Source: Candidatus Hecatella orcuttiae (GTDB lineage Archaea; Thermoproteota; Bathyarchaeia; Hecatellales; Hecatellaceae). From it: a DNA stretch of 64,000 nt. Location: positions 248,001-312,000 of the forward strand of contig MTLY02000002.1 in assembly GCA_002011035.2 (NCBI GenBank), written 5' to 3'. Positions 1 to 64,000 of this stretch are shown one piece after another (the stretch's first letter is position 1; each line of letters starts with the position of its first letter). Made by a program: the position numbers and the translations under genes. The notes under the pieces were generated by a model, which made no database searches, was not told the DNA's origin, and was given only the letters and a program-made list of their open reading frames with translations.

Positions 1-2706
1 AGAGTGGTAGATAAAGGTGGAGATCAGCTGGTTTCCATCCAAAGCCAGATCGGCGACATCAACTCCGAGATCGCGGGCCTTAAGACCACCATATCTTCGG
101 CTCAGACAAATCTCAAAACCCTAGAAGTTATGCGCTTAGAAAAAATGGAGGCGTTGAAGAAACTACGCGAAGATGCAGTCGCTGTTCGGAGAGAACGGGC
201 GAGGCTTATAAGAGCTAGAAATCAGATTCAGGCTCTTCTATCCCAAAAAGAAAAAGCTGCAGAGCAGATTAAAGGCAAAATATGGGAGATAAAAAATTCT
301 CTGGACGAAAACGCTGCTAAACTTTCCAGCTTAGAAGAGGAAACGAGGAAACTGGAATCCGAGCTGGCTCGTCTACACGTGAAAATCAAGGCTGAAAAAG
401 AAAGCGTTAATGTGTTAACAGATCAGCTTCAAGTTTTAAACTCTCGAAAGGCAACCTTCGAAAACCTGCATGAGAGTTTCTCCAGCCGCCTGAAGGAAGT
501 TAATGGACTTAAGCAGAAGGAACAGAAAGGCTACCAAGAAGTATTGGCGGCCATAGAGAGAATTAAAACTCAGAGGGAAATTGCTGAAGCTGAAATCTCC
601 AAGGCTGACAAGATTGCGAAGCGGGCGAGAGTTAATGTGGCTGAGTTTGAATCTCGAAGAAATTTAGCCGACTCAGTACTTTCTGAGGAGAAGGCATTGG
701 CGCACATAGAAGGCCTCGCTGAGTTGAAAGCTCTCTCGGGCGTTCACGGCAGACTGGCTGGGAAAATAAGGATTGCAGCCGGGTACAGAAAAGCGGTGGA
801 AGCCGCTGCGGAAGGCTGGCTTCAAGCCTTGATAGTTGAGAACTTGGAAGTGGTCAGAAGATGCGCGGACAGTTTGAAGAGGGCTAAAATAGGCAGGGTT
901 AAGCTTCTTCCCTTAGCGAGTTTAGAAAAAGTTCGGTCCGTAGGGAAACCGCCTATTGAAGGCATATTGGGCTCAGCGGCTTCTTTTGTGGAATGCGCCA
1001 ACAAGTTTAGACCTGCTGTCAACTTTGTTCTAGGAGACACTCTTGTGGCGGTGGACGGGGAAACAGCCCTCCAAGCTTCGGCGAAAGGCTACAGGGTTGT
1101 AACGGTGGAGGGGGAAGTCTACGAGCCAGGCATACGGCTGGAGGTAGGCTTCTACAGGGAGCCCATAGACCTTTCAGACGTTATCCCCAGCGGGGAAACC
1201 GTTAAAATGCTGAATGAAACTGTAGCCTCTTTTGAACGCCTCCTCAGCAGGAGACAGGCTGACTTGAAGCATCTGAGCGAAGAACTAATCAGGCTGGAGG
1301 GTGAGAAGGTGCTTCGGGAGGATACGATAAAGTTTCTTGAACGGGAGGCCGCGGGCTTAACCCAAAACATGGAAAGAGCTCACAAAAGCATTGTTGAATT
1401 GAATAGGAGAATCAGAAGTTTCACCCATCGACGCGATAAACTTCAAGCTGAAATCGAAGGAGCAGAGGCTAGAGTAGCTCAGATTGAACAGAGGCTGCAT
1501 AAGCTACGGGTTGAGGCAGCGAACATAAGGAAAAAGTTGAAGCCGGAAACCATGACCAAGTTGGAAGGTGAGAACGCTGAGTTGGAGAGTGAAATCAGTG
1601 AATATCACCGTCGACTCAACGAGATTAACAGTCAACTGTCCTCCAACGAGTCCAACCTAGAACACGTATATCTGCCTTCTCTGAAAACAGGGAAGAGAGA
1701 ACTCTCTGGAATAGAGAAAAACATCAGAAAACGAAGAGAGGAAATAGAGGTAGCTAAAAGGAGAATGGAGGAAGCTGAGTCTAAGCTTAAAAGTTTACAG
1801 CGGGAGAAAGAAAACTTTTCAGCAATGATGACTACGAAGAAGGAGGAATACAGGAAATTCGAGGAAGAAATCGAGAATATCAACAAGGAGCTCCAGAGGA
1901 TTGAAAAACGATGCGAGCCCCTCAACGAAGAAATCAACGGACTAAACCAGAGAATTCTCAGACATCAATTGGAACGAGAGCAGATCATCAACGAACTTAA
2001 GAGCCTAGGATACGAGCAGCCCCGGGAAGTAAGTGTAGAGGAAGAGAGAGTTTCTGAAGGGCTGTTTGAAAGTTTTCAAAGGGAACATGATCGCCTCTAT
2101 GGAAGGTTAAACATGAACGCTGCAGCCCTCTATCCAACTCACATGAAAACCTACAAGGAACTTTCCACGAAGATAAACCAGCTGGAGGAGGAAAAGAGAG
2201 AAATATTAACGTTCATGGAGAACGTGGAGAGAGAAAAGAGAGATGCCTTCTTCTCAGCTTTGGAGAAACTTAACCAGAAGTTCTCCGAAACTTTCAGCGC
2301 CATAACAAACGGCAAGGGGTGGATTCAATTGCAGAACCCCGATGAGCCTTTCTCGGAAGGCTTGGACATCATCGTGGAGTTTCCAGGAAAACCTCCTATG
2401 CCTGTGGCTGCGGCCAGCGGCGGGGAGAAATCCGTGGTAGCTGTATGCTACATCTTCGCCCTCCAAAGCCTCACCAAGACTTCTCCCTTCTACATCCTCG
2501 ACGAGATAGACGCTCATCTTGATTCCGTGAATGCTTCAAGGCTGGCCGAACTGCTGGCCAGAGAATCGAAGGAGTCGCAGATGATAGTTATTTCGTTCAA
2601 AGACACTGTGGCTGCTAAGGCGGACAAGATTTTCGGAGTCTACGTGAAAAACGGAATATCATACCTCCACTCTCTCCCTCTGCAAGTGATGGAGGCTGCT
2701 TCATGA
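1..2706 (+). CDS. smc: Chromosome segregation SMC ATPase, 5'-truncated by window start
   Basis: Long coiled coil, SMC hinge (LSGVHGRLAGKIRIAAGYRKAVEAAAEGWLQALIVEN), C-terminal signature ASGGEKSVVAV and Walker B FYILDEIDAHLD; followed by scpA/scpB. Confidence 0.95.
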   Translation, partial: RVVDKGGDQLVSIQSQIGDINSEIAGLKTTISSAQTNLKTLEVMRLEKMEALKKLREDAVAVRRERARLIRARNQIQALLSQKEKAAEQIKGKIWEIKNSLDENAAKLSSLEEETRKLESELARLHVKIKAEKESVNVLTDQLQVLNSRKATFENLHESFSSRLKEVNGLKQKEQKGYQEVLAAIERIKTQREIAEAEISKADKIAKRARVNVAEFESRRNLADSVLSEEKALAHIEGLAELKALSGVHGRLAGKIRIAAGYRKAVEAAAEGWLQALIVENLEVVRRCADSLKRAKIGRVKLLPLASLEKVRSVGKPPIEGILGSAASFVECANKFRPAVNFVLGDTLVAVDGETALQASAKGYRVVTVEGEVYEPGIRLEVGFYREPIDLSDVIPSGETVKMLNETVASFERLLSRRQADLKHLSEELIRLEGEKVLREDTIKFLEREAAGLTQNMERAHKSIVELNRRIRSFTHRRDKLQAEIEGAEARVAQIEQRLHKLRVEAANIRKKLKPETMTKLEGENAELESEISEYHRRLNEINSQLSSNESNLEHVYLPSLKTGKRELSGIEKNIRKRREEIEVAKRRMEEAESKLKSLQREKENFSAMMTTKKEEYRKFEEEIENINKELQRIEKRCEPLNEEINGLNQRILRHQLEREQIINELKSLGYEQPREVSVEEERVSEGLFESFQREHDRLYGRLNMNAAALYPTHMKTYKELSTKINQLEEEKREILTFMENVEREKRDAFFSALEKLNQKFSETFSAITNGKGWIQLQNPDEPFSEGLDIIVEFPGKPPMPVAAASGGEKSVVAVCYIFALQSLTKTSPFYILDEIDAHLDSVNASRLAELLARESKESQMIVISFKDTVAAKADKIFGVYVKNGISYLHSLPLQVMEAAS

Positions 2707-3398
2707 GTTCACGGCCTAGAGAAAAACCTTTCTGGCTCAGGCCGCCTTGGCAGATTCTCTTCGACTTGGCGAAGCTTTACAAGGTTCGCCCATGGGATTT
2801 AAACATAGCTCGCTTGCTGTCCACCTTTCTGAATGAAATGAGGAAGACAGGGTACATCGACTTCGCTGCTTCAGGCACGGCTTTACTGTCCTCCAGCACT
2901 ATTCTCCGTCTTCAGTCGGAAACGATAATGAAGCCTGAAGAGCCTCCTGAAACCCCTGAAGCCAAGCCAATGGAGCCTATTCCTCCTGCGCTTCAGCTGC
3001 CTTTTCGATACGAGTTTACTTCAACAACTTTGGACAATCTTTTAGCGGCTTTGGAGGAAATTTTAAAAATTGAAACCGTAAGAAAAACCATTAAAGTTTC
3101 GCCGATCACTCCTCCTGTGGCTGAGTTTTTCCGAGAATATGAACAGTTTACCATTCAAGAAGATGAGCTGGAAGATTTTTATGTTCAACTTCAGCAAAAG
3201 CTCAAAGGTAAAGCCACTTTACCTTTATCCCAGTTGGTCAAGGGAAAAAACAGGCTTGAAACAGTGCGAATTTTCATGATCCTTCTGTTTCTAGCTTCCC
3301 AAGGCCGGATTGAACTTATTCAGGAAGAGGAATTTGGGGAAATTGAAATAGCCTTAAACTCGGAGCTCAGTGAAGTTGACAGAATCCTCACAACTTAA
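2703..3398 (+). CDS. scpA: Segregation and condensation protein A (kleisin)
   Basis: N-terminal ...LYKVRPWDLNIARLLSTFL...LLSSSTILRLQSE and C-terminal winged helix LFLASQGRIELIQEEEFGEIEI; ATGA overlap with smc. Confidence 0.93.
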   Translation: MSSRPREKPFWLRPPWQILFDLAKLYKVRPWDLNIARLLSTFLNEMRKTGYIDFAASGTALLSSSTILRLQSETIMKPEEPPETPEAKPMEPIPPALQLPFRYEFTSTTLDNLLAALEEILKIETVRKTIKVSPITPPVAEFFREYEQFTIQEDELEDFYVQLQQKLKGKATLPLSQLVKGKNRLETVRIFMILLFLASQGRIELIQEEEFGEIEIALNSELSEVDRILTT

Positions 3399-4017
3399 AG
3401 AACTGGATAAACATCCAGAGAAACTCCTCCTAGAGCCCACGGGGGAGGCTGAGGAGCTTCAAGCCAAAAAAAGGTTGATAGAGGCAGCCCTTTACGTTGC
3501 CGGTTATCCCTTGGAACTTAAAACCCTCTGCTCTGTAGCTCAGATATACTCAAAGAGAAAAGTTCAGGAGCTGGCCCGCAGCCTAGCTGAAGAATACAAA
3601 GCACGGAACGGTTGCTTGGAAATTTTAGAGCTGGAAGACGGAAGATTTGTGATGCAGCTGAAAACCGAGTATGTTCCCCGGGTTAGAAGGCTTTCAATAA
3701 AGCCGCTGTTAACCGAGGGTCCCTTGAGGACCTTGTCTTACATTGCCTATAAGCAGCCTGTGCCCCAAGCTAAGGTTATCGATGTGAGGGGTCCGCAGGC
3801 CTATGAACACATCCATAGACTGCAGGAGATGGGTCTCATCGGCCGGGAAAAGTTTGGAAAGTCCCATTTGCTGAGAACAACCTCGGTCTTCTCCGACTAT
3901 TTCGGTCTGAGTAAAGAGCTGAAGTTGATGAAAAAGCAGCTGGAAGCCATGTTCACCCAAGCTGAAAAGGAGGCGACCAAACGGCGGGAAGAGAAAACCC
4001 CCGCTTCTCAAGGCTAA
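3370..4017 (+). CDS. scpB: Segregation and condensation protein B (KITE)
   Basis: RLIEAALYVAGYPLELKTLC... EGPLRTLSYIAYKQPVPQAKVIDVRGPQAYEHIHRLQEMGLI typical of ScpB; adjacent to scpA. Confidence 0.92.
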   Translation: MKLTESSQLKELDKHPEKLLLEPTGEAEELQAKKRLIEAALYVAGYPLELKTLCSVAQIYSKRKVQELARSLAEEYKARNGCLEILELEDGRFVMQLKTEYVPRVRRLSIKPLLTEGPLRTLSYIAYKQPVPQAKVIDVRGPQAYEHIHRLQEMGLIGREKFGKSHLLRTTSVFSDYFGLSKELKLMKKQLEAMFTQAEKEATKRREEKTPASQG

Positions 4018-4128
4018 AAATTTTTCACTACGGCTTTTTAGCTTTCAATCTGTTAAAGAAAAAAGATATTACTGCGAATAGCTAAAAAAAAAGTTGTATT
4101 TCCATTGTTCTTTCAGGCGGCGGACTTC

Positions 4129-5073
4129 ATGGTAACCGACAGCTACGGAAGGCCGATGACCAACCTGAGAATAGCAGTGACCCAGCGGTGCAACTTCAAG
4201 TGCATCTACTGCCATGAGGAGGGAGATCCTAGAAGAGGTGAAGCAGAACTGACTCCTGAAGAGATCAGGAGGATAGTTGAAACGGCCAGCGAACTGGGGG
4301 TGAAGAAAGTTAAGATAACGGGAGGAGAGCCGCTTCTCAGAAAAGACCTCTGCGAAATTGTTTCCGGAATCAGGGAGGTACATGGAATAGAGGAGGTTTC
4401 GATGTCCACCAACGGTTCCCTTCTTCTCGACTACGCCCATGCTCTCAAGGACGCAGGTCTGAAAAGGGTAAACGTTAACCTTCCCTCCATAAAGCGAGAA
4501 GTCTACCAGAAGGTCACCGGTTTCTCCCAACTGGACAAGGTTAAAAAAGGCCTTTTCGTCGCGGAGAAAGTAGGGCTGACGCCTGTTAAAATAAACATGG
4601 TAGTCCTTAGGTCGGTTAACGAAGGAGAGATATGGGATCTGGTGAACTTCATTGAGGGAAGAAACTTCGTCCTCCAGCTTATCGAGCTTGAAAGACTGGG
4701 GAATGGAGTTGCTTTTTATGAAAAATACTACGCAGATCTCCAAAGCATCCAAGAGCAACTGGAAGCCAGAGCTGCAGAGGTTACAGTTAAAAGTCTCCAC
4801 AACCGTCGAGTTTACCGGCTGAAGGGTGGCGGGGCTCAGGTGGAATTGGTTAGGCCTTTTCACAACTCAGACTTCTGCATGAACTGCACTCGCATGAGGG
4901 TAACGGCCGGTGGGGAGCTGAAACCCTGCCTGATGAGGTGTGACAACTACGTGAATATCGCTTCCCCTCTGCGGAGAGCAACTTCAAAGGAGGAGTTAAA
5001 ACGGATTTTCTTGGAGGCTGTAAAAAGACGGGAACCCTACTTTGGGGATGGAGGCTGCCGAAAAGTCTCATAG
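4129..5073 (+). CDS. moaA: GTP 3',8-cyclase (molybdenum cofactor biosynthesis, radical SAM)
   Basis: DSYGRPMTNLRIAVTQRCNFKCIYCHEEG radical SAM motif; C-terminal CxxC..C cluster (FCMNCTRMRVTAGGELKPCLM). ORF opens at 4105; ATG at 4129 preferred. Confidence 0.93.
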   Translation: MVTDSYGRPMTNLRIAVTQRCNFKCIYCHEEGDPRRGEAELTPEEIRRIVETASELGVKKVKITGGEPLLRKDLCEIVSGIREVHGIEEVSMSTNGSLLLDYAHALKDAGLKRVNVNLPSIKREVYQKVTGFSQLDKVKKGLFVAEKVGLTPVKINMVVLRSVNEGEIWDLVNFIEGRNFVLQLIELERLGNGVAFYEKYYADLQSIQEQLEARAAEVTVKSLHNRRVYRLKGGGAQVELVRPFHNSDFCMNCTRMRVTAGGELKPCLMRCDNYVNIASPLRRATSKEELKRIFLEAVKRREPYFGDGGCRKVS

Positions 5074-5124
5074 AGTTCAACCTCCGCAAGCCGCAAAACT
5101 TTAATTGGGGAATGAAACCTGAAG

Positions 5125-5574
5125 ATGAAGAAAACCTCCATGGTGGATGTTACCCCTAAACCTGTGGTTTTCAGAGAGGCCTCCGCGGAAGGTCTCCTAA
5201 GGTTGAGACCGTCCACGGTGAGGAGGATCAGGAGAGGAGAGGTGGAGAAGGGAGACCCCTTGGAGGTGGCGAGGTTAGCCGGGATTCTAGCGGCGAAAAA
5301 TACCAGTCAGTTTGTGGCCTTATGTCATCCTCTTCCCCTTACCCACGTGGATGTGGCGGTGGACATCGCTGACGGTCGAACTGTCAGGGTGGTTTCCACG
5401 GTGAGAGCTGAGGCTAAGACGGGGGTGGAAATGGAAGCCTTGGTGGCAGCCGCTACGGCCCTTCTAAACGTTTGGGATATGGTTAAAAAATACGAGAAAG
5501 ACCGCGGGGGACAGTATCCCACCGCGGAGATTTTAAGTCTGCGGGTGAAAAAGAAGTTTAAGGGCGAACCTTGA
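5125..5574 (+). CDS. moaC: Cyclic pyranopterin monophosphate synthase
   Basis: MVDVTPKPVVFREA... LAAKNTSQFVALCHPLPLTHVDV... KTGVEMEALVAAATALLNVWDMVKKYEKDRGGQYPTAEI. Confidence 0.95.
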   Translation: MKKTSMVDVTPKPVVFREASAEGLLRLRPSTVRRIRRGEVEKGDPLEVARLAGILAAKNTSQFVALCHPLPLTHVDVAVDIADGRTVRVVSTVRAEAKTGVEMEALVAAATALLNVWDMVKKYEKDRGGQYPTAEILSLRVKKKFKGEP

Positions 5575-6101
5575 GCAAGTCTTCTGTAAGGCATAAAAAA
5601 GAGGCGCCTTCCACCCTCCGTTTTGCTGTAGTCACCATCAGCACTTCTAAATACCAGCAGCGAAAAACTGGGAAGAATGTGGAGGATGAATCTGGGAAAC
5701 TAATCGTCGACCTCCTCCAGCAGGCCGGCCATCGAGTTGTCTTTAGGGAGCTTATCCCTGACAGCCTCAGGAAAATTCGAAATATCCTCCGAAGGGCTTT
5801 AAGAAGACAGGACGTAGACGCCGTGGTCACAACGGGAGGTACAGGGGTAACTCCTAAGGACGTAACCATTGAAGCCGTAAAGGGTCTTCTGGAAAAGGAG
5901 CTTCCGGGCTTCGGGGAGCTTCTCAGAAAAATAAGCTATGAAAAAATAGGCTCCGCCGCCTTGATGACTAGGGCCGTGGCTGGGGTTTCCGGAGGGAAAG
6001 CAGTCTTCTGCCTGCCAGGGTCGCCTCACGCCGTGGAGGTGGGGGTTAAGCATCTCATAATCCCCGAGGCCCCTCATGTGGTTAAGCATGCCAAGGAGTA
6101 A
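5571..6101 (+). CDS. moaB: Molybdenum cofactor biosynthesis protein MoaB/MogA family
   Basis: VVTTGGTGVTPKDVTIEAV, KAVFCLPGSPHAVEVG; overlaps moaC. Confidence 0.92.
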   Translation: MSKSSVRHKKEAPSTLRFAVVTISTSKYQQRKTGKNVEDESGKLIVDLLQQAGHRVVFRELIPDSLRKIRNILRRALRRQDVDAVVTTGGTGVTPKDVTIEAVKGLLEKELPGFGELLRKISYEKIGSAALMTRAVAGVSGGKAVFCLPGSPHAVEVGVKHLIIPEAPHVVKHAKE

Positions 6102-6109
6102 CCTTACCC

Positions 6110-6913
6110 TTGCCCCGTTACGCTGTCAGACTTTACTATGAGGGAGATGGATACCACGGTTTTCAACCTCAGAGGGAAAAGAGAACCGTAGGCGGGGAAG
6201 TCATTTCAGCCCTCCTGAGGTCAGGCCTCGTAAGCAGCCGGGTCTCCGCTCACTTTCAAGCAGCCTCTCGAACCGACCGGGGGGTCAACGCCCTCAATCA
6301 AACCGTCGCCTTTCACGCTGACCAGCCTCTCAACCTTCGAAGGCTTAACGCCTTCCTCCCCTGCGACATCAGAGCCTGGGCTTGGGCGGAGGTTCCTGCT
6401 CAGTTTAACCCGAGAAAAGAGGCTGTGGAGAGGCAGTATCTATATTTGGCTCCCTACCAAGGAGAGGACATGGAAAAAATGAGAGAAGCCGCACGGATTC
6501 TCTTGCAGCATACCTCTTCCCAAGCTGAGCATAGGAAGCGTGCAGACTGGCTTACACCCTTGAAAAAGCTTAAGGTTAAGCTGTGGCGAGGTTTACTTTT
6601 GTTCGAGTTTTCTTCCAAAGGCTTTGTGAAGGGGGCGGTAAGGAAGGCGTCGGGGCTTATTCTGAAAGTCGGCAGAGGAGAAATCCGGCTGGAGGATATA
6701 GGGCCTATGCTCCAAGAGAAGGAAAGCTGTTTGAGTATACCTCCGGCCCCTCCGGAGAATCTACTACTTGCAGACATAAAATATGAGAAGATAAAGTTCA
6801 AGGTGGACGGGGGGGCTGTGAGGGAAATCATGGGAAGGCTGCGGAAAACTGTCCACCGAGGGGAGTTTGCGAGGCTCTGCCTCGCCAAGCTACCCAGAAA
6901 CGTTAATTTCTAG
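6110..6913 (+). CDS. truA: tRNA pseudouridine synthase A family
   Basis: YEGDGYHGFQPQ... ASRTDRGVNALNQTVAF catalytic Asp motif. Confidence 0.9.
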   Translation: MPRYAVRLYYEGDGYHGFQPQREKRTVGGEVISALLRSGLVSSRVSAHFQAASRTDRGVNALNQTVAFHADQPLNLRRLNAFLPCDIRAWAWAEVPAQFNPRKEAVERQYLYLAPYQGEDMEKMREAARILLQHTSSQAEHRKRADWLTPLKKLKVKLWRGLLLFEFSSKGFVKGAVRKASGLILKVGRGEIRLEDIGPMLQEKESCLSIPPAPPENLLLADIKYEKIKFKVDGGAVREIMGRLRKTVHRGEFARLCLAKLPRNVNF

Positions 6914-6974
6914 GCTTGCTAAGGTTATCTCTGAACCTAAGCATCTTCAGCGTAGGGCTACTGACGGGGTAAAA

Positions 6975-9047
6975 ATGGGCGAAAGGCTTCCGGAAAGCCT
7001 TCCAAAAGGGGTTGACCTATCCCAGCCCAGAAGGAAGGTGTTCGTCAAAGAGATCGTCTTAGAGAACTTCATGTCCTACGAGTACGCCAAAATACCCCTG
7101 AAAGTTGGCCTCAACGTGGTCTGCGGCCCCAACGGCGCAGGGAAGTCTTCCATCCTCCTCGCCCTCTCCGTGGCGTTGGGCCAAGCCTATACAGAGCGGT
7201 CGAAGCGGCTCAGCGACCTGATAAGGAGGGGAAAGGAAAACGCCCGAGTGACCCTTCTTTTCGACAACTCCCCCGGGAAAGATGGGAGGAGACCCATTCC
7301 CAGCAGCGACTCCGATCTCTTCAGGCTTTCCCGCTATCTTAGGAAAAACGGGGAATACTGGTTTGAAGCGGACTATCGCGGGATTTCCAAAGGAGAACTT
7401 TCTCGGCTGTTGGACTCCTTCGGCATCAACCCCGACAACATGCTCATCATCATGCACCAGAACATGGTGGAGGAGTTCAGCGTTGTCTCCCCCCAGCAGA
7501 AACTCCTCATGGTGGAGGAAGCCGTAGGCTTCCAGCCCTACCGGCAGAGGATCATGGAAGCCCAGCAAAGGCTTATGGGACTTCTCAGCGAAGAAACCTC
7601 CATCGCCAGCCTCCTAGGTAGCGCTGAGCAGACTCTAGCTTACTGGAAAGAGCAATACGACCGGTACCTCCGAAAGAAGGAGCTACTTCAGAAGAAAAGC
7701 CAGTTGGAACGGGAACTGGCTTGGGCGCAAGTGGTTAAGTTGGAGAAATCCCTAGAGGCGGTGATGGAGGAGGAAGAAAGAAAAAGACGTAGGCTCATCC
7801 GAATTCGAGAAAACGCTGAAAAGACGAAGAAAGAGGGGAAAGAGCTCCAGCATGACATCGGTAAACTTCGGTTTGAACGCAACCAAAGCCTCTTCACTCT
7901 CATAGGCTGCGAAAAGGAAAAGGCTGGAAACGAGATCTACACTAAGCTTTCAGGCGAGTTTTCAGAGAGGATGGAAAGTCTTCAAGCCATGCTGGACAGG
8001 TTGGAAAACTCATCGGGAAGGAGCGAGGGAGACGGCTATAGGGCTGTTAGGGAAAAGATGGAGGAGATACAAAGTTGGCTTGAGGAAATTCAAAGCCATT
8101 CCCGAGCTTCCATGGTGAAAATGAAGGAATTGAATTCGAAAATCTCACTCCTCCAAAAAAGTCTGAGTTCCCTAGAACAGGAGTTAGACAGTCTTCAGGA
8201 AATGTACGTGGAGAAAAGGGTTAGGGAGGCTTTGCTGAATTATCAGGGGGAGGAATTAGAAGACCAGCTCCGGCAGTTGGGAAGAGAAGAGGACAGGCTT
8301 AAAGAGGAACTGGAGACTTTAGCCTCCCAAGCTAGGGAAATCGGGCCTAGGGTGGAAACCCACCGGCTTCCCCAAGAAATCAGCGACGAAATCAAAACTC
8401 TAACAGCCCACTTGGTCTCCTTGGCGGATGTTAATCCGGAGACTGAAAAAATCTACCGCAAATATCAGCGGGTATACGAAGAGCTGAAGCAGAAATCTGA
8501 AGTATTAGCGGAAAACAGGGCTAAGATGCTGGAGGAAGTGGATGTCCGGAAAAAGGCTTGGAGAAAAGTTTTGGAAAACTTCCTCGCCGAGCTTAACCAA
8601 ACCTACAGGCAGTTCCTCTCCACCATAGGCGCCCTTGGAAACGTGAAACTGGTCAACGCAGAGGATGTGGAAACCGCAGGCCTAGAGCTCTACGTAGGCT
8701 TCCACGGCACAGCTCCTACCCCCTTAGACGCCTACACCCAGAGCGGAGGAGAACGGACAACAGCCATCATGGCCTTTCTGCTCGCCCTCCAAAGATACGT
8801 GAAGTCTCCTATTAGGGCGGTGGATGAGTTTGATATACACATGGACCCTAGAAATAGGGAGACAGTATCGAAGCTGATAGCGCAGACCGTCGGCGAACAA
8901 GAGCAAGCGCAGTATATAATTATAACGCCCTGGCATCTTCCAATCTTTGACCAAGAAGCTCACCTCATCATCGTTCAGAATGTGGCAGGAAGGTCTGAAG
9001 TTAAAACGGTGAACAGCTCTGAAGCCGGCTCGAAGGTCCAAGGATAA
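6975..9047 (+). CDS. SMC-like ATPase with Smc5-type C-terminal motifs; short, no recognisable hinge or zinc hook
   Basis: Walker A GPNGAGKSS; QSGGERTTAIMAFLLALQRYVKSPIRAVDEFDIHMDPRNRE; QYIIITPWHLP near the C-terminus. ORF opens at 6867 inside truA; ATG at 6975 preferred (~690 aa). Confidence 0.85.
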   Translation: MGERLPESLPKGVDLSQPRRKVFVKEIVLENFMSYEYAKIPLKVGLNVVCGPNGAGKSSILLALSVALGQAYTERSKRLSDLIRRGKENARVTLLFDNSPGKDGRRPIPSSDSDLFRLSRYLRKNGEYWFEADYRGISKGELSRLLDSFGINPDNMLIIMHQNMVEEFSVVSPQQKLLMVEEAVGFQPYRQRIMEAQQRLMGLLSEETSIASLLGSAEQTLAYWKEQYDRYLRKKELLQKKSQLERELAWAQVVKLEKSLEAVMEEEERKRRRLIRIRENAEKTKKEGKELQHDIGKLRFERNQSLFTLIGCEKEKAGNEIYTKLSGEFSERMESLQAMLDRLENSSGRSEGDGYRAVREKMEEIQSWLEEIQSHSRASMVKMKELNSKISLLQKSLSSLEQELDSLQEMYVEKRVREALLNYQGEELEDQLRQLGREEDRLKEELETLASQAREIGPRVETHRLPQEISDEIKTLTAHLVSLADVNPETEKIYRKYQRVYEELKQKSEVLAENRAKMLEEVDVRKKAWRKVLENFLAELNQTYRQFLSTIGALGNVKLVNAEDVETAGLELYVGFHGTAPTPLDAYTQSGGERTTAIMAFLLALQRYVKSPIRAVDEFDIHMDPRNRETVSKLIAQTVGEQEQAQYIIITPWHLPIFDQEAHLIIVQNVAGRSEVKTVNSSEAGSKVQG

Positions 9048-9066
9048 CTTAGAACACCTCCTCAGG

Positions 9067-9825
9067 GTGATTTCCCTCTGTGAAACGGTAGAGCGGAGGG
9101 GGATCAACCCTTTTGAGGTTGAGGTTAAAGAAGCCCTGAACTCCCTCCGACGGCTTCTCGCAAGTTGGAAGTCCTTCGAAGAGCTCTGCCTAGACGCCCA
9201 AGCCATCAACAACCTCTCCAAGGTCGTTAGGCTTCAAGGGGACTGGATTAAACGCCGATCAGCCCTCCACGGAGTGGACCCTGAGACCGTTGAAGCCCGG
9301 ATAGCGAAGCTGAAGCCCGAAGAGCTAGCCGGAGTCTTCTTAGGAGCATGGCGTCCGCTTGTTAGGCTGGAAAAGCTTTCCTTAGAAAGGTTGAAGGAAG
9401 CCTTCTGCTACTGGAAGGGGCTTCCTCCTCGAGGAGAACGTGGAGAAGATTTTCTCCTCCCTTCCTTGGAGGTTTCTACTTCCATGGATGAGGTTCTGAA
9501 AATGGTTTGGGAAGGGGAAGACTTTGATCAAACTCTTAGGAACTTCTGGGAGGAACTTCGCCTCAAGGCAAAGGAGGGGGGAGGTAAAATCTCCTACTGG
9601 AAGTTTGTGGCGGATGAAAGCTTCGCAAAGCTGGTGGTGAGAGCCTACCTGACCAGCTTTCTGCTCACCTACGGCTACGCCCGGCTGGAGGTGGAACCCT
9701 TAGAGGGGGACATAACCCTTATCCCTAACCCCGAACCGGTCACTAAGAAAAACGTCGGCTCATCGGTGGCCATATCTCTAGACCGTTTTCTCTGGGAAAA
9801 ACTGCGGGAGGAAAAGACATCGTGA
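9067..9825 (+). CDS. Putative divergent kleisin-like partner of the SMC-like ATPase
   Basis: N-term VERRGINPFEVEVKEALNSLRRLL...INNLSKVVRLQGDWI resembles ScpA N-domain; C-term YLTSFLLTYGYARLEVEPLEGDITLIP resembles the ScpA winged helix; 19 nt behind the SMC-like gene. Confidence 0.6.
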   Translation: MISLCETVERRGINPFEVEVKEALNSLRRLLASWKSFEELCLDAQAINNLSKVVRLQGDWIKRRSALHGVDPETVEARIAKLKPEELAGVFLGAWRPLVRLEKLSLERLKEAFCYWKGLPPRGERGEDFLLPSLEVSTSMDEVLKMVWEGEDFDQTLRNFWEELRLKAKEGGGKISYWKFVADESFAKLVVRAYLTSFLLTYGYARLEVEPLEGDITLIPNPEPVTKKNVGSSVAISLDRFLWEKLREEKTS

Positions 9826-10433
9826 CTGAGGAAGAAACCGCCGCGGCCTACGCCAGGAAGCTGAAAAGAGCAGCTCAAATGCTGTTTTTCCAGAGACACC
9901 GTGTTCCGGGCCTCCGAGGCTGGGAGCTGAGGAAATCCCTAGGCAAAGATTACATGAAAGTGGTGGAGCTTCTCAACTTCGAACTAGGGAAACTGGGCCT
10001 TCAGGTTAAAGTCATCCCGGAAACCAGTGAAACCGAGCGTCCGGAGAGGCTTACCGATGAGGAACTGGATAGGGCGAGGTTTTACATCACGCTGGGAGGC
10101 TCGCCTACGGCTACGGAAACCCAGCTGGCAGGATGGAGGATCGATGACCTAGCGGTGCTCGCGGCCTCCTTGGCCTACATCTTGGCAAGACAGGGGAAGG
10201 CTCCGAAAAGCGAGGTGGAGAAGCTTTTGAAGGAGAAGCTTCCCGAATGGAGGGTTAACCTCAGCCTCGACCGCTTCATCAAGATGAAATACTTGTCGTT
10301 GGATGAGAATGGGGTTCTCCGCTTAGACTGGAGGACGAGGGCGGAGGTGGATTTGAAAACATTGTTGGAGTTGCTTCTTACAGAGGAAACAACCTCGGCC
10401 TCCTCGGAGGGAAAAAGCCCTTCAACATCCTAA
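9822..10433 (+). CDS. Putative KITE-family protein (MAGE/Nse3-like tandem winged helix)
   Basis: GTGA overlap with the upstream kleisin-like gene; C-term LDRFIKMKYLSLDENGVLRLDWRTRAEVDLKTLLELL resembles the MAGE WH-B pattern (YLEY..v......Y.FLWGPRA..E..k.kvLefl). Confidence 0.5.
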   Translation: MTEEETAAAYARKLKRAAQMLFFQRHRVPGLRGWELRKSLGKDYMKVVELLNFELGKLGLQVKVIPETSETERPERLTDEELDRARFYITLGGSPTATETQLAGWRIDDLAVLAASLAYILARQGKAPKSEVEKLLKEKLPEWRVNLSLDRFIKMKYLSLDENGVLRLDWRTRAEVDLKTLLELLLTEETTSASSEGKSPSTS

Positions 10434-10684
10434 GATTTCAGAGACTTCTCAGCGGCGATCATGGTTAACGTGGACTTGACCTCAGGCATCCTTCGGAGCT
10501 TGCTTTCAACGAGAGCCTTAATTTCGTTTAGGTTTTCCACTTCCACCCGGAGAATGAGGTCGTAGATGCCGTAGATGCGGCTGACCTCCTTCACCGAGGG
10601 TGTACCTCGGATTTTCTCGGCTACTTCCTCGTCTGTTCCAGACTGCACATTGAGTAGCACAAAAGCCAAGGGCATTTCAAACAC
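10430..10684 (-). CDS. Lrp/AsnC ligand-binding (RAM) domain protein without HTH
   Basis: AFVLLNVQSGTDEEVAEKIRGTPSVKEVSRIYGIYDLILRVEVENLNEIKALVESKLRRMPEVKSTLTMI. Confidence 0.85.
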   Translation of the reverse strand: MFEMPLAFVLLNVQSGTDEEVAEKIRGTPSVKEVSRIYGIYDLILRVEVENLNEIKALVESKLRRMPEVKSTLTMIAAEKSLKS

Positions 10685-10776
10685 GTCTGCCTTGGGGAAA
10701 TTAAATTTTTATGAATTCAACATTCAACGGTTAAAAGACTTTCGGTATCCCCCAAAAAATTTTCCTAACATGAAAC

Positions 10777-11661
10777 CTAGTTTCCTCTCCGCCAGTCAGC
10801 GGAGCTAGTCCGTCTCAGAATGGCTATGGGGCAATGTTCTGTTTCTTTGAGCATCTTCCACGTCACTTCCGTCATGGCCACGTTGAACTTTTCCGCCACA
10901 TCCCACATGGTTTTACCTGCCCCATAGCCGAGGATGTGATGGGAGGCTTCGGCCAAGTTCAAGGCTTCTTCCACTGTTAAAGCCTCCGGAGGATACACGG
11001 CTTTAGGAGTTGAACGGGGTTTAAGCTTAAACATCCTTCCAAAAAGGTAGTAGAGGAAGCCTCCTCCAGAACGAATGCCACTCACACCAGTAGGTGAAGG
11101 GGATAAGTGAAGCCTTCGAAAAGAATAGGTTTTATCCGAATCCACGATGAGAACGATGACGGATTTTTTCAGCCTCTGCTGGAAGGCAGCATAAATTTTT
11201 TCTGCCACATCCCCAGGTCTGGGGAGAGGAAGGCTGACGTAGGAATAGGGAAGGTTGGTGGCGTCGACGCCTCCCTCTGAGCTGAATCTTAAAGCTTGAA
11301 GCAAGCCGGTTTTCTCCAACACTAGCTGCTTATGCCTAGCTCCTTCAACTTGGGGGTAGTCTCTCAGCCGGAGCATAGTCAGAGGCTTCAGCCGGCATAG
11401 GAAACCCAGCAGATATCCCCAGCAAAGCCTCATCCACACTCGGACGAGAAACTGAGAGGCGAAGCCGGGTTCAACTTTGCTTTCGTCGACAATGTTCCCT
11501 TGGGCGATGGAGAGAGCTTTCTCTGAAACAGCTAAAATGTCCCCGTTTCTAACCAGCTTCCCCGCGGTTCGAAGAATTTCTTCCAAGTAGTTGGTTCCCG
11601 GAAGCCAGTAAGCTGTTCTAATTCTCTTAACCTTCAGCCCGGGAATTTTCGGAGGAGACAT
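10777..11661 (-). CDS. CofE-like coenzyme F420-0:L-glutamate ligase family protein
   Basis: GDILAVSEKALSIAQGNIVDES; VLIVDSDKTYSFR; family-level similarity. Confidence 0.7.
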   Translation of the reverse strand: MSPPKIPGLKVKRIRTAYWLPGTNYLEEILRTAGKLVRNGDILAVSEKALSIAQGNIVDESKVEPGFASQFLVRVWMRLCWGYLLGFLCRLKPLTMLRLRDYPQVEGARHKQLVLEKTGLLQALRFSSEGGVDATNLPYSYVSLPLPRPGDVAEKIYAAFQQRLKKSVIVLIVDSDKTYSFRRLHLSPSPTGVSGIRSGGGFLYYLFGRMFKLKPRSTPKAVYPPEALTVEEALNLAEASHHILGYGAGKTMWDVAEKFNVAMTEVTWKMLKETEHCPIAILRRTSSADWRRGN

Positions 11662-11759
11662 CCAAGGTTAACCGGCATGGATGACCAAAAAAACTTTCCG
11701 CAACCTGAGGCAATTAATAATAAGGGCTTTTCGAATACCTTTCCGTAGGAGTTAAGCCC

Positions 11760-13142
11760 ATGGAAGACATCCTTCTTTACGCTGTTCACGTGGGAGAAAA
11801 ACTCGGCGCCGACTTCGTGGAGGTCCGAGGCCAAGAACTCCATAAGACATCGGTAACCACTAAAGACGGAAAACCGGAGCATATCAGAGAAGGCTTCGAA
11901 GAAGGCTTAGGCATAAGAGTGCTAGCCCGTGGGGCTTGGGGTTTCCTATCCCTAAGAAAAACAGACCGGGAATCAATAAGGGAAGCGGCGGAGAAAGCCT
12001 ACAAGTTGGCCCTGACCTCCAGCCGGGAGATTAAAGAGCCTGTGAAGTTGGCGGAGGTCAAGCCTGTGCGGGATAGGGTGGTTAAGAAGCCTAAACTTTC
12101 CCCCACCGATGTCTCCTTGGAGCAAAAGGCGGAACTGGCTCTAAGCATCGACAGGGACATTTTCAGCCTAGTTCCTCAGGTGAAAAGCTGCACTGTTAAT
12201 TACCTCGACGTGGTGGGCGTGAACTACTATTTTTCCAGTGAAGGAGCCCGCATCCAACAGGACAGCCTCCACGTTTGGCTGAGAGTTTACGCCACGGCGT
12301 CTGAGGGGGAGGTATTCGCCTCCGCCAGTGAGGAGGTGGGTTCCACCAAGGGTTTTGAAACCTTTGAAAGACAGGTCCTAGAAAAAGTGAGCAGCAGGGT
12401 CTCCCGGCGGATCAGGGAGCAGTTGAAGGCGGAACTGCCCAAAGGCGGAGTCTACCCGGCTGTCTTAGGCTCCAACGTGGTAGGGGTCTTCATCCACGAA
12501 GCCTTCGGCCACCTAGCGGAAGCAGACCTAGCGTTAGCCGGCTCGGTGACATTAGACAAAATGGGAAAGAGAATAGCCTCGGAGGCAACGAGCATCTTCG
12601 ACGATGGAACGCTGCCTGGAGCCTTCGGTAGCTTCCGCTACGACGACGAAGGTGTTCCAGCTCAGCGAACCCCGTTGGTGGAGAAAGGCGTGGTAGTGGG
12701 GCTGATGCATTCCCGGGAAACAGCAGGCCGGCTGGGTGTTCAGCCTACTGGAAACGCTAGAGCGGAAAGTTTCAGGTTTACACCAATAATCCGTATGAGA
12801 AACACCTATTTGGCTCCAGGAGATCAGAGCTTAGAAGAGCTTCTAGAGCCCATTCGTTTCGGCTACTATCTGAAAACCCTCAGAGGAGGACAAGCCAACT
12901 TAGACGGCACTTTTCAGGTGGGCATTCAGGAAGGCTACAAGGTTATCAGGGGAGAAGTCTGCGAGCCGGTGAGAAATCTTTCCATGAGCGGGCACACTCT
13001 TCAGACACTCCTGAAGATAGAAGCTGTAGGGAAGGATTTCCAACTCTGGCCGGGACGGTGTGGAAAAGGCCAGACTGCCTTCATCTGCGACGGAGGCCCT
13101 TCCATCAGAGTAGGGGAGGCTCAGCTGGGAGGGAGAGGATAA
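11760..13142 (+). CDS. tldD: TldD-family metallopeptidase
   Basis: VGVFIHEAFGHLAEADL (HExxxH metal site), TGNARAESFRFTPIIRMRNTYLAPGD. Confidence 0.92.
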   Translation: MEDILLYAVHVGEKLGADFVEVRGQELHKTSVTTKDGKPEHIREGFEEGLGIRVLARGAWGFLSLRKTDRESIREAAEKAYKLALTSSREIKEPVKLAEVKPVRDRVVKKPKLSPTDVSLEQKAELALSIDRDIFSLVPQVKSCTVNYLDVVGVNYYFSSEGARIQQDSLHVWLRVYATASEGEVFASASEEVGSTKGFETFERQVLEKVSSRVSRRIREQLKAELPKGGVYPAVLGSNVVGVFIHEAFGHLAEADLALAGSVTLDKMGKRIASEATSIFDDGTLPGAFGSFRYDDEGVPAQRTPLVEKGVVVGLMHSRETAGRLGVQPTGNARAESFRFTPIIRMRNTYLAPGDQSLEELLEPIRFGYYLKTLRGGQANLDGTFQVGIQEGYKVIRGEVCEPVRNLSMSGHTLQTLLKIEAVGKDFQLWPGRCGKGQTAFICDGGPSIRVGEAQLGGRG

Positions 13143-13145
13143 GCC

Positions 13146-14513
13146 GTGAACCTTCTAGCCTACGGGGAGAAAGCTGTTCGCAGAGCTCTAGCCTCAGGGG
13201 CTCAGGAAACGGAAGCCTTTCTGGCTAAGGGTCGGTGTTTCGTGGTGGAAATAGAGCGAGGTCAGATCGCTAGGAGCTCCAGTATGGTGGATGAAGGCCT
13301 AGGTGTGAGGGCGGTAATAGGTAAAGCTTGGGGTTTCGCCTACACCAACAAGCTGACCGACGAGGAGGTGGAAAAAGCCGCCTTAGCGGCCCTGAGAGCG
13401 GCGAGGGCAGGAAAACCTGATGAGGCATGGAAAGGGTTCCCGGCTTCCCGAAAACTTCCAAAAGCGAAGGGCACCTATGACGAGGAAGTAGCCGGCCTCC
13501 CCGCGGAAGAAGCAGTGAACCTGGCTTCTAAAATGTTGAGGACGGCTCAAAGCTTTGACGGCAGAGTCTTGGCTGTCGAGGGATCGGTAGGCGTCTCCCT
13601 GGTGGAGAAGGCGGTGGTAAACTCGTTGGGGGTTCATGCCTGCGACAGAGGAACCCGGACTGAATGCTTTCTGGGGGCCATAGCCAAAGAGGTGGGGGAA
13701 ACTACTCCCCTATGCTTCGAATTCGACGCTCACTGTTCTCTTCGAATCAACCCGGAAAAGGTGGGAGAAGAGGCAGCGAGGTTGGCTGTTTCCGCCCTCG
13801 GAGCGGAAGACCTTGAAACCGGCAGCTACACCGTGGTCCTCGGCCAGTCTGCCTTGCTGGGGATTTTTTACCACAGTCTTATCCCCTCCCTTAAGGCTGA
13901 CAACGTTCAGCGGGGTAAATCCAAGCTGAAAGGGAAAATCGGAGTGAACATCGCCTCGGAGCTTCTAACCATTCACGACGACGGCCTCCGGGAAGGGGGC
14001 CTTCACACTTGGAGTTTCGACGACGAAGGTCACCCAAGCCAGAGGACGACTCTCATAGAAAAGGGCGTGTTGAAAGGCTACCTCTACGACAGCTACACGG
14101 CTGGCAAGGAGGGTGTGGAGAGCACGGGTAACGCCTGGCGGAGCCATCCGGCCCCCTACGCTTGGACTCCCATCATCGAGGCCACAAACTTCACCGTCAC
14201 CCCGTCCACCATTTCGCCTGAGAGGCTTTTGTCCGAGGTGAAGAAGGGAGTTTTCATTCCCTATGTTCAAGGCGCCCACAGCAGCAATCCTGAGAGCGGA
14301 GAGTTCTCGGTGGTGGCTGCACCTGCGTGGAAGATTGAAGAAGGCCAAGTAGGCCGACCGTTGAAGGGAGTGATGCTGACTGGAACCATTTATGAACTTC
14401 TCAGAAATATTTCAGGGTTGGCGAGCAACCTCAGACAGCTGGCCCTCTTGGTGGCGCCATGGATTAGAATCGAAGATGCGAGGCTGGTGGGCCGGAGGGG
14501 AGAGGAAGGTTAA
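13146..14513 (+). CDS. tldE: TldE/PmbA-family partner of TldD
   Basis: TldD paralog lacking the HExxxH; SFDDEGHPSQRTTLIEKGVLKGYLYDSYTAGKEG; tandem with tldD. Confidence 0.88.
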   Translation: MNLLAYGEKAVRRALASGAQETEAFLAKGRCFVVEIERGQIARSSSMVDEGLGVRAVIGKAWGFAYTNKLTDEEVEKAALAALRAARAGKPDEAWKGFPASRKLPKAKGTYDEEVAGLPAEEAVNLASKMLRTAQSFDGRVLAVEGSVGVSLVEKAVVNSLGVHACDRGTRTECFLGAIAKEVGETTPLCFEFDAHCSLRINPEKVGEEAARLAVSALGAEDLETGSYTVVLGQSALLGIFYHSLIPSLKADNVQRGKSKLKGKIGVNIASELLTIHDDGLREGGLHTWSFDDEGHPSQRTTLIEKGVLKGYLYDSYTAGKEGVESTGNAWRSHPAPYAWTPIIEATNFTVTPSTISPERLLSEVKKGVFIPYVQGAHSSNPESGEFSVVAAPAWKIEEGQVGRPLKGVMLTGTIYELLRNISGLASNLRQLALLVAPWIRIEDARLVGRRGEEG

Positions 14514-14932
14514 AGCCTCCGCCTCAGCCTGAAAAGAGAGGCTGGAACACCGAGGATAACCGCGGCTAGGATGAAAGACTGCCAAGATGCTAGGGAGTAA
14601 AAGGCTAAGACTAGGGAGAAGTAGATGGTTAAGATAAGGGTTAACATACCGTAGAGAGCAAACTGGTGGCTTCTGAAATAAAGCTTCCTCTTCTCCTCTT
14701 GGGTGATGGGGAAACTGCGGGAGTGATGGTAGACGGGAGGTAGGAGGAAAATCAGGACAGAGATGGCGGCAAAGGAGAGGGCTAAGATGGTTAAAAACAC
14801 CTGCACTGAGGCTTCTTCTCCCCCTTTGAAAACGGCTACGTTGAGGAGAAATCCGAAGAGAATCCCCGACACAGCCACCAGAAGGCGGAATTCCCCGAGG
14901 ATGTCCCCTACATCTATGGCGTAGTCGCTCAA
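14510..14932 (-). CDS. Multi-pass membrane protein, unknown function
   Basis: About four hydrophobic segments in 140 aa. Confidence 0.6.
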   Translation of the reverse strand: MSDYAIDVGDILGEFRLLVAVSGILFGFLLNVAVFKGGEEASVQVFLTILALSFAAISVLIFLLPPVYHHSRSFPITQEEKRKLYFRSHQFALYGMLTLILTIYFSLVLAFYSLASWQSFILAAVILGVPASLFRLRRRL

Positions 14933-15024
14933 AGAGTATCCCCCTAGACTAAGCGTCGGCGGTCTTTAAAACTTTACAGACTCTGGTCTAAGGAGACTGG
15001 ACCTCAAAAAAATGGAGGGTTTTG

Positions 15025-15336
15025 TTACTTTACGGGGATTTTTCTTCCGCGAAGAGGCTGCTTCAACGGCACTGTAATCTTGAGAAGCCCACTTTCATAG
15101 GTGGCTTCAGCTTTATCCACATCTACGGGATGAGCGAGATAGTAGCATCCGGAATATTCTAGGTCCTCTCTGACAGCTCTGACGCAGAAAGTTTGTTCTC
15201 CAAGCTCCAATTCAATATCTTTCTTCTCAACCCCAGGGAATTCCACTTCCACGTAGTATCTTTCCCGGTCATGGTCAACACATGTAGAAGGAGCCACGGT
15301 AACCTTGGTTTTTTCTACCATAAAAATTTCCTCCAC
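15025..15336 (-). CDS. Small heat shock protein Hsp20/alpha-crystallin family
   Basis: YYVEVEFPGVEKKDIELELGEQTFCVRAVRE... YESGLLKITVPLK. Confidence 0.85.
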   Translation of the reverse strand: MEEIFMVEKTKVTVAPSTCVDHDRERYYVEVEFPGVEKKDIELELGEQTFCVRAVREDLEYSGCYYLAHPVDVDKAEATYESGLLKITVPLKQPLRGRKIPVK

Positions 15337-15388
15337 TATGAAGAAAGAGACCGCTGAAAAATAAGCGTTTCGTGTTGCAAATGTAAAG

Positions 15389-15856
15389 TCACCGGTGTAA
15401 CCTAGGCTTCAACCGCCTTCCTAAAAAGCCGATGTAAACTATGGAAAAACCAACAAAGAGGACTACGGCCACTTTCAAAGCCAGAGAGACAGCGGTCAAG
15501 GAAAGCAATGCCACTGCCACACCTTCTAAGAAGCCTGTGGAAACTCTCCATCGGTTGGTTCCTTTCCTGAAACCCCAAGTTTGGGTTAACCAGTCGAAAG
15601 CAGCTGGGAAAAGAAGTAAGATGCAGAAGAAGACTTGATAAGGAAAAGAGAGGCCGTGGAATAGTGGAACTTCATAGAGAGCCGTCGCAGCAATTAAAGA
15701 GGAAAAGCCCATATAGACCCCCAAGCAGCGAGCGCAGATATGGATGTCCTTGCCTCCCAGCCTTAGGGTCACCCAGTGTCTGTGGGATAACAAGCTTTCC
15801 CAGTTCAAAACCTTCACCCACAAGCTTCCGTTTGGCTTTTTCCGCAATAGGGGCAC
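15389..15856 (-). CDS. DUF2085-like membrane protein
   Basis: LSHRHWVTLRLGGKDIHICARCLGVYMGF; multiple TM segments. Confidence 0.65.
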   Translation of the reverse strand: MPLLRKKPNGSLWVKVLNWESLLSHRHWVTLRLGGKDIHICARCLGVYMGFSSLIAATALYEVPLFHGLSFPYQVFFCILLLFPAAFDWLTQTWGFRKGTNRWRVSTGFLEGVAVALLSLTAVSLALKVAVVLFVGFSIVYIGFLGRRLKPRLHR

Positions 15857-16359
15857 AGCTGATAGTCAGTCATGATAGGTTTACCGCAGGAGGAACACGG
15901 TTTCCCAACCGCGGGCACTTGGATGGGAAAGTTTGCCTTGAAATTACGCATGAGAGCCGCAACGCCGGAGCTGTAGGTGGTCTTTACCGAGGCGCCGCCC
16001 CCTTTCACTTCCGTTAGCTCGAAGGTAGCCTCCCCTTGACCGCCCACTCTAACCTTATAAAGTCTTGGGGGAATGGATTCCAAGACTTCGAATTTCGGCG
16101 AGGCCTTTCCTCCTAAGAAGAAACTGCGAGTGCTGGGCTGCGCTCCTTGGATTTCCCATTCCCTTGTTTTCTTGACGATGGCATCGTAGGCTTCTTGCAA
16201 AGTATAAGGAGTAAACCACACGTCGGTTATTTGAGGCCCTCTCTGAGCGGCTCCTCGAGACTGCATCAGCATCATCATAACGCAGCATAGAAGTAATGGT
16301 AGAAACAGGAGAAAACTGGAATACTCTGCCAAAGGTATAACCTTCATAAAGTAGTCCAC
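15814..16359 (-). CDS. N-terminal-TM protein with C-terminal zinc ribbon
   Basis: C-term CSSCGKPIMTDYQLCPYCGKS; N-term hydrophobic segment. Confidence 0.65.
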   Translation of the reverse strand: MDYFMKVIPLAEYSSFLLFLPLLLCCVMMMLMQSRGAAQRGPQITDVWFTPYTLQEAYDAIVKKTREWEIQGAQPSTRSFFLGGKASPKFEVLESIPPRLYKVRVGGQGEATFELTEVKGGGASVKTTYSSGVAALMRNFKANFPIQVPAVGKPCSSCGKPIMTDYQLCPYCGKSQTEACG

Positions 16360-16518
16360 CCTAAGCTTAAATAAGTTTCTGATCAGAAAGAGAAGCTTAA
16401 CCTAGCTATCCTTTATCTTCCCTTAAAAAAAGGTCTACTCAGCCGTTTCACGCAAACTCAAATACGTCCTAGTCCTAAAACTCTATTAGGAAATCCCGCT
16501 CAGACCCGCTGGTGCATC

Positions 16519-17202
16519 ATGGTGAAGTTGAAGCCTGAAGAGGAAAGAAGACGGCTGGTAGAAGCACTCCAAGCCTATGGAGCCCTTCGCAGCCCTAAGG
16601 TTATCAGAGCTATGCTCAAGGTTCCGAGAGAGATGTTCGTTTTGGAAAGCATGAAAGACAGAGCCTACGATGATACACCCCTGCCCATCCTATCAGGCCA
16701 GACCATATCAGCCCCCCACATGGTGGCCATGATGAGTGAACTTCTGGAATTGGAGGCGGGCCACAGAGTTTTAGAGGTGGGAGCGGGAAGCGGATACCAC
16801 GCTGCCGTAGTAGCTGAGATTATAGCCCCGGAGGAAGCTGAAAACAAAGGCCACGTCTACACCGTGGAGATCCTTCCTGAACTGGTTAGGTTTGCGTCGG
16901 AAAACTTGGAGAAAACTTCCTACGCTAAGGTTGTAACGGTTATCCAAGGCGATGGCTCCCGCGGATTACCCAGTCACGCTCCCTTCGACCGCATCTTCGT
17001 CACAGCCTCAGCGCCCTCTGTGCCCCCGCCCTTGGTGGAGCAACTTAAACCAGGAGGCATTCTTGTGATCCCAGTGGGCGGCGCCTATATATCTCAAACC
17101 CTCCGAACGGTGAAGAAAAGGCAGGATGGACAGGTTGAATCTTCCGACCTGATGGGTGTGGCCTTCGTTCCTTTGAGGGGTGAGTACGGATGGAAAAGCT
17201 AA
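16519..17202 (+). CDS. pcm: Protein-L-isoaspartate O-methyltransferase
   Basis: YDDTPLPILSGQTISAPHMVAMM... VLEVGAGSGYHAAVVAE. Confidence 0.95.
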   Translation: MVKLKPEEERRRLVEALQAYGALRSPKVIRAMLKVPREMFVLESMKDRAYDDTPLPILSGQTISAPHMVAMMSELLELEAGHRVLEVGAGSGYHAAVVAEIIAPEEAENKGHVYTVEILPELVRFASENLEKTSYAKVVTVIQGDGSRGLPSHAPFDRIFVTASAPSVPPPLVEQLKPGGILVIPVGGAYISQTLRTVKKRQDGQVESSDLMGVAFVPLRGEYGWKS

Positions 17203-17217
17203 AGCTCAAAGAGGCGG

Positions 17218-17640
17218 TTGGAGATGTCTGAAGACAAGTTGGTGGGTATTGAAGCTTTCGAAGGCGGTTGGGCTCACAAAAAATTTCTGGACCGCGCCCT
17301 AAAGGAAAGAGCTAAAATTCTCGCTCGCATCAGCCGGGAGGAGGCAGGCAAGTTAGCGGAGGCTGTGGGAGGGAGGCTTACGGAGCTCCTGGAGGAGGCT
17401 GCGGAGTGGGTTATAGTCGTCAGCCCTCTGCCGAAACTGGAGGTTTATTATGTCCTCAAACGTTACGCTCCCGAGTTTGAGGATGTGCTTCAGGCTTTTT
17501 ATAGGAGAAAAGACTTGGAGCTGAGCCTTCCGGCTGAAGATATATCCGAGTTCACCGTTCTCTACGCCAATGCTCTGATCTACGCTGCTAGGCAAATTTT
17601 GGGGAAAGATGATCTGCCCCATCTTTCACGGTACCTTTAA
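17218..17640 (+). CDS. Conserved hypothetical protein
   Basis: Intact 140-aa ORF directly behind pcm; no family recognised. Confidence 0.6.
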   Translation: MEMSEDKLVGIEAFEGGWAHKKFLDRALKERAKILARISREEAGKLAEAVGGRLTELLEEAAEWVIVVSPLPKLEVYYVLKRYAPEFEDVLQAFYRRKDLELSLPAEDISEFTVLYANALIYAARQILGKDDLPHLSRYL

Positions 17641-17641
17641 A

Positions 17642-18682
17642 CTATGAAAACCATGTGTCTAAGGTTTTCTTTCCTTTGAGTTCCGTGAAGCCTGCTTCCA
17701 GTTTTCCTAGGGCAGTTCTGACTCTTTCTTCGGAGAAGTCTCTTTCCCCGCAGAGAAATCTGACCGCTCCTTCCACGTCGGGGGGCTTCCATTCGATTTT
17801 AAAGTCGTCGGTAACTTCGGGTTGGAGAAATATGGCGGCGATCTCCTCCCAATTCTCCGGTAGAGCGAGGTTTCTTTCTTGGAAGTAGGAGACCGCTCTC
17901 CCCAGTTCCCCGTATTCCTTTATCAGCTTTAAGGCTGTCTTAGGGCCGATGCCCTTCACGCCTTCAGGGTTGAAGTCGGTGCCGATTAAAATTCCTATGT
18001 CCACCAGCTGCCGGCGTGTAATCCCAAGCTCGGCCAGCAGCTGGCCTAATTCGATAACCTCCGGATTTACCTCCACGTAAGTTTTCTTCCGAGGAAGTTT
18101 TCTGCGGCCTGTGATAGCTAAGTTACGGACCAGCCTAGGAGCCCCGAAAAGCAGAGAGTCGTAGTCTTGGCTTGCGGTCGCCCACACATGGCCTTTCAGG
18201 GCGAGGTAGGCAGCTTGAGCTTCTCCCTCCGAGGGAGCTTGAACCCACGGCACTCCCATGAGGGTGAGAAGAGCCTTAGCGTCCTCCACCATGTAGTCCT
18301 TAAGCTGGGAAGTCATCTGAGCGTAAATCCGCGCCTCCTCCAGCTCCCCTTTTTTCAAGGCTTCCTCATATTTTTCTTCAGCCTGAACCTTCACCAAAGC
18401 CCGCCGCTGGATTTCCCTACTCTTCAAAGAAGGGGGTGTCCCATCGAAGACATAAACCAACTTCAGCCCTTTCTCCGCCAAGTTCGAGCTTCGATACAAG
18501 ATTCCGCTGAGGTGACTGGTCACATGGCCCCGTCGGTCCGTTAAAAGCTCACCTGTGGATTGGCGGATGATGGACAGAAACTGGTATAGGGCATTGTAAG
18601 CGTCCACAGCCACACTTTTTCCGCTCAACTCCTCGAGGCTGAGGACTTTGCGGGGAACTAGGTCCTTCAAGTCTACTCCCAA
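17642..18682 (-). CDS. fen: Flap endonuclease 1
   Basis: VAVDAYNALYQFLS, YVFDGTPPSLKSREI, PSEGEAQAAYLALKGHVWATASQDYDSLLFGAPRLVRNL, C-terminal KKTLDTWF PIP box. Confidence 0.97.
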   Translation of the reverse strand: MGVDLKDLVPRKVLSLEELSGKSVAVDAYNALYQFLSIIRQSTGELLTDRRGHVTSHLSGILYRSSNLAEKGLKLVYVFDGTPPSLKSREIQRRALVKVQAEEKYEEALKKGELEEARIYAQMTSQLKDYMVEDAKALLTLMGVPWVQAPSEGEAQAAYLALKGHVWATASQDYDSLLFGAPRLVRNLAITGRRKLPRKKTYVEVNPEVIELGQLLAELGITRRQLVDIGILIGTDFNPEGVKGIGPKTALKLIKEYGELGRAVSYFQERNLALPENWEEIAAIFLQPEVTDDFKIEWKPPDVEGAVRFLCGERDFSEERVRTALGKLEAGFTELKGKKTLDTWFS

Positions 18683-18711
18683 GTTTTCCTCCCCTAAGTT
18701 GCCCGCTTTAG

Positions 18712-18951
18712 CTACGTTTTTCGTAGTTCGATTTTTTTCCTGCCTCTGGGAGCTGTGGAAACGTGGATGAGGCCCCGTATTTCCAGCTGAAAGAGCGCCT
18801 TGTTAAGTGTGGAAGCTGAAAGGGTGTCGTCTCCGTCTTTTCTCAGGTTTCTTAAGAGCTCCTCATCGGTGCAGGGACCGGAGACCTTTAGGCTTTCGAT
18901 CACCCGCGCGTGGAGAGGGAGGGACCGCCAAATCTTGCTCATCTGAGACAT
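18712..18951 (-). CDS. Small winged-helix DNA-binding protein
   Basis: ESLKVSGPCTDEELLRNLRKDGDDTLSASTLNKALFQLEIRGLIHV. Confidence 0.65.
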   Translation of the reverse strand: MSQMSKIWRSLPLHARVIESLKVSGPCTDEELLRNLRKDGDDTLSASTLNKALFQLEIRGLIHVSTAPRGRKKIELRKT

Positions 18952-18996
18952 CTCTGAAGATGAGGGTTAAATTTGAAGGGTGGTGAAGCTGCTGGT

Positions 18997-21177
18997 TTAA
19001 GTTATTGGGGAAGGCGTCAGAGGCTTTTCGACTTTCTTGAAGGTTGCAGCGAAGCTTTCGTAGAATTTCTCCATTTCAGGAGTGATGCTGGGCCCTACCT
19101 TGTTGAAGGCTTCCCGGAAGTCTTCCATCTTAACCTCCTTAGTGGCGAGGTTTTTCCTGAGGGCGTTCAAGCCGGCTTCCCGGCATACAGCTTCGATGTC
19201 AGCTCCGCTGTAGCCTTTGGCCATGGAGGCCAGTTCCTCTAGGCTTACTTGTTTGCTTAAAGGCATCTTAGCGGTGTAGATACGGAAGATTTGAAGCCTA
19301 GCTTTCTCGTCGGGGGCGGGGACGTAGATGAGCCTGTCAAACCGGCCGGGTCTGAGGACAGCGGGGTCTAGGATGTCAGGTCTGTTGGAGGCAGCCAGCA
19401 CGATGATGTTTTCTAAACCGGCTACTCCGTCCATCTCCGTCAACAGCTGGCTTATCACCCGCTCGGAGACCCCTTGATCAGCGTAGCCCATACCCCTTCG
19501 CGGAACGATGGCGTCGAATTCGTCGAAGAAGACTACAGCCGGAGAGGCCATCTTTGCCTTCCGGAAAACTTCCCGAATGGCCTTCTCAGACTCTCCAACC
19601 CACTTGCTGAAGATTTCAGGCCCCTTGATGGAAATGAAGTTAGCTTCACTCTCCGTGGCCACAGCCTTGGCCAGCAGCGTCTTACCGCAACCCGGAGGCC
19701 CGTGGAGAAGGATACCTTTGGTAGGCTTGATTCCGATTTTTTCGAAAGCTTGCGGATATTTAATAGGCCACTCCACGGCCTCCCTCAACTCTGCTTTAAC
19801 CTTCTCTAAGCCCCCTATGTCCTCCCAGCGGATGTTGGGAATCTCCACGTAGACCTCTCTCATTGCCGTAGGAGTGATCTCCCGGTAGGCAGCGAGGAAA
19901 TCGTCCATCTTGATTTCCATGGATTGAAGAATATGAGGCGGAATGTGCTCCTCTTCCACGTTGATATCCGGCAGGTAGCGGCGGAGAGCTTTCATGGCGG
20001 CTTCCCGGCAAAGCGCAGCGATGTCCGCTCCCGTGTAGCCGTGACTCATATCGGCCAGCTTCTTAAGGTCCACATCTTGGGCTAGAGGCATTCCCCTCGT
20101 GTGGATGAGAAGGATCTCATACCGCCCATCCTTGTCGGGAACACCTATTTCGATCTCCCTGTCAAACCGGCCGGGTCTCCGAAGAGCAGGGTCTACGATG
20201 TTGGGAACGTTGGTGGCACCGATGACGATGACGTTACCCCGAGCTTGGAGGCCGTCGAGGAGGGCGAGCAACTGGGCTACAACTCTTTTTTCCACTTCGC
20301 CTACTACCTCCTCCCGTTTGGGGGCGATGGCGTCGATTTCGTCGATGAAAATGATGGAGGGCACGTTCTCCTGGGCTTTCTGGAAGATTTCCCTCAGCCT
20401 AGCCTCAGACTCCCCGTAAAACTTGCTCATGATCTCCGGGCCGTTGATGTTGATAAAGTAGGCGTGGGCTTCGTTGGCCACAGCCTTGGCCAGCAGCGTC
20501 TTACCGCAACCCGGAGGCCCGTGGAGAAGAACCCCTTTAGGCGGGTCGATGCCCAGTCTCTGGAAAAGCTCCGGATGTCTGAGGGGCAGCTCTACCATCT
20601 CCCTGATCCTTTGGACTTCTTCGTGAAGGCCTCCGATGTCTTCGTAGGTCACTCTGGGGATTCCTTTCTTCTCAGGGCTGGGTTCGCTGAGGACTTGGAA
20701 GTTGGAGGAGGCTGAAACCCTGACGATGCCGCTGGGCCGTGTTCTAACCACGGTGAAGGGCATGGCGTTCCCGAAAACCGAGAGAAGGACTATGTCCCCC
20801 TCCACCAGAGGCATCTCCAGCAGCCTCGACCTGACGAAGTTGGTAAAGTCAGAGTCAAACTCAATTCTCACGTCCACCGGAGCTAAGGTTACGGTGTGAG
20901 CGTTTTGAACATGGGCTTTCCTGACGGTTAGGTAATCGTTGAGGGACACGCTGGCATTCCTTCGGATGAGACCGTCGATGCGGATGATGTCCAAGCCTTG
21001 ATCTTCAGGGTAAGCCGGCCAAGCTATGGCGGCGGTGGTTTTCTTACCGCGGATTTCCAAGATGTCCCCTGCCATGACATTAAGCTGGTCCATGGTTTTC
21101 TGGCTTATCCGAGCTTTACCCCTTCCTACATCCCTTTGCTTAGCTTCCGCAACCTTCAACTGAACCTCAGCCGGCAT
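18997..21177 (-). CDS. Cdc48/VCP-type AAA ATPase
   Basis: Two AAA domains each with [17 protein letters not shown]-domain; [10 protein letters not shown] and [10 protein letters not shown]. Confidence 0.97.
19656..19710. repeat. 55-bp direct repeat, copy 1 (second AAA domain Walker A region of cdc48)
   Basis: tggccacagccttggccagcagcgtcttaccgcaacccggaggcccgtggagaag, identical to 20475-20529. Confidence 0.97.
20475..20529. repeat. 55-bp direct repeat, copy 2 (first AAA domain Walker A region of cdc48)
   Basis: Identical to 19656-19710; offset 819 bp (in-frame). Confidence 0.97.
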
Positions 21178-21322
21178 TTTCCTCCTTCACCAGCCTCCAT
21201 TTATCGGAGCTTATAGGCATATTTCAACTGCTGAGTGATTCAATTAACCACCTATACTATAAACTTTTATGAAAACATGGGCTAAACCCTTTCTATTGCC
21301 AGCTTTTCCGCCTTCTTCCCCA

Positions 21323-22396
21323 TCAGAAGTGCGCGAAACACCTCTCCCCCGTGAAGACCATGGCGATGCCATATTGATCGCATGCATCAACCACCTCTTG
21401 ATCCCTAACCGAACCCCCCGGCTGTATGACGGCTGAAACATCGTACTTGGCAATGAGGTCTATGGAGTCCCTGAAGGGGAGAAAACCGTCAGAGGCGAGA
21501 ACAGACCCTCTGAGACTTTCCGCATGCCATTTTAAAGCCTTATCGACGGCTATCTTGACGGCGGTAACCCTATCTTGCTGGCCGGCTCCCACCGAGACTG
21601 TACATCCGTCTTTAGCGAGGACGATGCCGTTTGACCTCACATTGGCGCAAACATACCAAGCGAAAAGCATGTCCTCAAACTCCCGTTCAGTAGGCGTTCT
21701 CCTTGTTACAGGTTGTAAGTCGTCTTTTCTCCTTATTTTTGTGGTGTAGGGATCTGAAACTACAATCGACCCGTCGCCTAAAACGGAAAGACACAGATAG
21801 CCTGTTTCTCCACCTGCAAACTTCGGCAAGCAGTCTAGGTTCGCAATTTGAACTACCCTCATGTTCCTTTTTTCTCCAAACTTCTCCACAGCTCCCTGTT
21901 CATATCTAGGGGCAACTACTCCTTCAACAAAAGTGCTTACAATTTCTCCCGCAGTATCCCCGTCAACCGGACAGTTGAAGCCTACGATGCTGCCGAAGGC
22001 TGCTTGGCTGTCGCTGTCTCTCGCTCGGAGGTAAACTTCTCGCAAGGTGTCGTTTTTCCTGGCCACCGCCACCCCGGTGGGGTTCAAATGCTTCATGACA
22101 GCGCAGGCGGGAGCGTCAAAGTATTTCAGTATGTTTAAAGCCCTGTCCATATCTTCTACATTAGTCTGGCTGAGGCCTTGTTTTCCTGTTTTCAGTTCTT
22201 TCAGGTTTCCCATAACCGCCTTTTTCCCAGCGGGACTGTAGAGAGCTGCCTGCTGATGAGGGTTAACTCCGTATCGGAGGCTTTGGCGTTTTTCGTAAAC
22301 CAACTCCTTGTCGCCTAGGAAAATTCTGAACTGCTGAGGAAGCTTCTCAGGCAAAGCCGTGTGATATATATCCCTCAACTTTGACATGTCAACCAC
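21323..22396 (-). CDS. purH: AICAR transformylase domain of PurH (separate gene)
   Basis: LRYGVNPHQQAALYSPAG... KHLNPTGVAVA... QPGGSVRDQEVVDACDQYGIAMVFTGERCFAH. Confidence 0.9.
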   Translation of the reverse strand: MVDMSKLRDIYHTALPEKLPQQFRIFLGDKELVYEKRQSLRYGVNPHQQAALYSPAGKKAVMGNLKELKTGKQGLSQTNVEDMDRALNILKYFDAPACAVMKHLNPTGVAVARKNDTLREVYLRARDSDSQAAFGSIVGFNCPVDGDTAGEIVSTFVEGVVAPRYEQGAVEKFGEKRNMRVVQIANLDCLPKFAGGETGYLCLSVLGDGSIVVSDPYTTKIRRKDDLQPVTRRTPTEREFEDMLFAWYVCANVRSNGIVLAKDGCTVSVGAGQQDRVTAVKIAVDKALKWHAESLRGSVLASDGFLPFRDSIDLIAKYDVSAVIQPGGSVRDQEVVDACDQYGIAMVFTGERCFAHF

Positions 22397-22983
22397 CTTT
22401 CCAGATAGTTTTTTATCGCAACCTCATAGTGGGCTGTTTTTACAAAGGCTTTCACAGCCATTTTTCTTTTGGTTTCAAGGCTAATGCTGCCGCCTGTTTT
22501 TTCCATCTCCTCCGCAATCTCCCCGTACTGTTCAGGTTCAACAACAACAGTAACCGTACCGTGTAAAAGAGAAGCTTTGGCCGCAGCCCTTATCATCGCA
22601 GGTCCACCGATGTCGATGTTTTCCACCACCTCCCGGAAAAGCGCTGTCTTTTCAGCTGCAGTTTTTTCAAAGGGATATAGGTTTACAACAAGCAGATCGA
22701 TAGGTTGAATTCCTTGTGCGGCCATGTATTCGCGGTGTTGTGATCGACTCGGGTCCAGCAACAGGCCGCCGTGGATTTTAGGGTGCAGCGTTTTCAGCAA
22801 GCCATCGGGGCTCTCAGGATAGCCTGTATACGTGGAGATTTCTGCGGCTTCATAGCCGAGTTCCCTGATTTTCCTCGCGGTTCCGCCTGAGGAGATTATT
22901 TCGAAACCATGTTTGGCCAAGGTTTCCAAAAGCATTTTCAGCCCAGTCTTGTTTGAGACACTTATCAAAGCTCGCCTTGCCAA
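22375..22983 (-). CDS. purH: IMP cyclohydrolase (MGS-like) domain of PurH (separate gene)
   Basis: ALISVSNKTGLKMLLETLAKHGFEIISSGGTARKIRELG... LKTLHPKIHGGLL... NIDIGGPAMIRAAAK. Confidence 0.9.
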   Translation of the reverse strand: MARRALISVSNKTGLKMLLETLAKHGFEIISSGGTARKIRELGYEAAEISTYTGYPESPDGLLKTLHPKIHGGLLLDPSRSQHREYMAAQGIQPIDLLVVNLYPFEKTAAEKTALFREVVENIDIGGPAMIRAAAKASLLHGTVTVVVEPEQYGEIAEEMEKTGGSISLETKRKMAVKAFVKTAHYEVAIKNYLERWLTCQS

Positions 22984-23099
22984 CGAATACTCACCAGAAC
23001 AGCTCCCTGTCTCATTTATTCATCCTAATTCATAAATACTTCTCAGCTGAGAGAGATCGTTTACGGAAAGCCTGCATCATAGCTTAGGTTTGGTGAAAG

Positions 23100-23753
23100 A
23101 TGGTTAAGGCTAGGGTTGTTTCCTTCGACGTGGAAGGTACAATAGTGACACCGAGCTTCAGCGACTACGTTTGGCTGGAAGCGATACCTCGTCTCTACGC
23201 TCGAAACCGCGGTATCAGTTTTCAAGAAGCCAAAGCGTTCATCACCAAAGAATATGAAAAAGTGGGAATGGATAAGCCGGAATGGTATGATATTGCTTAC
23301 TGGTTTAAGCGTTTCAATCTAGAAAACTTCCAATCCATCTTGGAAGACTCCTTTCACCGCTTGGCCTATTATCCGGAGGTGAAAGAGGTTTTGGAAGGTC
23401 TCCGCGGAGACGGATACAGGCTCATAATTATATCTAATTCCTCTAGGGAATTTCTACGCTTTCAGATAAAGGAGCTAGAAGACTATTTCGACCAAGTGTT
23501 TTCAACGACTTCCGATTTTGCTCAGACAAAACACCATGCAGAGCTCTACTCCAGAATCTACAGCCTGACAGGAGTGACTCCTCAGCAAGCGGTGCATGTG
23601 GGGGACCGTTTGGACTCTGATTTTCACCCACCTAGAAAAGCCGGCGCCATAGCCTACCACTTGGACAGAAGCGGCAGAAACCGGGGAGAATACGTGGTGC
23701 GGGATCTGGTGGAGTTTAGGGAAAAACTCAACCGGTTTGACGGTTGTAGATAA
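23100..23753 (+). CDS. HAD-superfamily hydrolase
   Basis: VVSFDVEGTIVTP, LIIISNSSREFLRFQI, AVHVGDRLDSDFHPPRKAG. Confidence 0.88.
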   Translation: MVKARVVSFDVEGTIVTPSFSDYVWLEAIPRLYARNRGISFQEAKAFITKEYEKVGMDKPEWYDIAYWFKRFNLENFQSILEDSFHRLAYYPEVKEVLEGLRGDGYRLIIISNSSREFLRFQIKELEDYFDQVFSTTSDFAQTKHHAELYSRIYSLTGVTPQQAVHVGDRLDSDFHPPRKAGAIAYHLDRSGRNRGEYVVRDLVEFREKLNRFDGCR

Positions 23754-23754
23754 A

Positions 23755-24024
23755 TTAGATTCGCCTCACCAAGAAAACTTCAGCCTCCCCCACGCCCTCT
23801 GTCTTTTTCACGGCCTCCTCCACTTTTTCCATTTCGCCGGCTTCGTCTTCTGGGAAGACGACGTGGGCTATGAGGGAAACGAGGCCGAAGGCAATGGGCT
23901 CCTCCTCAAATCTGTGAACGTAGGCTTCTTTGGGGAGATTACTCTTGATAGCCTCCTTTAAATCGGCTAGGTTCACATCAGCGTCGGCTGGAAAAATTTT
24001 AAAAGAAGCCACAACCTTGCTCAT
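23755..24024 (-). CDS. Elongation factor 1-beta (aEF1B)
   Basis: VASFKIFPADADVNLADLKEAIK... PIAFGLVSLIAHVVFPED... AEVFLVRRI. Confidence 0.93.
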   Translation of the reverse strand: MSKVVASFKIFPADADVNLADLKEAIKSNLPKEAYVHRFEEEPIAFGLVSLIAHVVFPEDEAGEMEKVEEAVKKTEGVGEAEVFLVRRI

Positions 24025-24041
24025 GGGAACCTTTCACCCTC

Positions 24042-24218
24042 CTATGGTCCTACGAAGCCGCATTTAGGGCATTTGTAGGGTCTGCCGAATTTTCTGCATC
24101 TTTCACAGCGGGTGATGGTTACTCCCCCGCAGTTGGGACATGGAAATTTGACGAAATATTCAGTGGGAATGATGGTCTTACCGCACCAGATGCAGGTGGG
24201 AACTTTCAGTTCGCTCAT
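24042..24218 (-). CDS. Small archaeal zinc-ribbon protein (58 aa), upstream of aEF1B
   Basis: Read by eye, absent from ORF track: MSELKVPTCIWCGKTIIPTEYFVKFPCPNCGGVTITRCERCRKFGRPYKCPKCGFVGP; four CxxC pairs. Confidence 0.88.
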   Translation of the reverse strand: MSELKVPTCIWCGKTIIPTEYFVKFPCPNCGGVTITRCERCRKFGRPYKCPKCGFVGP

Positions 24219-24364
24219 GACCGTTCACGGCTCTCCATCACTCTGACGAACATGGAATGAAGGAGGAAAAGAACCGACCCCCTATATATAGTTGCCTTAA
24301 CGCGAAGGAAAGACTAAAAACCCAAGATAGGCTGAGAAGATACCACCGTCTTGGAGGGTCAGCT

Positions 24365-24739
24365 GTGAGCGAGCAGCCAAGGGAGTTCAGCTACACTCAG
24401 AACATCGTTATCCGAGCAGACCTTAAAATATCCAAGGGAAAGCTCTGCGGTCAAGCAGCCCACGCAGCGGTCTCCGCGTCGGAGGAAGCCAAGAAACATC
24501 ATGGCGAATGGTGGAAGGCTTGGATGAAAGAAGGGCAGAGGAAAGTCATTCTGAAGGTTGACTCCTTGGAGGAACTCTACCGGTTGAAGGAAAAGGCAGC
24601 CCAGCTGGGTTTACCTTGGGCGCTGGTGGAGGACCGAGGGCTCACGGAGGTTCCGCCAGGCACTGTGACCTGCCTAGGAATAGGCCCTGCTCCTGTAAGC
24701 CTAGTAGACAAGGTAACACGAGAGTTAGCGCTCCTCTGA
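24365..24739 (+). CDS. pth2: Peptidyl-tRNA hydrolase Pth2
   Basis: [27 protein letters not shown]... [27 protein letters not shown] at 24365 preferred to the ORF opening at 24257. Confidence 0.93.
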
Positions 24740-24761
24740 GGGGGGAGGGTCGAGTTTAAGG

Positions 24762-25451
24762 CTAGGCTTGAAGCCGGGCTTCTGGAGGGACATATCGCCC
24801 TCTAGCTTCGATTTCCTTCATCTTCCTCCAAACTTTTTGAGCTTCAGCTTCCCCCACCGTGTTCCTGTAGCCTTCGAAAACAGCTTCGACGCATTTCTTA
24901 GCCCATCTCAGGTGATGGCTTTCAAAAACTTGTTTGAGGAGGTGGAGATCAACCCCTCGGTCTTCCACGCTCTCTGAATGAAAACCCAGCCCGAAGTCTA
25001 CGAAAACCAAACGGCCTTCTGGGGGAAGAATGATATTGGAGGTAGTAAGGTCGCCGTGGATGAGGCCATGACTGTGAAGACGGCCTATATAGATTCCCAA
25101 CTGGAAGCATTTTCTCTCAACCTCCTCCGCGCCCATGTTTCTTTCCAGGAAATCCTTTAACCTCAATCCTTCCACATACTGCAGAACAAGCTCCGTCCTT
25201 TGATGGTCGACAAAATAGACGAGGGGAGTAGGCACTCCTGCAACCTTGGCTTCGTGGAGAAGCTTGGCTTCATGAACAGTCCTAGATTCTCTGATCTTCC
25301 AGTCCAACTCCTTGACCCTATAGGGTTTTCTTATCCTCCGCTTGAAGACAGCCGGGGAACCCATGAACTCCCCCAAGTAAAGATTAGCCTCAGCGCCCTT
25401 CTTCAAGAGCTTCAAAGCCAGTTTCGCCCCCACCAAACTCCTTGAAGCCAA
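24762..25451 (-). CDS. bud32: KEOPS kinase Bud32
   Basis: KGAEANLYLG... VFKRRIRKPYR... IGRLHSHGLIHGDLTTSNII... FVDFGLG. Confidence 0.93.
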   Translation of the reverse strand: MASRSLVGAKLALKLLKKGAEANLYLGEFMGSPAVFKRRIRKPYRVKELDWKIRESRTVHEAKLLHEAKVAGVPTPLVYFVDHQRTELVLQYVEGLRLKDFLERNMGAEEVERKCFQLGIYIGRLHSHGLIHGDLTTSNIILPPEGRLVFVDFGLGFHSESVEDRGVDLHLLKQVFESHHLRWAKKCVEAVFEGYRNTVGEAEAQKVWRKMKEIEARGRYVPPEARLQA

Positions 25452-25793
25452 GGATTTCCCTCTCTCCTAGAGCATCTCCGACAGTCTCCATGAAGATGCT
25501 GGAACACATAAGGCCTCGGTTAAAATCTGTTCTGCAACTGGAGTTATAGGTTTTATTGATCACCATTCATTTTTAATCGCTAGGCTACGTAAGAAGCAGC
25601 CTTGCAGGGATAAAGGCGATGTTCTTTCTAAAAAGTCGGAAAACCGGCTTCCAACTTTCTTAATTCGCTGAGAATGCTTCTTCCAATGTTTTAATAAATT
25701 TAATAAAGCATAAATCCTCCCAAGACTCATAAAGAGTCAATTTCACGGGGAGCTATCTTTCCAGTTACTTGTCCTTATCCTAAGAGGGCTAAC

Positions 25794-26123
25794 ATGATGA
25801 CGTTTAAAAATTATGATGATGCAAGCAGTGAAATTCTCATGCAATGCATTCATCGAGCCCTCTCAGACCTTCTGGGAAACAGCGGCGCTAAGGCTATTTT
25901 TTACCATTTAGATATAGATGAAAAAATGGTTAATTTGAACACTTTCACGGAGAAGCTGAGGCAGATTTTCGGCATAGGAGCACGCATACTGGAAGAGCGC
26001 ATTGTAAGCACCCTCAGCCATGAACTTGGAGTTCGACCTCCTAGGCGGGATCTTGAATTTGGAGAGAAAGTTCAGAAAGTTTTAGACGCGGGGCTTAAGA
26101 AAAAGAAGAAAAGAAAATCATAA
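25794..26123 (+). CDS. Hypothetical protein with Lys-rich C-terminus
   Basis: Intact 109-aa ORF ending LKKKKKRKS; no family recognised. Confidence 0.6.
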   Translation: MMTFKNYDDASSEILMQCIHRALSDLLGNSGAKAIFYHLDIDEKMVNLNTFTEKLRQIFGIGARILEERIVSTLSHELGVRPPRRDLEFGEKVQKVLDAGLKKKKKRKS

Positions 26124-26367
26124 AATGCAAATTTATTTAGTTTAATTCATCAAGCCGTAAACTTTTGTTCAAAAACATTTTAACGCATTACTAAATTTTT
26201 GGATATAAAAAATCGGTGGGAAAATTTATCTTTCTAGATCAAGGCTCTTGCTTATTTTTTCTTTCCTTTTTTCCCTTTCTTCCCGCTTTTCTTTTTTGCC
26301 ATTATTTCTAACCTCGCCGTTAGATTTTTGAGTCTTCTTCTTTAAAAATTTTGCGATACAGACGTGT

Positions 26368-26658
26368 TCAAATTTCCAGCCGAGTTGTTTTCGGCCTTTC
26401 CCGGGGTTTAAGGAATTCGGATCCCTTTTCGGTTATCTCCACATCGTATTCCAAAAAGGTTTTGGCCTGGGTTCGAATTTTCTCGTTCATTTCTTTCAAC
26501 TCTTCGAGGGAGAATTTAGCCATGATCTCCGGGTTTGAAACCCACTGCAACCATCCTGCAAGGCTTCGCTGCATCACTTGAAGAGAAAAGTAAAGGCTTC
26601 TTACCAGTTCAAGGCGATCCAATTCACCGGAGGCCTTAAGCTCGTCCATCAGCTTCAA
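26368..26658 (-). CDS. Conserved archaeal hypothetical (possibly DUF2153-like)
   Basis: QVMQRSLAGWLQWVSNPEIMAKFSLEELKEM; family assignment is from memory and uncertain. Confidence 0.55.
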   Translation of the reverse strand: MKLMDELKASGELDRLELVRSLYFSLQVMQRSLAGWLQWVSNPEIMAKFSLEELKEMNEKIRTQAKTFLEYDVEITEKGSEFLKPRERPKTTRLEI

Positions 26659-26772
26659 AAGCCTTCTGGTTTCCCGAGTCCATCTATCTTCACTCAGCCC
26701 TCCTCACCTGTCAGAATCTCTCCCCGCCCAGCTTTTAACCTTGCGTCCTGAAGACCTGAAGCGTTGTAGCTG

Positions 26773-27666
26773 TCAAAGGAAGAACGCGACTAGATATCCA
26801 ACTCCCAGCAAGGCCTGTGTTCCCAACACCACCAGCACGTTCGCTGCTAAAGCGGGGACCACCTTTTCTTTCTCTAGGAGGCCTTTCCAAGCTTCTCGGA
26901 CGGCTTTCATCCCCCAAGGAAACGTCAGCAGCCCCAGCAAGGCTGGGATGGGCATGAACCCGGCGGCCGTACTTCCTATTATCCACAGGTACATGCCGAG
27001 ACTCAGCGCCACATAGAGCCGCCCTGCCTTCCGCTTGCCCAAGGAGAGCACTAGGTTTCTTCTCCTTCCTGCCCTATCAGGTTCCACGTCGGGGAACTCG
27101 TTGAGAAACAGGAGGTTGTGGGTGAGTATCAAGGCGGGAACAGAGGCCACCGCCGCATCCCAACTATAGAAGCCGGTTTGGACGAAGTAGGCTCCTAGGA
27201 CAGGTAGGGCTCCCAGCCCTAACCCTGCGCTTAGTTCTCCCACCAGCCAGCGGGCGAAATGGGTTGTGTAGAAGTAGACGAAGAGAGCTCCCAAAACCAG
27301 GATGGGAACCAGCAGCACACCTTTAACGGCTACGAAGTAGGCTGCTATGGGAACCGCTAAAAGTAGGCAGCCGACGCCAAACCGGTAGACGGAGACAGGT
27401 CTGAGAAGCCCCGCTGGGAGGAGGCCGCTTCCTCCGCTGAAGGGAGTCCTCTCAGCCATCAAATCTATCCCCGTCTTATAGTCCCAATAATCGTTCAGGA
27501 CGTTAACGCTTGCGTGCACCAGTAGTAACCCAGCTAGGGCCATGAGGAAATGGAGAGGATTAAAAAAACCGTGGTAGACGGCTACAGAGGTTCCGAGGAA
27601 AACCAAGACCACGGACAGGAGGAGAAAATGAGGCCTTGTTTCCATAAACCACAATCGGGCGTCCAT
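26773..27666 (-). CDS. UbiA/MenA-family prenyltransferase
   Basis: LLVHASVNVLNDYWDYKTGID; NEFPDVEPDRAGRRRNLV; multiple TM segments. Confidence 0.88.
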   Translation of the reverse strand: MDARLWFMETRPHFLLLSVVLVFLGTSVAVYHGFFNPLHFLMALAGLLLVHASVNVLNDYWDYKTGIDLMAERTPFSGGSGLLPAGLLRPVSVYRFGVGCLLLAVPIAAYFVAVKGVLLVPILVLGALFVYFYTTHFARWLVGELSAGLGLGALPVLGAYFVQTGFYSWDAAVASVPALILTHNLLFLNEFPDVEPDRAGRRRNLVLSLGKRKAGRLYVALSLGMYLWIIGSTAAGFMPIPALLGLLTFPWGMKAVREAWKGLLEKEKVVPALAANVLVVLGTQALLGVGYLVAFFL

Positions 27667-27819
27667 AAAATGGAAACAGAGGCGGATCTACATAAGTTTT
27701 TAACCGTCTTCCATCTTTTCTCCAGCCGGCTGGCTTGGATGAATATGTTTATATGCTCAAAAGCAAAGACTCTAAATACCCTCCTGTTCCATTCGACCTA
27801 AAGGAACTAGGGAGTTCCA

Positions 27820-29031
27820 ATGCTGATAGAGACGCCAAGGTATACTGAAAGATTCGGCTCCGTCCGAATCCACGGAACCCAAAGAGTTTTGGAGTTGGAC
27901 AGTGGAGACGAAGAAGAGGCCCTCCTAGAGCCGGCTGTTCGAAAGATATCTAGACAGGCCATAGCGCAGATAGAGAAGAGAATGGCCATTGTTATTCCGA
28001 TAAAGGGGGAGGAACTCAAACTGTTTGAAGGAGTTCTCAGCGGGATTCCCCACAACTGCCTCATCATCGTCGTCTCCAACAGCCAGCGGGAGCCTGTGGA
28101 TCGCTACAGGATGGAGAGGGATGCGTTAGAGCACTTCTGCAAGTTTACCAAGCGCCCAGCCGTCATCATCCATCAGAAGGACAGAGTTATCGCTGAAGCT
28201 TTGAAAAAAGCCGGATACAGAAGCATCCTAGGCGAAGACGGCTTGGTCAAAGACGGAAAAGCTGAAGGCATGATCCTCGGCATCCTCTTGGCTAAGCTGG
28301 CTGGGAAGGACTACGTGGGCTTTGTGGACGCTGACAACTACATGCCGGGAGCTGTCCATGAGTACGTGGAAAACTTCGCCGCCGGCTTTACCATACCTGA
28401 ATCCCCCTTCGTCATGGTGAGGAACGCGTGGCTGTTCAAACCGAAGATTCTGGGAACGGATGTCTATTTTAAAAAATGGGGGAGAGTCTCAGAGCTCACA
28501 AACCAGCATGTGAACTCCATCATTTCAGCGCACACCCATTTCGAGACCGAGGTGATAAAAACCGCCAACGCCGGGGAGCATGCCCTCAGCATGCCTTTGG
28601 CTTCCATCCTCCCTTTCGCCTCAGGCTTCGCCGTGGAGCCTTACGAATTGATGTTCATTTTCGAGCAGTTTGGCGGGATAAAACCCACCGCCTATAAGGA
28701 GGTAGTGGAGAAAGGCATTGACATCTACCAAATAGAAACGAGAAACCCCCACTTCCACAAGGAGAAAGGCGACAAACATGTGGCGGAAATGCTTCTAGCC
28801 TCCCTCGCCGCCGTATACTACAGCAGCATTTGCGACGAGGAAACAAAGAAAGCCATCAGAAACGACCTAGCAAGGCATAAAGTTTCTCCAGCAAACAGAG
28901 AGCCTCCAAAACCAGTGATTTATCCCCCCATCAAAAACGTCAACATAGACGCTTTTAGAGAGGCAGTGAAAGAAATAATACCGGCAGTTGAAACCATGTT
29001 TAAGAACAGCTTAACTGCAAAACGGAAATAG
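27820..29031 (+). CDS. mpgS: Mannosyl-3-phosphoglycerate synthase
   Basis: MAIVIPIKGEELKLFEGVLSGIPHNCLIIVVSNS... DYVGFVDADNYMPGAVHEYV. Confidence 0.92.
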   Translation: MLIETPRYTERFGSVRIHGTQRVLELDSGDEEEALLEPAVRKISRQAIAQIEKRMAIVIPIKGEELKLFEGVLSGIPHNCLIIVVSNSQREPVDRYRMERDALEHFCKFTKRPAVIIHQKDRVIAEALKKAGYRSILGEDGLVKDGKAEGMILGILLAKLAGKDYVGFVDADNYMPGAVHEYVENFAAGFTIPESPFVMVRNAWLFKPKILGTDVYFKKWGRVSELTNQHVNSIISAHTHFETEVIKTANAGEHALSMPLASILPFASGFAVEPYELMFIFEQFGGIKPTAYKEVVEKGIDIYQIETRNPHFHKEKGDKHVAEMLLASLAAVYYSSICDEETKKAIRNDLARHKVSPANREPPKPVIYPPIKNVNIDAFREAVKEIIPAVETMFKNSLTAKRK

Positions 29032-29125
29032 AACTCTTCCCTTCCTCCGACGTGGAAACTGAAATCCCCTAAATCCACCTTAAAGCTTGCAGTGAAATCT
29101 TTCCAAAAAGTGAAAAGGGGTAAAA

Positions 29126-29872
29126 TTGGACAAGTTACACCGAAACATTTCAGAAGCATTCAACCTTCGCAGCGGGGAAATAGTTACATTGGTGGGGGCG
29201 GGAGGGAAGACGACCTTCATGTTCACATTAGCCCAAGAACTGGCTTCTCAAGGTAAAAAAGTCATCACAACCACCACCACAAAAATCTGGGTACCTGCCA
29301 ACGGAGAAACTGAGCGCTTCATCGTAGATGTTGAAGGAAACCTTCCCTCCAACGTTTTCGAAAGACATCATCACGCAACCTGCGTAACACGAGTTTTTAG
29401 GGAAAACCTACGTGACAAAGCTGAGGGAGTTAACCCTCAAAAGATAGGGGAATGGCTGTCAGCCCTCAAACCACACTGCATCATCGTGGAGGCTGACGGA
29501 GCAAGAGGCAAACCCTTCAAAGCCCCCGCAAGCTATGAGCCGGTGATACCTCCGGATACAACCCTCTACATACCCATGGTAAGCGTAGAGGTTTTGGGGA
29601 AAAAACTGACCGCTGAGGCTGCTCACCGACCTGAAATCGTCGCCAAGCTGACAGGCATAAACCACGGGGATAAGATCACCGCTTCCACCGTGGCGAAGGT
29701 GTTGAAGCATTATCTGCAGATGACCCCGTCCCAAGCCCGCTCCATAGTTTTTGTGAACAAGCTCCTTTCTGAAGAAGACGTTAAAAAAGTCATGCCCTTG
29801 GCAGAGCATCTGAAAGGGGAAAAAATAGTCTTCGGCGACGTTCACTCCAAAAAATTCTGGAAGATAACCTGA
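29126..29872 (+). CDS. yqeC: YqeC-like putative selenium-dependent hydroxylase accessory protein
   Basis: IVTLVGAGGKTTFMFTLAQELASQGKKVITTTTTKIW; IIVEADGARGKPFKAPA. Confidence 0.8.
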   Translation: MDKLHRNISEAFNLRSGEIVTLVGAGGKTTFMFTLAQELASQGKKVITTTTTKIWVPANGETERFIVDVEGNLPSNVFERHHHATCVTRVFRENLRDKAEGVNPQKIGEWLSALKPHCIIVEADGARGKPFKAPASYEPVIPPDTTLYIPMVSVEVLGKKLTAEAAHRPEIVAKLTGINHGDKITASTVAKVLKHYLQMTPSQARSIVFVNKLLSEEDVKKVMPLAEHLKGEKIVFGDVHSKKFWKIT

Positions 29873-29918
29873 ACTTGTCCACTGCTTTTCTCTTCGAACG
29901 AGAAGCTTAGCCGGACGC

Positions 29919-30989
29919 CTATTCCTTAAGCCTATGCCTGTCAAGTATGGGAAGCAGCTTATCTATCTCTATTTCTCCAACACCCACCGCCGAGTCCGCA
30001 GCGCCGTAGGTGACCAGCAGCCTATTGGCTGCCTTTTGAATGCCGCAGGGGAAAACCGTGTAGGGCCTTTCTCCGTAGAGTTCATAGCTCATCTTAGGCT
30101 CCATGATATAGTGGGGAGTAACCGCCGTCAACCTAACCTCTTCCTCGCAGCTCAGTAGGACGGCGAAAACCCGGTAGCCTTCAAAGCGTCTGTCCACCCC
30201 ATGGACTAGTAGCAGGTATTCTCCGCCTCCAACCTCCACAGGAGGTGTCGCCCAGCCGAGTTTCGCCTCAAAGCTCGCTGGGTTCATGAGCACCGTGGTT
30301 TCTGTAACCACCACTTCTGACAGCCCGCTGTCGGTCTTTTCCAAAATATCTATTGGCACCTTGCTCACCGCTAAGTAGAAGTTTTCATCGGTGAGATGCG
30401 GCCTGTGGAATAGGAAGAGTTCTCTTTTCTTAGTCTTAAGCAGAAAGGCGTCTTTGTCGCTGACGACTTGTTTTCTTATTTCTTTAGTCAGCCGGAAAAC
30501 GTAGTTTTTTCTCCAATTTTTTAGATCCTTTGAAACAGCTGTAATTGGAAGGGTTCTTTCAACTCTGATTGCCGGGTTGAAGTAGTTCACCGTCCTCCCG
30601 CAGTAGGTCATCATCAACTTATCGTCTATGCGGTAGACGCGGGGGTCTTCGATTCCCCAAAAGTCGTATTCGCTGTCGGGGCAGAGGATGAGCTCCACAG
30701 GGTAATGGCTGACGCTTAGATATCCTTCGTATATGTCTGATAAACCGGCTTCCAGCATAGCCACAGCGCTGGTGTAGGTGAAATAGCCCAGCACGATGCG
30801 GAGGTAGATCCTGATGGTTTCGTTTTCAACGCTTAGGGAAGGGTTAAAAATAGTTGTAGGGTTCTCTACCGGGTAATTTTTCAAATGAACCCTGTTGGCA
30901 GTTATCACACCGAGTCTTTTAACAAGGTCTAAGGTTTTAAACTCCCTCAGATTCCCAGCCTTCGCCGCTTCTCTTGAAACCTTGAACAT
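29919..30989 (-). CDS. Glycoside hydrolase family 130-like (phosphorylase) protein
   Basis: NPTTIFNPSLSVENETIRIYLRI... FWGIEDPRVYRIDDKLMMTYCGR... VTYGAADSAVGVGEI. Confidence 0.78.
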   Translation of the reverse strand: MFKVSREAAKAGNLREFKTLDLVKRLGVITANRVHLKNYPVENPTTIFNPSLSVENETIRIYLRIVLGYFTYTSAVAMLEAGLSDIYEGYLSVSHYPVELILCPDSEYDFWGIEDPRVYRIDDKLMMTYCGRTVNYFNPAIRVERTLPITAVSKDLKNWRKNYVFRLTKEIRKQVVSDKDAFLLKTKKRELFLFHRPHLTDENFYLAVSKVPIDILEKTDSGLSEVVVTETTVLMNPASFEAKLGWATPPVEVGGGEYLLLVHGVDRRFEGYRVFAVLLSCEEEVRLTAVTPHYIMEPKMSYELYGERPYTVFPCGIQKAANRLLVTYGAADSAVGVGEIEIDKLLPILDRHRLKE

Positions 30990-31138
30990 AACCGCGCCAA
31001 CAACTCCCCGGCTGGTTGCCTTAAAATAAATTTTAGGCGATGCTCTGCCCTTTTAGTTTTTATGCACCAAATCCTAGCATAATAGAAACAGACGGAATAG
31101 AAACGGCCATTCTACGGTGAAGCTTTTGCTGTCATCTC

Positions 31139-31618
31139 TTACTTCTCCCCGGGAAGTTTGAGCTGGGCTTCTTTGCGGGTTTTAAGAACGGTTATGACTT
31201 TTGTGTCTGTGATGTTGGGGGAAGAGCGTATTTTCCCCACTACGATGTTTCTCAAGTCTTCGTTGGTTTTCACCCGTACTTTGGCGATGATGTCGTATTC
31301 CCCGTGAGTTTCATGGATCTCCAGTACTTCATCCATGCTTTCAAGACTTTTAACCACCTCTTCGATGGTGTTGGGTTTCACGTTGATCTCGATGAAGGCA
31401 GCTACAGCTTTCTCCACCCGGGTGGGCGCCAACACGGTGGTGAATTTTTCGATGACGCCAGTTTCCTGAAGTTTCTTAACCCTCGCGTGGACGGTGGGGT
31501 CGGAAACACCCAGCTCTTTGGCTATTTCTACGAAAGGCTTTCTGGAGTCTTCTTGGAGCATTCGGATGATTTTTTTGTCAAGGTCGTCTATTTCTGTATC
31601 TTGACTCATCGTTCCCAA
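31139..31618 (-). CDS. Lrp/AsnC family transcriptional regulator
   Basis: DLDKKIIRMLQEDSRKPFVEIAKELGVSDPTVHARVKKLQETGVIEKFT plus RAM domain. Confidence 0.93.
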   Translation of the reverse strand: MGTMSQDTEIDDLDKKIIRMLQEDSRKPFVEIAKELGVSDPTVHARVKKLQETGVIEKFTTVLAPTRVEKAVAAFIEINVKPNTIEEVVKSLESMDEVLEIHETHGEYDIIAKVRVKTNEDLRNIVVGKIRSSPNITDTKVITVLKTRKEAQLKLPGEK

Positions 31619-31779
31619 ACTTCAGTTACTAGGTTTCGCATATATATAAATTTTATTAGATAATTTTGTTAAAAGGTTGTCTAAAATTAGAAAGACTAAT
31701 TATTAAGGTAAGTTTATTTAGAAGTTCTAACTTAAAGCTACTGGAAAAACTGCGAGGGAAGGCTGAGAGGTGTTCTCAG

Positions 31780-32622
31780 ATGAGCGTCGACGTTGTAATG
31801 GTGGTGAAAAACGGAAGTCCCCATCTGAGAGAATGCCTCAACAGCCTCTACGCCAACGTACCCGTAAACAAGCTTATCGTGGTGGACGGAGGCTCCGAGG
31901 ATGGCACCCTTTCTATTGTTAGGAGATATTCTCGCACCTTGATACTCAACGACGACGGTGGCACTAGAGCTACGGCTAGGCAGAAAGGGATAGAGTCTGT
32001 GGAAACCGACTGGTTCATGTTTCTTGACAGCGATGTCATCCTTTCCCCCAACTGGTTCGCGAGGGTTTCACCTTACATGTCCATCCCCAGCATCGGTGCT
32101 GTGCAGGGAGTGGACTTGCCGCTTTGCGATGAGGTTCAAATATTCAACAGGTCGGTGAGCCGCATCTGGAAGAACACTCAACCTTTCAACCTAGGCCTTC
32201 CCGTGGTGAAGGGTATCTTTACAGGCGACACCCTCATTCGAAGGGAAGCCGTGGCTGGGATACGGATTCCTCCATACCTTCACGTGTATGAGGACCGCTA
32301 TATTCGAAGCTACATAGAGAAAAGAGGATACAAGTGGGTCGTCGCTCCCGAGGCTGCTTGCATTCACTACACGCGCAGAAAAAGCCTCGACGCCTACTAC
32401 CTCGGCTTTATCGATACATCTTTAAATAATGATGGAATGAAGGGGAGCCTACCTCACCTCCTGAAAAACGCAGCTGTGTGTTTGCCGGGTATGTTGGTTA
32501 ACCCTAGGGTTACGGCAAAATGCCTTAAACTCCTCCTCTGGAATTTGGTGGGCTCACTTAAAGCCATATCCACCAAGCCTGTTTTGGATAAGGGGTTGTC
32601 CTCGGATATCGCAGGGTATTGA
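31780..32622 (+). CDS. Family 2 glycosyltransferase
   Basis: VDVVMVVKNGSPHLRECLNSL... KLIVVDGGSEDGTLSIV... WFMFLDSDVIL; ATG at 31780 preferred. Confidence 0.88.
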   Translation: MSVDVVMVVKNGSPHLRECLNSLYANVPVNKLIVVDGGSEDGTLSIVRRYSRTLILNDDGGTRATARQKGIESVETDWFMFLDSDVILSPNWFARVSPYMSIPSIGAVQGVDLPLCDEVQIFNRSVSRIWKNTQPFNLGLPVVKGIFTGDTLIRREAVAGIRIPPYLHVYEDRYIRSYIEKRGYKWVVAPEAACIHYTRRKSLDAYYLGFIDTSLNNDGMKGSLPHLLKNAAVCLPGMLVNPRVTAKCLKLLLWNLVGSLKAISTKPVLDKGLSSDIAGY

Positions 32623-32637
32623 AGGGGTGAAAAGTCC

Positions 32638-33771
32638 ATGAAAATAGGTATGATGACGTTGTGGAACTGTTCAGGAGGCCCATCTATCCACGCTGAGCTT
32701 ATCGGCAGAGAATGGGTGAGAATGGGGCATGAGCTAATTGTGTTCTCTAATTTCAAATCCGACTTTCCCCGCTACTGGCAGGTGGACGGGCAGCTCTTCC
32801 CTCACGAAATGCTTGTGCGAGAAGATGAACCCTACGTTGTGAGAAATTTTACTATCCCCAGCTGGACGTCCTACTCGCTTTTGGACACGGGTCCTATTTT
32901 AAACGCTGACTTCGACGTGTTTGTGGCCCAGAACTTGGAACTTCTTCCAATGCGGGAGTTGCTTAAAGTTTTCCCCAAGATTAAGGCGAAAGCTAAAACT
33001 GTTCTCATTCTCCATGAAGGCCGACTGCCTCAGGATCCGGATTTTTACAGGTTTTCGTGGGACAGTGTGGTATGCTTCGATGAACGTTATTTAAGCCTGT
33101 TTAGGAACGTATTCCCCCACCTTAAGATAATCCGTTTTCCATGCCACCCGTGGAAGAGGGGAGACAAAGAGGCTGCCCGAAAGAAGCTAGGCCTCCCCTT
33201 GGACAGAAAGATAGTCTTGATCTTCGGTTTCAGGGTTGAAGACTACAGCCCCATCATCCCGCCTCTGGCAGAGGTGAACAGCAAGTTTCCCCTGACGGTT
33301 TTGGTTCTGAGCAGCAACCACGTTGGAATAAACAAACTTCTAAGCCTGCCCAAAGGAAAACTGGACATGAGAGTTCGAAAAGGTTTACTGAAGGTGGAAG
33401 ATCTCTACGAGTACCTCCACGCAGCCGACGCTCTCTGCATCTACAGGAAATCCGAACCCGACGCCGTGGTGCTGTCCAGCACCGCTTACTTGGCTCTAGG
33501 TTCAGGATGCCCTCTGGTGGTAAGTGACTGCAACTATTTTGAGGACCTAGACCAAGAGGTTATGAAGTACTCGAAGCCGGAAGAACTCAAGGACCGGCTT
33601 CTCGAAGTTTTTGAGGGCCAACCTAGTTTTAAGCGAAGCCAGCATGCGGCGAAAGAATTCGTCCGCTTGCACTCTTCTGAAAAAATTGCCCAAGAGTACA
33701 TTCAACTCTTCGAATCCCTAAGCCTCGAAGCCCGCTTGGTGGCGAAGACCCCGATGCCTACGACGGCATGA
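32638..33771 (+). CDS. GT-B fold (family 4-like) glycosyltransferase
   Basis: MKIGMMTLWNCSGGPSIHAELIGREWVRMGHELIVFSNF... KIVLIFGFRVEDYSPIIPPLAEV... YLALGSGCPLVVSDCNYF. Confidence 0.75.
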   Translation: MKIGMMTLWNCSGGPSIHAELIGREWVRMGHELIVFSNFKSDFPRYWQVDGQLFPHEMLVREDEPYVVRNFTIPSWTSYSLLDTGPILNADFDVFVAQNLELLPMRELLKVFPKIKAKAKTVLILHEGRLPQDPDFYRFSWDSVVCFDERYLSLFRNVFPHLKIIRFPCHPWKRGDKEAARKKLGLPLDRKIVLIFGFRVEDYSPIIPPLAEVNSKFPLTVLVLSSNHVGINKLLSLPKGKLDMRVRKGLLKVEDLYEYLHAADALCIYRKSEPDAVVLSSTAYLALGSGCPLVVSDCNYFEDLDQEVMKYSKPEELKDRLLEVFEGQPSFKRSQHAAKEFVRLHSSEKIAQEYIQLFESLSLEARLVAKTPMPTTA

Positions 33772-33900
33772 ACCAAAAAGAACAGACACCCCCCTTTTAC
33801 CTGACTTTTTAATTTTTTAACACCCTACTGTAGTGTCAGGGCAGAGCTTTCGCCCCTGCTAGGTGTCTTCAGAATTCATCTAACATGGGAAGAAATGGGA

Positions 33901-34017
33901 TGGTGGACCGGCCGGGACTTGAACCCGGGACCTTACGGGGCATCCAGCCGCCTTTCCGCATATTGGGGAAACCGTCCATGCCAAGCGGACGATCATTCCA
34001 CGCTGATCTACCGGCCC
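33901..34017 (-). tRNA. tRNA-Ala(GGC), CCA encoded, interrupted by two putative introns (33961-33978 and 33933-33953)
   Basis: Acceptor GGGCCGG/CCGGTCC with the G3:U70 pair diagnostic of tRNA-Ala; D arm GATC/GATC; anticodon stem TCCGC/GCGGA with loop TTGGCAT (anticodon at 33980-33982); T arm CCGGG-TTCAAGT-CCCGG; discriminator A and CCA. Predicted mature length 78 nt. Confidence 0.92.
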
Positions 34018-34108
34018 ATGAGGGGCGGATTAGCCAAGTTTCTGATAGGATGCGGAGCTTATTATTGTTTCTGCACGTTTATTGCTTCGGAACCCTCGAA
34101 AGCCGCCG

Positions 34109-34246
34109 TTAACAAGGCGTGAAAGTTTTCTTGAATTTTTTTGTTTCACCGTATCCGCAAGCAGCGCAGCGTTTTTTGATTATATGGTAGGCTCGGCGGC
34201 CGCAGCGTCTGCACCGCGTATGGACTGGTTTGTTGAATTTGCCCAT
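34109..34246 (-). CDS. rpl37e: Ribosomal protein L37e (45 aa from first ATG; N-terminus may be longer)
   Basis: Read by eye, absent from ORF track: [45 protein letters not shown]. Confidence 0.9.
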
Positions 34247-34282
34247 GGAGATTGCCAGAGTGCTTGCCCCCTTCTGAAGATC

Positions 34283-34513
34283 TTAGGTTTTAGGCGGAGA
34301 GATCATGATGACGTTGTCGCCTCGGAGGATGATGGTTCCCAGCCCGCTGGCTTTGTCAGCCTCCGAAACATCTTCCGCTTCTCCCAACAGTAAATTCATA
34401 TGCTGGTCGAAGCCTTGAAGCCTACCTCGAATGCTTTTCCCGCCTCTCAATTTTACCAAGACAACTTTTCCGACGCTTTCCTCGAGAAGTTTTACCGCCA
34501 TATCATCAGGCAT
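34283..34513 (-). CDS. Lsm/Sm-like archaeal RNA-binding protein
   Basis: VLVKLRGGKSIRGRLQGFDQHMNLLLGEAED... IILRGDNVIMISPP. Confidence 0.95.
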   Translation of the reverse strand: MPDDMAVKLLEESVGKVVLVKLRGGKSIRGRLQGFDQHMNLLLGEAEDVSEADKASGLGTIILRGDNVIMISPPKT

Positions 34514-34615
34514 CAGGGTTCAACGCTCCTCAGTTTCTAGAATGGAGAGACATGGAATTATAAAAGTATCGCTGAAAAAATATTATGAGCATGGAAAGCC
34601 GCTGAGGTAAAAGCT

Positions 34616-35128
34616 GTGAAAAGACATTTCATAAAAGATAAAGAGTTCAAGGAACTGCTCCACCGGTTGCAGTCAAACTTGAAGTTGGAGATAAATTTGG
34701 AGGTTTTTCAAAAAGTTAAAGCTGAGAAGGTTGAATCCGACGGCTTAACTGTTTACCTTCTGGATAAGCAGCCTTTCATGGCTGAAACTAAACAGGGCTT
34801 ACTTCTTCCCACTCTTCTCTTTCATGAGGTTTTAAAAGCTCTGCCCATGCTGGTCATCGACCAAGGTGCTGTCCCTCACATATGCGCCGGAGCCGACGTG
34901 ATGAGGCCGGGGATGGTAAGCGTGGAGGGAGACTTCTCCGAGGGCGCCTTGCTTTCGGTGGTGGAGGAGAAACATCGGAAAACTGTCGCTTTGGCGCTGA
35001 GTTTGGCTTCCTCAACCGAAATAAGGGAGACTGCCCGTGGGAAGGTGGCTGAGAACCTTCACTATATAGGGGACAAGATTTGGAGGCTTTGCCAAAGTCT
35101 TAGGGCTGGGAAAGAAAGTCTTAAGTAA
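34616..35128 (+). CDS. PUA-domain RNA-binding protein (MCT-1-like)
   Basis: VPHICAGADVMRPGMVSVEGDFSEGALLSVVEEKHRKTVALALSL. Confidence 0.88.
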   Translation: MKRHFIKDKEFKELLHRLQSNLKLEINLEVFQKVKAEKVESDGLTVYLLDKQPFMAETKQGLLLPTLLFHEVLKALPMLVIDQGAVPHICAGADVMRPGMVSVEGDFSEGALLSVVEEKHRKTVALALSLASSTEIRETARGKVAENLHYIGDKIWRLCQSLRAGKESLK

Positions 35129-35180
35129 CAAAGAGCACCTATTTTATTAAATATACCCGCCGGTTAAGGTAAATTTAAAA

Positions 35181-35486
35181 ATGTCAACTTCAAGCCAAAC
35201 CGCGGAAGTTGAAGCTAAAACCCCTCCTACCTACGTGAAAGCCTTACCGTTGAGAGAATATTCAGACATAGAAAAAATCAAAAGCGACCTAGACTCGGGG
35301 AACATCCTCATCGTCAAGTTGACGCCTCTCGCCTCCAAAAACATCGAAGAAGTTAAGAGGGTGATAGACGAGCTTAAAGTCTACGCTGAAACCATCGGAG
35401 GAGACATCGCTAGGCTGGGTGAAGAGCGGATAGTCATCACCCCTCCACCCGTCAAAATCTGGCGCAAGGGGAAAAAGACGGATTAG
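35181..35486 (+). CDS. sepF: SepF-like cell division protein
   Basis: YVKALPLREYSDIEKIKSDLDSGNILIVKLTPLASKNIEEVKRVIDELKVYAETIGGDIARLGEERIVITPPPVKIWR. Confidence 0.9.
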   Translation: MSTSSQTAEVEAKTPPTYVKALPLREYSDIEKIKSDLDSGNILIVKLTPLASKNIEEVKRVIDELKVYAETIGGDIARLGEERIVITPPPVKIWRKGKKTD

Positions 35487-37396
35487 CAAAGCCTGAGGGT
35501 TTCCAGGTTTTCCGGGGCTAAGCTTTCTATTTTAAACATTCGCTCGATGGAGTTGGAGAGGCTTAGGCATTTGGATTTCTCGCCGTGGCAGATTATAATT
35601 CTCTGAGGCTTAGGACTGACTCTTTTGATAAAATTCAGAAGCTGGTTTCTGTCGCTGTGCCCTGAAAAGCCTTCGATGGATTCCACCCTCAACCTCACAT
35701 TGACCATTTCCACCTTGCCCTCAGCGTTCATCATGGCTACGTCCTTTAAGCCGTTCTGGATACGTCGGCCTAAGGTGCCGTCGATCTGGTAGCAGACGAA
35801 TATGAGGGTGTTCTTTTCGTCGGAGGCGAGCTGTTTGAAATACTCTAGGATAGGGCCGCCTTCCAGCATGCCTGAGGTGGCCAGAATCACGCAGGGCGGG
35901 CCTTCCATGGCTTCGCTTCTGGAGCTGGCGTGTTTTATGGTTACAAAGTAATCTGACTGGAAGGGGTTAACGTCCTCGTAGAGGATTTTACTCTGCAGTT
36001 CTTTGGAAAGATATTCAGGATAGGCGGTGTGGATGGCTGTAACCTCGTTTATCATGCCGTCGACAAAGATGGGAACCTCAGGGATCATTCCCGCACGCAA
36101 GTACTCGTTTAAAACCAGCATGATTTCCTGAGCCCTTCCCACGGCCAACACAGGTATCAGCACTTTCCCTCCTCTTCGCAGGGTTTCATCCACCACGTTG
36201 GCAAGCTTGCTTTCCACCTCGCCCCGATAGGGCATCACGTCTCCGGGGGCCCCGTAGGTGGACTCCATGATGAGGGTTTCAATCCTGGGGAAAGTCGTCG
36301 CGCTGGCTTCGAGGAGCATGGTGCGTAGAAACTTGAAGTCGCCTGTGTACACGATGTTATGGAGGCCTTCTCCTACGTGAATGTGGATGACCGAGGACCC
36401 CAGTATGTGGCCGGCGTTGTGGAGGGTTAATTTCACATCAGGAGCCACATCGGTGACTACGCCGTATTTGAGGGGAATAGCGTGGAGAACTGTCTCCCGC
36501 ACATCTTTTTGACTGTAGGGCAAGAGGGCGCCTTCCCTCGACAGGACATCCAGATAATCCAGCTGAAGCAGGGACATTAAGCTGAGGGTGGGTTCGGAGC
36601 AGTAAACCGGGCCGTCGTATCCGTACTTGTAGAGGAGGGGAAGCAACCCGCAGTGGTCGAGGTGAGCGTGAGAGATGACCACAGCGTCTAAATTTTCTAG
36701 GTCGAATTCGTTGATGTCAAGCCGGGGGAAGGCATCTTCAGGGTTGGTGGAGGCGGGATTTATTCCGCAGTCTATGAGGATGCTGCTCTCCCGGGTTCTC
36801 AGTATGTAAGCGGATCTGCCCACCTGCCTGCAGCCGCCCAAGGGAGTTAGGAGGACTTCTTGGGTTTTGGAGAAAGTCGGCCTGAAGATTCTTTCCCCCA
36901 CAGACCTCAGGATTCTTTCCCTATCTTTCACCTCTTTGTGCATGTAGTGGCGGATGTGGGCTATGATCTTCGAGGGAATAGGCGGAGTCCTCAGAACCCT
37001 CGGCCTCCATTTGGTAGCTTTGATTATTTCGTGGAGCATGTAGCCGTTTTTGGATATCACAAGGCCTGGTTTCTTGGCTTCGATGATAACTTCGCCCAGC
37101 GAATGGTCGAAGGTTATGCTGGTGATTTCCGCCTCCGGAGGCACGGCGGAGAGGATGAAGCGTTCAGCCTCCTTCTCAGGCATTCGGATGGAGGGGTCTG
37201 AGCGGAGGGTAATCCTCTTTCTGATGAGGTTTACGATGTCCGTTACAATGTAGCTCTGATCTAGAAGGATTTCAGGTTTTTTGGTGTAGATAGCCAGCCG
37301 AGGCCCTTCAAACTCTATTCTGGAAACTTCCGCCTCTTTGGGCACATGCTGTAAGATGACTTGGCGTATCTTAGATTGGATTTCTTCTCTGTTCAA
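35483..37396 (-). CDS. aCPSF1, KH-domain beta-CASP ribonuclease (transcription termination factor)
   Basis: KH domains followed by VVISHAHLDHCGLLPLLY metallo-beta-lactamase motif and beta-CASP (FVCYQIDGTLGRRIQ; ICHGEKSKCLSLS). Confidence 0.95.
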   Translation of the reverse strand: MNREEIQSKIRQVILQHVPKEAEVSRIEFEGPRLAIYTKKPEILLDQSYIVTDIVNLIRKRITLRSDPSIRMPEKEAERFILSAVPPEAEITSITFDHSLGEVIIEAKKPGLVISKNGYMLHEIIKATKWRPRVLRTPPIPSKIIAHIRHYMHKEVKDRERILRSVGERIFRPTFSKTQEVLLTPLGGCRQVGRSAYILRTRESSILIDCGINPASTNPEDAFPRLDINEFDLENLDAVVISHAHLDHCGLLPLLYKYGYDGPVYCSEPTLSLMSLLQLDYLDVLSREGALLPYSQKDVRETVLHAIPLKYGVVTDVAPDVKLTLHNAGHILGSSVIHIHVGEGLHNIVYTGDFKFLRTMLLEASATTFPRIETLIMESTYGAPGDVMPYRGEVESKLANVVDETLRRGGKVLIPVLAVGRAQEIMLVLNEYLRAGMIPEVPIFVDGMINEVTAIHTAYPEYLSKELQSKILYEDVNPFQSDYFVTIKHASSRSEAMEGPPCVILATSGMLEGGPILEYFKQLASDEKNTLIFVCYQIDGTLGRRIQNGLKDVAMMNAEGKVEMVNVRLRVESIEGFSGHSDRNQLLNFIKRVSPKPQRIIICHGEKSKCLSLSNSIERMFKIESLAPENLETLRLC

Positions 37397-37429
37397 AACG
37401 CTTCACGGCTTGAGAAAGCTTTGCTCAAA

Positions 37430-38065
37430 CTAAGTGGCAACATATTTGGCCTTTTCTTCTTCGGTGAGCTCCCTATAGCCTGCCTTGTCGATGATGGCCA
37501 CGTCGAAACTGTCTCCGCTGGCGGCATCCCTCTTCATGGCCGCCTTCACAGCCCTCACCACCAGAGGGACGGCTTCCTCCGTGGTTAGGTTCTCCTTGAA
37601 GCCGTCTTCTAATATTCCTAAAGCCACAGGGGAACCTGAACCTGTGGAAAAAAACTTCTCCTCCTCCGTCACACTTCCAAAGGGGTCGAGGGAGAAAATG
37701 TGAGCTCCCTCTGTATCCACACCTGCGACGATGGCTTGGAGGAGTAAGGGGATGTACCTGTTGTAGAACAGGAGGTTGGCAGCCAGCCTTGTGGCTGAGG
37801 CAACAGGCATAGGCCGTTTATGGGTTAGTTTGAAGAGGGCTGCGTTGGCTTTGAGGATGTCGACCACGTTTTGAGCGTCGGCGACAGCTCCTGCAATGGT
37901 CATGGCTAGGTGGTCGTCTATTTTATGGATTTTCTTCCCTTTCTTGTGGGCGATGAAGTATCCTGTGGTAACCCTAGTGTCGGTGGCTAAGGCAACTCCG
38001 TCCTTGCACACTACTCCGACGGTGGTAGTACCCTTGTGAATGCCGGCCCCATACAATCCCTGCAT
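37430..38065 (-). CDS. psmB: Proteasome beta subunit
   Basis: GTTTVGVVCKDGVALATDTRVTTGYFIAHKKGKKIHKIDDHLAMTIAGAVADAQ. Confidence 0.96.
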   Translation of the reverse strand: MQGLYGAGIHKGTTTVGVVCKDGVALATDTRVTTGYFIAHKKGKKIHKIDDHLAMTIAGAVADAQNVVDILKANAALFKLTHKRPMPVASATRLAANLLFYNRYIPLLLQAIVAGVDTEGAHIFSLDPFGSVTEEEKFFSTGSGSPVALGILEDGFKENLTTEEAVPLVVRAVKAAMKRDAASGDSFDVAIIDKAGYRELTEEEKAKYVAT

Positions 38066-38201
38066 AGATGAAGCAGCCCCTAAAAGGTGGCAAAAAGGCT
38101 TCTGAAAATCGGTTAACGATACTCTCGCCTAACTTAAAAATGTTTCTGAATAACGGTTAAAGAACACGCAAGATAGTTTGTAAAAAACAACACCGAAAAA
38201 T

Positions 38202-38714
38202 ATGATGTCCTCTTTGATCACCTTATCACCTTCCAGGATGAAGGAGACGAATTCAACGGTGAAGAAAATTTTCACGTTTCTTTCCCTCAACAACGCCAAA
38301 GAGGGGTACACCTTCCTCTACGAAGGAAAACCTAAAGTCTGTGAAGACTGCGAGTACGTCAAAGTCTGCCATGAAAACTTAACCCCCCATACCGCCTACA
38401 CCGTCGCAAGTGTGAAGGAAAAACAGGTAAGCTGCCAGGTTTTCGAAGGAGACGCTCGCCTGGTGGAGGTTCAGCCGGCAGAGGTGGAGGGCGCTGTGGA
38501 AGTTCATCTTGCCATTCCCGGCGCGCTCATAAGGTTTAATCCTCAACCTTGCAGCCGGCTTCACTGCGAAAAATTCAACCTCTGCGTCCCCAACGCCTTG
38601 GTGGAGGGAGCCGCCTGCAGGGTGATGGAGCTCCGTGAGAGATTCGTCTGCCCTAGGACGGGGGTGCAGCTTCAGGTTTCTCTTCTTTCCCAGCGGGTTG
38701 AGGAGGAGCCTTAG
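38202..38714 (+). CDS. UPF0179 family Cys-rich protein
   Basis: VCEDCEYVKVCHENL... CSRLHCEKFNLCVPNAL. Confidence 0.85.
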   Translation: MMSSLITLSPSRMKETNSTVKKIFTFLSLNNAKEGYTFLYEGKPKVCEDCEYVKVCHENLTPHTAYTVASVKEKQVSCQVFEGDARLVEVQPAEVEGAVEVHLAIPGALIRFNPQPCSRLHCEKFNLCVPNALVEGAACRVMELRERFVCPRTGVQLQVSLLSQRVEEEP

Positions 38715-39402
38715 CCTCTTTCCGCCGGTGTCTTTCGATGAACGTCACCGTCTCCACCGAGGGCAGAAACTTCATGAAGTCGGCGGCGAGTCCTCTCTTT
38801 GCCAGCTGGAGGCCTTCCAGGGCGAAGCTTTCCTCGGGAAGAGTGACGGTGACAGCTTTCTCGGAAATCTCCAGTTCAAACAGGTCTACGTTCACGGGGG
38901 GAATTCTCCGGTGGAGAAGGGCCTTCGCCTTTTCCAGAGGAGACTGGAGAACCTGTTTGACCTCCACTTCGTAGATGAGGGTTCGGCCGGCCAGGGGGGG
39001 ATTGAAATCCACCTGCACTCTCCCCGCGCCTACGCTTCGAATGGTCGCTAGTTTTCCGTCTACTTCGACTTCCATCCCGGGGGAGGGGGAAATATTTTGG
39101 TCTTTAAACTTCTTGAGGGGTATCAGCTTGATTTTCCCCGGGTCCCTGAGCCCGAAGGCTCTTTCCGGGGGGATTTCCACTACGGTCTTTTGCCCCACTT
39201 CCAAGCCGGGAAGTTTTTCGTCCAGCCCCCTCAGAACCCAGCCTTCCCCGACGACCACCAGCATGGGCTCGTAGAGGGTGTTTTCCCTGTAGATTTTCGC
39301 CTCTTTGGCCACTTCTTGGAGGCTGGTGTCGAAGACCGTGTCGGTTTCTTTCACTTTAGCCGTGTAGTCGAGAAGGATGAAATCTCCTTTTTCGATAGGC
39401 AT
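38653..39402 (-). CDS. FKBP-type peptidyl-prolyl isomerase (long archaeal form)
   Basis: GDFILLDYTAKVKETDTVFDTS... GLDEKLPGLEVGQKTVVEIPPERAFGLRDPGKI... LAGRTLIYEVEV. Start at 39402 preferred to 39510. Confidence 0.9.
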   Translation of the reverse strand: MPIEKGDFILLDYTAKVKETDTVFDTSLQEVAKEAKIYRENTLYEPMLVVVGEGWVLRGLDEKLPGLEVGQKTVVEIPPERAFGLRDPGKIKLIPLKKFKDQNISPSPGMEVEVDGKLATIRSVGAGRVQVDFNPPLAGRTLIYEVEVKQVLQSPLEKAKALLHRRIPPVNVDLFELEISEKAVTVTLPEESFALEGLQLAKRGLAADFMKFLPSVETVTFIERHRRKEAKAPPQPAGKEEKPEAAPPS

Positions 39403-39537
39403 GGCAGCTCCCTTTTGAAACTTACCAATATGGGGGGTGGAGGTCTTTAACTTTTTTCCTTCATAGTCAATAAAGGTCTTTATAGTCTTCATAGATAACT
39501 TTAATTTCACACATCCTCATCCTAAATCCGAACAGCC

Positions 39538-40443
39538 ATGAAAACCGCTACAGCCTTCGCCCCAGCCCACATCACAGGACTCTTCACAGTGGAAGGACAT
39601 CGCTGCCCGGAGATGAGAGGGTCCAGAGGCGTAGGCGTCAGCCTAGGAAAAGGCGTTCACACCACGGTGTACGCGGAGAAAAGCCCCCGGTGGAAGACAC
39701 AGTTTAGGCTCAACGGCAGACCGGCTGAAGCTGAGGTTTCTAAGGCAACGGTGGAAGAGTTCAAACCGTTTGCCCCGCCCCACGAGGTCACCGTAGACCA
39801 CCGGGTGGAGGTTCCCATAGGAGCGGGCTATGGGTCCAGCGGTGCAGGCGCCCTGAGCTTAGCCTTAGCTTTGAACGAAGCCTTGAATGCAGGGCTTTCC
39901 TCCGCCGAGGCCGCGCAGCTCGCCCACGTGGCGGAAGTGAAGTGCGGAACCGGGTTGGGAACGGTGCTCGCGGAAACTTGCGGCGGCTTGGGGTTGAGGG
40001 TGAGGGCGGGAGCCCCGGGAATAGGGCTATGCAGGAGGCTGCCTGCCTCCCGCGGAAAAGTTGTTTCCATCTACTGGAAGCCTCTTTCCACCCGGAGTTT
40101 TCTGAAAGACCCTCTGGTTCTAAAAAAGATTAGTAGGGAAGGAAACAGGCTTCTTCACCGCTTTATGGAAAAACCTACCGTGGAGGGTTTTCTAAGCTGC
40201 TCCAGAGAATTTGCGGACAGGATTTCCCTTTTCACCGGAACCCCCATGCAGGAGTTCATGAAAAAACTGGAGGGGGAAGGTTTTCCCCTTTTCACCGTGA
40301 ACATGTTCGGCTGGGCTCTTTTCACACTGGTGACTCCTGAGCAGCTTCCTGAGCTTCTGAGCTGCCTTCACAGCCCGAAATTCTTAGGTGGGCGTGTGCT
40401 CGTAGCCGACATCGACGGAGAGGGGGCTCGGCTGCTTGGTTGA
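39538..40443 (+). CDS. Pantoate kinase (GHMP family)
   Basis: AFAPAHITGLFTV; VPIGAGYGSSGAGALSLALALNEAL; precedes phosphopantothenate synthetase. Confidence 0.9.
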   Translation: MKTATAFAPAHITGLFTVEGHRCPEMRGSRGVGVSLGKGVHTTVYAEKSPRWKTQFRLNGRPAEAEVSKATVEEFKPFAPPHEVTVDHRVEVPIGAGYGSSGAGALSLALALNEALNAGLSSAEAAQLAHVAEVKCGTGLGTVLAETCGGLGLRVRAGAPGIGLCRRLPASRGKVVSIYWKPLSTRSFLKDPLVLKKISREGNRLLHRFMEKPTVEGFLSCSREFADRISLFTGTPMQEFMKKLEGEGFPLFTVNMFGWALFTLVTPEQLPELLSCLHSPKFLGGRVLVADIDGEGARLLG

Positions 40444-41242
40444 AGGTTTCATTCCCCCCAGCCACCCCCGAGCTGAATCTTTGAGAGTTAGAGAAAAACT
40501 CGTCTCCGCTTACAGGCAGGGAATCGTCGTGGAGGAAGGCCTCATCGCCCACGGCCGGGGGGAATGCTTCGACTACATTTTGGGCGAAAAAACTCAGCCT
40601 TTCGCCTTGGAGGCTGAGAAGACAGCGGCGGCAGCGTTGCTTCTGGCTCAGCATCCGGTCATCTCTGTCAACGGAAACGCCGCCGCCCTCTGCGCCGGGG
40701 GGCTGGTGGAGTTGGCGAAGCTGGTGGGAGCGAAGATCGAGGTGAACCTTTTCCACTGGTCTGAGAAGAGGGAGAGACTCATCGTGCAGCTCCTCAAGGC
40801 TGAGGGAGCGGAGGAAGTTTTGGGCTTAGGCTCAGAGGGGGAAGCAGTCATCCCAGAGCTTCAAAGCTGGAGGGGGAAAGTTAACCCCCGAGGCATCTTC
40901 AAGGCGGACACCGTGTTTTTGGCTGTCGAAGACGGAGACAGGACCGCGGCTTTGAGGAACATGGGTAAGAGGGTTATTGCCGTGGATTTGAATCCCTTCT
41001 CGAGAACAGCCCTTGCAGCTTCCATCACCATCGTCGACAACCTCCTCCGCGCCGTGCCTAACTTGAGGGCGGCGGCTGAAGCCTTGAAGCACGAGGGGCG
41101 AGAGAAGCTTGAAAAAATCGTGGAGAACTACAGCAACCCTGAAAACCTGCGGGAGGCTGTTGATTTCATCAACACCAGGCTTCGCTCCCTCGAATTTGGA
41201 AAGTTTGAACATCAACCCCAAACCGGAGAAGGGACGCCTTGA
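40436..41242 (+). CDS. 4-phosphopantoate--beta-alanine ligase
   Basis: IPPSHPRAESLRVREKLVSAYRQGIVVEEGLIAHGRGECFDYILGE... VISVNGNAAALCAGGLVELA... VIAVDLNPFSRTALAASITIVDNLLRA. Confidence 0.93.
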   Translation: MVEGFIPPSHPRAESLRVREKLVSAYRQGIVVEEGLIAHGRGECFDYILGEKTQPFALEAEKTAAAALLLAQHPVISVNGNAAALCAGGLVELAKLVGAKIEVNLFHWSEKRERLIVQLLKAEGAEEVLGLGSEGEAVIPELQSWRGKVNPRGIFKADTVFLAVEDGDRTAALRNMGKRVIAVDLNPFSRTALAASITIVDNLLRAVPNLRAAAEALKHEGREKLEKIVENYSNPENLREAVDFINTRLRSLEFGKFEHQPQTGEGTP

Positions 41243-42546
41243 AGACTGGAGAAGCCCCTAAGCTTCAACTGGCCTTGGACTTCACCGACCTCCACCGCGC
41301 TCTCCCAGTGGCTGAGGAGGCGGTTGAGGCAGGGGTGGACTGGATAGAGGTGGGCACCCCTCTTATCAAGGGTGAAGGCCTCGATGCTGTGAGAGAGATC
41401 AGGCGGAGGTTTCCCGGCCGCGTTGTTTTGGCTGACATGAAGACGGTGGACACAGGGGCCGTGGAGGTGGAGATGGCGGCGAAGGCGGGGGCCGACGTGG
41501 TGATTCTTCTCGGCCTCGCCGACGACAGCACGGTGAGGGAGGCAGTAGAGGCTGGGAGAAGGTATGGAGCTCGAATCATGGTCGACCTTCTGGGGGTTGA
41601 CGCCATGGCGTCCCGGGCGGTGGAGTTGGAGAAACTGGGAGTCGCCTACGTCTGCGTCCACGTGGGCATCGACCAGCAGATGCGGGGGTTAAAGCCCCTA
41701 GAAGCCCTCAGGGAAGTGGTGAAAGCGGTGAGGGTTCCTGTGGCCGTGGCCGGCGGGATCAACAGCGAAACCGCGGGTTTAGCCGTAAAAGCCGGGGCCA
41801 GCATCGTCGTGATAGGCGGAGCCATCACTAAGGCTGAAGATGTCAAGGCTGCGGTAAAGACCATCAAGAAAGCCATGGGTTTGAGGAAATCCATAGCCAC
41901 GAGGCTTTACAAGAAATACGAGAGGGAGGAAGAACTTCAGAAAGTTTTCGCTGAGATTTCAACCCCAAACCTCTCCGACGCCCTGCAGAGGATGGAGGAA
42001 ATGAGGGGAATCAAGCCTGTCACCTCCGGAGTTAAGGCGGTGGGGAAGGCTTTGACGGTGAGAACTTACCCGGGAGACTGGGCGAAGCCGGTGGAGGCTG
42101 TAGACCTCGCCTCCCCAGGGGAAGTGTTGGTCATCGACGCGGGGGGCGGAGAGAAAGCCGTGTGGGGAGAGCTGGCCACTTGGAGCAGCATTCAGAGAAA
42201 GCTCGGCGGGGTGGTCATCGACGGCGGGATAAGAGACGTGGAAGTCGTTCGGAAGCTCAGGTTTCCCGCCTTCGCCAGGCATGTGACCCCCACCGCCGGG
42301 GAGCCCAAAGGATTCGGGGAAATCAACGTGGAAATCCGCTGCGGTGGAGTGAAGGTGCGGCCTGGGGATTGGATTGTGGCCGATGACAATGGGGTTCTGG
42401 TCGTCCCGAGGGAGATGGCTGTGGAGGCCGCCAACAGGGGGAAAGATATTTTCGAAAAAGAGCAGAGGGTGAGGGCTGAAATCAGAAGAGGAAGCACTCT
42501 CTCCAAGGTTTTGAAGCTGAGAAAGTGGGAGAAAATTCTAGGCTAG
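41239..42546 (+). CDS. 3-hexulose-6-phosphate synthase / RraA-like fusion protein
   Basis: N-half LALDFTDLHRALPVAEEAVEAGVDWIEVGTPLIKGEG (OMP decarboxylase-like HPS); C-half TPNLSDALQRM...VVIDGGIRDVEVVRKLRFPAFARHVTP (RraA). Confidence 0.9.
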   Translation: MKTGEAPKLQLALDFTDLHRALPVAEEAVEAGVDWIEVGTPLIKGEGLDAVREIRRRFPGRVVLADMKTVDTGAVEVEMAAKAGADVVILLGLADDSTVREAVEAGRRYGARIMVDLLGVDAMASRAVELEKLGVAYVCVHVGIDQQMRGLKPLEALREVVKAVRVPVAVAGGINSETAGLAVKAGASIVVIGGAITKAEDVKAAVKTIKKAMGLRKSIATRLYKKYEREEELQKVFAEISTPNLSDALQRMEEMRGIKPVTSGVKAVGKALTVRTYPGDWAKPVEAVDLASPGEVLVIDAGGGEKAVWGELATWSSIQRKLGGVVIDGGIRDVEVVRKLRFPAFARHVTPTAGEPKGFGEINVEIRCGGVKVRPGDWIVADDNGVLVVPREMAVEAANRGKDIFEKEQRVRAEIRRGSTLSKVLKLRKWEKILG

Positions 42547-43503
42547 GTGGGAGAGGGGATTAAAACGAGGGTCGCCATCATGGGAGCTGGAGCCATAGGC
42601 AGCCTCTTCGGCAGCTTGCTGGCGGAGGCGGGAAACGAGGTTTACCTCATCGGCAGAGCCAGCCTCATGGAAGCTGTCAGACAGAGGGGGCTGTGGCTGA
42701 GGGGAATAACGGCGAAACATGTTCTAAGCCTTCACGCAGAAGATTCCCCCCAAAACCTGAGAAGCCAAGCTTTCGACGTGGTTTTTCTGACGGTGAAAGC
42801 CTACGACACCCAGGAGGCATGCTCCCAGCTTAAACCCATCCTAGATGGAGGAACGCCTGTGCTATGCCTCCAAAATGGAATAGGAGTGGAGGAGAAGGCT
42901 GCGAAGGCTTTGGGGAGAAGAAGCCTGTTGAGGGGTGTGACCTTCTGCGGAGCCTTCTTGGAGGCCCCCGGCTCCGTCCGGTTTACAGGCCGGGGGGAAA
43001 CAGTCTTAGGGCTGCCTTTCAAGGAAACCGACGGTCGTCTCCTAGAGAAAGCTTGGCTGGCGGCAGAAGCCCTCAACGCAGCTGGGCTGCCTGCGAGGGT
43101 GGAGAAAAAAATCGAGGGCGCTGTGTGGATGAAGACCCTGATAAACGCTGGAATAAACCCCTACGGAGCTCTGACGGGTTTAAGAAACGGGGAGCTTCTG
43201 GAGGTGGGAGAAATGGGAGAGCTCATGGCTGAAACCGTGGAGGAAGGAACTCGCGTCGCCTGCCGGCTGGGGGTGGCCCTCCCCGGCGACCCGGTGGAGG
43301 AGATGTTTAGGACTGTGAAGGCCACGGCTGGGAACTTCAACTCCATGCTTCAGGACGTTAGGAGGGGGAAGCCCACGGAGATCGACTACCTCAACGGGGC
43401 GGTGGCCAAGCTGGGTTTCAAGGCTTCGGTTCCCGCTCCCTTAAACAGGCTGCTGACTGTGCTGGTGAAAAGCTTGGAAAGAAGGGGGAAGCCTACTTGT
43501 TAA
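42547..43503 (+). CDS. panE: 2-dehydropantoate 2-reductase
   Basis: VAIMGAGAIGSLFGSLLAEAGNEVYLIGR... INAGINPYGALTGLRNGELLE. Confidence 0.9.
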   Translation: MGEGIKTRVAIMGAGAIGSLFGSLLAEAGNEVYLIGRASLMEAVRQRGLWLRGITAKHVLSLHAEDSPQNLRSQAFDVVFLTVKAYDTQEACSQLKPILDGGTPVLCLQNGIGVEEKAAKALGRRSLLRGVTFCGAFLEAPGSVRFTGRGETVLGLPFKETDGRLLEKAWLAAEALNAAGLPARVEKKIEGAVWMKTLINAGINPYGALTGLRNGELLEVGEMGELMAETVEEGTRVACRLGVALPGDPVEEMFRTVKATAGNFNSMLQDVRRGKPTEIDYLNGAVAKLGFKASVPAPLNRLLTVLVKSLERRGKPTC

Positions 43504-44762
43504 CCGGCCATCCGTCCAAAGCCATCATAGGAACCGCCGGCAGGCAGCTGGAGGGAAAGCGGATAGTCTTAGGCGTCACCGGGAGCATCGCCGCCCTCCG
43601 TGCCCCCGAGGTTGCCCGAGAGCTCATGAGGAGGGGGGCGGAGGTCTACGCAGTCATGACTTCTGACGCTCAGAAGATCATTCATCCCTATGCCTTGGAA
43701 TGGGCCACGGGAAACCCTGTGGTAACCGAGATCACCGGGAAAATCGAATACGTGGCCGCGGCTGGGGGGGAGGGCATGGCTCCCGTGGACCTGGTGCTCG
43801 TCGCCCCTGTCACAGCTAACACCCTAGCCAAGATAGCCTGGGGCATCAGCGACACCCCGGTCACCGCCTATGTTTCCGCAGCCCTAGGGGCCCATATCCC
43901 CGTCGTCCTCGCCCCCGCCATGCACCGCTGCCTATGGGACAGTCCCGCTGCCTCTGAAAACCTCAGTCGACTTAGGGCCTTAGGCCTCACCATCGTGGAA
44001 CCTGAGCTGACGGAGGGGAAAGCCAAACTGGTGGAGGTGGAAGAACTGGTGGAGGCGGTGATTCGAAGGCTAACTCTGCCTACCATGGCTGAGATGAACG
44101 TCCTAGTAACAGCCGGGCCGACGGTGGAGTATCTTGACCCCATCCGGGTTCTGACCAACCGAAGCTCGGGAAGAATGGGCGTGGCCCTAGCCCGGGAAGC
44201 CCTCCGGCGGGGTGCTCAGGTTACCTTGGTCTACGGTCCCGGCACCGCCAAGCCTCCCTCAGGAGCGAAGGTGATCCGGGTTGAGACTTCCGACCAAATG
44301 CGGGAGACGGTGGTTTCCCAGCTTCGGAGAGGAAACTGCCATGTCTTCTTTGCAGCGGCAGCGGTCTCCGACTTCACCCCCCTCCAGCCTTCAAGCCGGA
44401 AGCTTTCCACCGCCCAAACCCCTGAGCTCACGGTGAGGCTGAGGGCGACGGAGAAGCTTGTGGAGGAAGTCAAAAGGCTCAGCCCCCAAACTTTTTTGGT
44501 GATCTTCAAAGCCGAATACCAAGTGCCTGAAGAGGAGCTGGCGGCTAAGGCTGAGGAGCGGATGAAGCAAACGGAAGCCGACCTGGTGGTGGCCAACGAC
44601 GTGGGGAGGAAGGGCGCTGAGTTCGGCTCCAAAACCACCGAAGCCCTCATCCTGGATAAAGCCGGAGAAAGGGTAAAGGTTCCCCTCTCTCGGAAAGAAG
44701 ATGTGGCAGCGAAAATCTTAGACTTGGTACAGGAAAAACTGAAAACCCGGAAGCCCGAATAG
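43497..44762 (+). CDS. coaBC: Bifunctional phosphopantothenoylcysteine decarboxylase/phosphopantothenate-cysteine ligase
   Basis: IVLGVTGSIAALRAPEVARELMRRGAEVYAVMT... APAMHRCLWDSPA... VLVTAGPTVEYLDPIRVLTNRSSGRMGVALA. Confidence 0.95.
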   Translation: MLTGHPSKAIIGTAGRQLEGKRIVLGVTGSIAALRAPEVARELMRRGAEVYAVMTSDAQKIIHPYALEWATGNPVVTEITGKIEYVAAAGGEGMAPVDLVLVAPVTANTLAKIAWGISDTPVTAYVSAALGAHIPVVLAPAMHRCLWDSPAASENLSRLRALGLTIVEPELTEGKAKLVEVEELVEAVIRRLTLPTMAEMNVLVTAGPTVEYLDPIRVLTNRSSGRMGVALAREALRRGAQVTLVYGPGTAKPPSGAKVIRVETSDQMRETVVSQLRRGNCHVFFAAAAVSDFTPLQPSSRKLSTAQTPELTVRLRATEKLVEEVKRLSPQTFLVIFKAEYQVPEEELAAKAEERMKQTEADLVVANDVGRKGAEFGSKTTEALILDKAGERVKVPLSRKEDVAAKILDLVQEKLKTRKPE

Positions 44763-44769
44763 CGCAGCC

Positions 44770-45642
44770 GTGGGGATGGAAAGCTTGGTGGCGAAGGCCA
44801 GAAGGCCTGTGGTGACATTGACCACCGACTTCGGCACCGCGGATTCCTATGTGGCGGAGATGAAGGCGGTTATTCTCTCCCTCTGCCCTGAGGCGGTCCT
44901 CGTCGACATCACCCACGAGGTTGAAAGATTCAACATCAGAATGGGCGCCTACCTCTTGGCCCGCTCAGCTTGGCTGTTCCCCAGAGGAACCGTGCACCTG
45001 GCCGTGGTGGACCCGGGAGTCGGAGGCGGGCGGAAGCCCCTCATCTTGGAGACGCCCTCAGCCTTCTTCGTCGGCCCTGACAACGGCCTCCTGACCGCGG
45101 CGGCCAAAAGACAGGGCATAAGCCACGCCTACCAGATAAGGAAAGAATACTGCTGGCCGTCGAAGGTTTCCGAAACCTTCCACGGGAGGGACCTCTTCGC
45201 CCCTGCAGCCGGCCACTTGGCAGCGGGGAAGCCTCCGTCCTCCTTGGGCGTAGAGGTCTCCACCTACGTGGAGTCCGCCTTCCCATCTCCTAAAATCTCC
45301 GGCAGGATAGTGGAGGGGGAGGTCATCCACGTAGACCGTTTCGGTAACCTAGTAACCAACATAGACCGAAAGCTTCCCGAAACTCGAGGGCTGCGGTTTG
45401 GCTCCGCCATCCGAATTCAAGCGGGGAAAATCCAGCACCCCCGAAAGGTTAGGTTTGCTGAAACCTACTCCCAAGCGGCGAGGGGAGAACTCCTACTCAC
45501 CGTGGGAAGCGGAGGCTTCTTGGAAGTCTCCGTCAACCAGGGGGACGCCTCCAAGCGGCTGGGCTTGAAAGCTGGAGGGAAAATCAAACTGCTCCTCCCA
45601 GCCTCCGGGGGGAGAAAACTAGAGCCTATCCGTTCGAGCTAA
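44770..45642 (+). CDS. SAM hydroxide adenosyltransferase (DUF62 family)
   Basis: VTLTTDFGTADSYVAEMKAVILSLCPEAVLVDITHEVERFNI... VDPGVGGGRKPL... FVGPDNGLL. Confidence 0.9.
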   Translation: MGMESLVAKARRPVVTLTTDFGTADSYVAEMKAVILSLCPEAVLVDITHEVERFNIRMGAYLLARSAWLFPRGTVHLAVVDPGVGGGRKPLILETPSAFFVGPDNGLLTAAAKRQGISHAYQIRKEYCWPSKVSETFHGRDLFAPAAGHLAAGKPPSSLGVEVSTYVESAFPSPKISGRIVEGEVIHVDRFGNLVTNIDRKLPETRGLRFGSAIRIQAGKIQHPRKVRFAETYSQAARGELLLTVGSGGFLEVSVNQGDASKRLGLKAGGKIKLLLPASGGRKLEPIRSS

Positions 45643-46155
45643 GTTTCGTATGCGGTCTATGCCGCCGATTTGGACGATGTACTTTGCAACGGAGGCGGGG
45701 ACGAGGGCTTCCCAGCTTTCGCCGTTGAGAATCTTGTTGCGGACGTTGGTGGCGTAAAGTTTTCTCCTATCCAAGTAGGGAATGCCCTCCACCTTGAAGC
45801 CGGCTTCCTGGAAGAGTTGACGGCAGAGGGCGTCGTTGGTGAAAACTACTTCGAACTTGGGCGTGTAGGCCACTACCTGAGCGACCCAGATGCTGTGAAC
45901 TTGGGTGTCGGGCACGGGGATGATGGAGTAGGAGGCTCTGTCCACTCCCACCTCATCCAAGGCCAGCCTCAGCATGGTGAATCTTTCCCCCGCGGTGAAG
46001 GGGTTTTGAGGGTCATGGCTGAACTGGGCGCTTCCAATCCCTATTATCAGCTCCTTAACCTGCCGGAGGGCTTGGGTGACAGCGTGAACGTGTCCCCGGT
46101 GAACAGGCTGAAACCTCCCCACGTAGAAGCCTGAATTCCACTTCACCAGCTTCAC
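45619..46155 (-). CDS. nadM: Nicotinamide-nucleotide adenylyltransferase
   Basis: GFYVGRFQPVHRGHVHAVTQAL... IGIGSAQFSHDPQNPFTAGER; archaeal NadM type. Confidence 0.9.
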   Translation of the reverse strand: MKLVKWNSGFYVGRFQPVHRGHVHAVTQALRQVKELIIGIGSAQFSHDPQNPFTAGERFTMLRLALDEVGVDRASYSIIPVPDTQVHSIWVAQVVAYTPKFEVVFTNDALCRQLFQEAGFKVEGIPYLDRRKLYATNVRNKILNGESWEALVPASVAKYIVQIGGIDRIRNLARTDRL

Positions 46156-46323
46156 CCATGGCGTTGCTTAACTCGCTTGACCCAATTCGCTTATCAGGTT
46201 TAAGCTTATCTCCAAGTTCGGCTGGAAAATAGGTGTGAAAAAGTGGCATATATGAGCATAGGTTTTTTGGGCGAGGCTTCCCGCTGGGTTGGTGGGGTAT
46301 TTCCCACTCTTTTTTGTTTAGGC

Positions 46324-47541
46324 TTACTCGATGAGTTCTAGATGGATTTTCAAATAGTCTTTAAGATGGCGGGTGATGAGGAAATTTCTTCTCACATGGT
46401 CTCTCCCGTTGGTCCCCAGCATCCTCCCCAGATAAGGGCGCTTGATGATGAGGGTGACCTTTTCCGCTGCAGCCTCCACGGTGTCCACTAGGAAACCTGT
46501 CACGCCGTCTAGGACCTGCAGAGGGATGCCGCCTGTGCGAGTGGCCACCACAGGGGTTCCCTTCCACAAGGCTTCAGTTACCGAGAGACCGAAGCCTTCT
46601 CTGAGGGATTTTTGTATCACCACCGTGGAGGCTCTTTGGAAGGCGTTAACCTCCAAGTCTCCCACCCCCTCTCTGTCGGTTAGTATGTGGATGTCTTTGT
46701 CGCCTCCCGCCTTTTCCACGGTTTTCTTCAGCCATTCATCTCCCTCGGGGTCGTCTGCAGCCATGGAGCCTACCAGCAACAGCTGGGTTTGGGGAATTTC
46801 CCTTTTCACCAGGCGGTAGACGTCGATAACGCCTAAAGGGTCCTTCCAAGGGTCAAACCTAGCTACCTGGGTCAGGATAGGCTTTTCAGGGCTGACTTCG
46901 TATTTCTCCAGCATCTTCAAAATTTGGCTTTCTGAAATAGGCTTGTTTTTTTCTGAGAGGGGGTTGATGGAGGGAGGCATAAGGAAGATGTGCTTGTTTC
47001 GAAGGTCTTCTTTGATGTAGCTTTGGAGGGAGAACACGAGACCGTCATATTCCAGCACGAAGGGTTTCAGAAAATCCCAGTAAACCGGGTTGGCTTTTGT
47101 TAGGTCTATGTGGCATCGCCACACCCATTTCTCAGGTCCCCGGTTTCTAAACCTTAGAAGGGCCGCCGGCTGGGGATCGTGGACCATGATGAGGTCGCCC
47201 TTGAAATCAAGCTTTTCCGCGTTCAGCCGATTATATTCCAAGTAGACTTTCTTCATGGCCTCTGTGAGCTTAAGAGGCATTCCTTGGAGGGCGTTGTGGA
47301 ATTTTTTAGTGACATTGAAAAACTCACTGGAAGCCTCCATAACCTGCCATGAGACGTTTAACCCCACGGTCCTAGCCAGCGGAACCATGTTTTTAAGAAG
47401 CTCCGCCACTCCCCCGCCAAAACGGGTTGAATTGATGTGGACGATGGAGGCGCCTTTCACCCAAGAAGCCAGTTTCTCAATTTCAGCTATTTCCTGTTCT
47501 CCCACGATAGCCTTGTAGTCGTCTAAGCTGAAAGTAGCCAT
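46324..47541 (-). CDS. treT: TreT-like trehalose glycosyltransferring synthase (GT4)
   Basis: VHINSTRFGGGVAELLKNMVPLARTVGLNVSWQVM... QVARFDPWKDPLGVIDVYRLVK... EGFGLSVTEALWKGTPVVATRTGGI. Confidence 0.85.
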   Translation of the reverse strand: MATFSLDDYKAIVGEQEIAEIEKLASWVKGASIVHINSTRFGGGVAELLKNMVPLARTVGLNVSWQVMEASSEFFNVTKKFHNALQGMPLKLTEAMKKVYLEYNRLNAEKLDFKGDLIMVHDPQPAALLRFRNRGPEKWVWRCHIDLTKANPVYWDFLKPFVLEYDGLVFSLQSYIKEDLRNKHIFLMPPSINPLSEKNKPISESQILKMLEKYEVSPEKPILTQVARFDPWKDPLGVIDVYRLVKREIPQTQLLLVGSMAADDPEGDEWLKKTVEKAGGDKDIHILTDREGVGDLEVNAFQRASTVVIQKSLREGFGLSVTEALWKGTPVVATRTGGIPLQVLDGVTGFLVDTVEAAAEKVTLIIKRPYLGRMLGTNGRDHVRRNFLITRHLKDYLKIHLELIE

Positions 47542-47646
47542 AAGTCAACCCCTCGGGAGGCGTCGGAGCGTCTTGGAAATATTCATTAAGGTTGATTTTG
47601 AATTAGATCATGAAGAGAGACATATAAGCTAAACGGAGGATGAGGG

Positions 47647-48522
47647 TTGGCCAAGGCTATGGACGTAGCCTATAAGGAGAACCTTTACATCATCGAAAGC
47701 TTCGCCCCCCTCATCAAAGCCTTGAAGCTGATGGGTGAAAGAGGCGGCATCTACCGCCTTTCCGTAGTAGACGACCAAAAAAGGGCTAAAGGAGTTATCT
47801 CCTCTCTCAGAATCCTCGAATACATCGCCGGCCACAAAGGGAAAATTTTGAAGAAGAAAGCCGGAGGTTTAGAGGCTCTCCTCCAAGAACCCGTCCTCCT
47901 CTTTATGGAGGAATATCTTCACAAGCTTCCCTACAGTTTCGCCTTCGAGTGCATCGTCCAGTATATGGTGGAGAACAAGGTCGGCCATGTGATTTTGGTG
48001 GATGAAAAGGACTGCATAAAAGGCGTGATCACCGAGCGCCCAGCCATTGAGAGAATTCCCCCCCGCCATTATGGAATAAACCTTTCCGCCATAATGACGC
48101 GGAAGGTCCATACCATCAAGCCTGAAAGCAGCATTTTCGAAGCCCTCAACCTTATGGCCGCCCACCATGTGAGAAGACTCCCCCTCCTGTCCGAAGGCGA
48201 AGTAGTGGGGGTCCTATCAGCTTCAGACCTTTTTCGCTATCTTGTCAAAACAGAAGGGCCTGAAGAGGCTTTGAAGGAGAAAGAGAATCTGGAGAACCGC
48301 CTTTCCGAGGAAGTCGTCACCCTCAGCCTCCCCAAACCGGTGCTCATAGGGGAGCACGAGGATGTGGGAGAACTCTTAAAAAGAGTCCAAGAACGTTGGA
48401 TACCCTATCACCCCGTTGTTTCTGAGGAGGGAAAACTCGCCGGAGTGGTCAGTGAAAGAGACCTCATCACCCGGTTCTCCCGGGTGCTGGGCATGGAGCG
48501 GTTTTTGAAGCTTATCGCTTAG
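47647..48522 (+). CDS. Multi-CBS-domain protein
   Basis: Repeated CBS-type segments, e.g. FEALNLMAAHHVRRLPLLSEGEVVGVLSASDLFRYL. Confidence 0.88.
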   Translation: MAKAMDVAYKENLYIIESFAPLIKALKLMGERGGIYRLSVVDDQKRAKGVISSLRILEYIAGHKGKILKKKAGGLEALLQEPVLLFMEEYLHKLPYSFAFECIVQYMVENKVGHVILVDEKDCIKGVITERPAIERIPPRHYGINLSAIMTRKVHTIKPESSIFEALNLMAAHHVRRLPLLSEGEVVGVLSASDLFRYLVKTEGPEEALKEKENLENRLSEEVVTLSLPKPVLIGEHEDVGELLKRVQERWIPYHPVVSEEGKLAGVVSERDLITRFSRVLGMERFLKLIA

Positions 48523-48617
48523 AAAACAAGGGGCAAGGAAGATTTCTTCTTCCCACCTATTTTACTTTCTTTCGAGCGGAATGGTAAAAAGGAGGTTAAA
48601 TATCATTTAAAAGGTAA

Positions 48618-48896
48618 GTGGGGCCTGTGTGCAGCTACATCCTCAAGCTTATGTTCGTGAACATGAGAACTGGGCACACGGAAGTGTTTGAGGTAGCCTT
48701 GCTCGCCCCCCAAGGTGAAGAGAAATGCTACAAGGCGGTTCTACCCCACCGTCTCTACCACAGGGTTAAAGCCCACTTTGGGGAAGGTCCCTTCACCACG
48801 GCTTTCACCCTATCCCATGGGCCCTACCTTCTCCACGGCTCTGTCAAGGCGGATATGGAAGTCCGCATACCGGTAAGTTTCGAGGAGGCAAAATAA
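48618..48896 (+). CDS. Hypothetical protein
   Basis: Intact short ORF in a gene gap; no family recognised. Confidence 0.45.
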   Translation: MGPVCSYILKLMFVNMRTGHTEVFEVALLAPQGEEKCYKAVLPHRLYHRVKAHFGEGPFTTAFTLSHGPYLLHGSVKADMEVRIPVSFEEAK

Positions 48897-48956
48897 TTCA
48901 CCCTAGCTGAGAGGGCGGCTTGAACCTTATATGCTTTAGACTCCAAACATACCCCT

Positions 48957-49580
48957 ATGAACTCGCCCTCAGCCCCTGAATCTTCCGAAACCCTGTGGAA
49001 GCTGGTTTTAAAGGTGGGGCGGCTTAAACTGTTTCCCCGCACCGGATGGCTGACTCGCGGCGTGGAAAAGGCCCGCGTAGAATCTGTAGCGGAGCACAGT
49101 TTCCGAACAGCCGTCCTAGCCATGATGCTCGCGGACATGCTCTCCCCCCAGCGGAGGGTAAACTTCGCCCTCGTCCTGCGAATGGCTTTACTCCACGATT
49201 TCCCTGAAATCCTGCTCAAGGACCTGGATAAAGAGGCTTGGAACTGCCTAACCCCCAGCCTCAAAGCAAAACCCAAGGTTGAAAAAGAAGCCCTGAGAAG
49301 ACTTCTGGCAGAAGTTTCTCCGCCTCTGAGGAAAAAATACGAGGCTGTTTGGAGAAACTACCGGAGGGGCAGCTCCTTGGAAGCCCAGATAGTGGAGGCG
49401 GCTGACAGGCTGGAGACCGCCTTCCAAGCTTACGAGTACGTGGAGGGAGGCTGTCCTCTGAGGTTGGTGGAGGAAATCTGGGAGGACGCTCAAAAGAAAG
49501 TCTACCAAACCGGTCTAGCTCCCGCCTGTGCTCTCATGGACAGGCTTAAGGAAAACCTCAGACTTCAGGCGAAAACCTGA
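48957..49580 (+). CDS. HD-domain phosphohydrolase (YfbR/HDDC2-like)
   Basis: RTGWLTRGVEKARVESVAEHSFRTAVLAMMLADML... LLHDFPEI. Confidence 0.88.
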   Translation: MNSPSAPESSETLWKLVLKVGRLKLFPRTGWLTRGVEKARVESVAEHSFRTAVLAMMLADMLSPQRRVNFALVLRMALLHDFPEILLKDLDKEAWNCLTPSLKAKPKVEKEALRRLLAEVSPPLRKKYEAVWRNYRRGSSLEAQIVEAADRLETAFQAYEYVEGGCPLRLVEEIWEDAQKKVYQTGLAPACALMDRLKENLRLQAKT

Positions 49581-49604
49581 AGGCGGAGACCCGCCCCCGC
49601 AAGC

Positions 49605-50093
49605 CTACAGCTTGTAGCCCAAGGTCCTCAGAAATTTTTTCCTAGCCTCCGCGTCCTCCTTCTGCTCTATTCCCTTGGACTTGTAGCCGTCGACGACGCC
49701 TAGAATGCCCCTTCCCTGCTCGGTTTCGGCGACGATGACCTCCACGGGGTTGGCGGTGGCGCAGAAGATGGAGCAGACTTCAGACACTCCCTTGATGGCG
49801 TTGAGCACGTTGATGGGGTAGGCCTCCTTCAGGAAGATGAGAAAACTGTGGCCGGCTGCCAGCTTGAAGGCGTTTTCCGCCGCCGCCTTCTTCAGGGAAG
49901 CGTCGTTGCCTTCGCTTCTCACCAAGCAGGGGCCGGAGCTTTCGCAGAAGCCCACTCCGAACTTGGCTTTGGGAGCGGAGTTCACCACAGCCTCGTAGAG
50001 GTCTTCCACGGTTTTGATGAAGTGGGCCATTCCCAAGATGAGGTTGCAGCCTTCTGGGGTTTCGATTTTGACGATTTCAGTTTTCACACCCAA
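49605..50093 (-). CDS. Adenosine-specific kinase/DUF355 family
   Basis: [24 protein letters not shown]... [35 protein letters not shown]. Confidence 0.88.
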
Positions 50094-50211
50094 CCCTCCA
50101 AGGGGATGTTTCCTCTACCTGAGCTAAAAAATTATCCCGCCCTTTTTTTGCTTGATAAAAAACCGTGGACGCGGGGTAAGGGCGGATTTTCCCCTGGTTT
50201 CTTCAAGGGTG

Positions 50212-50580
50212 TTAGAAGTATAGTACCGCGTCGGCGTCTAGGACTAGGTCGTTTAGGGTTGCTGCTCCCACTATTTTGGCGTAGTCCACCACGTTTCCGG
50301 GGGTAAGCCCCAGAAGCTGGCAGCTTTGGTCGCAGACCATCAGCTTCACTCCCGCCTTCACAGCCTGGTCCATGACCTCCTTCAACGAAGGGAAGCTTCC
50401 CAGCTTCACCTTTTCAGCTTCTCCTCTCTGAACCACGGTCACGCCTTTTATGAGGAAGTATACAGTGGCATCCAAGCCCATGGCCACAGCGGTGGTGGCT
50501 AGGATGAAGGGGGCGTAGGTTCTTTCAGGAGTATCCAAACCGCTGGTTTGAACGTAGAGCACCTTTTTCTTTTCCGCCAA
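50212..50580 (-). CDS. DsrE/DsrF-like sulfur relay protein
   Basis: KKVLYVQTSGLDTPERTYAPFILATTAVAMGLDATVYFLIKGV... MVCDQSCQLLGL. Confidence 0.82.
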   Translation of the reverse strand: MAEKKKVLYVQTSGLDTPERTYAPFILATTAVAMGLDATVYFLIKGVTVVQRGEAEKVKLGSFPSLKEVMDQAVKAGVKLMVCDQSCQLLGLTPGNVVDYAKIVGAATLNDLVLDADAVLYF

Positions 50581-50598
50581 ACTTTTTCACCTCCCTTT

Positions 50599-50853
50599 TT
50601 ATGTCTGCTTCGTCTTTTTTATCAAAAAATGGATCTCCCGCCCTGTCTTCCACAGTCGAAGAAGCTGATGGCCTAGTCTTCGCAGGAGACTTTGGATGTC
50701 TTCCTCGCTGGCCGGGTCGTCGGCTATCACCTCCAAGGTTTCTCCCACCGCCATCGAGTCCAGTTCTTTTCGGGTTCGGAAGACGGGTTCAGGGCAGTAG
50801 AGGCCTACGAGGTCTAGAATTCTCCGCGGGGAGTTTTGGGTTGACTCAGTCAA
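50599..50853 (-). CDS. TusA-family sulfurtransferase
   Basis: RILDLVGLYCPEPVFRTRKELDSMAVGETLEVIADDPASEEDIQSLLRRLGHQLL. Confidence 0.88.
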   Translation of the reverse strand: MTESTQNSPRRILDLVGLYCPEPVFRTRKELDSMAVGETLEVIADDPASEEDIQSLLRRLGHQLLRLWKTGREIHFLIKKTKQT

Positions 50854-51082
50854 GCCGATGACCTATGATAAAAATTATAACACCGTTATTTATGACTTCT
50901 TTCCAAACCTCCGAAACCCCCTTCTTTCCAAATTCGCCTAGGGGGAGTCCTTTCCCTGAAAGAGAGGAGGAAAAAAATATATTGAAGGTTTTCGTTATAT
51001 AAACACGTCTATGTTAGGTGAGCCTAAGTCCTTTGAACGCCCACCTCAAAACCAGTAACCCCCAGAGGAAAGGTTCCCCCTG

Positions 51083-53089
51083 ATGCACCGCCATACCTGT
51101 CACGGCAGCGCCCCTCCCCCCTCTTCGAGAAAAGGCTTGAAGAAAATAGCCTTGGTGGGCAATCCCAACGTGGGGAAGAGTGTGGTCTTCCACAGCCTCA
51201 CCGGCGCCTACGTCACCGTCTCCAACTACCCGGGGACAACCGTTGAGATAGCTCGGGGGAAAATTCGCATCGGCAGAACGGAATACGAGGTCATAGACAC
51301 CCCGGGCATGTATTCGTTCATTCCCCTCACCGAGGAGGAGCGGGTTGCCAGGACGGTTCTCCTCCGGGAAAAACCCGACCTAGTTCTGCAGATAGCGGAC
51401 GCCAAAAACCTGGTGAGGATGCTTCCTCTGACCTTCCAGTTGATGGAGGTAGGTCTCCCCGTCATCCTCGTCCTCAACATGATGGACGAGGCTGAAAAGA
51501 TAGGGGTCAAAGTCGACCCCCAGCGCTTAGAGGAGCTGCTGGGCATTCCCGTGGTGGCCACCGTGGCCACAACCGGACGGGGCATCGAGGAGCTGAAGGA
51601 AAGAATAAGAGTCTTCCGCGGAGGCGGGAAAGAGGGAGCTTCCTCCATTCTCGACTACAGTGAGCCTGTAGAATCTGCTTTAGGCGACATATGCGCCTTG
51701 CTGAAGGCGGAGTACGGCTTTCCCAAGCGAGCTGTAGGTCTTTTGCTTTTGCAGGGAGATAAAGAAATAAGGGAGCAAGTCAGGAAGGAAGAGCCCCGAG
51801 ACGGTTACAGCCGAATTGAAGAGCTGGTGGGGAAGACTCAGGCTCACTTCGTTCACCCTTTGGGCTACCATATAGCCTTGAGAAGATTCGACGAAGCCAC
51901 TTGGATGGTGGCCCAAGCGTCTATGCCACCTTCCCGGGAGATGAGGCTGACCTTGTCGGAGCACCTGAGCCGGTTGACGATGAATCCTTGGACCGGCAGC
52001 CTCATTCTCTTGGCTGTTCTGTATTTCGGCATCTACCAGTTTGTAGGCGTCTTCGGAGCGGGGGTGCTTGTGGACTTTCTCGAAGGCCGCATCTTCGAAG
52101 GCGTCGTCAACCCCCGCATTACCGCTTGGGTTGTGAGGAGCATCCCCTATGCTACGGTTCAGGATCTGCTGGTGGGCGAGTACGGGGTCATAACCCTAGG
52201 TGTGAGGTATGCGGTGGCCTTGATTTTACCCATCGTAGGCACCTTTTTCATCGTTTTTTCGGTCATCGAGGATGTGGGCTATCTCCCCCGCTTGGCCATG
52301 CTCATCGACAGGGTTCTCAAAAGGATAGGCCTCACCGGGAGGGCGGTGATCCCCTTGGTTTTGGGCTTGGGCTGCGACACCATGGCCACCATCGTGACGA
52401 GAACCCAGGAGACTCGGAGGGAGAGGGTGATAGCCACCTTGCTGATGGCTTTGGCCATCCCCTGCTCCGCTCAGCTGGGGGTTATCTTGGCGATTTTATC
52501 CGGGAAGCCTACGGCTTTAGTCCTCTGGGCCGGGACAATTCTCCTAATATTTGTTTTAGTCGGGTATTTGGCTTCAAAGCTTATACCGGGGGAGAAGCCC
52601 AGTTTCTTCTTGGAGATCCCCCCGCTGAGAATGCCGAGGCTGGGTAACATTTTGACCAAAACCCTCGCCCGGATGGAATGGTATTTCATGGAGGTCTTCC
52701 CCTACTTCCTCCTAGCCAGCGTCCTCCTCTGGGCAGGTCAACTCACAGGGGTTTTCCAAGCGGTGATCGCCGCCCTGCAGCCGCTGGTGCAAGCCATAGG
52801 ACTGCCTCCAGAGGCGGCGGTGGTGTTTCTCTTCGGCTTTTTCCGGAGGGACTACGGAGCAGCCGGCCTTTTCGACCTGCAGCAGGCAGGTCTGCTGTCC
52901 GGGGTTCAGCTGGCGGTCTCCGCCATCACCCTCACTCTCTTCGTACCCTGCATCGCCCAGTTTCTGGTGATGACTAGGGAACGAGGGTTGAAGACGGCGT
53001 TTCTCATAGCTCTCTTTATTTTCCCCTTCGCCTTCACCGTGGGTTTCACCGTGAACTTCGCCTTAACGGCCTTGGGGGTTCAAATATGA
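51083..53089 (+). CDS. feoB: Ferrous iron transporter FeoB
   Basis: IALVGNPNVGKSVVFHSLTGAYVTVSNYPGTTVEIARG G-domain; LGLGCDTMATIVTRTQETRRERVIATLLMALAIPCSAQLGV. Confidence 0.96.
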   Translation: MHRHTCHGSAPPPSSRKGLKKIALVGNPNVGKSVVFHSLTGAYVTVSNYPGTTVEIARGKIRIGRTEYEVIDTPGMYSFIPLTEEERVARTVLLREKPDLVLQIADAKNLVRMLPLTFQLMEVGLPVILVLNMMDEAEKIGVKVDPQRLEELLGIPVVATVATTGRGIEELKERIRVFRGGGKEGASSILDYSEPVESALGDICALLKAEYGFPKRAVGLLLLQGDKEIREQVRKEEPRDGYSRIEELVGKTQAHFVHPLGYHIALRRFDEATWMVAQASMPPSREMRLTLSEHLSRLTMNPWTGSLILLAVLYFGIYQFVGVFGAGVLVDFLEGRIFEGVVNPRITAWVVRSIPYATVQDLLVGEYGVITLGVRYAVALILPIVGTFFIVFSVIEDVGYLPRLAMLIDRVLKRIGLTGRAVIPLVLGLGCDTMATIVTRTQETRRERVIATLLMALAIPCSAQLGVILAILSGKPTALVLWAGTILLIFVLVGYLASKLIPGEKPSFFLEIPPLRMPRLGNILTKTLARMEWYFMEVFPYFLLASVLLWAGQLTGVFQAVIAALQPLVQAIGLPPEAAVVFLFGFFRRDYGAAGLFDLQQAGLLSGVQLAVSAITLTLFVPCIAQFLVMTRERGLKTAFLIALFIFPFAFTVGFTVNFALTALGVQI

Positions 53090-53268
53090 AGTGTCCTCTC
53101 TGCGGCTGCGAATGCGGAGAAAGGGAAGAAGCCGCGGCGTGTAAGGGTTGCCCCTTAGCCCTCGGGGATGCTTGCAGCTTGGCCAGGTGTCCGCGGTGCG
53201 GCTACAGCTTCCCTAGGGAGTCAAGGCTTTTGAAAAAACTCAGGGGTTGGAAAAGCGGATGGAAATAA
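53086..53268 (+). CDS. Small Cys-rich protein embedded in feo operon
   Basis: MKCPLCGCECGEREEAAACKGCPLALGDACSLARCPRCGYSF; overlaps feoB and the DtxR-FeoA gene. Confidence 0.75.
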   Translation: MKCPLCGCECGEREEAAACKGCPLALGDACSLARCPRCGYSFPRESRLLKKLRGWKSGWK

Positions 53269-53981
53269 GTGAGCCAGCGGAAGAGGTTTTGGAAGCCCTT
53301 TGGACGGTGCTGGAAAAGAAGAACGCCTCCTCCACAGCCCTCCAAGACATCGGATTTAAGAGGGGGGACAGAGAAGTGGAGGAGCTCTTTAAGCTAAATC
53401 TGATACGCTCGGTTGACGGGGAAGTGGAGTTCACCGAGGAAGGCCGGAAGCTGGCGGAGGACATCGTTAGACGGCATCGGCTGGCGGAGCGGCTTCTCGT
53501 CGACGTCTTGGACCTTAAGGGAAAGCTTGTTGAGGAAACTGCCTGCAAGTTTGAGCACCTCCTCCGAGACGGTGTGGACGAACATATCTGCATCCTCCTC
53601 GGCCATCCGAAGATATGCCCCCACGGCCTGCCTATTCCTCCCGGGAGATGCTGCGAGAAGGAGGAGGAGGCCACGGGGAGAATCATCTGCCCTCTCTCCG
53701 ACCTCAAACCTGGGGAAGGGGGGAAAATAGCCTACATCTACACCTCAGACCGGAGGAAGCTGGAGAGACTGATGGTCATGGGGCTTCTGCCGGGAAGCCC
53801 GGTTACCCTCATCCAGCGTAGTCCCTCCTACGTTTTCCAAGCAGGCCAAACCCAGATAGCAGTGGATGAGGAGATAGCCAACAGCATCTACGTGCGCATC
53901 GTGGAAGGGGAAACCAGTCCGGAAAAACCTCCCACGCGGGGCCGGCGGAGGTTCCGATTCGGCCTTCGCAAAGGCTGGTAA
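53247..53981 (+). CDS. DtxR-like metal-dependent regulator fused to FeoA/SH3-like domain
   Basis: FTEEGRKLAEDIVRRHRLAERLLVDVL...CKFEHLLRDGVDEHICILLGHPKICPHGLPIPPGRCC (DtxR); GGKIAYIYTSDRRKLERLMVMGLLPGSPVTLIQRSPSYVFQAGQTQIAVDEEIANSIYV (FeoA). Confidence 0.88.
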   Translation: MEKRMEISEPAEEVLEALWTVLEKKNASSTALQDIGFKRGDREVEELFKLNLIRSVDGEVEFTEEGRKLAEDIVRRHRLAERLLVDVLDLKGKLVEETACKFEHLLRDGVDEHICILLGHPKICPHGLPIPPGRCCEKEEEATGRIICPLSDLKPGEGGKIAYIYTSDRRKLERLMVMGLLPGSPVTLIQRSPSYVFQAGQTQIAVDEEIANSIYVRIVEGETSPEKPPTRGRRRFRFGLRKGW

Positions 53982-54025
53982 AACTTTTTACTTCAAACCC
54001 CCTAGTAAAAAGGGGGGGCAGCGGT

Positions 54026-56230
54026 TTGAGCAAGACTCTAGGCTGGCTGGCTTCCAGTTTCCTAGTCTTCACCTTCGGTTACACCTATCTTTTACCCCAG
54101 TCTTTCGAGATGCTGGCCGCTTGGTTGGCGCCTCTCCTAGGGCTGGGTTTGAGAACAACCCTGGTTAGCCTTTACCTTCTCTACGGAGACCCCTTCCGCG
54201 ACGTTTCCCTACTGGCCGCCTGGCTTTCCGCTGCCTTTGTAGGGGGGCTCATAGCCCGAAGAGGCCTGCGGGGAATAGGCGTCGCTGTTTCCACCTACTC
54301 CGCCATCCACGCCATCCTAGGCCTCAGCGTTTTAGCTGTTCTCCAAACCCTCCAACCCGCCTTGGAAGCGGGACCCGAAGGTCTGAGGCTGCCACCTGTG
54401 CCCCCCGGTTTCTCTTTCCCAGCTTTGTTCAACGCCCCCGTGGTCGGCCCGGGGCTTCGCTTAGCTTTGGACATGCTCGCGGCAACCCAGCCTTTCGACC
54501 CCAAGCTAATCTTGGAGGCTGTGGGTGAAATGGTGGTGGTAAACGCTGTGAAGGTCCTCGCATTGGCCTGCGTTGCTGGGTTGGCAGGCGGACTGCTGGG
54601 CGGCTTCCTAGCCAAAAAAGCCTCTGGCCGTGGCGGGTCGGAGGCCGCTGGCTTCCCTGCCTCCAAGGCGTTGGCGTTGATTCTACTTTTGACCTTGACG
54701 GCTTCAACCTCCCTCATTCCTTTGGGTTCAGCGCAGGCTTCTCCCTTCAAACTGGAGGCCTTGGGCGGGCTAATTTCTTCCGACGGCTCCGTGGCCGTGG
54801 CCTCCGCCCTGGTGGCTTCGGAGCTTAACCTAGGCGTTCAAACCCCGAACCCGCAGTTGGACGGTCTCATCCTAGCCATACTGCTCACCCAGTCGTTTCC
54901 CCCAGATAAGCTGCCTTCCCTGCCTTTAGAAGGACCTCTACCTCTCTCCGGCGGGTGGCAAAGCCTTTACGCCGCGGCGCCTCCGACTGTGCTCGTCGTT
55001 GTGGAGGAAGCTTTGGGGGAGGGCGGAGAAGCCGGGGCTGCCCCCGCGCTCAGCTCTCAGCTTTCCGCCTACTTCAACCTCCCTCTAACCTATTTGACCG
55101 CGGTTCCCTTGGATTGGGCAGACCGAGCCTATCGGGTCGCTGTCTACTGGAGCGAAGCCTCTTACACGGTTTCCGAGGAGAAACTAATGGGGGTTCTCGC
55201 CCAAAACCCAGAAGGCTTCGCCTCCTATGTTTACGATGTCTACCGAAACGGAACCTTCACCCCCGGCTCTCAGCCTTGGAGCGCCGACGGCAGCCTGGTT
55301 GCCGTGGGATTGGTCAACGCCCCCAAGGCCTTGCAGCTTCTAGAGGAAGGAGGCTTCCTCGGTCAGGCGGTGGTAGGTTTAACGTCGGAACAGGAGCCTT
55401 TAGGCAGTTTAATCCGCTCCTTCACCCAAGCTTCTCAGCCTGTTCCTTTCTTCTTTCACGTTTCCTTCTGGGAGCGCAGCCTTCATTCATCCCCCCAGCA
55501 GCACACTTTCAACCTCTTCAGCTTCCTGAGAAACTCCAAGCCTCCCACCGCCGCATCCGACTCCCATGCCTCTTTCTTCTTCATAGCCGCGCCCTCCGCC
55601 GTTGAGCCTGCCCCGGGTTGGCTGGTTTTGGAGGAGGGGGCGGTTTTGAAACTTCTCAGGCCGGGGGAGCCTCTCTCCGAAGCGACGGTGAGTTTCGAGC
55701 GAGTCTTCCCCGCCGACTTGAAGGTTTCAAAACAGGTGGAGCCGGTTTCCTTGGAAGAGGGAGACTTCGTCCAAGTTCGGATTGAAATCCGCAACGAGGG
55801 CTTAACTCCCGTCTTCAACCTTCAACTCGACGACTCTGAAGCCTTGGAAAACTACGGCTCCGCGGTCAGGCTGGTGGACGGCTCCCTGAAAGCGGAGTGG
55901 GCTCAGCTGGAGGGAGGCACCGCGGTGGTTCACACTTACACCCTGACCCTGCGAAACCTAGGCGTCTACACCTTCCAACCCGCGGAGGTAAGCTATGTTT
56001 ACCGGGGAGAAAACTTTGAAGCCGCCTCCAACGCAGCCTCCGTCGAGGTTGAACCGCCGGGGGTCTTCCAAGTCTGGGGAACAGGCATTCTCTTCTCTTG
56101 GAAATTAGCCGGGAAGACGATAGACGCTTTCCTACCCGGCTACGGAAGCATCCTCGCCACCCTAGCATCCGCCGCCGTCGCCGCGGCCATCGTCTACTCT
56201 GTCTTCCGCAGCTTTAGAAGGAAAAAATGA
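54026..56230 (+). CDS. Large multi-pass membrane protein with extracytoplasmic DUF11/CARDB-like region
   Basis: N-terminal TM cluster; DLKVSKQVEPVSLEEGDFVQVRIEIRNEGLTPVFNLQLDD; single C-terminal TM then RSFRRKK. Confidence 0.7.
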   Translation: MSKTLGWLASSFLVFTFGYTYLLPQSFEMLAAWLAPLLGLGLRTTLVSLYLLYGDPFRDVSLLAAWLSAAFVGGLIARRGLRGIGVAVSTYSAIHAILGLSVLAVLQTLQPALEAGPEGLRLPPVPPGFSFPALFNAPVVGPGLRLALDMLAATQPFDPKLILEAVGEMVVVNAVKVLALACVAGLAGGLLGGFLAKKASGRGGSEAAGFPASKALALILLLTLTASTSLIPLGSAQASPFKLEALGGLISSDGSVAVASALVASELNLGVQTPNPQLDGLILAILLTQSFPPDKLPSLPLEGPLPLSGGWQSLYAAAPPTVLVVVEEALGEGGEAGAAPALSSQLSAYFNLPLTYLTAVPLDWADRAYRVAVYWSEASYTVSEEKLMGVLAQNPEGFASYVYDVYRNGTFTPGSQPWSADGSLVAVGLVNAPKALQLLEEGGFLGQAVVGLTSEQEPLGSLIRSFTQASQPVPFFFHVSFWERSLHSSPQQHTFNLFSFLRNSKPPTAASDSHASFFFIAAPSAVEPAPGWLVLEEGAVLKLLRPGEPLSEATVSFERVFPADLKVSKQVEPVSLEEGDFVQVRIEIRNEGLTPVFNLQLDDSEALENYGSAVRLVDGSLKAEWAQLEGGTAVVHTYTLTLRNLGVYTFQPAEVSYVYRGENFEAASNAASVEVEPPGVFQVWGTGILFSWKLAGKTIDAFLPGYGSILATLASAAVAAAIVYSVFRSFRRKK

Positions 56231-56257
56231 CGGCTCAAGGCTGATTTCCCCCCGACT

Positions 56258-57325
56258 TTAATGGGGAAGCTGGCCTGTTGCCTCAGTTTTCTCCTTGGTC
56301 CACTGGAAAAAGGCATAGACAGTGAGAGTTGCCCAGCCGCCTAGGCCGAAAAGAAAGATGGCTAGGTTCGCTGATGTCGCCCAGCTGTGGAAGGCTTGGC
56401 CGAAATGCTGGTAGCCAAGCCAGAGGAGGACGAGATGGTAGTTGTGAAACCAGTGGACCAGAATGGCGGCCGCCAGCCCATAGATAAGGTAGACGGCGGC
56501 GAAGACGAGGCCGAGGATGAAGGTTAAGCTGACTTTTCCAACCTCCCACTCCGAGCCTGAGAGAATGTGGGCTAGGGCAAAGACGGAGGCGGAGGCCAAA
56601 ACCATGAGCCACTCAGCTCTGCCTATGCCCTTCTGCCAGCCGTAGGCTTCCACATTCCTCAGCCCCACCCTCTTCTTGACGCCTTCAGGATAGAGAAAGG
56701 CGAGGAGCAGCAACCACAATCGGTGGGGAAAAGATGTTTGCCAAAATTTCCGCCATCCCTCCCACAAAACCAAAGCCGCCACCACAGCGCCCAGAGGAAC
56801 CAGCCTGAATCCTATTTCCTCGAAGACAGCGGCATAGGATGCGGAGAAGAACAGCAGGTAGGGGTTGGCTACCTCCAAGCCTCCCGTGGGGACTCCGTGG
56901 GCTTCCTGAATGCTTTCTATGAAATTTTCCGCCACCAGCAGCATGCTGGTCAAGATGGGAAACAGGTAGAGGTAGTTTTTGAAAGACCGGGTTAAGGGGT
57001 GGGAAAAACTGAGCTTCACCGCCTGGGGAAAGCTTAAGCCGGGGCCCTTCCACGCGACGATGAAGCAGAGGATGAAAACAATCCAGAGGGCTAAGAAAAC
57101 GAAGCCCACGGGAAGAGGGCTGGGAACCAGCACTTTGAAAAAGAGCAAGTCCACCTTAGGGACAACCCGCCGGGCAACGTCTAAACCGGCTGGGGTGAAG
57201 AAAAAGAGGAAGAACCCCAACCCCAAGGACCACAGGTAGGTGGAAAGATGGAAAAGAATCCCCGCTGCCACCGTTCCAGCGCAGAGTTTTTTCAGAAATC
57301 TTTCAGGATTGAAGCCTAAACCCAA
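56258..57325 (-). CDS. CPBP-family intramembrane metalloprotease
   Basis: FEEIGFRLVPLG (EExxxR) and HWFHNYH; multiple TM segments. Confidence 0.8.
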   Translation of the reverse strand: MGLGFNPERFLKKLCAGTVAAGILFHLSTYLWSLGLGFFLFFFTPAGLDVARRVVPKVDLLFFKVLVPSPLPVGFVFLALWIVFILCFIVAWKGPGLSFPQAVKLSFSHPLTRSFKNYLYLFPILTSMLLVAENFIESIQEAHGVPTGGLEVANPYLLFFSASYAAVFEEIGFRLVPLGAVVAALVLWEGWRKFWQTSFPHRLWLLLLAFLYPEGVKKRVGLRNVEAYGWQKGIGRAEWLMVLASASVFALAHILSGSEWEVGKVSLTFILGLVFAAVYLIYGLAAAILVHWFHNYHLVLLWLGYQHFGQAFHSWATSANLAIFLFGLGGWATLTVYAFFQWTKEKTEATGQLPH

Positions 57326-57460
57326 GATGTTCCACCTAATCTTAGCGGAAAACCATTATAGGCATTTCGCTGTGAAATGAAAGATTTGAAAGAAGCCTCT
57401 TTAGGGCATCTTTCAGCCTTAGAAAAGTTTATTACCTAAAATCTCCATGAAACTCCAAAA

Positions 57461-57679
57461 TTGGCAGGTGAACTAAAAGTGGTTGAAGTCAAAGTTGACT
57501 GGAGCAAATGCAACGGCGACTCCATCTGCGTGGATGTTTGTCCGGTTTCGGTTTTTGAGATGCAAGATGTGGAAGGCTACGAAGGGAAAAAATCCGTTGT
57601 AGTCAACAACGACGCCTGCATCGTGTGCAGAGCCTGCGAGGTTCAATGCCCCACCCAAGCCATTGTGGTCACAGAATAA
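57461..57679 (+). CDS. 4Fe-4S ferredoxin-type protein
   Basis: [18 protein letters not shown]... [21 protein letters not shown]. Confidence 0.9.
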
Positions 57680-57824
57680 GCTGGGCTATCTTTTCCAAGA
57701 CAGCCCTCAAACCAGAGGTTGGGAGGAGGCTGAGGGAAACAGCTGGTTTTCCAGCTTTAAGGCAGGTTTCTCCGCCCTCTATCCCGCCTATTTTACATAA
57801 ACAATTTTAACCGGTTTTCTTGGG

Positions 57825-59285
57825 TTAAACCTGTTTGCGGCTTAGAATCTCCACGAATTTCTCCGCACCCTTCGGAGGCTTCGTCAGGAAGCTCACCGCG
57901 AGGAAGACTATTGAGCTGCAGAGGATCCCCCAAACTCCAGGCCAATGCCCAAGAGGAAAGGTGCGGGTAAAGTAGAGGAAGCCTACCACGGCGATTCCGG
58001 CTAGGATGCTGGACACAGCTCCCGCGGCTGTGGCCCTCTTCCAGAAGAACCCTCCTAAAACCGCGGGGACAAACTGTAGCAGGCCTGCGGAAGACATGAC
58101 TGAAAGCTCTACAAGTAATCCCGCGGGGCGAATGGAGAAAGCTACGATGACCGCTGCCATGATCAGAATGGTAGCTCGACCTACTCTCAAGCCTCCCAGC
58201 TCACTAGCTTTCGGCCTCAGACCCTTGTATAGGTCAACAGCTGTCATGGAGCTCAAGGACAGGAGAATGGAGTCCACTGTTGAAACCGCTGCGGCCAAGA
58301 TTCCCACCATGACCAGCAGGGCTAAGGGAGCGGGCACGAGGGTGAGAAGCGACGGCATGGCCAAATCCGGGTTAGCCAAATCGGGCAGCAGGATTTTAGC
58401 CGCCAACCCCAGCATGGTTACGATGATGGTGTAGGTGAAGCCGAAGACGAGGAAGCCTCTGAACATGTTCTTCAGGGACCAAACCGAGTTGGGGACGAAA
58501 AACCTCTGAACAACTTGGGGGTTGGTGATAGAGAAGAAAAACCAGGGGAGAGTCAAGCCTAGAAACTTGGGGAAGTTAAAAAACTTCCCGGGCCCCGGCA
58601 CCACCAGCAACTCAGGATGCTCTGTTTCGAGGGCGGAGAAGAAGCTTCCGAAGCCTCCTAGGCCTATCTGGATGACAAAGAAGAGGAGAATAAGGGCTAG
58701 GGTGATCATCATGGAAGCCTGCAAGGCATCCGTCCAAGCTACAGCCCTCATGCCACCCCACCAGGTGTAAGCGGCGATGACGAAGCCCATGAAGAGCACC
58801 CCGGCGATGAAAGGTATCTGACCGCCAGAGAGGGTGCTTATCAGGTAGGCGGGGCCGACCAACTGCACCGACATGTAGGGAACGAGGAAAACCAAGCAGG
58901 CGGCAGCCATCACCACCGCGGCGAATCTGTTCTCATACCGGTCCCCCAAAAACTGGGCGGGGGTTACGTAGCTTCTCAGCCTGCCGGCGGCGTAAAATCG
59001 AAGGCCCACCATCACCGCTACCATCAAACCCATGAGGTAGATGAGCTCAAAACCCAGAGCTCCTACGCCTCCCACGTAGGTGAACCCCACGAGGCCCACC
59101 ATCATGAAAGCGCTGTAGGTTGTGGCGCTGTAGGTGAGGGCGGAAACCGTGCCCCCCAGCCTCCTACCCGCTATGAAATACTCCTCTAGGCCTTTGCCCG
59201 TTCTCATGCGGCCGTAATGGGCGATGAGGAAACTGGCGGTGAAGAAAACGCCTATGGTGAGGTAAATCCACCCTGCGGAGACCAA
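57825..59285 (-). CDS. Sodium:solute symporter (SSS family)
   Basis: LEEYFIAGRRLGGTVSALTYSATTYSAFMMVG... many TM segments. Confidence 0.9.
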   Translation of the reverse strand: MVSAGWIYLTIGVFFTASFLIAHYGRMRTGKGLEEYFIAGRRLGGTVSALTYSATTYSAFMMVGLVGFTYVGGVGALGFELIYLMGLMVAVMVGLRFYAAGRLRSYVTPAQFLGDRYENRFAAVVMAAACLVFLVPYMSVQLVGPAYLISTLSGGQIPFIAGVLFMGFVIAAYTWWGGMRAVAWTDALQASMMITLALILLFFVIQIGLGGFGSFFSALETEHPELLVVPGPGKFFNFPKFLGLTLPWFFFSITNPQVVQRFFVPNSVWSLKNMFRGFLVFGFTYTIIVTMLGLAAKILLPDLANPDLAMPSLLTLVPAPLALLVMVGILAAAVSTVDSILLSLSSMTAVDLYKGLRPKASELGGLRVGRATILIMAAVIVAFSIRPAGLLVELSVMSSAGLLQFVPAVLGGFFWKRATAAGAVSSILAGIAVVGFLYFTRTFPLGHWPGVWGILCSSIVFLAVSFLTKPPKGAEKFVEILSRKQV

Positions 59286-59286
59286 G

Positions 59287-59478
59287 CTAATCTTCCCACC
59301 TTGAAATCAGAGAAAACATGGAGACTATGGCGACCAGCGCCAAAACCGCCCAGAACAAGTAGGCTCCGTAGATGCGGGGGAAATCCGCCAAAACCGTATA
59401 GGGTACAACGTAGGCCAAGGCTAAAAGGGCGACGAACCAGCCGAGCCACAGAAGCCGGGCTCCCGGCAAAGGGGTCAC
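59287..59478 (-). CDS. Small membrane protein upstream of the SSS symporter
   Basis: Two TM segments in 63 aa; next to the symporter gene on the same strand. Confidence 0.6.
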   Translation of the reverse strand: MTPLPGARLLWLGWFVALLALAYVVPYTVLADFPRIYGAYLFWAVLALVAIVSMFSLISRWED

Positions 59479-59563
59479 AACCTTTCAAAAGTATTTTCAT
59501 TACTAAAAGTGGAGCCAGATATTAAATATTTCGACATCCAAAATATAGGATGAGCTGAAGCCT

Positions 59564-60403
59564 ATGGCTGAAAAAATACTGCTAGGCCCCGCAGGAATCC
59601 CCACGGTAACCAAGCCTCGGTCTTCGGTGGAAGGTGTTAAAACCGTGGCCGGCCTAGGCCTCCAGGCCATAGAAATCCAGTTTGTGCGGGGAGTGAACAT
59701 GAGCCTTGAAGCGGCTGAAGAAGTGGGAAGAGTGGCGAAAAAATTAAACGTGGAACTCTCCATTCACGCTCCCTACTACATCAACCTCTGCTCTGAGAAG
59801 AAGAAGACCGTCGAAGAGTCCAAGCAGAGGATCCTCGACTCTGCTACTCGAGGAGAGAAGATGGGCGCACACATCGTGGTCATTCACCCCGGGTACTACG
59901 GTCAACTGACTTCGGAGAAAGCCTTCAAGATGGTGGAGGAAAGCTTTCAAGACCTCCTAGGCAGGCTGAGGGACGAAGGCGTCGGAAAGGTTAAACTCGG
60001 GCTTGAAACCATGGGGAAGCAAAGCCAGTTTGGAACCCTCGACGAAATCATCCAGCTATGCCGGGAAGTGGACTGCGTGCCCAACGTGGACTTTGCCCAC
60101 ATCTTCGCTAGGCAGGGGGGCAAGATAGACTACGGAGAAATCCTCGACCGGGTGGCTGAGCTGAAGCTGCCGCATCTCCACGTGCACTTTTCAGGAATAA
60201 ACTGGACTCCTGTTAAGGGAACGGATAAAGGCAACGAAAAAAACCACTTGGAGATAAAAGCCAACCAGCCTCCCTTCGAGCCTTTGGCAAGAGAAATTTT
60301 GAGGAGAAAAGTCAGCGCCACCATCATTTCCGAATCCCCCATTCTAGAACAGGACAGTTTAGCCATGAAGAGGATCTTTGAAAAACTCGGCTACAAGTTT
60401 TAA
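59564..60403 (+). CDS. nfo: Endonuclease IV-like TIM-barrel protein
   Basis: ELSIHAPYYINLCSEKKKTVEESKQRILDSATRGEKMGAHIVVIHPGYYG... GLETMGKQSQFGTLDEI... NVDFAHIFAR. Confidence 0.85.
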   Translation: MAEKILLGPAGIPTVTKPRSSVEGVKTVAGLGLQAIEIQFVRGVNMSLEAAEEVGRVAKKLNVELSIHAPYYINLCSEKKKTVEESKQRILDSATRGEKMGAHIVVIHPGYYGQLTSEKAFKMVEESFQDLLGRLRDEGVGKVKLGLETMGKQSQFGTLDEIIQLCREVDCVPNVDFAHIFARQGGKIDYGEILDRVAELKLPHLHVHFSGINWTPVKGTDKGNEKNHLEIKANQPPFEPLAREILRRKVSATIISESPILEQDSLAMKRIFEKLGYKF

Positions 60404-60441
60404 CCCAACGATTAAGACTGCTTTTTAAAGGAAACAAATTT

Positions 60442-61401
60442 ATGCGATTCCGAAGATCAGTCTTGGGGAACAGTGAACAAAAAGTGTACGACCTCGTTAT
60501 TGTGGGAAGCGGCTGCGCCGGGTTGACGGCGGCTCTCTACGCGGCCAGAGCTGGACTGAAGACCGTGGTTTTGGAGAAAGAGGTCATAGGAGGGCAGATT
60601 TCCCTCACGGCCACGGTGGAAAATTACCCCGGCTTCAAGGAAATCAGCGGCCCGGAGTTGATGAGGCTTTTCCAAGAGCAGGCTGAAGCGGCGGGAGCTG
60701 AAATTCAAACAGCGGAAGTTTCAGCCATAGAAGACCTAGGAGACAGGAAGCTGGTTAAGACAAGCTCAGGGGACCTTGAAGCCAGAGCCGTCATCATAGC
60801 CACCGGCTCCTCTCCTAGACAACTGGGCGTCAAAGGGGAAAAGGAGCTCATCGGGAAAGGGGTTGCCTTCTGCGCACTCTGCGACGGGCCTATTTTCACC
60901 GGCAAAGACGTGGCGGTGGTGGGAGGGGGAAACTCAGCCACGAAAGAAGCCATCTACTTGACCAAGATGGTGAACAAAGTGTATCTCATTCACCGAAGAG
61001 ATAAGTTGAGGGCTGAGAAGTCATGGCAGGAAAAAGCCTTCCGAAACGAGAAAATAGAATTCATCTTCGACACCGTGGTGGAAGAAGTAGTGGGAAGAGA
61101 CCGGCTGGAAAAACTCGTGCTCAAAAACCTTAAAACAGGGAAGCTTTCCGAGCTTCGCGTAGACGGTGTTTTCATCTACATCGGCCTGAAGCCCAACACG
61201 GATTTCGTCAACGTTAAGAAAAATCCGAATGGAACTATCCTAACCGACGAATGCATGCGAACCTCGGTTCCCGGAATCTTCGCAGCGGGAGACTGCAGAG
61301 ACAAGTGCATGCGGCAGATTGTAACTTGCGTAGGCGAAGGAGCCACCGCCGCTATCCAAGCTTACGAGTACGTAGAAGAACTGAGGGGAAAGAAAACCTG
61401 A
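60442..61401 (+). CDS. trxB: Thioredoxin reductase
   Basis: DLVIVGSGCAGLTAALYAARAGL... FCALCDGPIFTGKDVAVVGGGNSATKEAIYLTKM... GIFAAGDCRDK. Confidence 0.93.
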   Translation: MRFRRSVLGNSEQKVYDLVIVGSGCAGLTAALYAARAGLKTVVLEKEVIGGQISLTATVENYPGFKEISGPELMRLFQEQAEAAGAEIQTAEVSAIEDLGDRKLVKTSSGDLEARAVIIATGSSPRQLGVKGEKELIGKGVAFCALCDGPIFTGKDVAVVGGGNSATKEAIYLTKMVNKVYLIHRRDKLRAEKSWQEKAFRNEKIEFIFDTVVEEVVGRDRLEKLVLKNLKTGKLSELRVDGVFIYIGLKPNTDFVNVKKNPNGTILTDECMRTSVPGIFAAGDCRDKCMRQIVTCVGEGATAAIQAYEYVEELRGKKT

Positions 61402-61420
61402 ACACCAACTTGAGCGAAGA

Positions 61421-62443
61421 CTACAGCTCCTGAGGTGAACTTTGAAGCGCCTTCCAAAGCTCATCTTGGAGAGGTGCGGGCAGTCTTCTTGCCAAGCCGT
61501 TTTTTCCCACCATTACTCTGACTTTGGGGTCTTTCAGAATCTTCCCTATGACAGCGGCTTCGGAGCCCTCGCGAGTAAGGCTTTCTACGATGTCATCCGT
61601 CCTCTGCGGCTCCGCTACTATGAGGAGCGCCCCAGAGCTCACCAGCCTCAGGGGATTGACGGCGAAGACCCGGCAGATTTCCCGGGTTTCAGGCCTGATG
61701 GGAATTTTGTCCTCGTAGACCCTGAACCCCGTCCCCGAGGCGTCAGCCAGCTCGTGGAGGCCTGCAGCTAGGCCTCCTTCTGTGGGGTCGTGCATGGCTT
61801 GAACTCCGCCCGTTTCGAAGGCGGTTAAGGCTTCTTGAACCACGCTGATTTCCCGGTAAAACTTCTCCGCCCTTTCCACGGTTTTCTTCCCCAGCCTTTC
61901 AACCAACAAACTTTTCCTGTCAGATGCTAGGATGGCGGTGCCTTCGATGCCCACTCCCTTGGTCAGAATTATCTTAGCTCCCGCCTTAGCATTCCTGCAA
62001 GCCGCATACCGGCCCCTCTCAGCCAAGCCTGCTGAAAAACCCACGACCAAGGGGTGGCTTAGGCCCGGAGTAACCTCGCTGTGGCCGCCTACCACAGCAA
62101 CCCCCAACCGGAGGGCGGCTGAGCCTATTTGGGCGGAGATTTCCTTCAAGGTTTTTTCTCCAGACCCCGGGGGAAGCATGATGCAGGAGAGAAGCCACTG
62201 AGGCCTGATCCCTCGCGTGGCTACATCGTTGCAGGCGATGTGAGCTGCCGCCCAGCCGATTTTTCTCACCGCGCCGCTGATGGGGTCACAGGATAGGGCT
62301 AGGAGGCTTCTCCCCGCCTTGACGATGGCGGCGTCCTCCCCTTTGGCAGGTCCGAGGACCACGTCGCCACGTTTTAAGCCTAAATATCGGAAGACCTGGG
62401 CCTTCAAAACCTTCGGGGGTGTTTTTCCCAACGGCAGCTTCAT
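61421..62443 (-). CDS. AIR synthase-related (HypE/PurM superfamily) protein
   Basis: GEDAAIVKAGRSLLALSCDPISGAVRKIGWAAAHIACNDVATRGI... AMHDPTEGGLAAGLHELA. Confidence 0.85.
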   Translation of the reverse strand: MKLPLGKTPPKVLKAQVFRYLGLKRGDVVLGPAKGEDAAIVKAGRSLLALSCDPISGAVRKIGWAAAHIACNDVATRGIRPQWLLSCIMLPPGSGEKTLKEISAQIGSAALRLGVAVVGGHSEVTPGLSHPLVVGFSAGLAERGRYAACRNAKAGAKIILTKGVGIEGTAILASDRKSLLVERLGKKTVERAEKFYREISVVQEALTAFETGGVQAMHDPTEGGLAAGLHELADASGTGFRVYEDKIPIRPETREICRVFAVNPLRLVSSGALLIVAEPQRTDDIVESLTREGSEAAVIGKILKDPKVRVMVGKNGLARRLPAPLQDELWKALQSSPQEL

Positions 62444-62451
62444 GCGCTATT

Positions 62452-63717
62452 TTAACCTCTAGCCTTCTCATCTGAAAACAGTCTGGTGGAGGGTTTGGAC
62501 TCCGACTCAGAAGGCTGAGAAATTAGCTCCACGACGGTGAAGCTTCCTGTGGAAAGCTCCGTTTCCCCCTGAAGACCCGGCTTAGCCGTCACGTTTTTCA
62601 GCCTGATCTGAACGCCCGGTGGAAACTTGGCCAAGATCTCCGCCTGCTTTCTCCAAGCGGAAACCCTGAGGACGCCGGTTTCATCCCTCAGCCTAAAGCT
62701 GGCCACCTGGGTTTGGGTTCCGTCCTTCAGGGTCACTTCCCTCACAGCCGGAGCGTCGACCATCACGCCTTCCACGGTGAGGTTCCTCATGCCGGGGTTG
62801 ATCCTGCCTAGGGGTGTAGGCTTGTCTTCCACTGGAGCGGCGGGTGTGGGTGTAGGCGTCAGCTTCAGGTAGGTGTTTCTGTTGACGTGGGCTTCCAGTT
62901 CACCCAGCCTGTTCTCCCGGGTTTTCCCCCTGATTACCTCTATTCTGTCTCCCACCCGGGCTTTTTCCACGGCCTCCACCCAGTCGTTCCATACTACGAG
63001 GTTTATCTCCCCGGAGTCATCCCTCAGCCTCAGCCGCATCACCGTCCCCTCCCCTCCGTCGCTTCTGAGAAATTTTCTGGCAGGGTAGGCCTGGATGATT
63101 TCCCCTGAGAGGTTGACTTCTTCCCCCGGTTTCTTCAGGCTTCGGATTTCTTGGAAAAACTCCCCGAGGGCGGGAACTTGGACTTCCCCGCCGACTTGGC
63201 TTGGGGGGATAAGCGCTATCCTTCCGCTGTCAGCCACATGGAGCTCGGTTTTTCCCGCGAGGGAGGTTCGGGTGTAGCCGTGTTCTATCTTCACAACGGC
63301 ATCGGGCTGGATTTTCAGCCGCTCCGCTTCTTCAGCCTTCTGATTCCACAGGTAAACCTCCAGCACTCCTGTCTTGTCCCCTAAAAGCAGCCTCTTGAGT
63401 TTTCCTTCCTGACCGTCCGGTCTCTTGAAGAGTTTTACCGGGTAGACTCCCAGAACCCTCCCTGTGAGGGATACGTCCCTCAAACCTGAGATGACATCTT
63501 CGATTTCAGTGTCAACAGCCAGACTGCTGTCCCAAAGAGAAACTCCAAGGTCTAGAGCCACGAGGAAAGCGGCACCTTCAGGGTTGAGGAGGCTTTTAGC
63601 TTCAGCCCTCTTACTTTCCACCATCTCCAGCAGTTTTTCTCTGGTCAAATCCGGCTTCTCAGCCATAATTTTGACGAGGATAGCTTCAAGCCTGCTGGAA
63701 GGCTGCGGCTCCGTCAT
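62452..63717 (-). CDS. Replication protein A-like OB-fold ssDNA-binding protein
   Basis: Multiple OB-fold repeats: LTGRVLGVYPVKLFKRPDGQEGKLKRLLLGDKTGVLEVYLWNQKAEEAERLKI; GTVMRLRLRDDSGEINLVVWNDW. Confidence 0.9.
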   Translation of the reverse strand: MTEPQPSSRLEAILVKIMAEKPDLTREKLLEMVESKRAEAKSLLNPEGAAFLVALDLGVSLWDSSLAVDTEIEDVISGLRDVSLTGRVLGVYPVKLFKRPDGQEGKLKRLLLGDKTGVLEVYLWNQKAEEAERLKIQPDAVVKIEHGYTRTSLAGKTELHVADSGRIALIPPSQVGGEVQVPALGEFFQEIRSLKKPGEEVNLSGEIIQAYPARKFLRSDGGEGTVMRLRLRDDSGEINLVVWNDWVEAVEKARVGDRIEVIRGKTRENRLGELEAHVNRNTYLKLTPTPTPAAPVEDKPTPLGRINPGMRNLTVEGVMVDAPAVREVTLKDGTQTQVASFRLRDETGVLRVSAWRKQAEILAKFPPGVQIRLKNVTAKPGLQGETELSTGSFTVVELISQPSESESKPSTRLFSDEKARG

Positions 63718-63887
63718 TTTTTTCCAAGCCCTAAAGAGAAGAGCGGTGGGAGGCGGCTCTTCATCGATCCCTTCATGGTAAGCCGTTACCTAAAATAGAT
63801 TTTGCTCCAAGCGAACTCCCTCAATCTTTAAATAAAGGAGGCCTTCACAATTCTAACGGTTTTTGAGAGAGGTTCTGACCGTGGACG

Positions 63888-64000
63888 GTGGTCGAGTTCC
63901 ATCGGAAAAAGCAGGAGGACTCCTTTCTCCACACTAGAGACGTGGAGGTGGAAGGCCACCTAATCGACTCCATGATCCTCTCCAGGATCTGGGACAGGAT
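63888..64000 (+). CDS. 5' end of a LOR/SDH-like (TIGR00300-type) protein, truncated by window end
   Basis: GTG-initiated VVEFHRKKQEDSFLHTRDVEVEGHLIDSMILSRIWDR; similarity judged on a short fragment. Confidence 0.4.
   Translation, partial: MVEFHRKKQEDSFLHTRDVEVEGHLIDSMILSRIWDR

Follow-up and report, generated by a model that had tools for sequence, protein, structure and literature searches.

The open reading frame at positions 9822-10433 of the window (the whole 64,000-nucleotide stretch of DNA that was analysed) very probably encodes a KITE, the kleisin-interacting tandem winged-helix subunit of a three-gene archaeal complex of Smc5/6 type. The identities of the subunits and the conservation of their operon are supported by sequence and fold. 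In the window the three genes were found in the order SMC ATPase, kleisin, KITE, all on the plus strand, and a separate, canonical SMC-ScpA-ScpB operon (4-4017 overall) lies ~6 kb upstream of the KITE gene. Because the canonical genes also form an operon here, two complete SMC-kleisin-KITE sets occur within ~10 kb. The features are as follows.

4-2706, plus strand: canonical SMC; its 5′ end lies beyond the window
2703-3398, plus strand: canonical ScpA
3370-4017, plus strand: canonical ScpB
6975-9047, plus strand: short Smc5/6-like SMC ATPase, 690 aa from ATG, without hinge domain and without zinc hook
9067-9825, plus strand: Nse4-like kleisin, 252 aa as called, whose C-terminal winged helix matches Nse4_C; the true start may be slightly upstream
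9822-10433, plus strand: KITE protein, Nse1/Nse3-type tandem winged-helix subunit, 203 aa, GTG start
9828-10094, plus strand: winged helix A of the AlphaFold model (KITE residues 3-91; helices 3-23, 33-40 and 44-56, strands 60-65 and 86-91)
10140-10412, plus strand: winged helix B of the AlphaFold model (KITE residues 107-197; helices 107-122, 129-137 and 142-154, strands 158-160 and 165-168, then two helices)
10329-10346, plus strand: W-R-x-x-x-E motif of KITE (W170, R171, E175), invariant in 44 family members

Fold and family of the KITE protein

The preliminary description had proposed that this reading frame encodes a MAGE/Nse3-like KITE, and it quoted two segments of the translation, ELRKSLGKDYMKVVELLNFELGKLGLQVKVIPE (residues 35-67) and LSLDRFIKMKYLSLDENGVLRLDWRTRAEVDLKTLLELLL (residues ~147-186). 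Both are present in the frame, which is not a chance one, as its single-copy homologues and invariant columns show. Of 300 genomes sampled from the phylum, 127 had a KITE homologue, one copy each; single-sequence and profile searches gave identical counts, with zero borderline cases. The invariant columns in an alignment of 44 members included three residues of the quoted motif WRTRAE, namely W170, R171 and E175. A basic residue was present in >75% of the members at 14 positions, a pattern compatible with a putative DNA-contacting surface.

Structure prediction bore out the claimed tandem winged helices. The AlphaFold model, built from the 44 aligned members, had a mean pLDDT of 91.9 and showed two tandem winged helices at high confidence, with no ligand or oligomerisation domain beside them. 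The best 6 of 1057 fold matches in PDB were 7dg2 chains C and A, 5hvq chains C and D, 7ymd chain B and 8i13 chain F. All six are Nse1 or Nse3/MAGE chains from Smc5/6 structures (E 1e-5 to 4e-3), so the best match was not an unrelated HTH family; TM-scores (to query) of the fold matches were moderate (0.36-0.56). MukE (0.017) and JetB (0.037) ranked lower. The tandem winged-helix fold is shared with these other, bacterial KITEs; however, they matched clearly more weakly than Nse1/Nse3, and no MukF-, MukB-, JetA- or JetC-like partner accompanies the archaeal protein.

Pfam scans of the 44 members against 24,736 families gave MAGE (12 members, best 2.8e-4) and Nse1 (10 members, best 1.2e-4) as the two most frequent families, with matches mainly within winged helix B. 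The KITE of the window itself matched none of MAGE (PF01454), Nse1 (PF07574) and ScpB (PF04079), and no member among the 44 is known to reach the gathering score for MAGE or Nse1. In a genome-wide scan for MAGE, none of 61 relatives' genomes passed the cut-off. The best match there (0.003, in genome G073) was an unrelated winged-helix regulator beside an integrase-like gene, and the scan was rejected as a KITE detector. Because the family matches fall below the Pfam cut-off, and because the MAGE scan also matches such a regulator, the sequence match of KITE is weak when taken alone. Searches of NCBIfam and PADLOC returned no identity for KITE or for the kleisin.

The KITE fold of the preliminary description stood; its MAGE specificity did not. 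We consider it unlikely that the protein is an orthologue of Nse3/MAGE specifically and that Nse1 branched off later or separately. MAGE was the most frequent Pfam match, and WRTRAE resembles the MAGE winged helix B motif as given in the preliminary description; however, Nse1 was nearly as frequent and slightly stronger. When the KITE profile was searched against PDB, Nse1 chains were picked, not MAGE, at values that are not significant (0.74 and 0.91), and the fold matches were divided between Nse1 and Nse3/MAGE chains, which fit about equally. MAGE was therefore rejected as the specific identity. Because Nse1 matches as well or better, "Nse1/Nse3-type KITE" is a better name than MAGE protein. 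The RING-like C-terminal domain of Nse1 is absent: the 203-aa protein stops after winged helix B and has no zinc-binding cysteine pattern. KITE is probably one protein that replaces the Nse1/Nse3 pair.

The kleisin, the SMC ATPase and their operon

A kleisin-like partner had been claimed for KITE, and the upstream gene proved Nse4-like by Pfam, PDB profile and fold matches. Nse4_C was matched by 25 of 40 kleisin members (best 8.6e-8), and neither ScpA nor Rad21 was among the Pfam families listed for the 40; the kleisin of the window matched Nse4_C at 4e-4 (20.9 bits, under the cut-off of 26). Against PDB, the kleisin profile found yeast Nse4 (4.8e-6) and EID3 (7.9e-5), with ScpA at only 0.004, and the top two fold matches of the kleisin model were Nse4 chains in Smc5/6. 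The partnership of the kleisin with KITE is read purely from gene context.

The claim of an Smc5-like ATPase likewise held. The profile of the short SMC matched Smc5 (2.4e-71) and Smc6 (2.9e-67) more strongly than bacterial Smc (2.1e-52). In a head-lobe tree with Rad50 as outgroup, the short archaeal SMCs grouped with yeast Smc5 and Smc6 against the canonical archaeal SMCs; support was moderate (SH-aLRT 85.4, UFBoot 92), the tree contained no Smc1-4, and the only eukaryotic sequences were these two, Smc6 being represented by its N-lobe only. When the own genome was searched with the short SMC profile, two SMCs only were found, the short one and the canonical one.

The apex of the short SMC was assessed by length and family scans, not by a structure model. 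In the short SMC family, 332-454 residues separate the Q-loop region from the signature motif, and Walker A lies roughly 440-560 residues from the signature, vs ~1000-1060 in the phylum's canonical SMCs. This length leaves no room for a hinge. The hinge family was matched by none of 36 short SMC members in the family scan and by 2 of 3 canonical SMCs used as a control; no CxxC zinc hook was found between the heads. The ASRPs (coalescin, Sph) are also short archaeal SMC-superfamily ATPases, and the short SMC gave a partial match to the NCBIfam ASRP model (1.5e-14). However, ASRPs mostly have a zinc hook and no consistent flanking genes (PMC9389158), whereas the short SMC lacks CxxC between the heads and its operon with kleisin and KITE is strictly kept.

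We compared 40 loci of relatives from ~25 families. The kleisin was upstream of KITE on the same strand in all 40 and adjacent to it in 38. SMC lay just upstream of the kleisin-KITE pair, on the same strand, in 36 loci; it was divergent in one of the remaining loci and outside the stretch in three. The preliminary description had placed KITE relative to the kleisin as ScpB is placed relative to ScpA. This position was found: KITE is directly downstream, and its start codon overlaps the kleisin stop by 4 bp.

An SMC-type anti-plasmid or anti-phage defence operon, Wadjet- or Lamassu-like, is very unlikely. The SMC did score against LmuB (4e-23) and mad3 (1e-28), as would be the case for SMC-like ATPases in general; JetB appears further down the list of KITE fold matches; and eukaryotic Smc5/6 silences extrachromosomal DNA (PMC12656486). 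However, kleisin and KITE matched no defence model, the lone kleisin match (Cas12a, 0.02) being noise, and no nuclease or other effector was conserved in the neighbourhood of the 40 loci. A single-copy and widespread gene fits a housekeeping function.

We give hardly any credence to the reading of KITE as a divergent ScpB working for the canonical SMC-ScpA complex. The two proteins share the tandem winged-helix architecture and the position after a kleisin, and ScpB was undetected in 10 of 34 KITE-bearing genomes. A true ScpB is nevertheless present besides KITE in the window and in 23 other genomes, and KITE is accompanied by a kleisin and an SMC of its own. When the profiles of the KITE family and of the phylum's ScpB family were compared, the probability was 1.8%. 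No ScpB entry was among the best 50 of the 1057 fold matches, nor was ScpB among the 25 Pfam families listed for the 44 KITE members. The same scan was run on 24 of the phylum's ScpB proteins as a control; ScpB was matched in all 24, and neither MAGE nor Nse1 was among the 25 Pfam families listed for them. The identity of KITE as a ScpB paralogue, already largely refuted, was rejected on the profile probability and these controls. The canonical operon has the same gene order and the same kinds of subunit (SMC, kleisin and tandem winged-helix KITE); however, its subunits belong to separate families at each position. Its kleisin is of ScpA/Rad21 type, not Nse4 (the ScpA of the window matches the Rad21_Rec8 and ScpA families), and its SMC has ~1190 aa and a hinge, in contrast to the short, hinge-free SMC.

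Among 61 genomes, 24 had both KITE and ScpB, 10 had KITE only, 10 had ScpB only and 17 had neither. The ten genomes with KITE and without detectable ScpB belong to families f16 and f20 (G004 and G008 are examples). These ten genomes argue that both complexes are kept or lost independently. Canonical archaeal SMC complexes have been reported largely without ScpB (PMC7055376).

It is scarcely credible that KITE is a winged-helix DNA-binding regulator co-transcribed with the SMC operon by chance: although some KITE members gave weak MarR or TrmB winged-helix matches, and IclR regulators, covering one domain, appear among the fold matches from rank 8 on, over its full length the protein matches the folds of Nse1 and Nse3 best, the tandem domains carry no ligand or oligomerisation domain, and KITE overlaps the kleisin by 4 bp and is strictly co-conserved with kleisin and SMC across ~25 families.

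Proposed mechanism and relation to Smc5/6

The Nse1/Nse3-type KITE and its two partners may be arranged as follows. Two copies of the short SMC would dimerise through their heads on ATP. The kleisin would attach to one SMC at the neck, through its N-terminal helices, and would cap the head of the other with its C-terminal winged helix. A pair of KITE proteins is predicted to sit on the kleisin linker; it is probably a homodimer, because there is one such gene per genome. This pair would offer a conserved basic surface to DNA, and ATP may gate the clamping of that DNA over the engaged heads, by analogy with eukaryotic Smc5/6. In the eukaryotic complex, the N-terminus of Nse4 is attached to the neck of Smc6 and makes the bridge to the Smc5 head, with Nse1/Nse3 on the Nse4 linker (PMC7297730), and together the subunits make up a clamp that surrounds DNA (PMC9191643). 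Because the arms are short and there is no hinge, the complex is likelier to clamp intermediates of DNA repair or recombination, as a compact device, than to extrude loops with long arms.

Eukaryotic Smc5/6 was the best fold or family match for all three archaeal subunits. Like its Nse1/Nse3(MAGE)-Nse4 module, the archaeal set combines KITE, a kleisin with an Nse4-type C-terminal winged helix and an Smc5/6-type ATPase. It differs in having one KITE gene, without RING, instead of an Nse1-Nse3 heterodimer, and one SMC gene instead of two, with neither long arms nor a hinge in the SMC; the archaeal operon showed no recognisable Nse2, Nse5 or Nse6.

The KITE superfamily, Smc5/6 and an Smc5/6-related archaeal SMC were already known (PMC7055376, PMC7297730, PMC9389158). 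The last of these groups with Smc5 and Smc6 in trees, as summarised in PMC9389158, and the short SMC described here is probably a protein of that kind; the summary in that source describes the SMC alone and makes no mention of kleisin and KITE partners. Our search of the open-access literature turned up no description of an archaeal Nse4-like kleisin or Nse1/Nse3-like KITE next to an Smc5/6-like SMC; subscription papers and preprints were mostly outside this search, which does not establish priority. What appears new here is an Smc5/6-type complex cut to three genes and hinge-free.

The operon suggests that archaea already possessed the core of eukaryotic Smc5/6, as a small version without a hinge. 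We give about even chances to a fuller scenario, in which the entire eukaryotic core would have this archaeal operon as its sister or its ancestor. All three subunits, SMC, kleisin and KITE, would have been inherited jointly from archaea; KITE would later have been duplicated to yield Nse1 and Nse3 (hence MAGE), and SMC to yield Smc5 and Smc6; the short hingeless version would have been kept, or would have evolved, in these archaea. If this is true, the hinge is dispensable for a machine of Smc5/6 type. Where Smc5/6 and its KITE subunits, and with them MAGE, came from is unsettled, and previously an Smc5/6-like SMC was all that had been noted in archaea (PMC9389158); with a complete archaeal three-subunit set, this origin becomes directly testable. 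It also raises the question of whether an Smc5/6-type machine can work hinge-free, and it offers structural work on DNA clamping by Smc5/6 a minimal system of three genes, probably homodimeric.

Neighbouring genes

A gene for an Lhr-type DEAD-box helicase was convergent just downstream of KITE in 19 of the 40 loci, from 9 families (for example L064:6678-9575, minus strand); in the window, no Lhr-type helicase was found downstream of KITE. A role of the complex in DNA repair is suggested by this adjacency, that is, only by context.

Apparent inteins were observed in the canonical SMC genes of two relatives (L104:796-4755 and L111:751-4659, both minus strand). Each gene is split inside Walker A, where GPNGSGKC or GRNGSGKC is followed by unrelated sequence.

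A gene of ~230 aa was divergent upstream of SMC, or nearby, in 13 of the 40 loci, from 11 families (L047:6818-7498, L032:2835-3542, L043:2904-3590 and ten other loci). The own genome (G000) carries a member on the same contig, outside the window (C2:32324-33004). This family gave no PDB match, no NCBIfam identity and no usable Pfam match. Over 121 genomes, 56 had both the ~230-aa gene and KITE, 3 had KITE only, 5 had the ~230-aa gene only and 57 had neither (Fisher p = 1e-24, a statistic that ignores shared ancestry). The ~230-aa protein is a possible candidate for a fourth component or a regulator of the complex.
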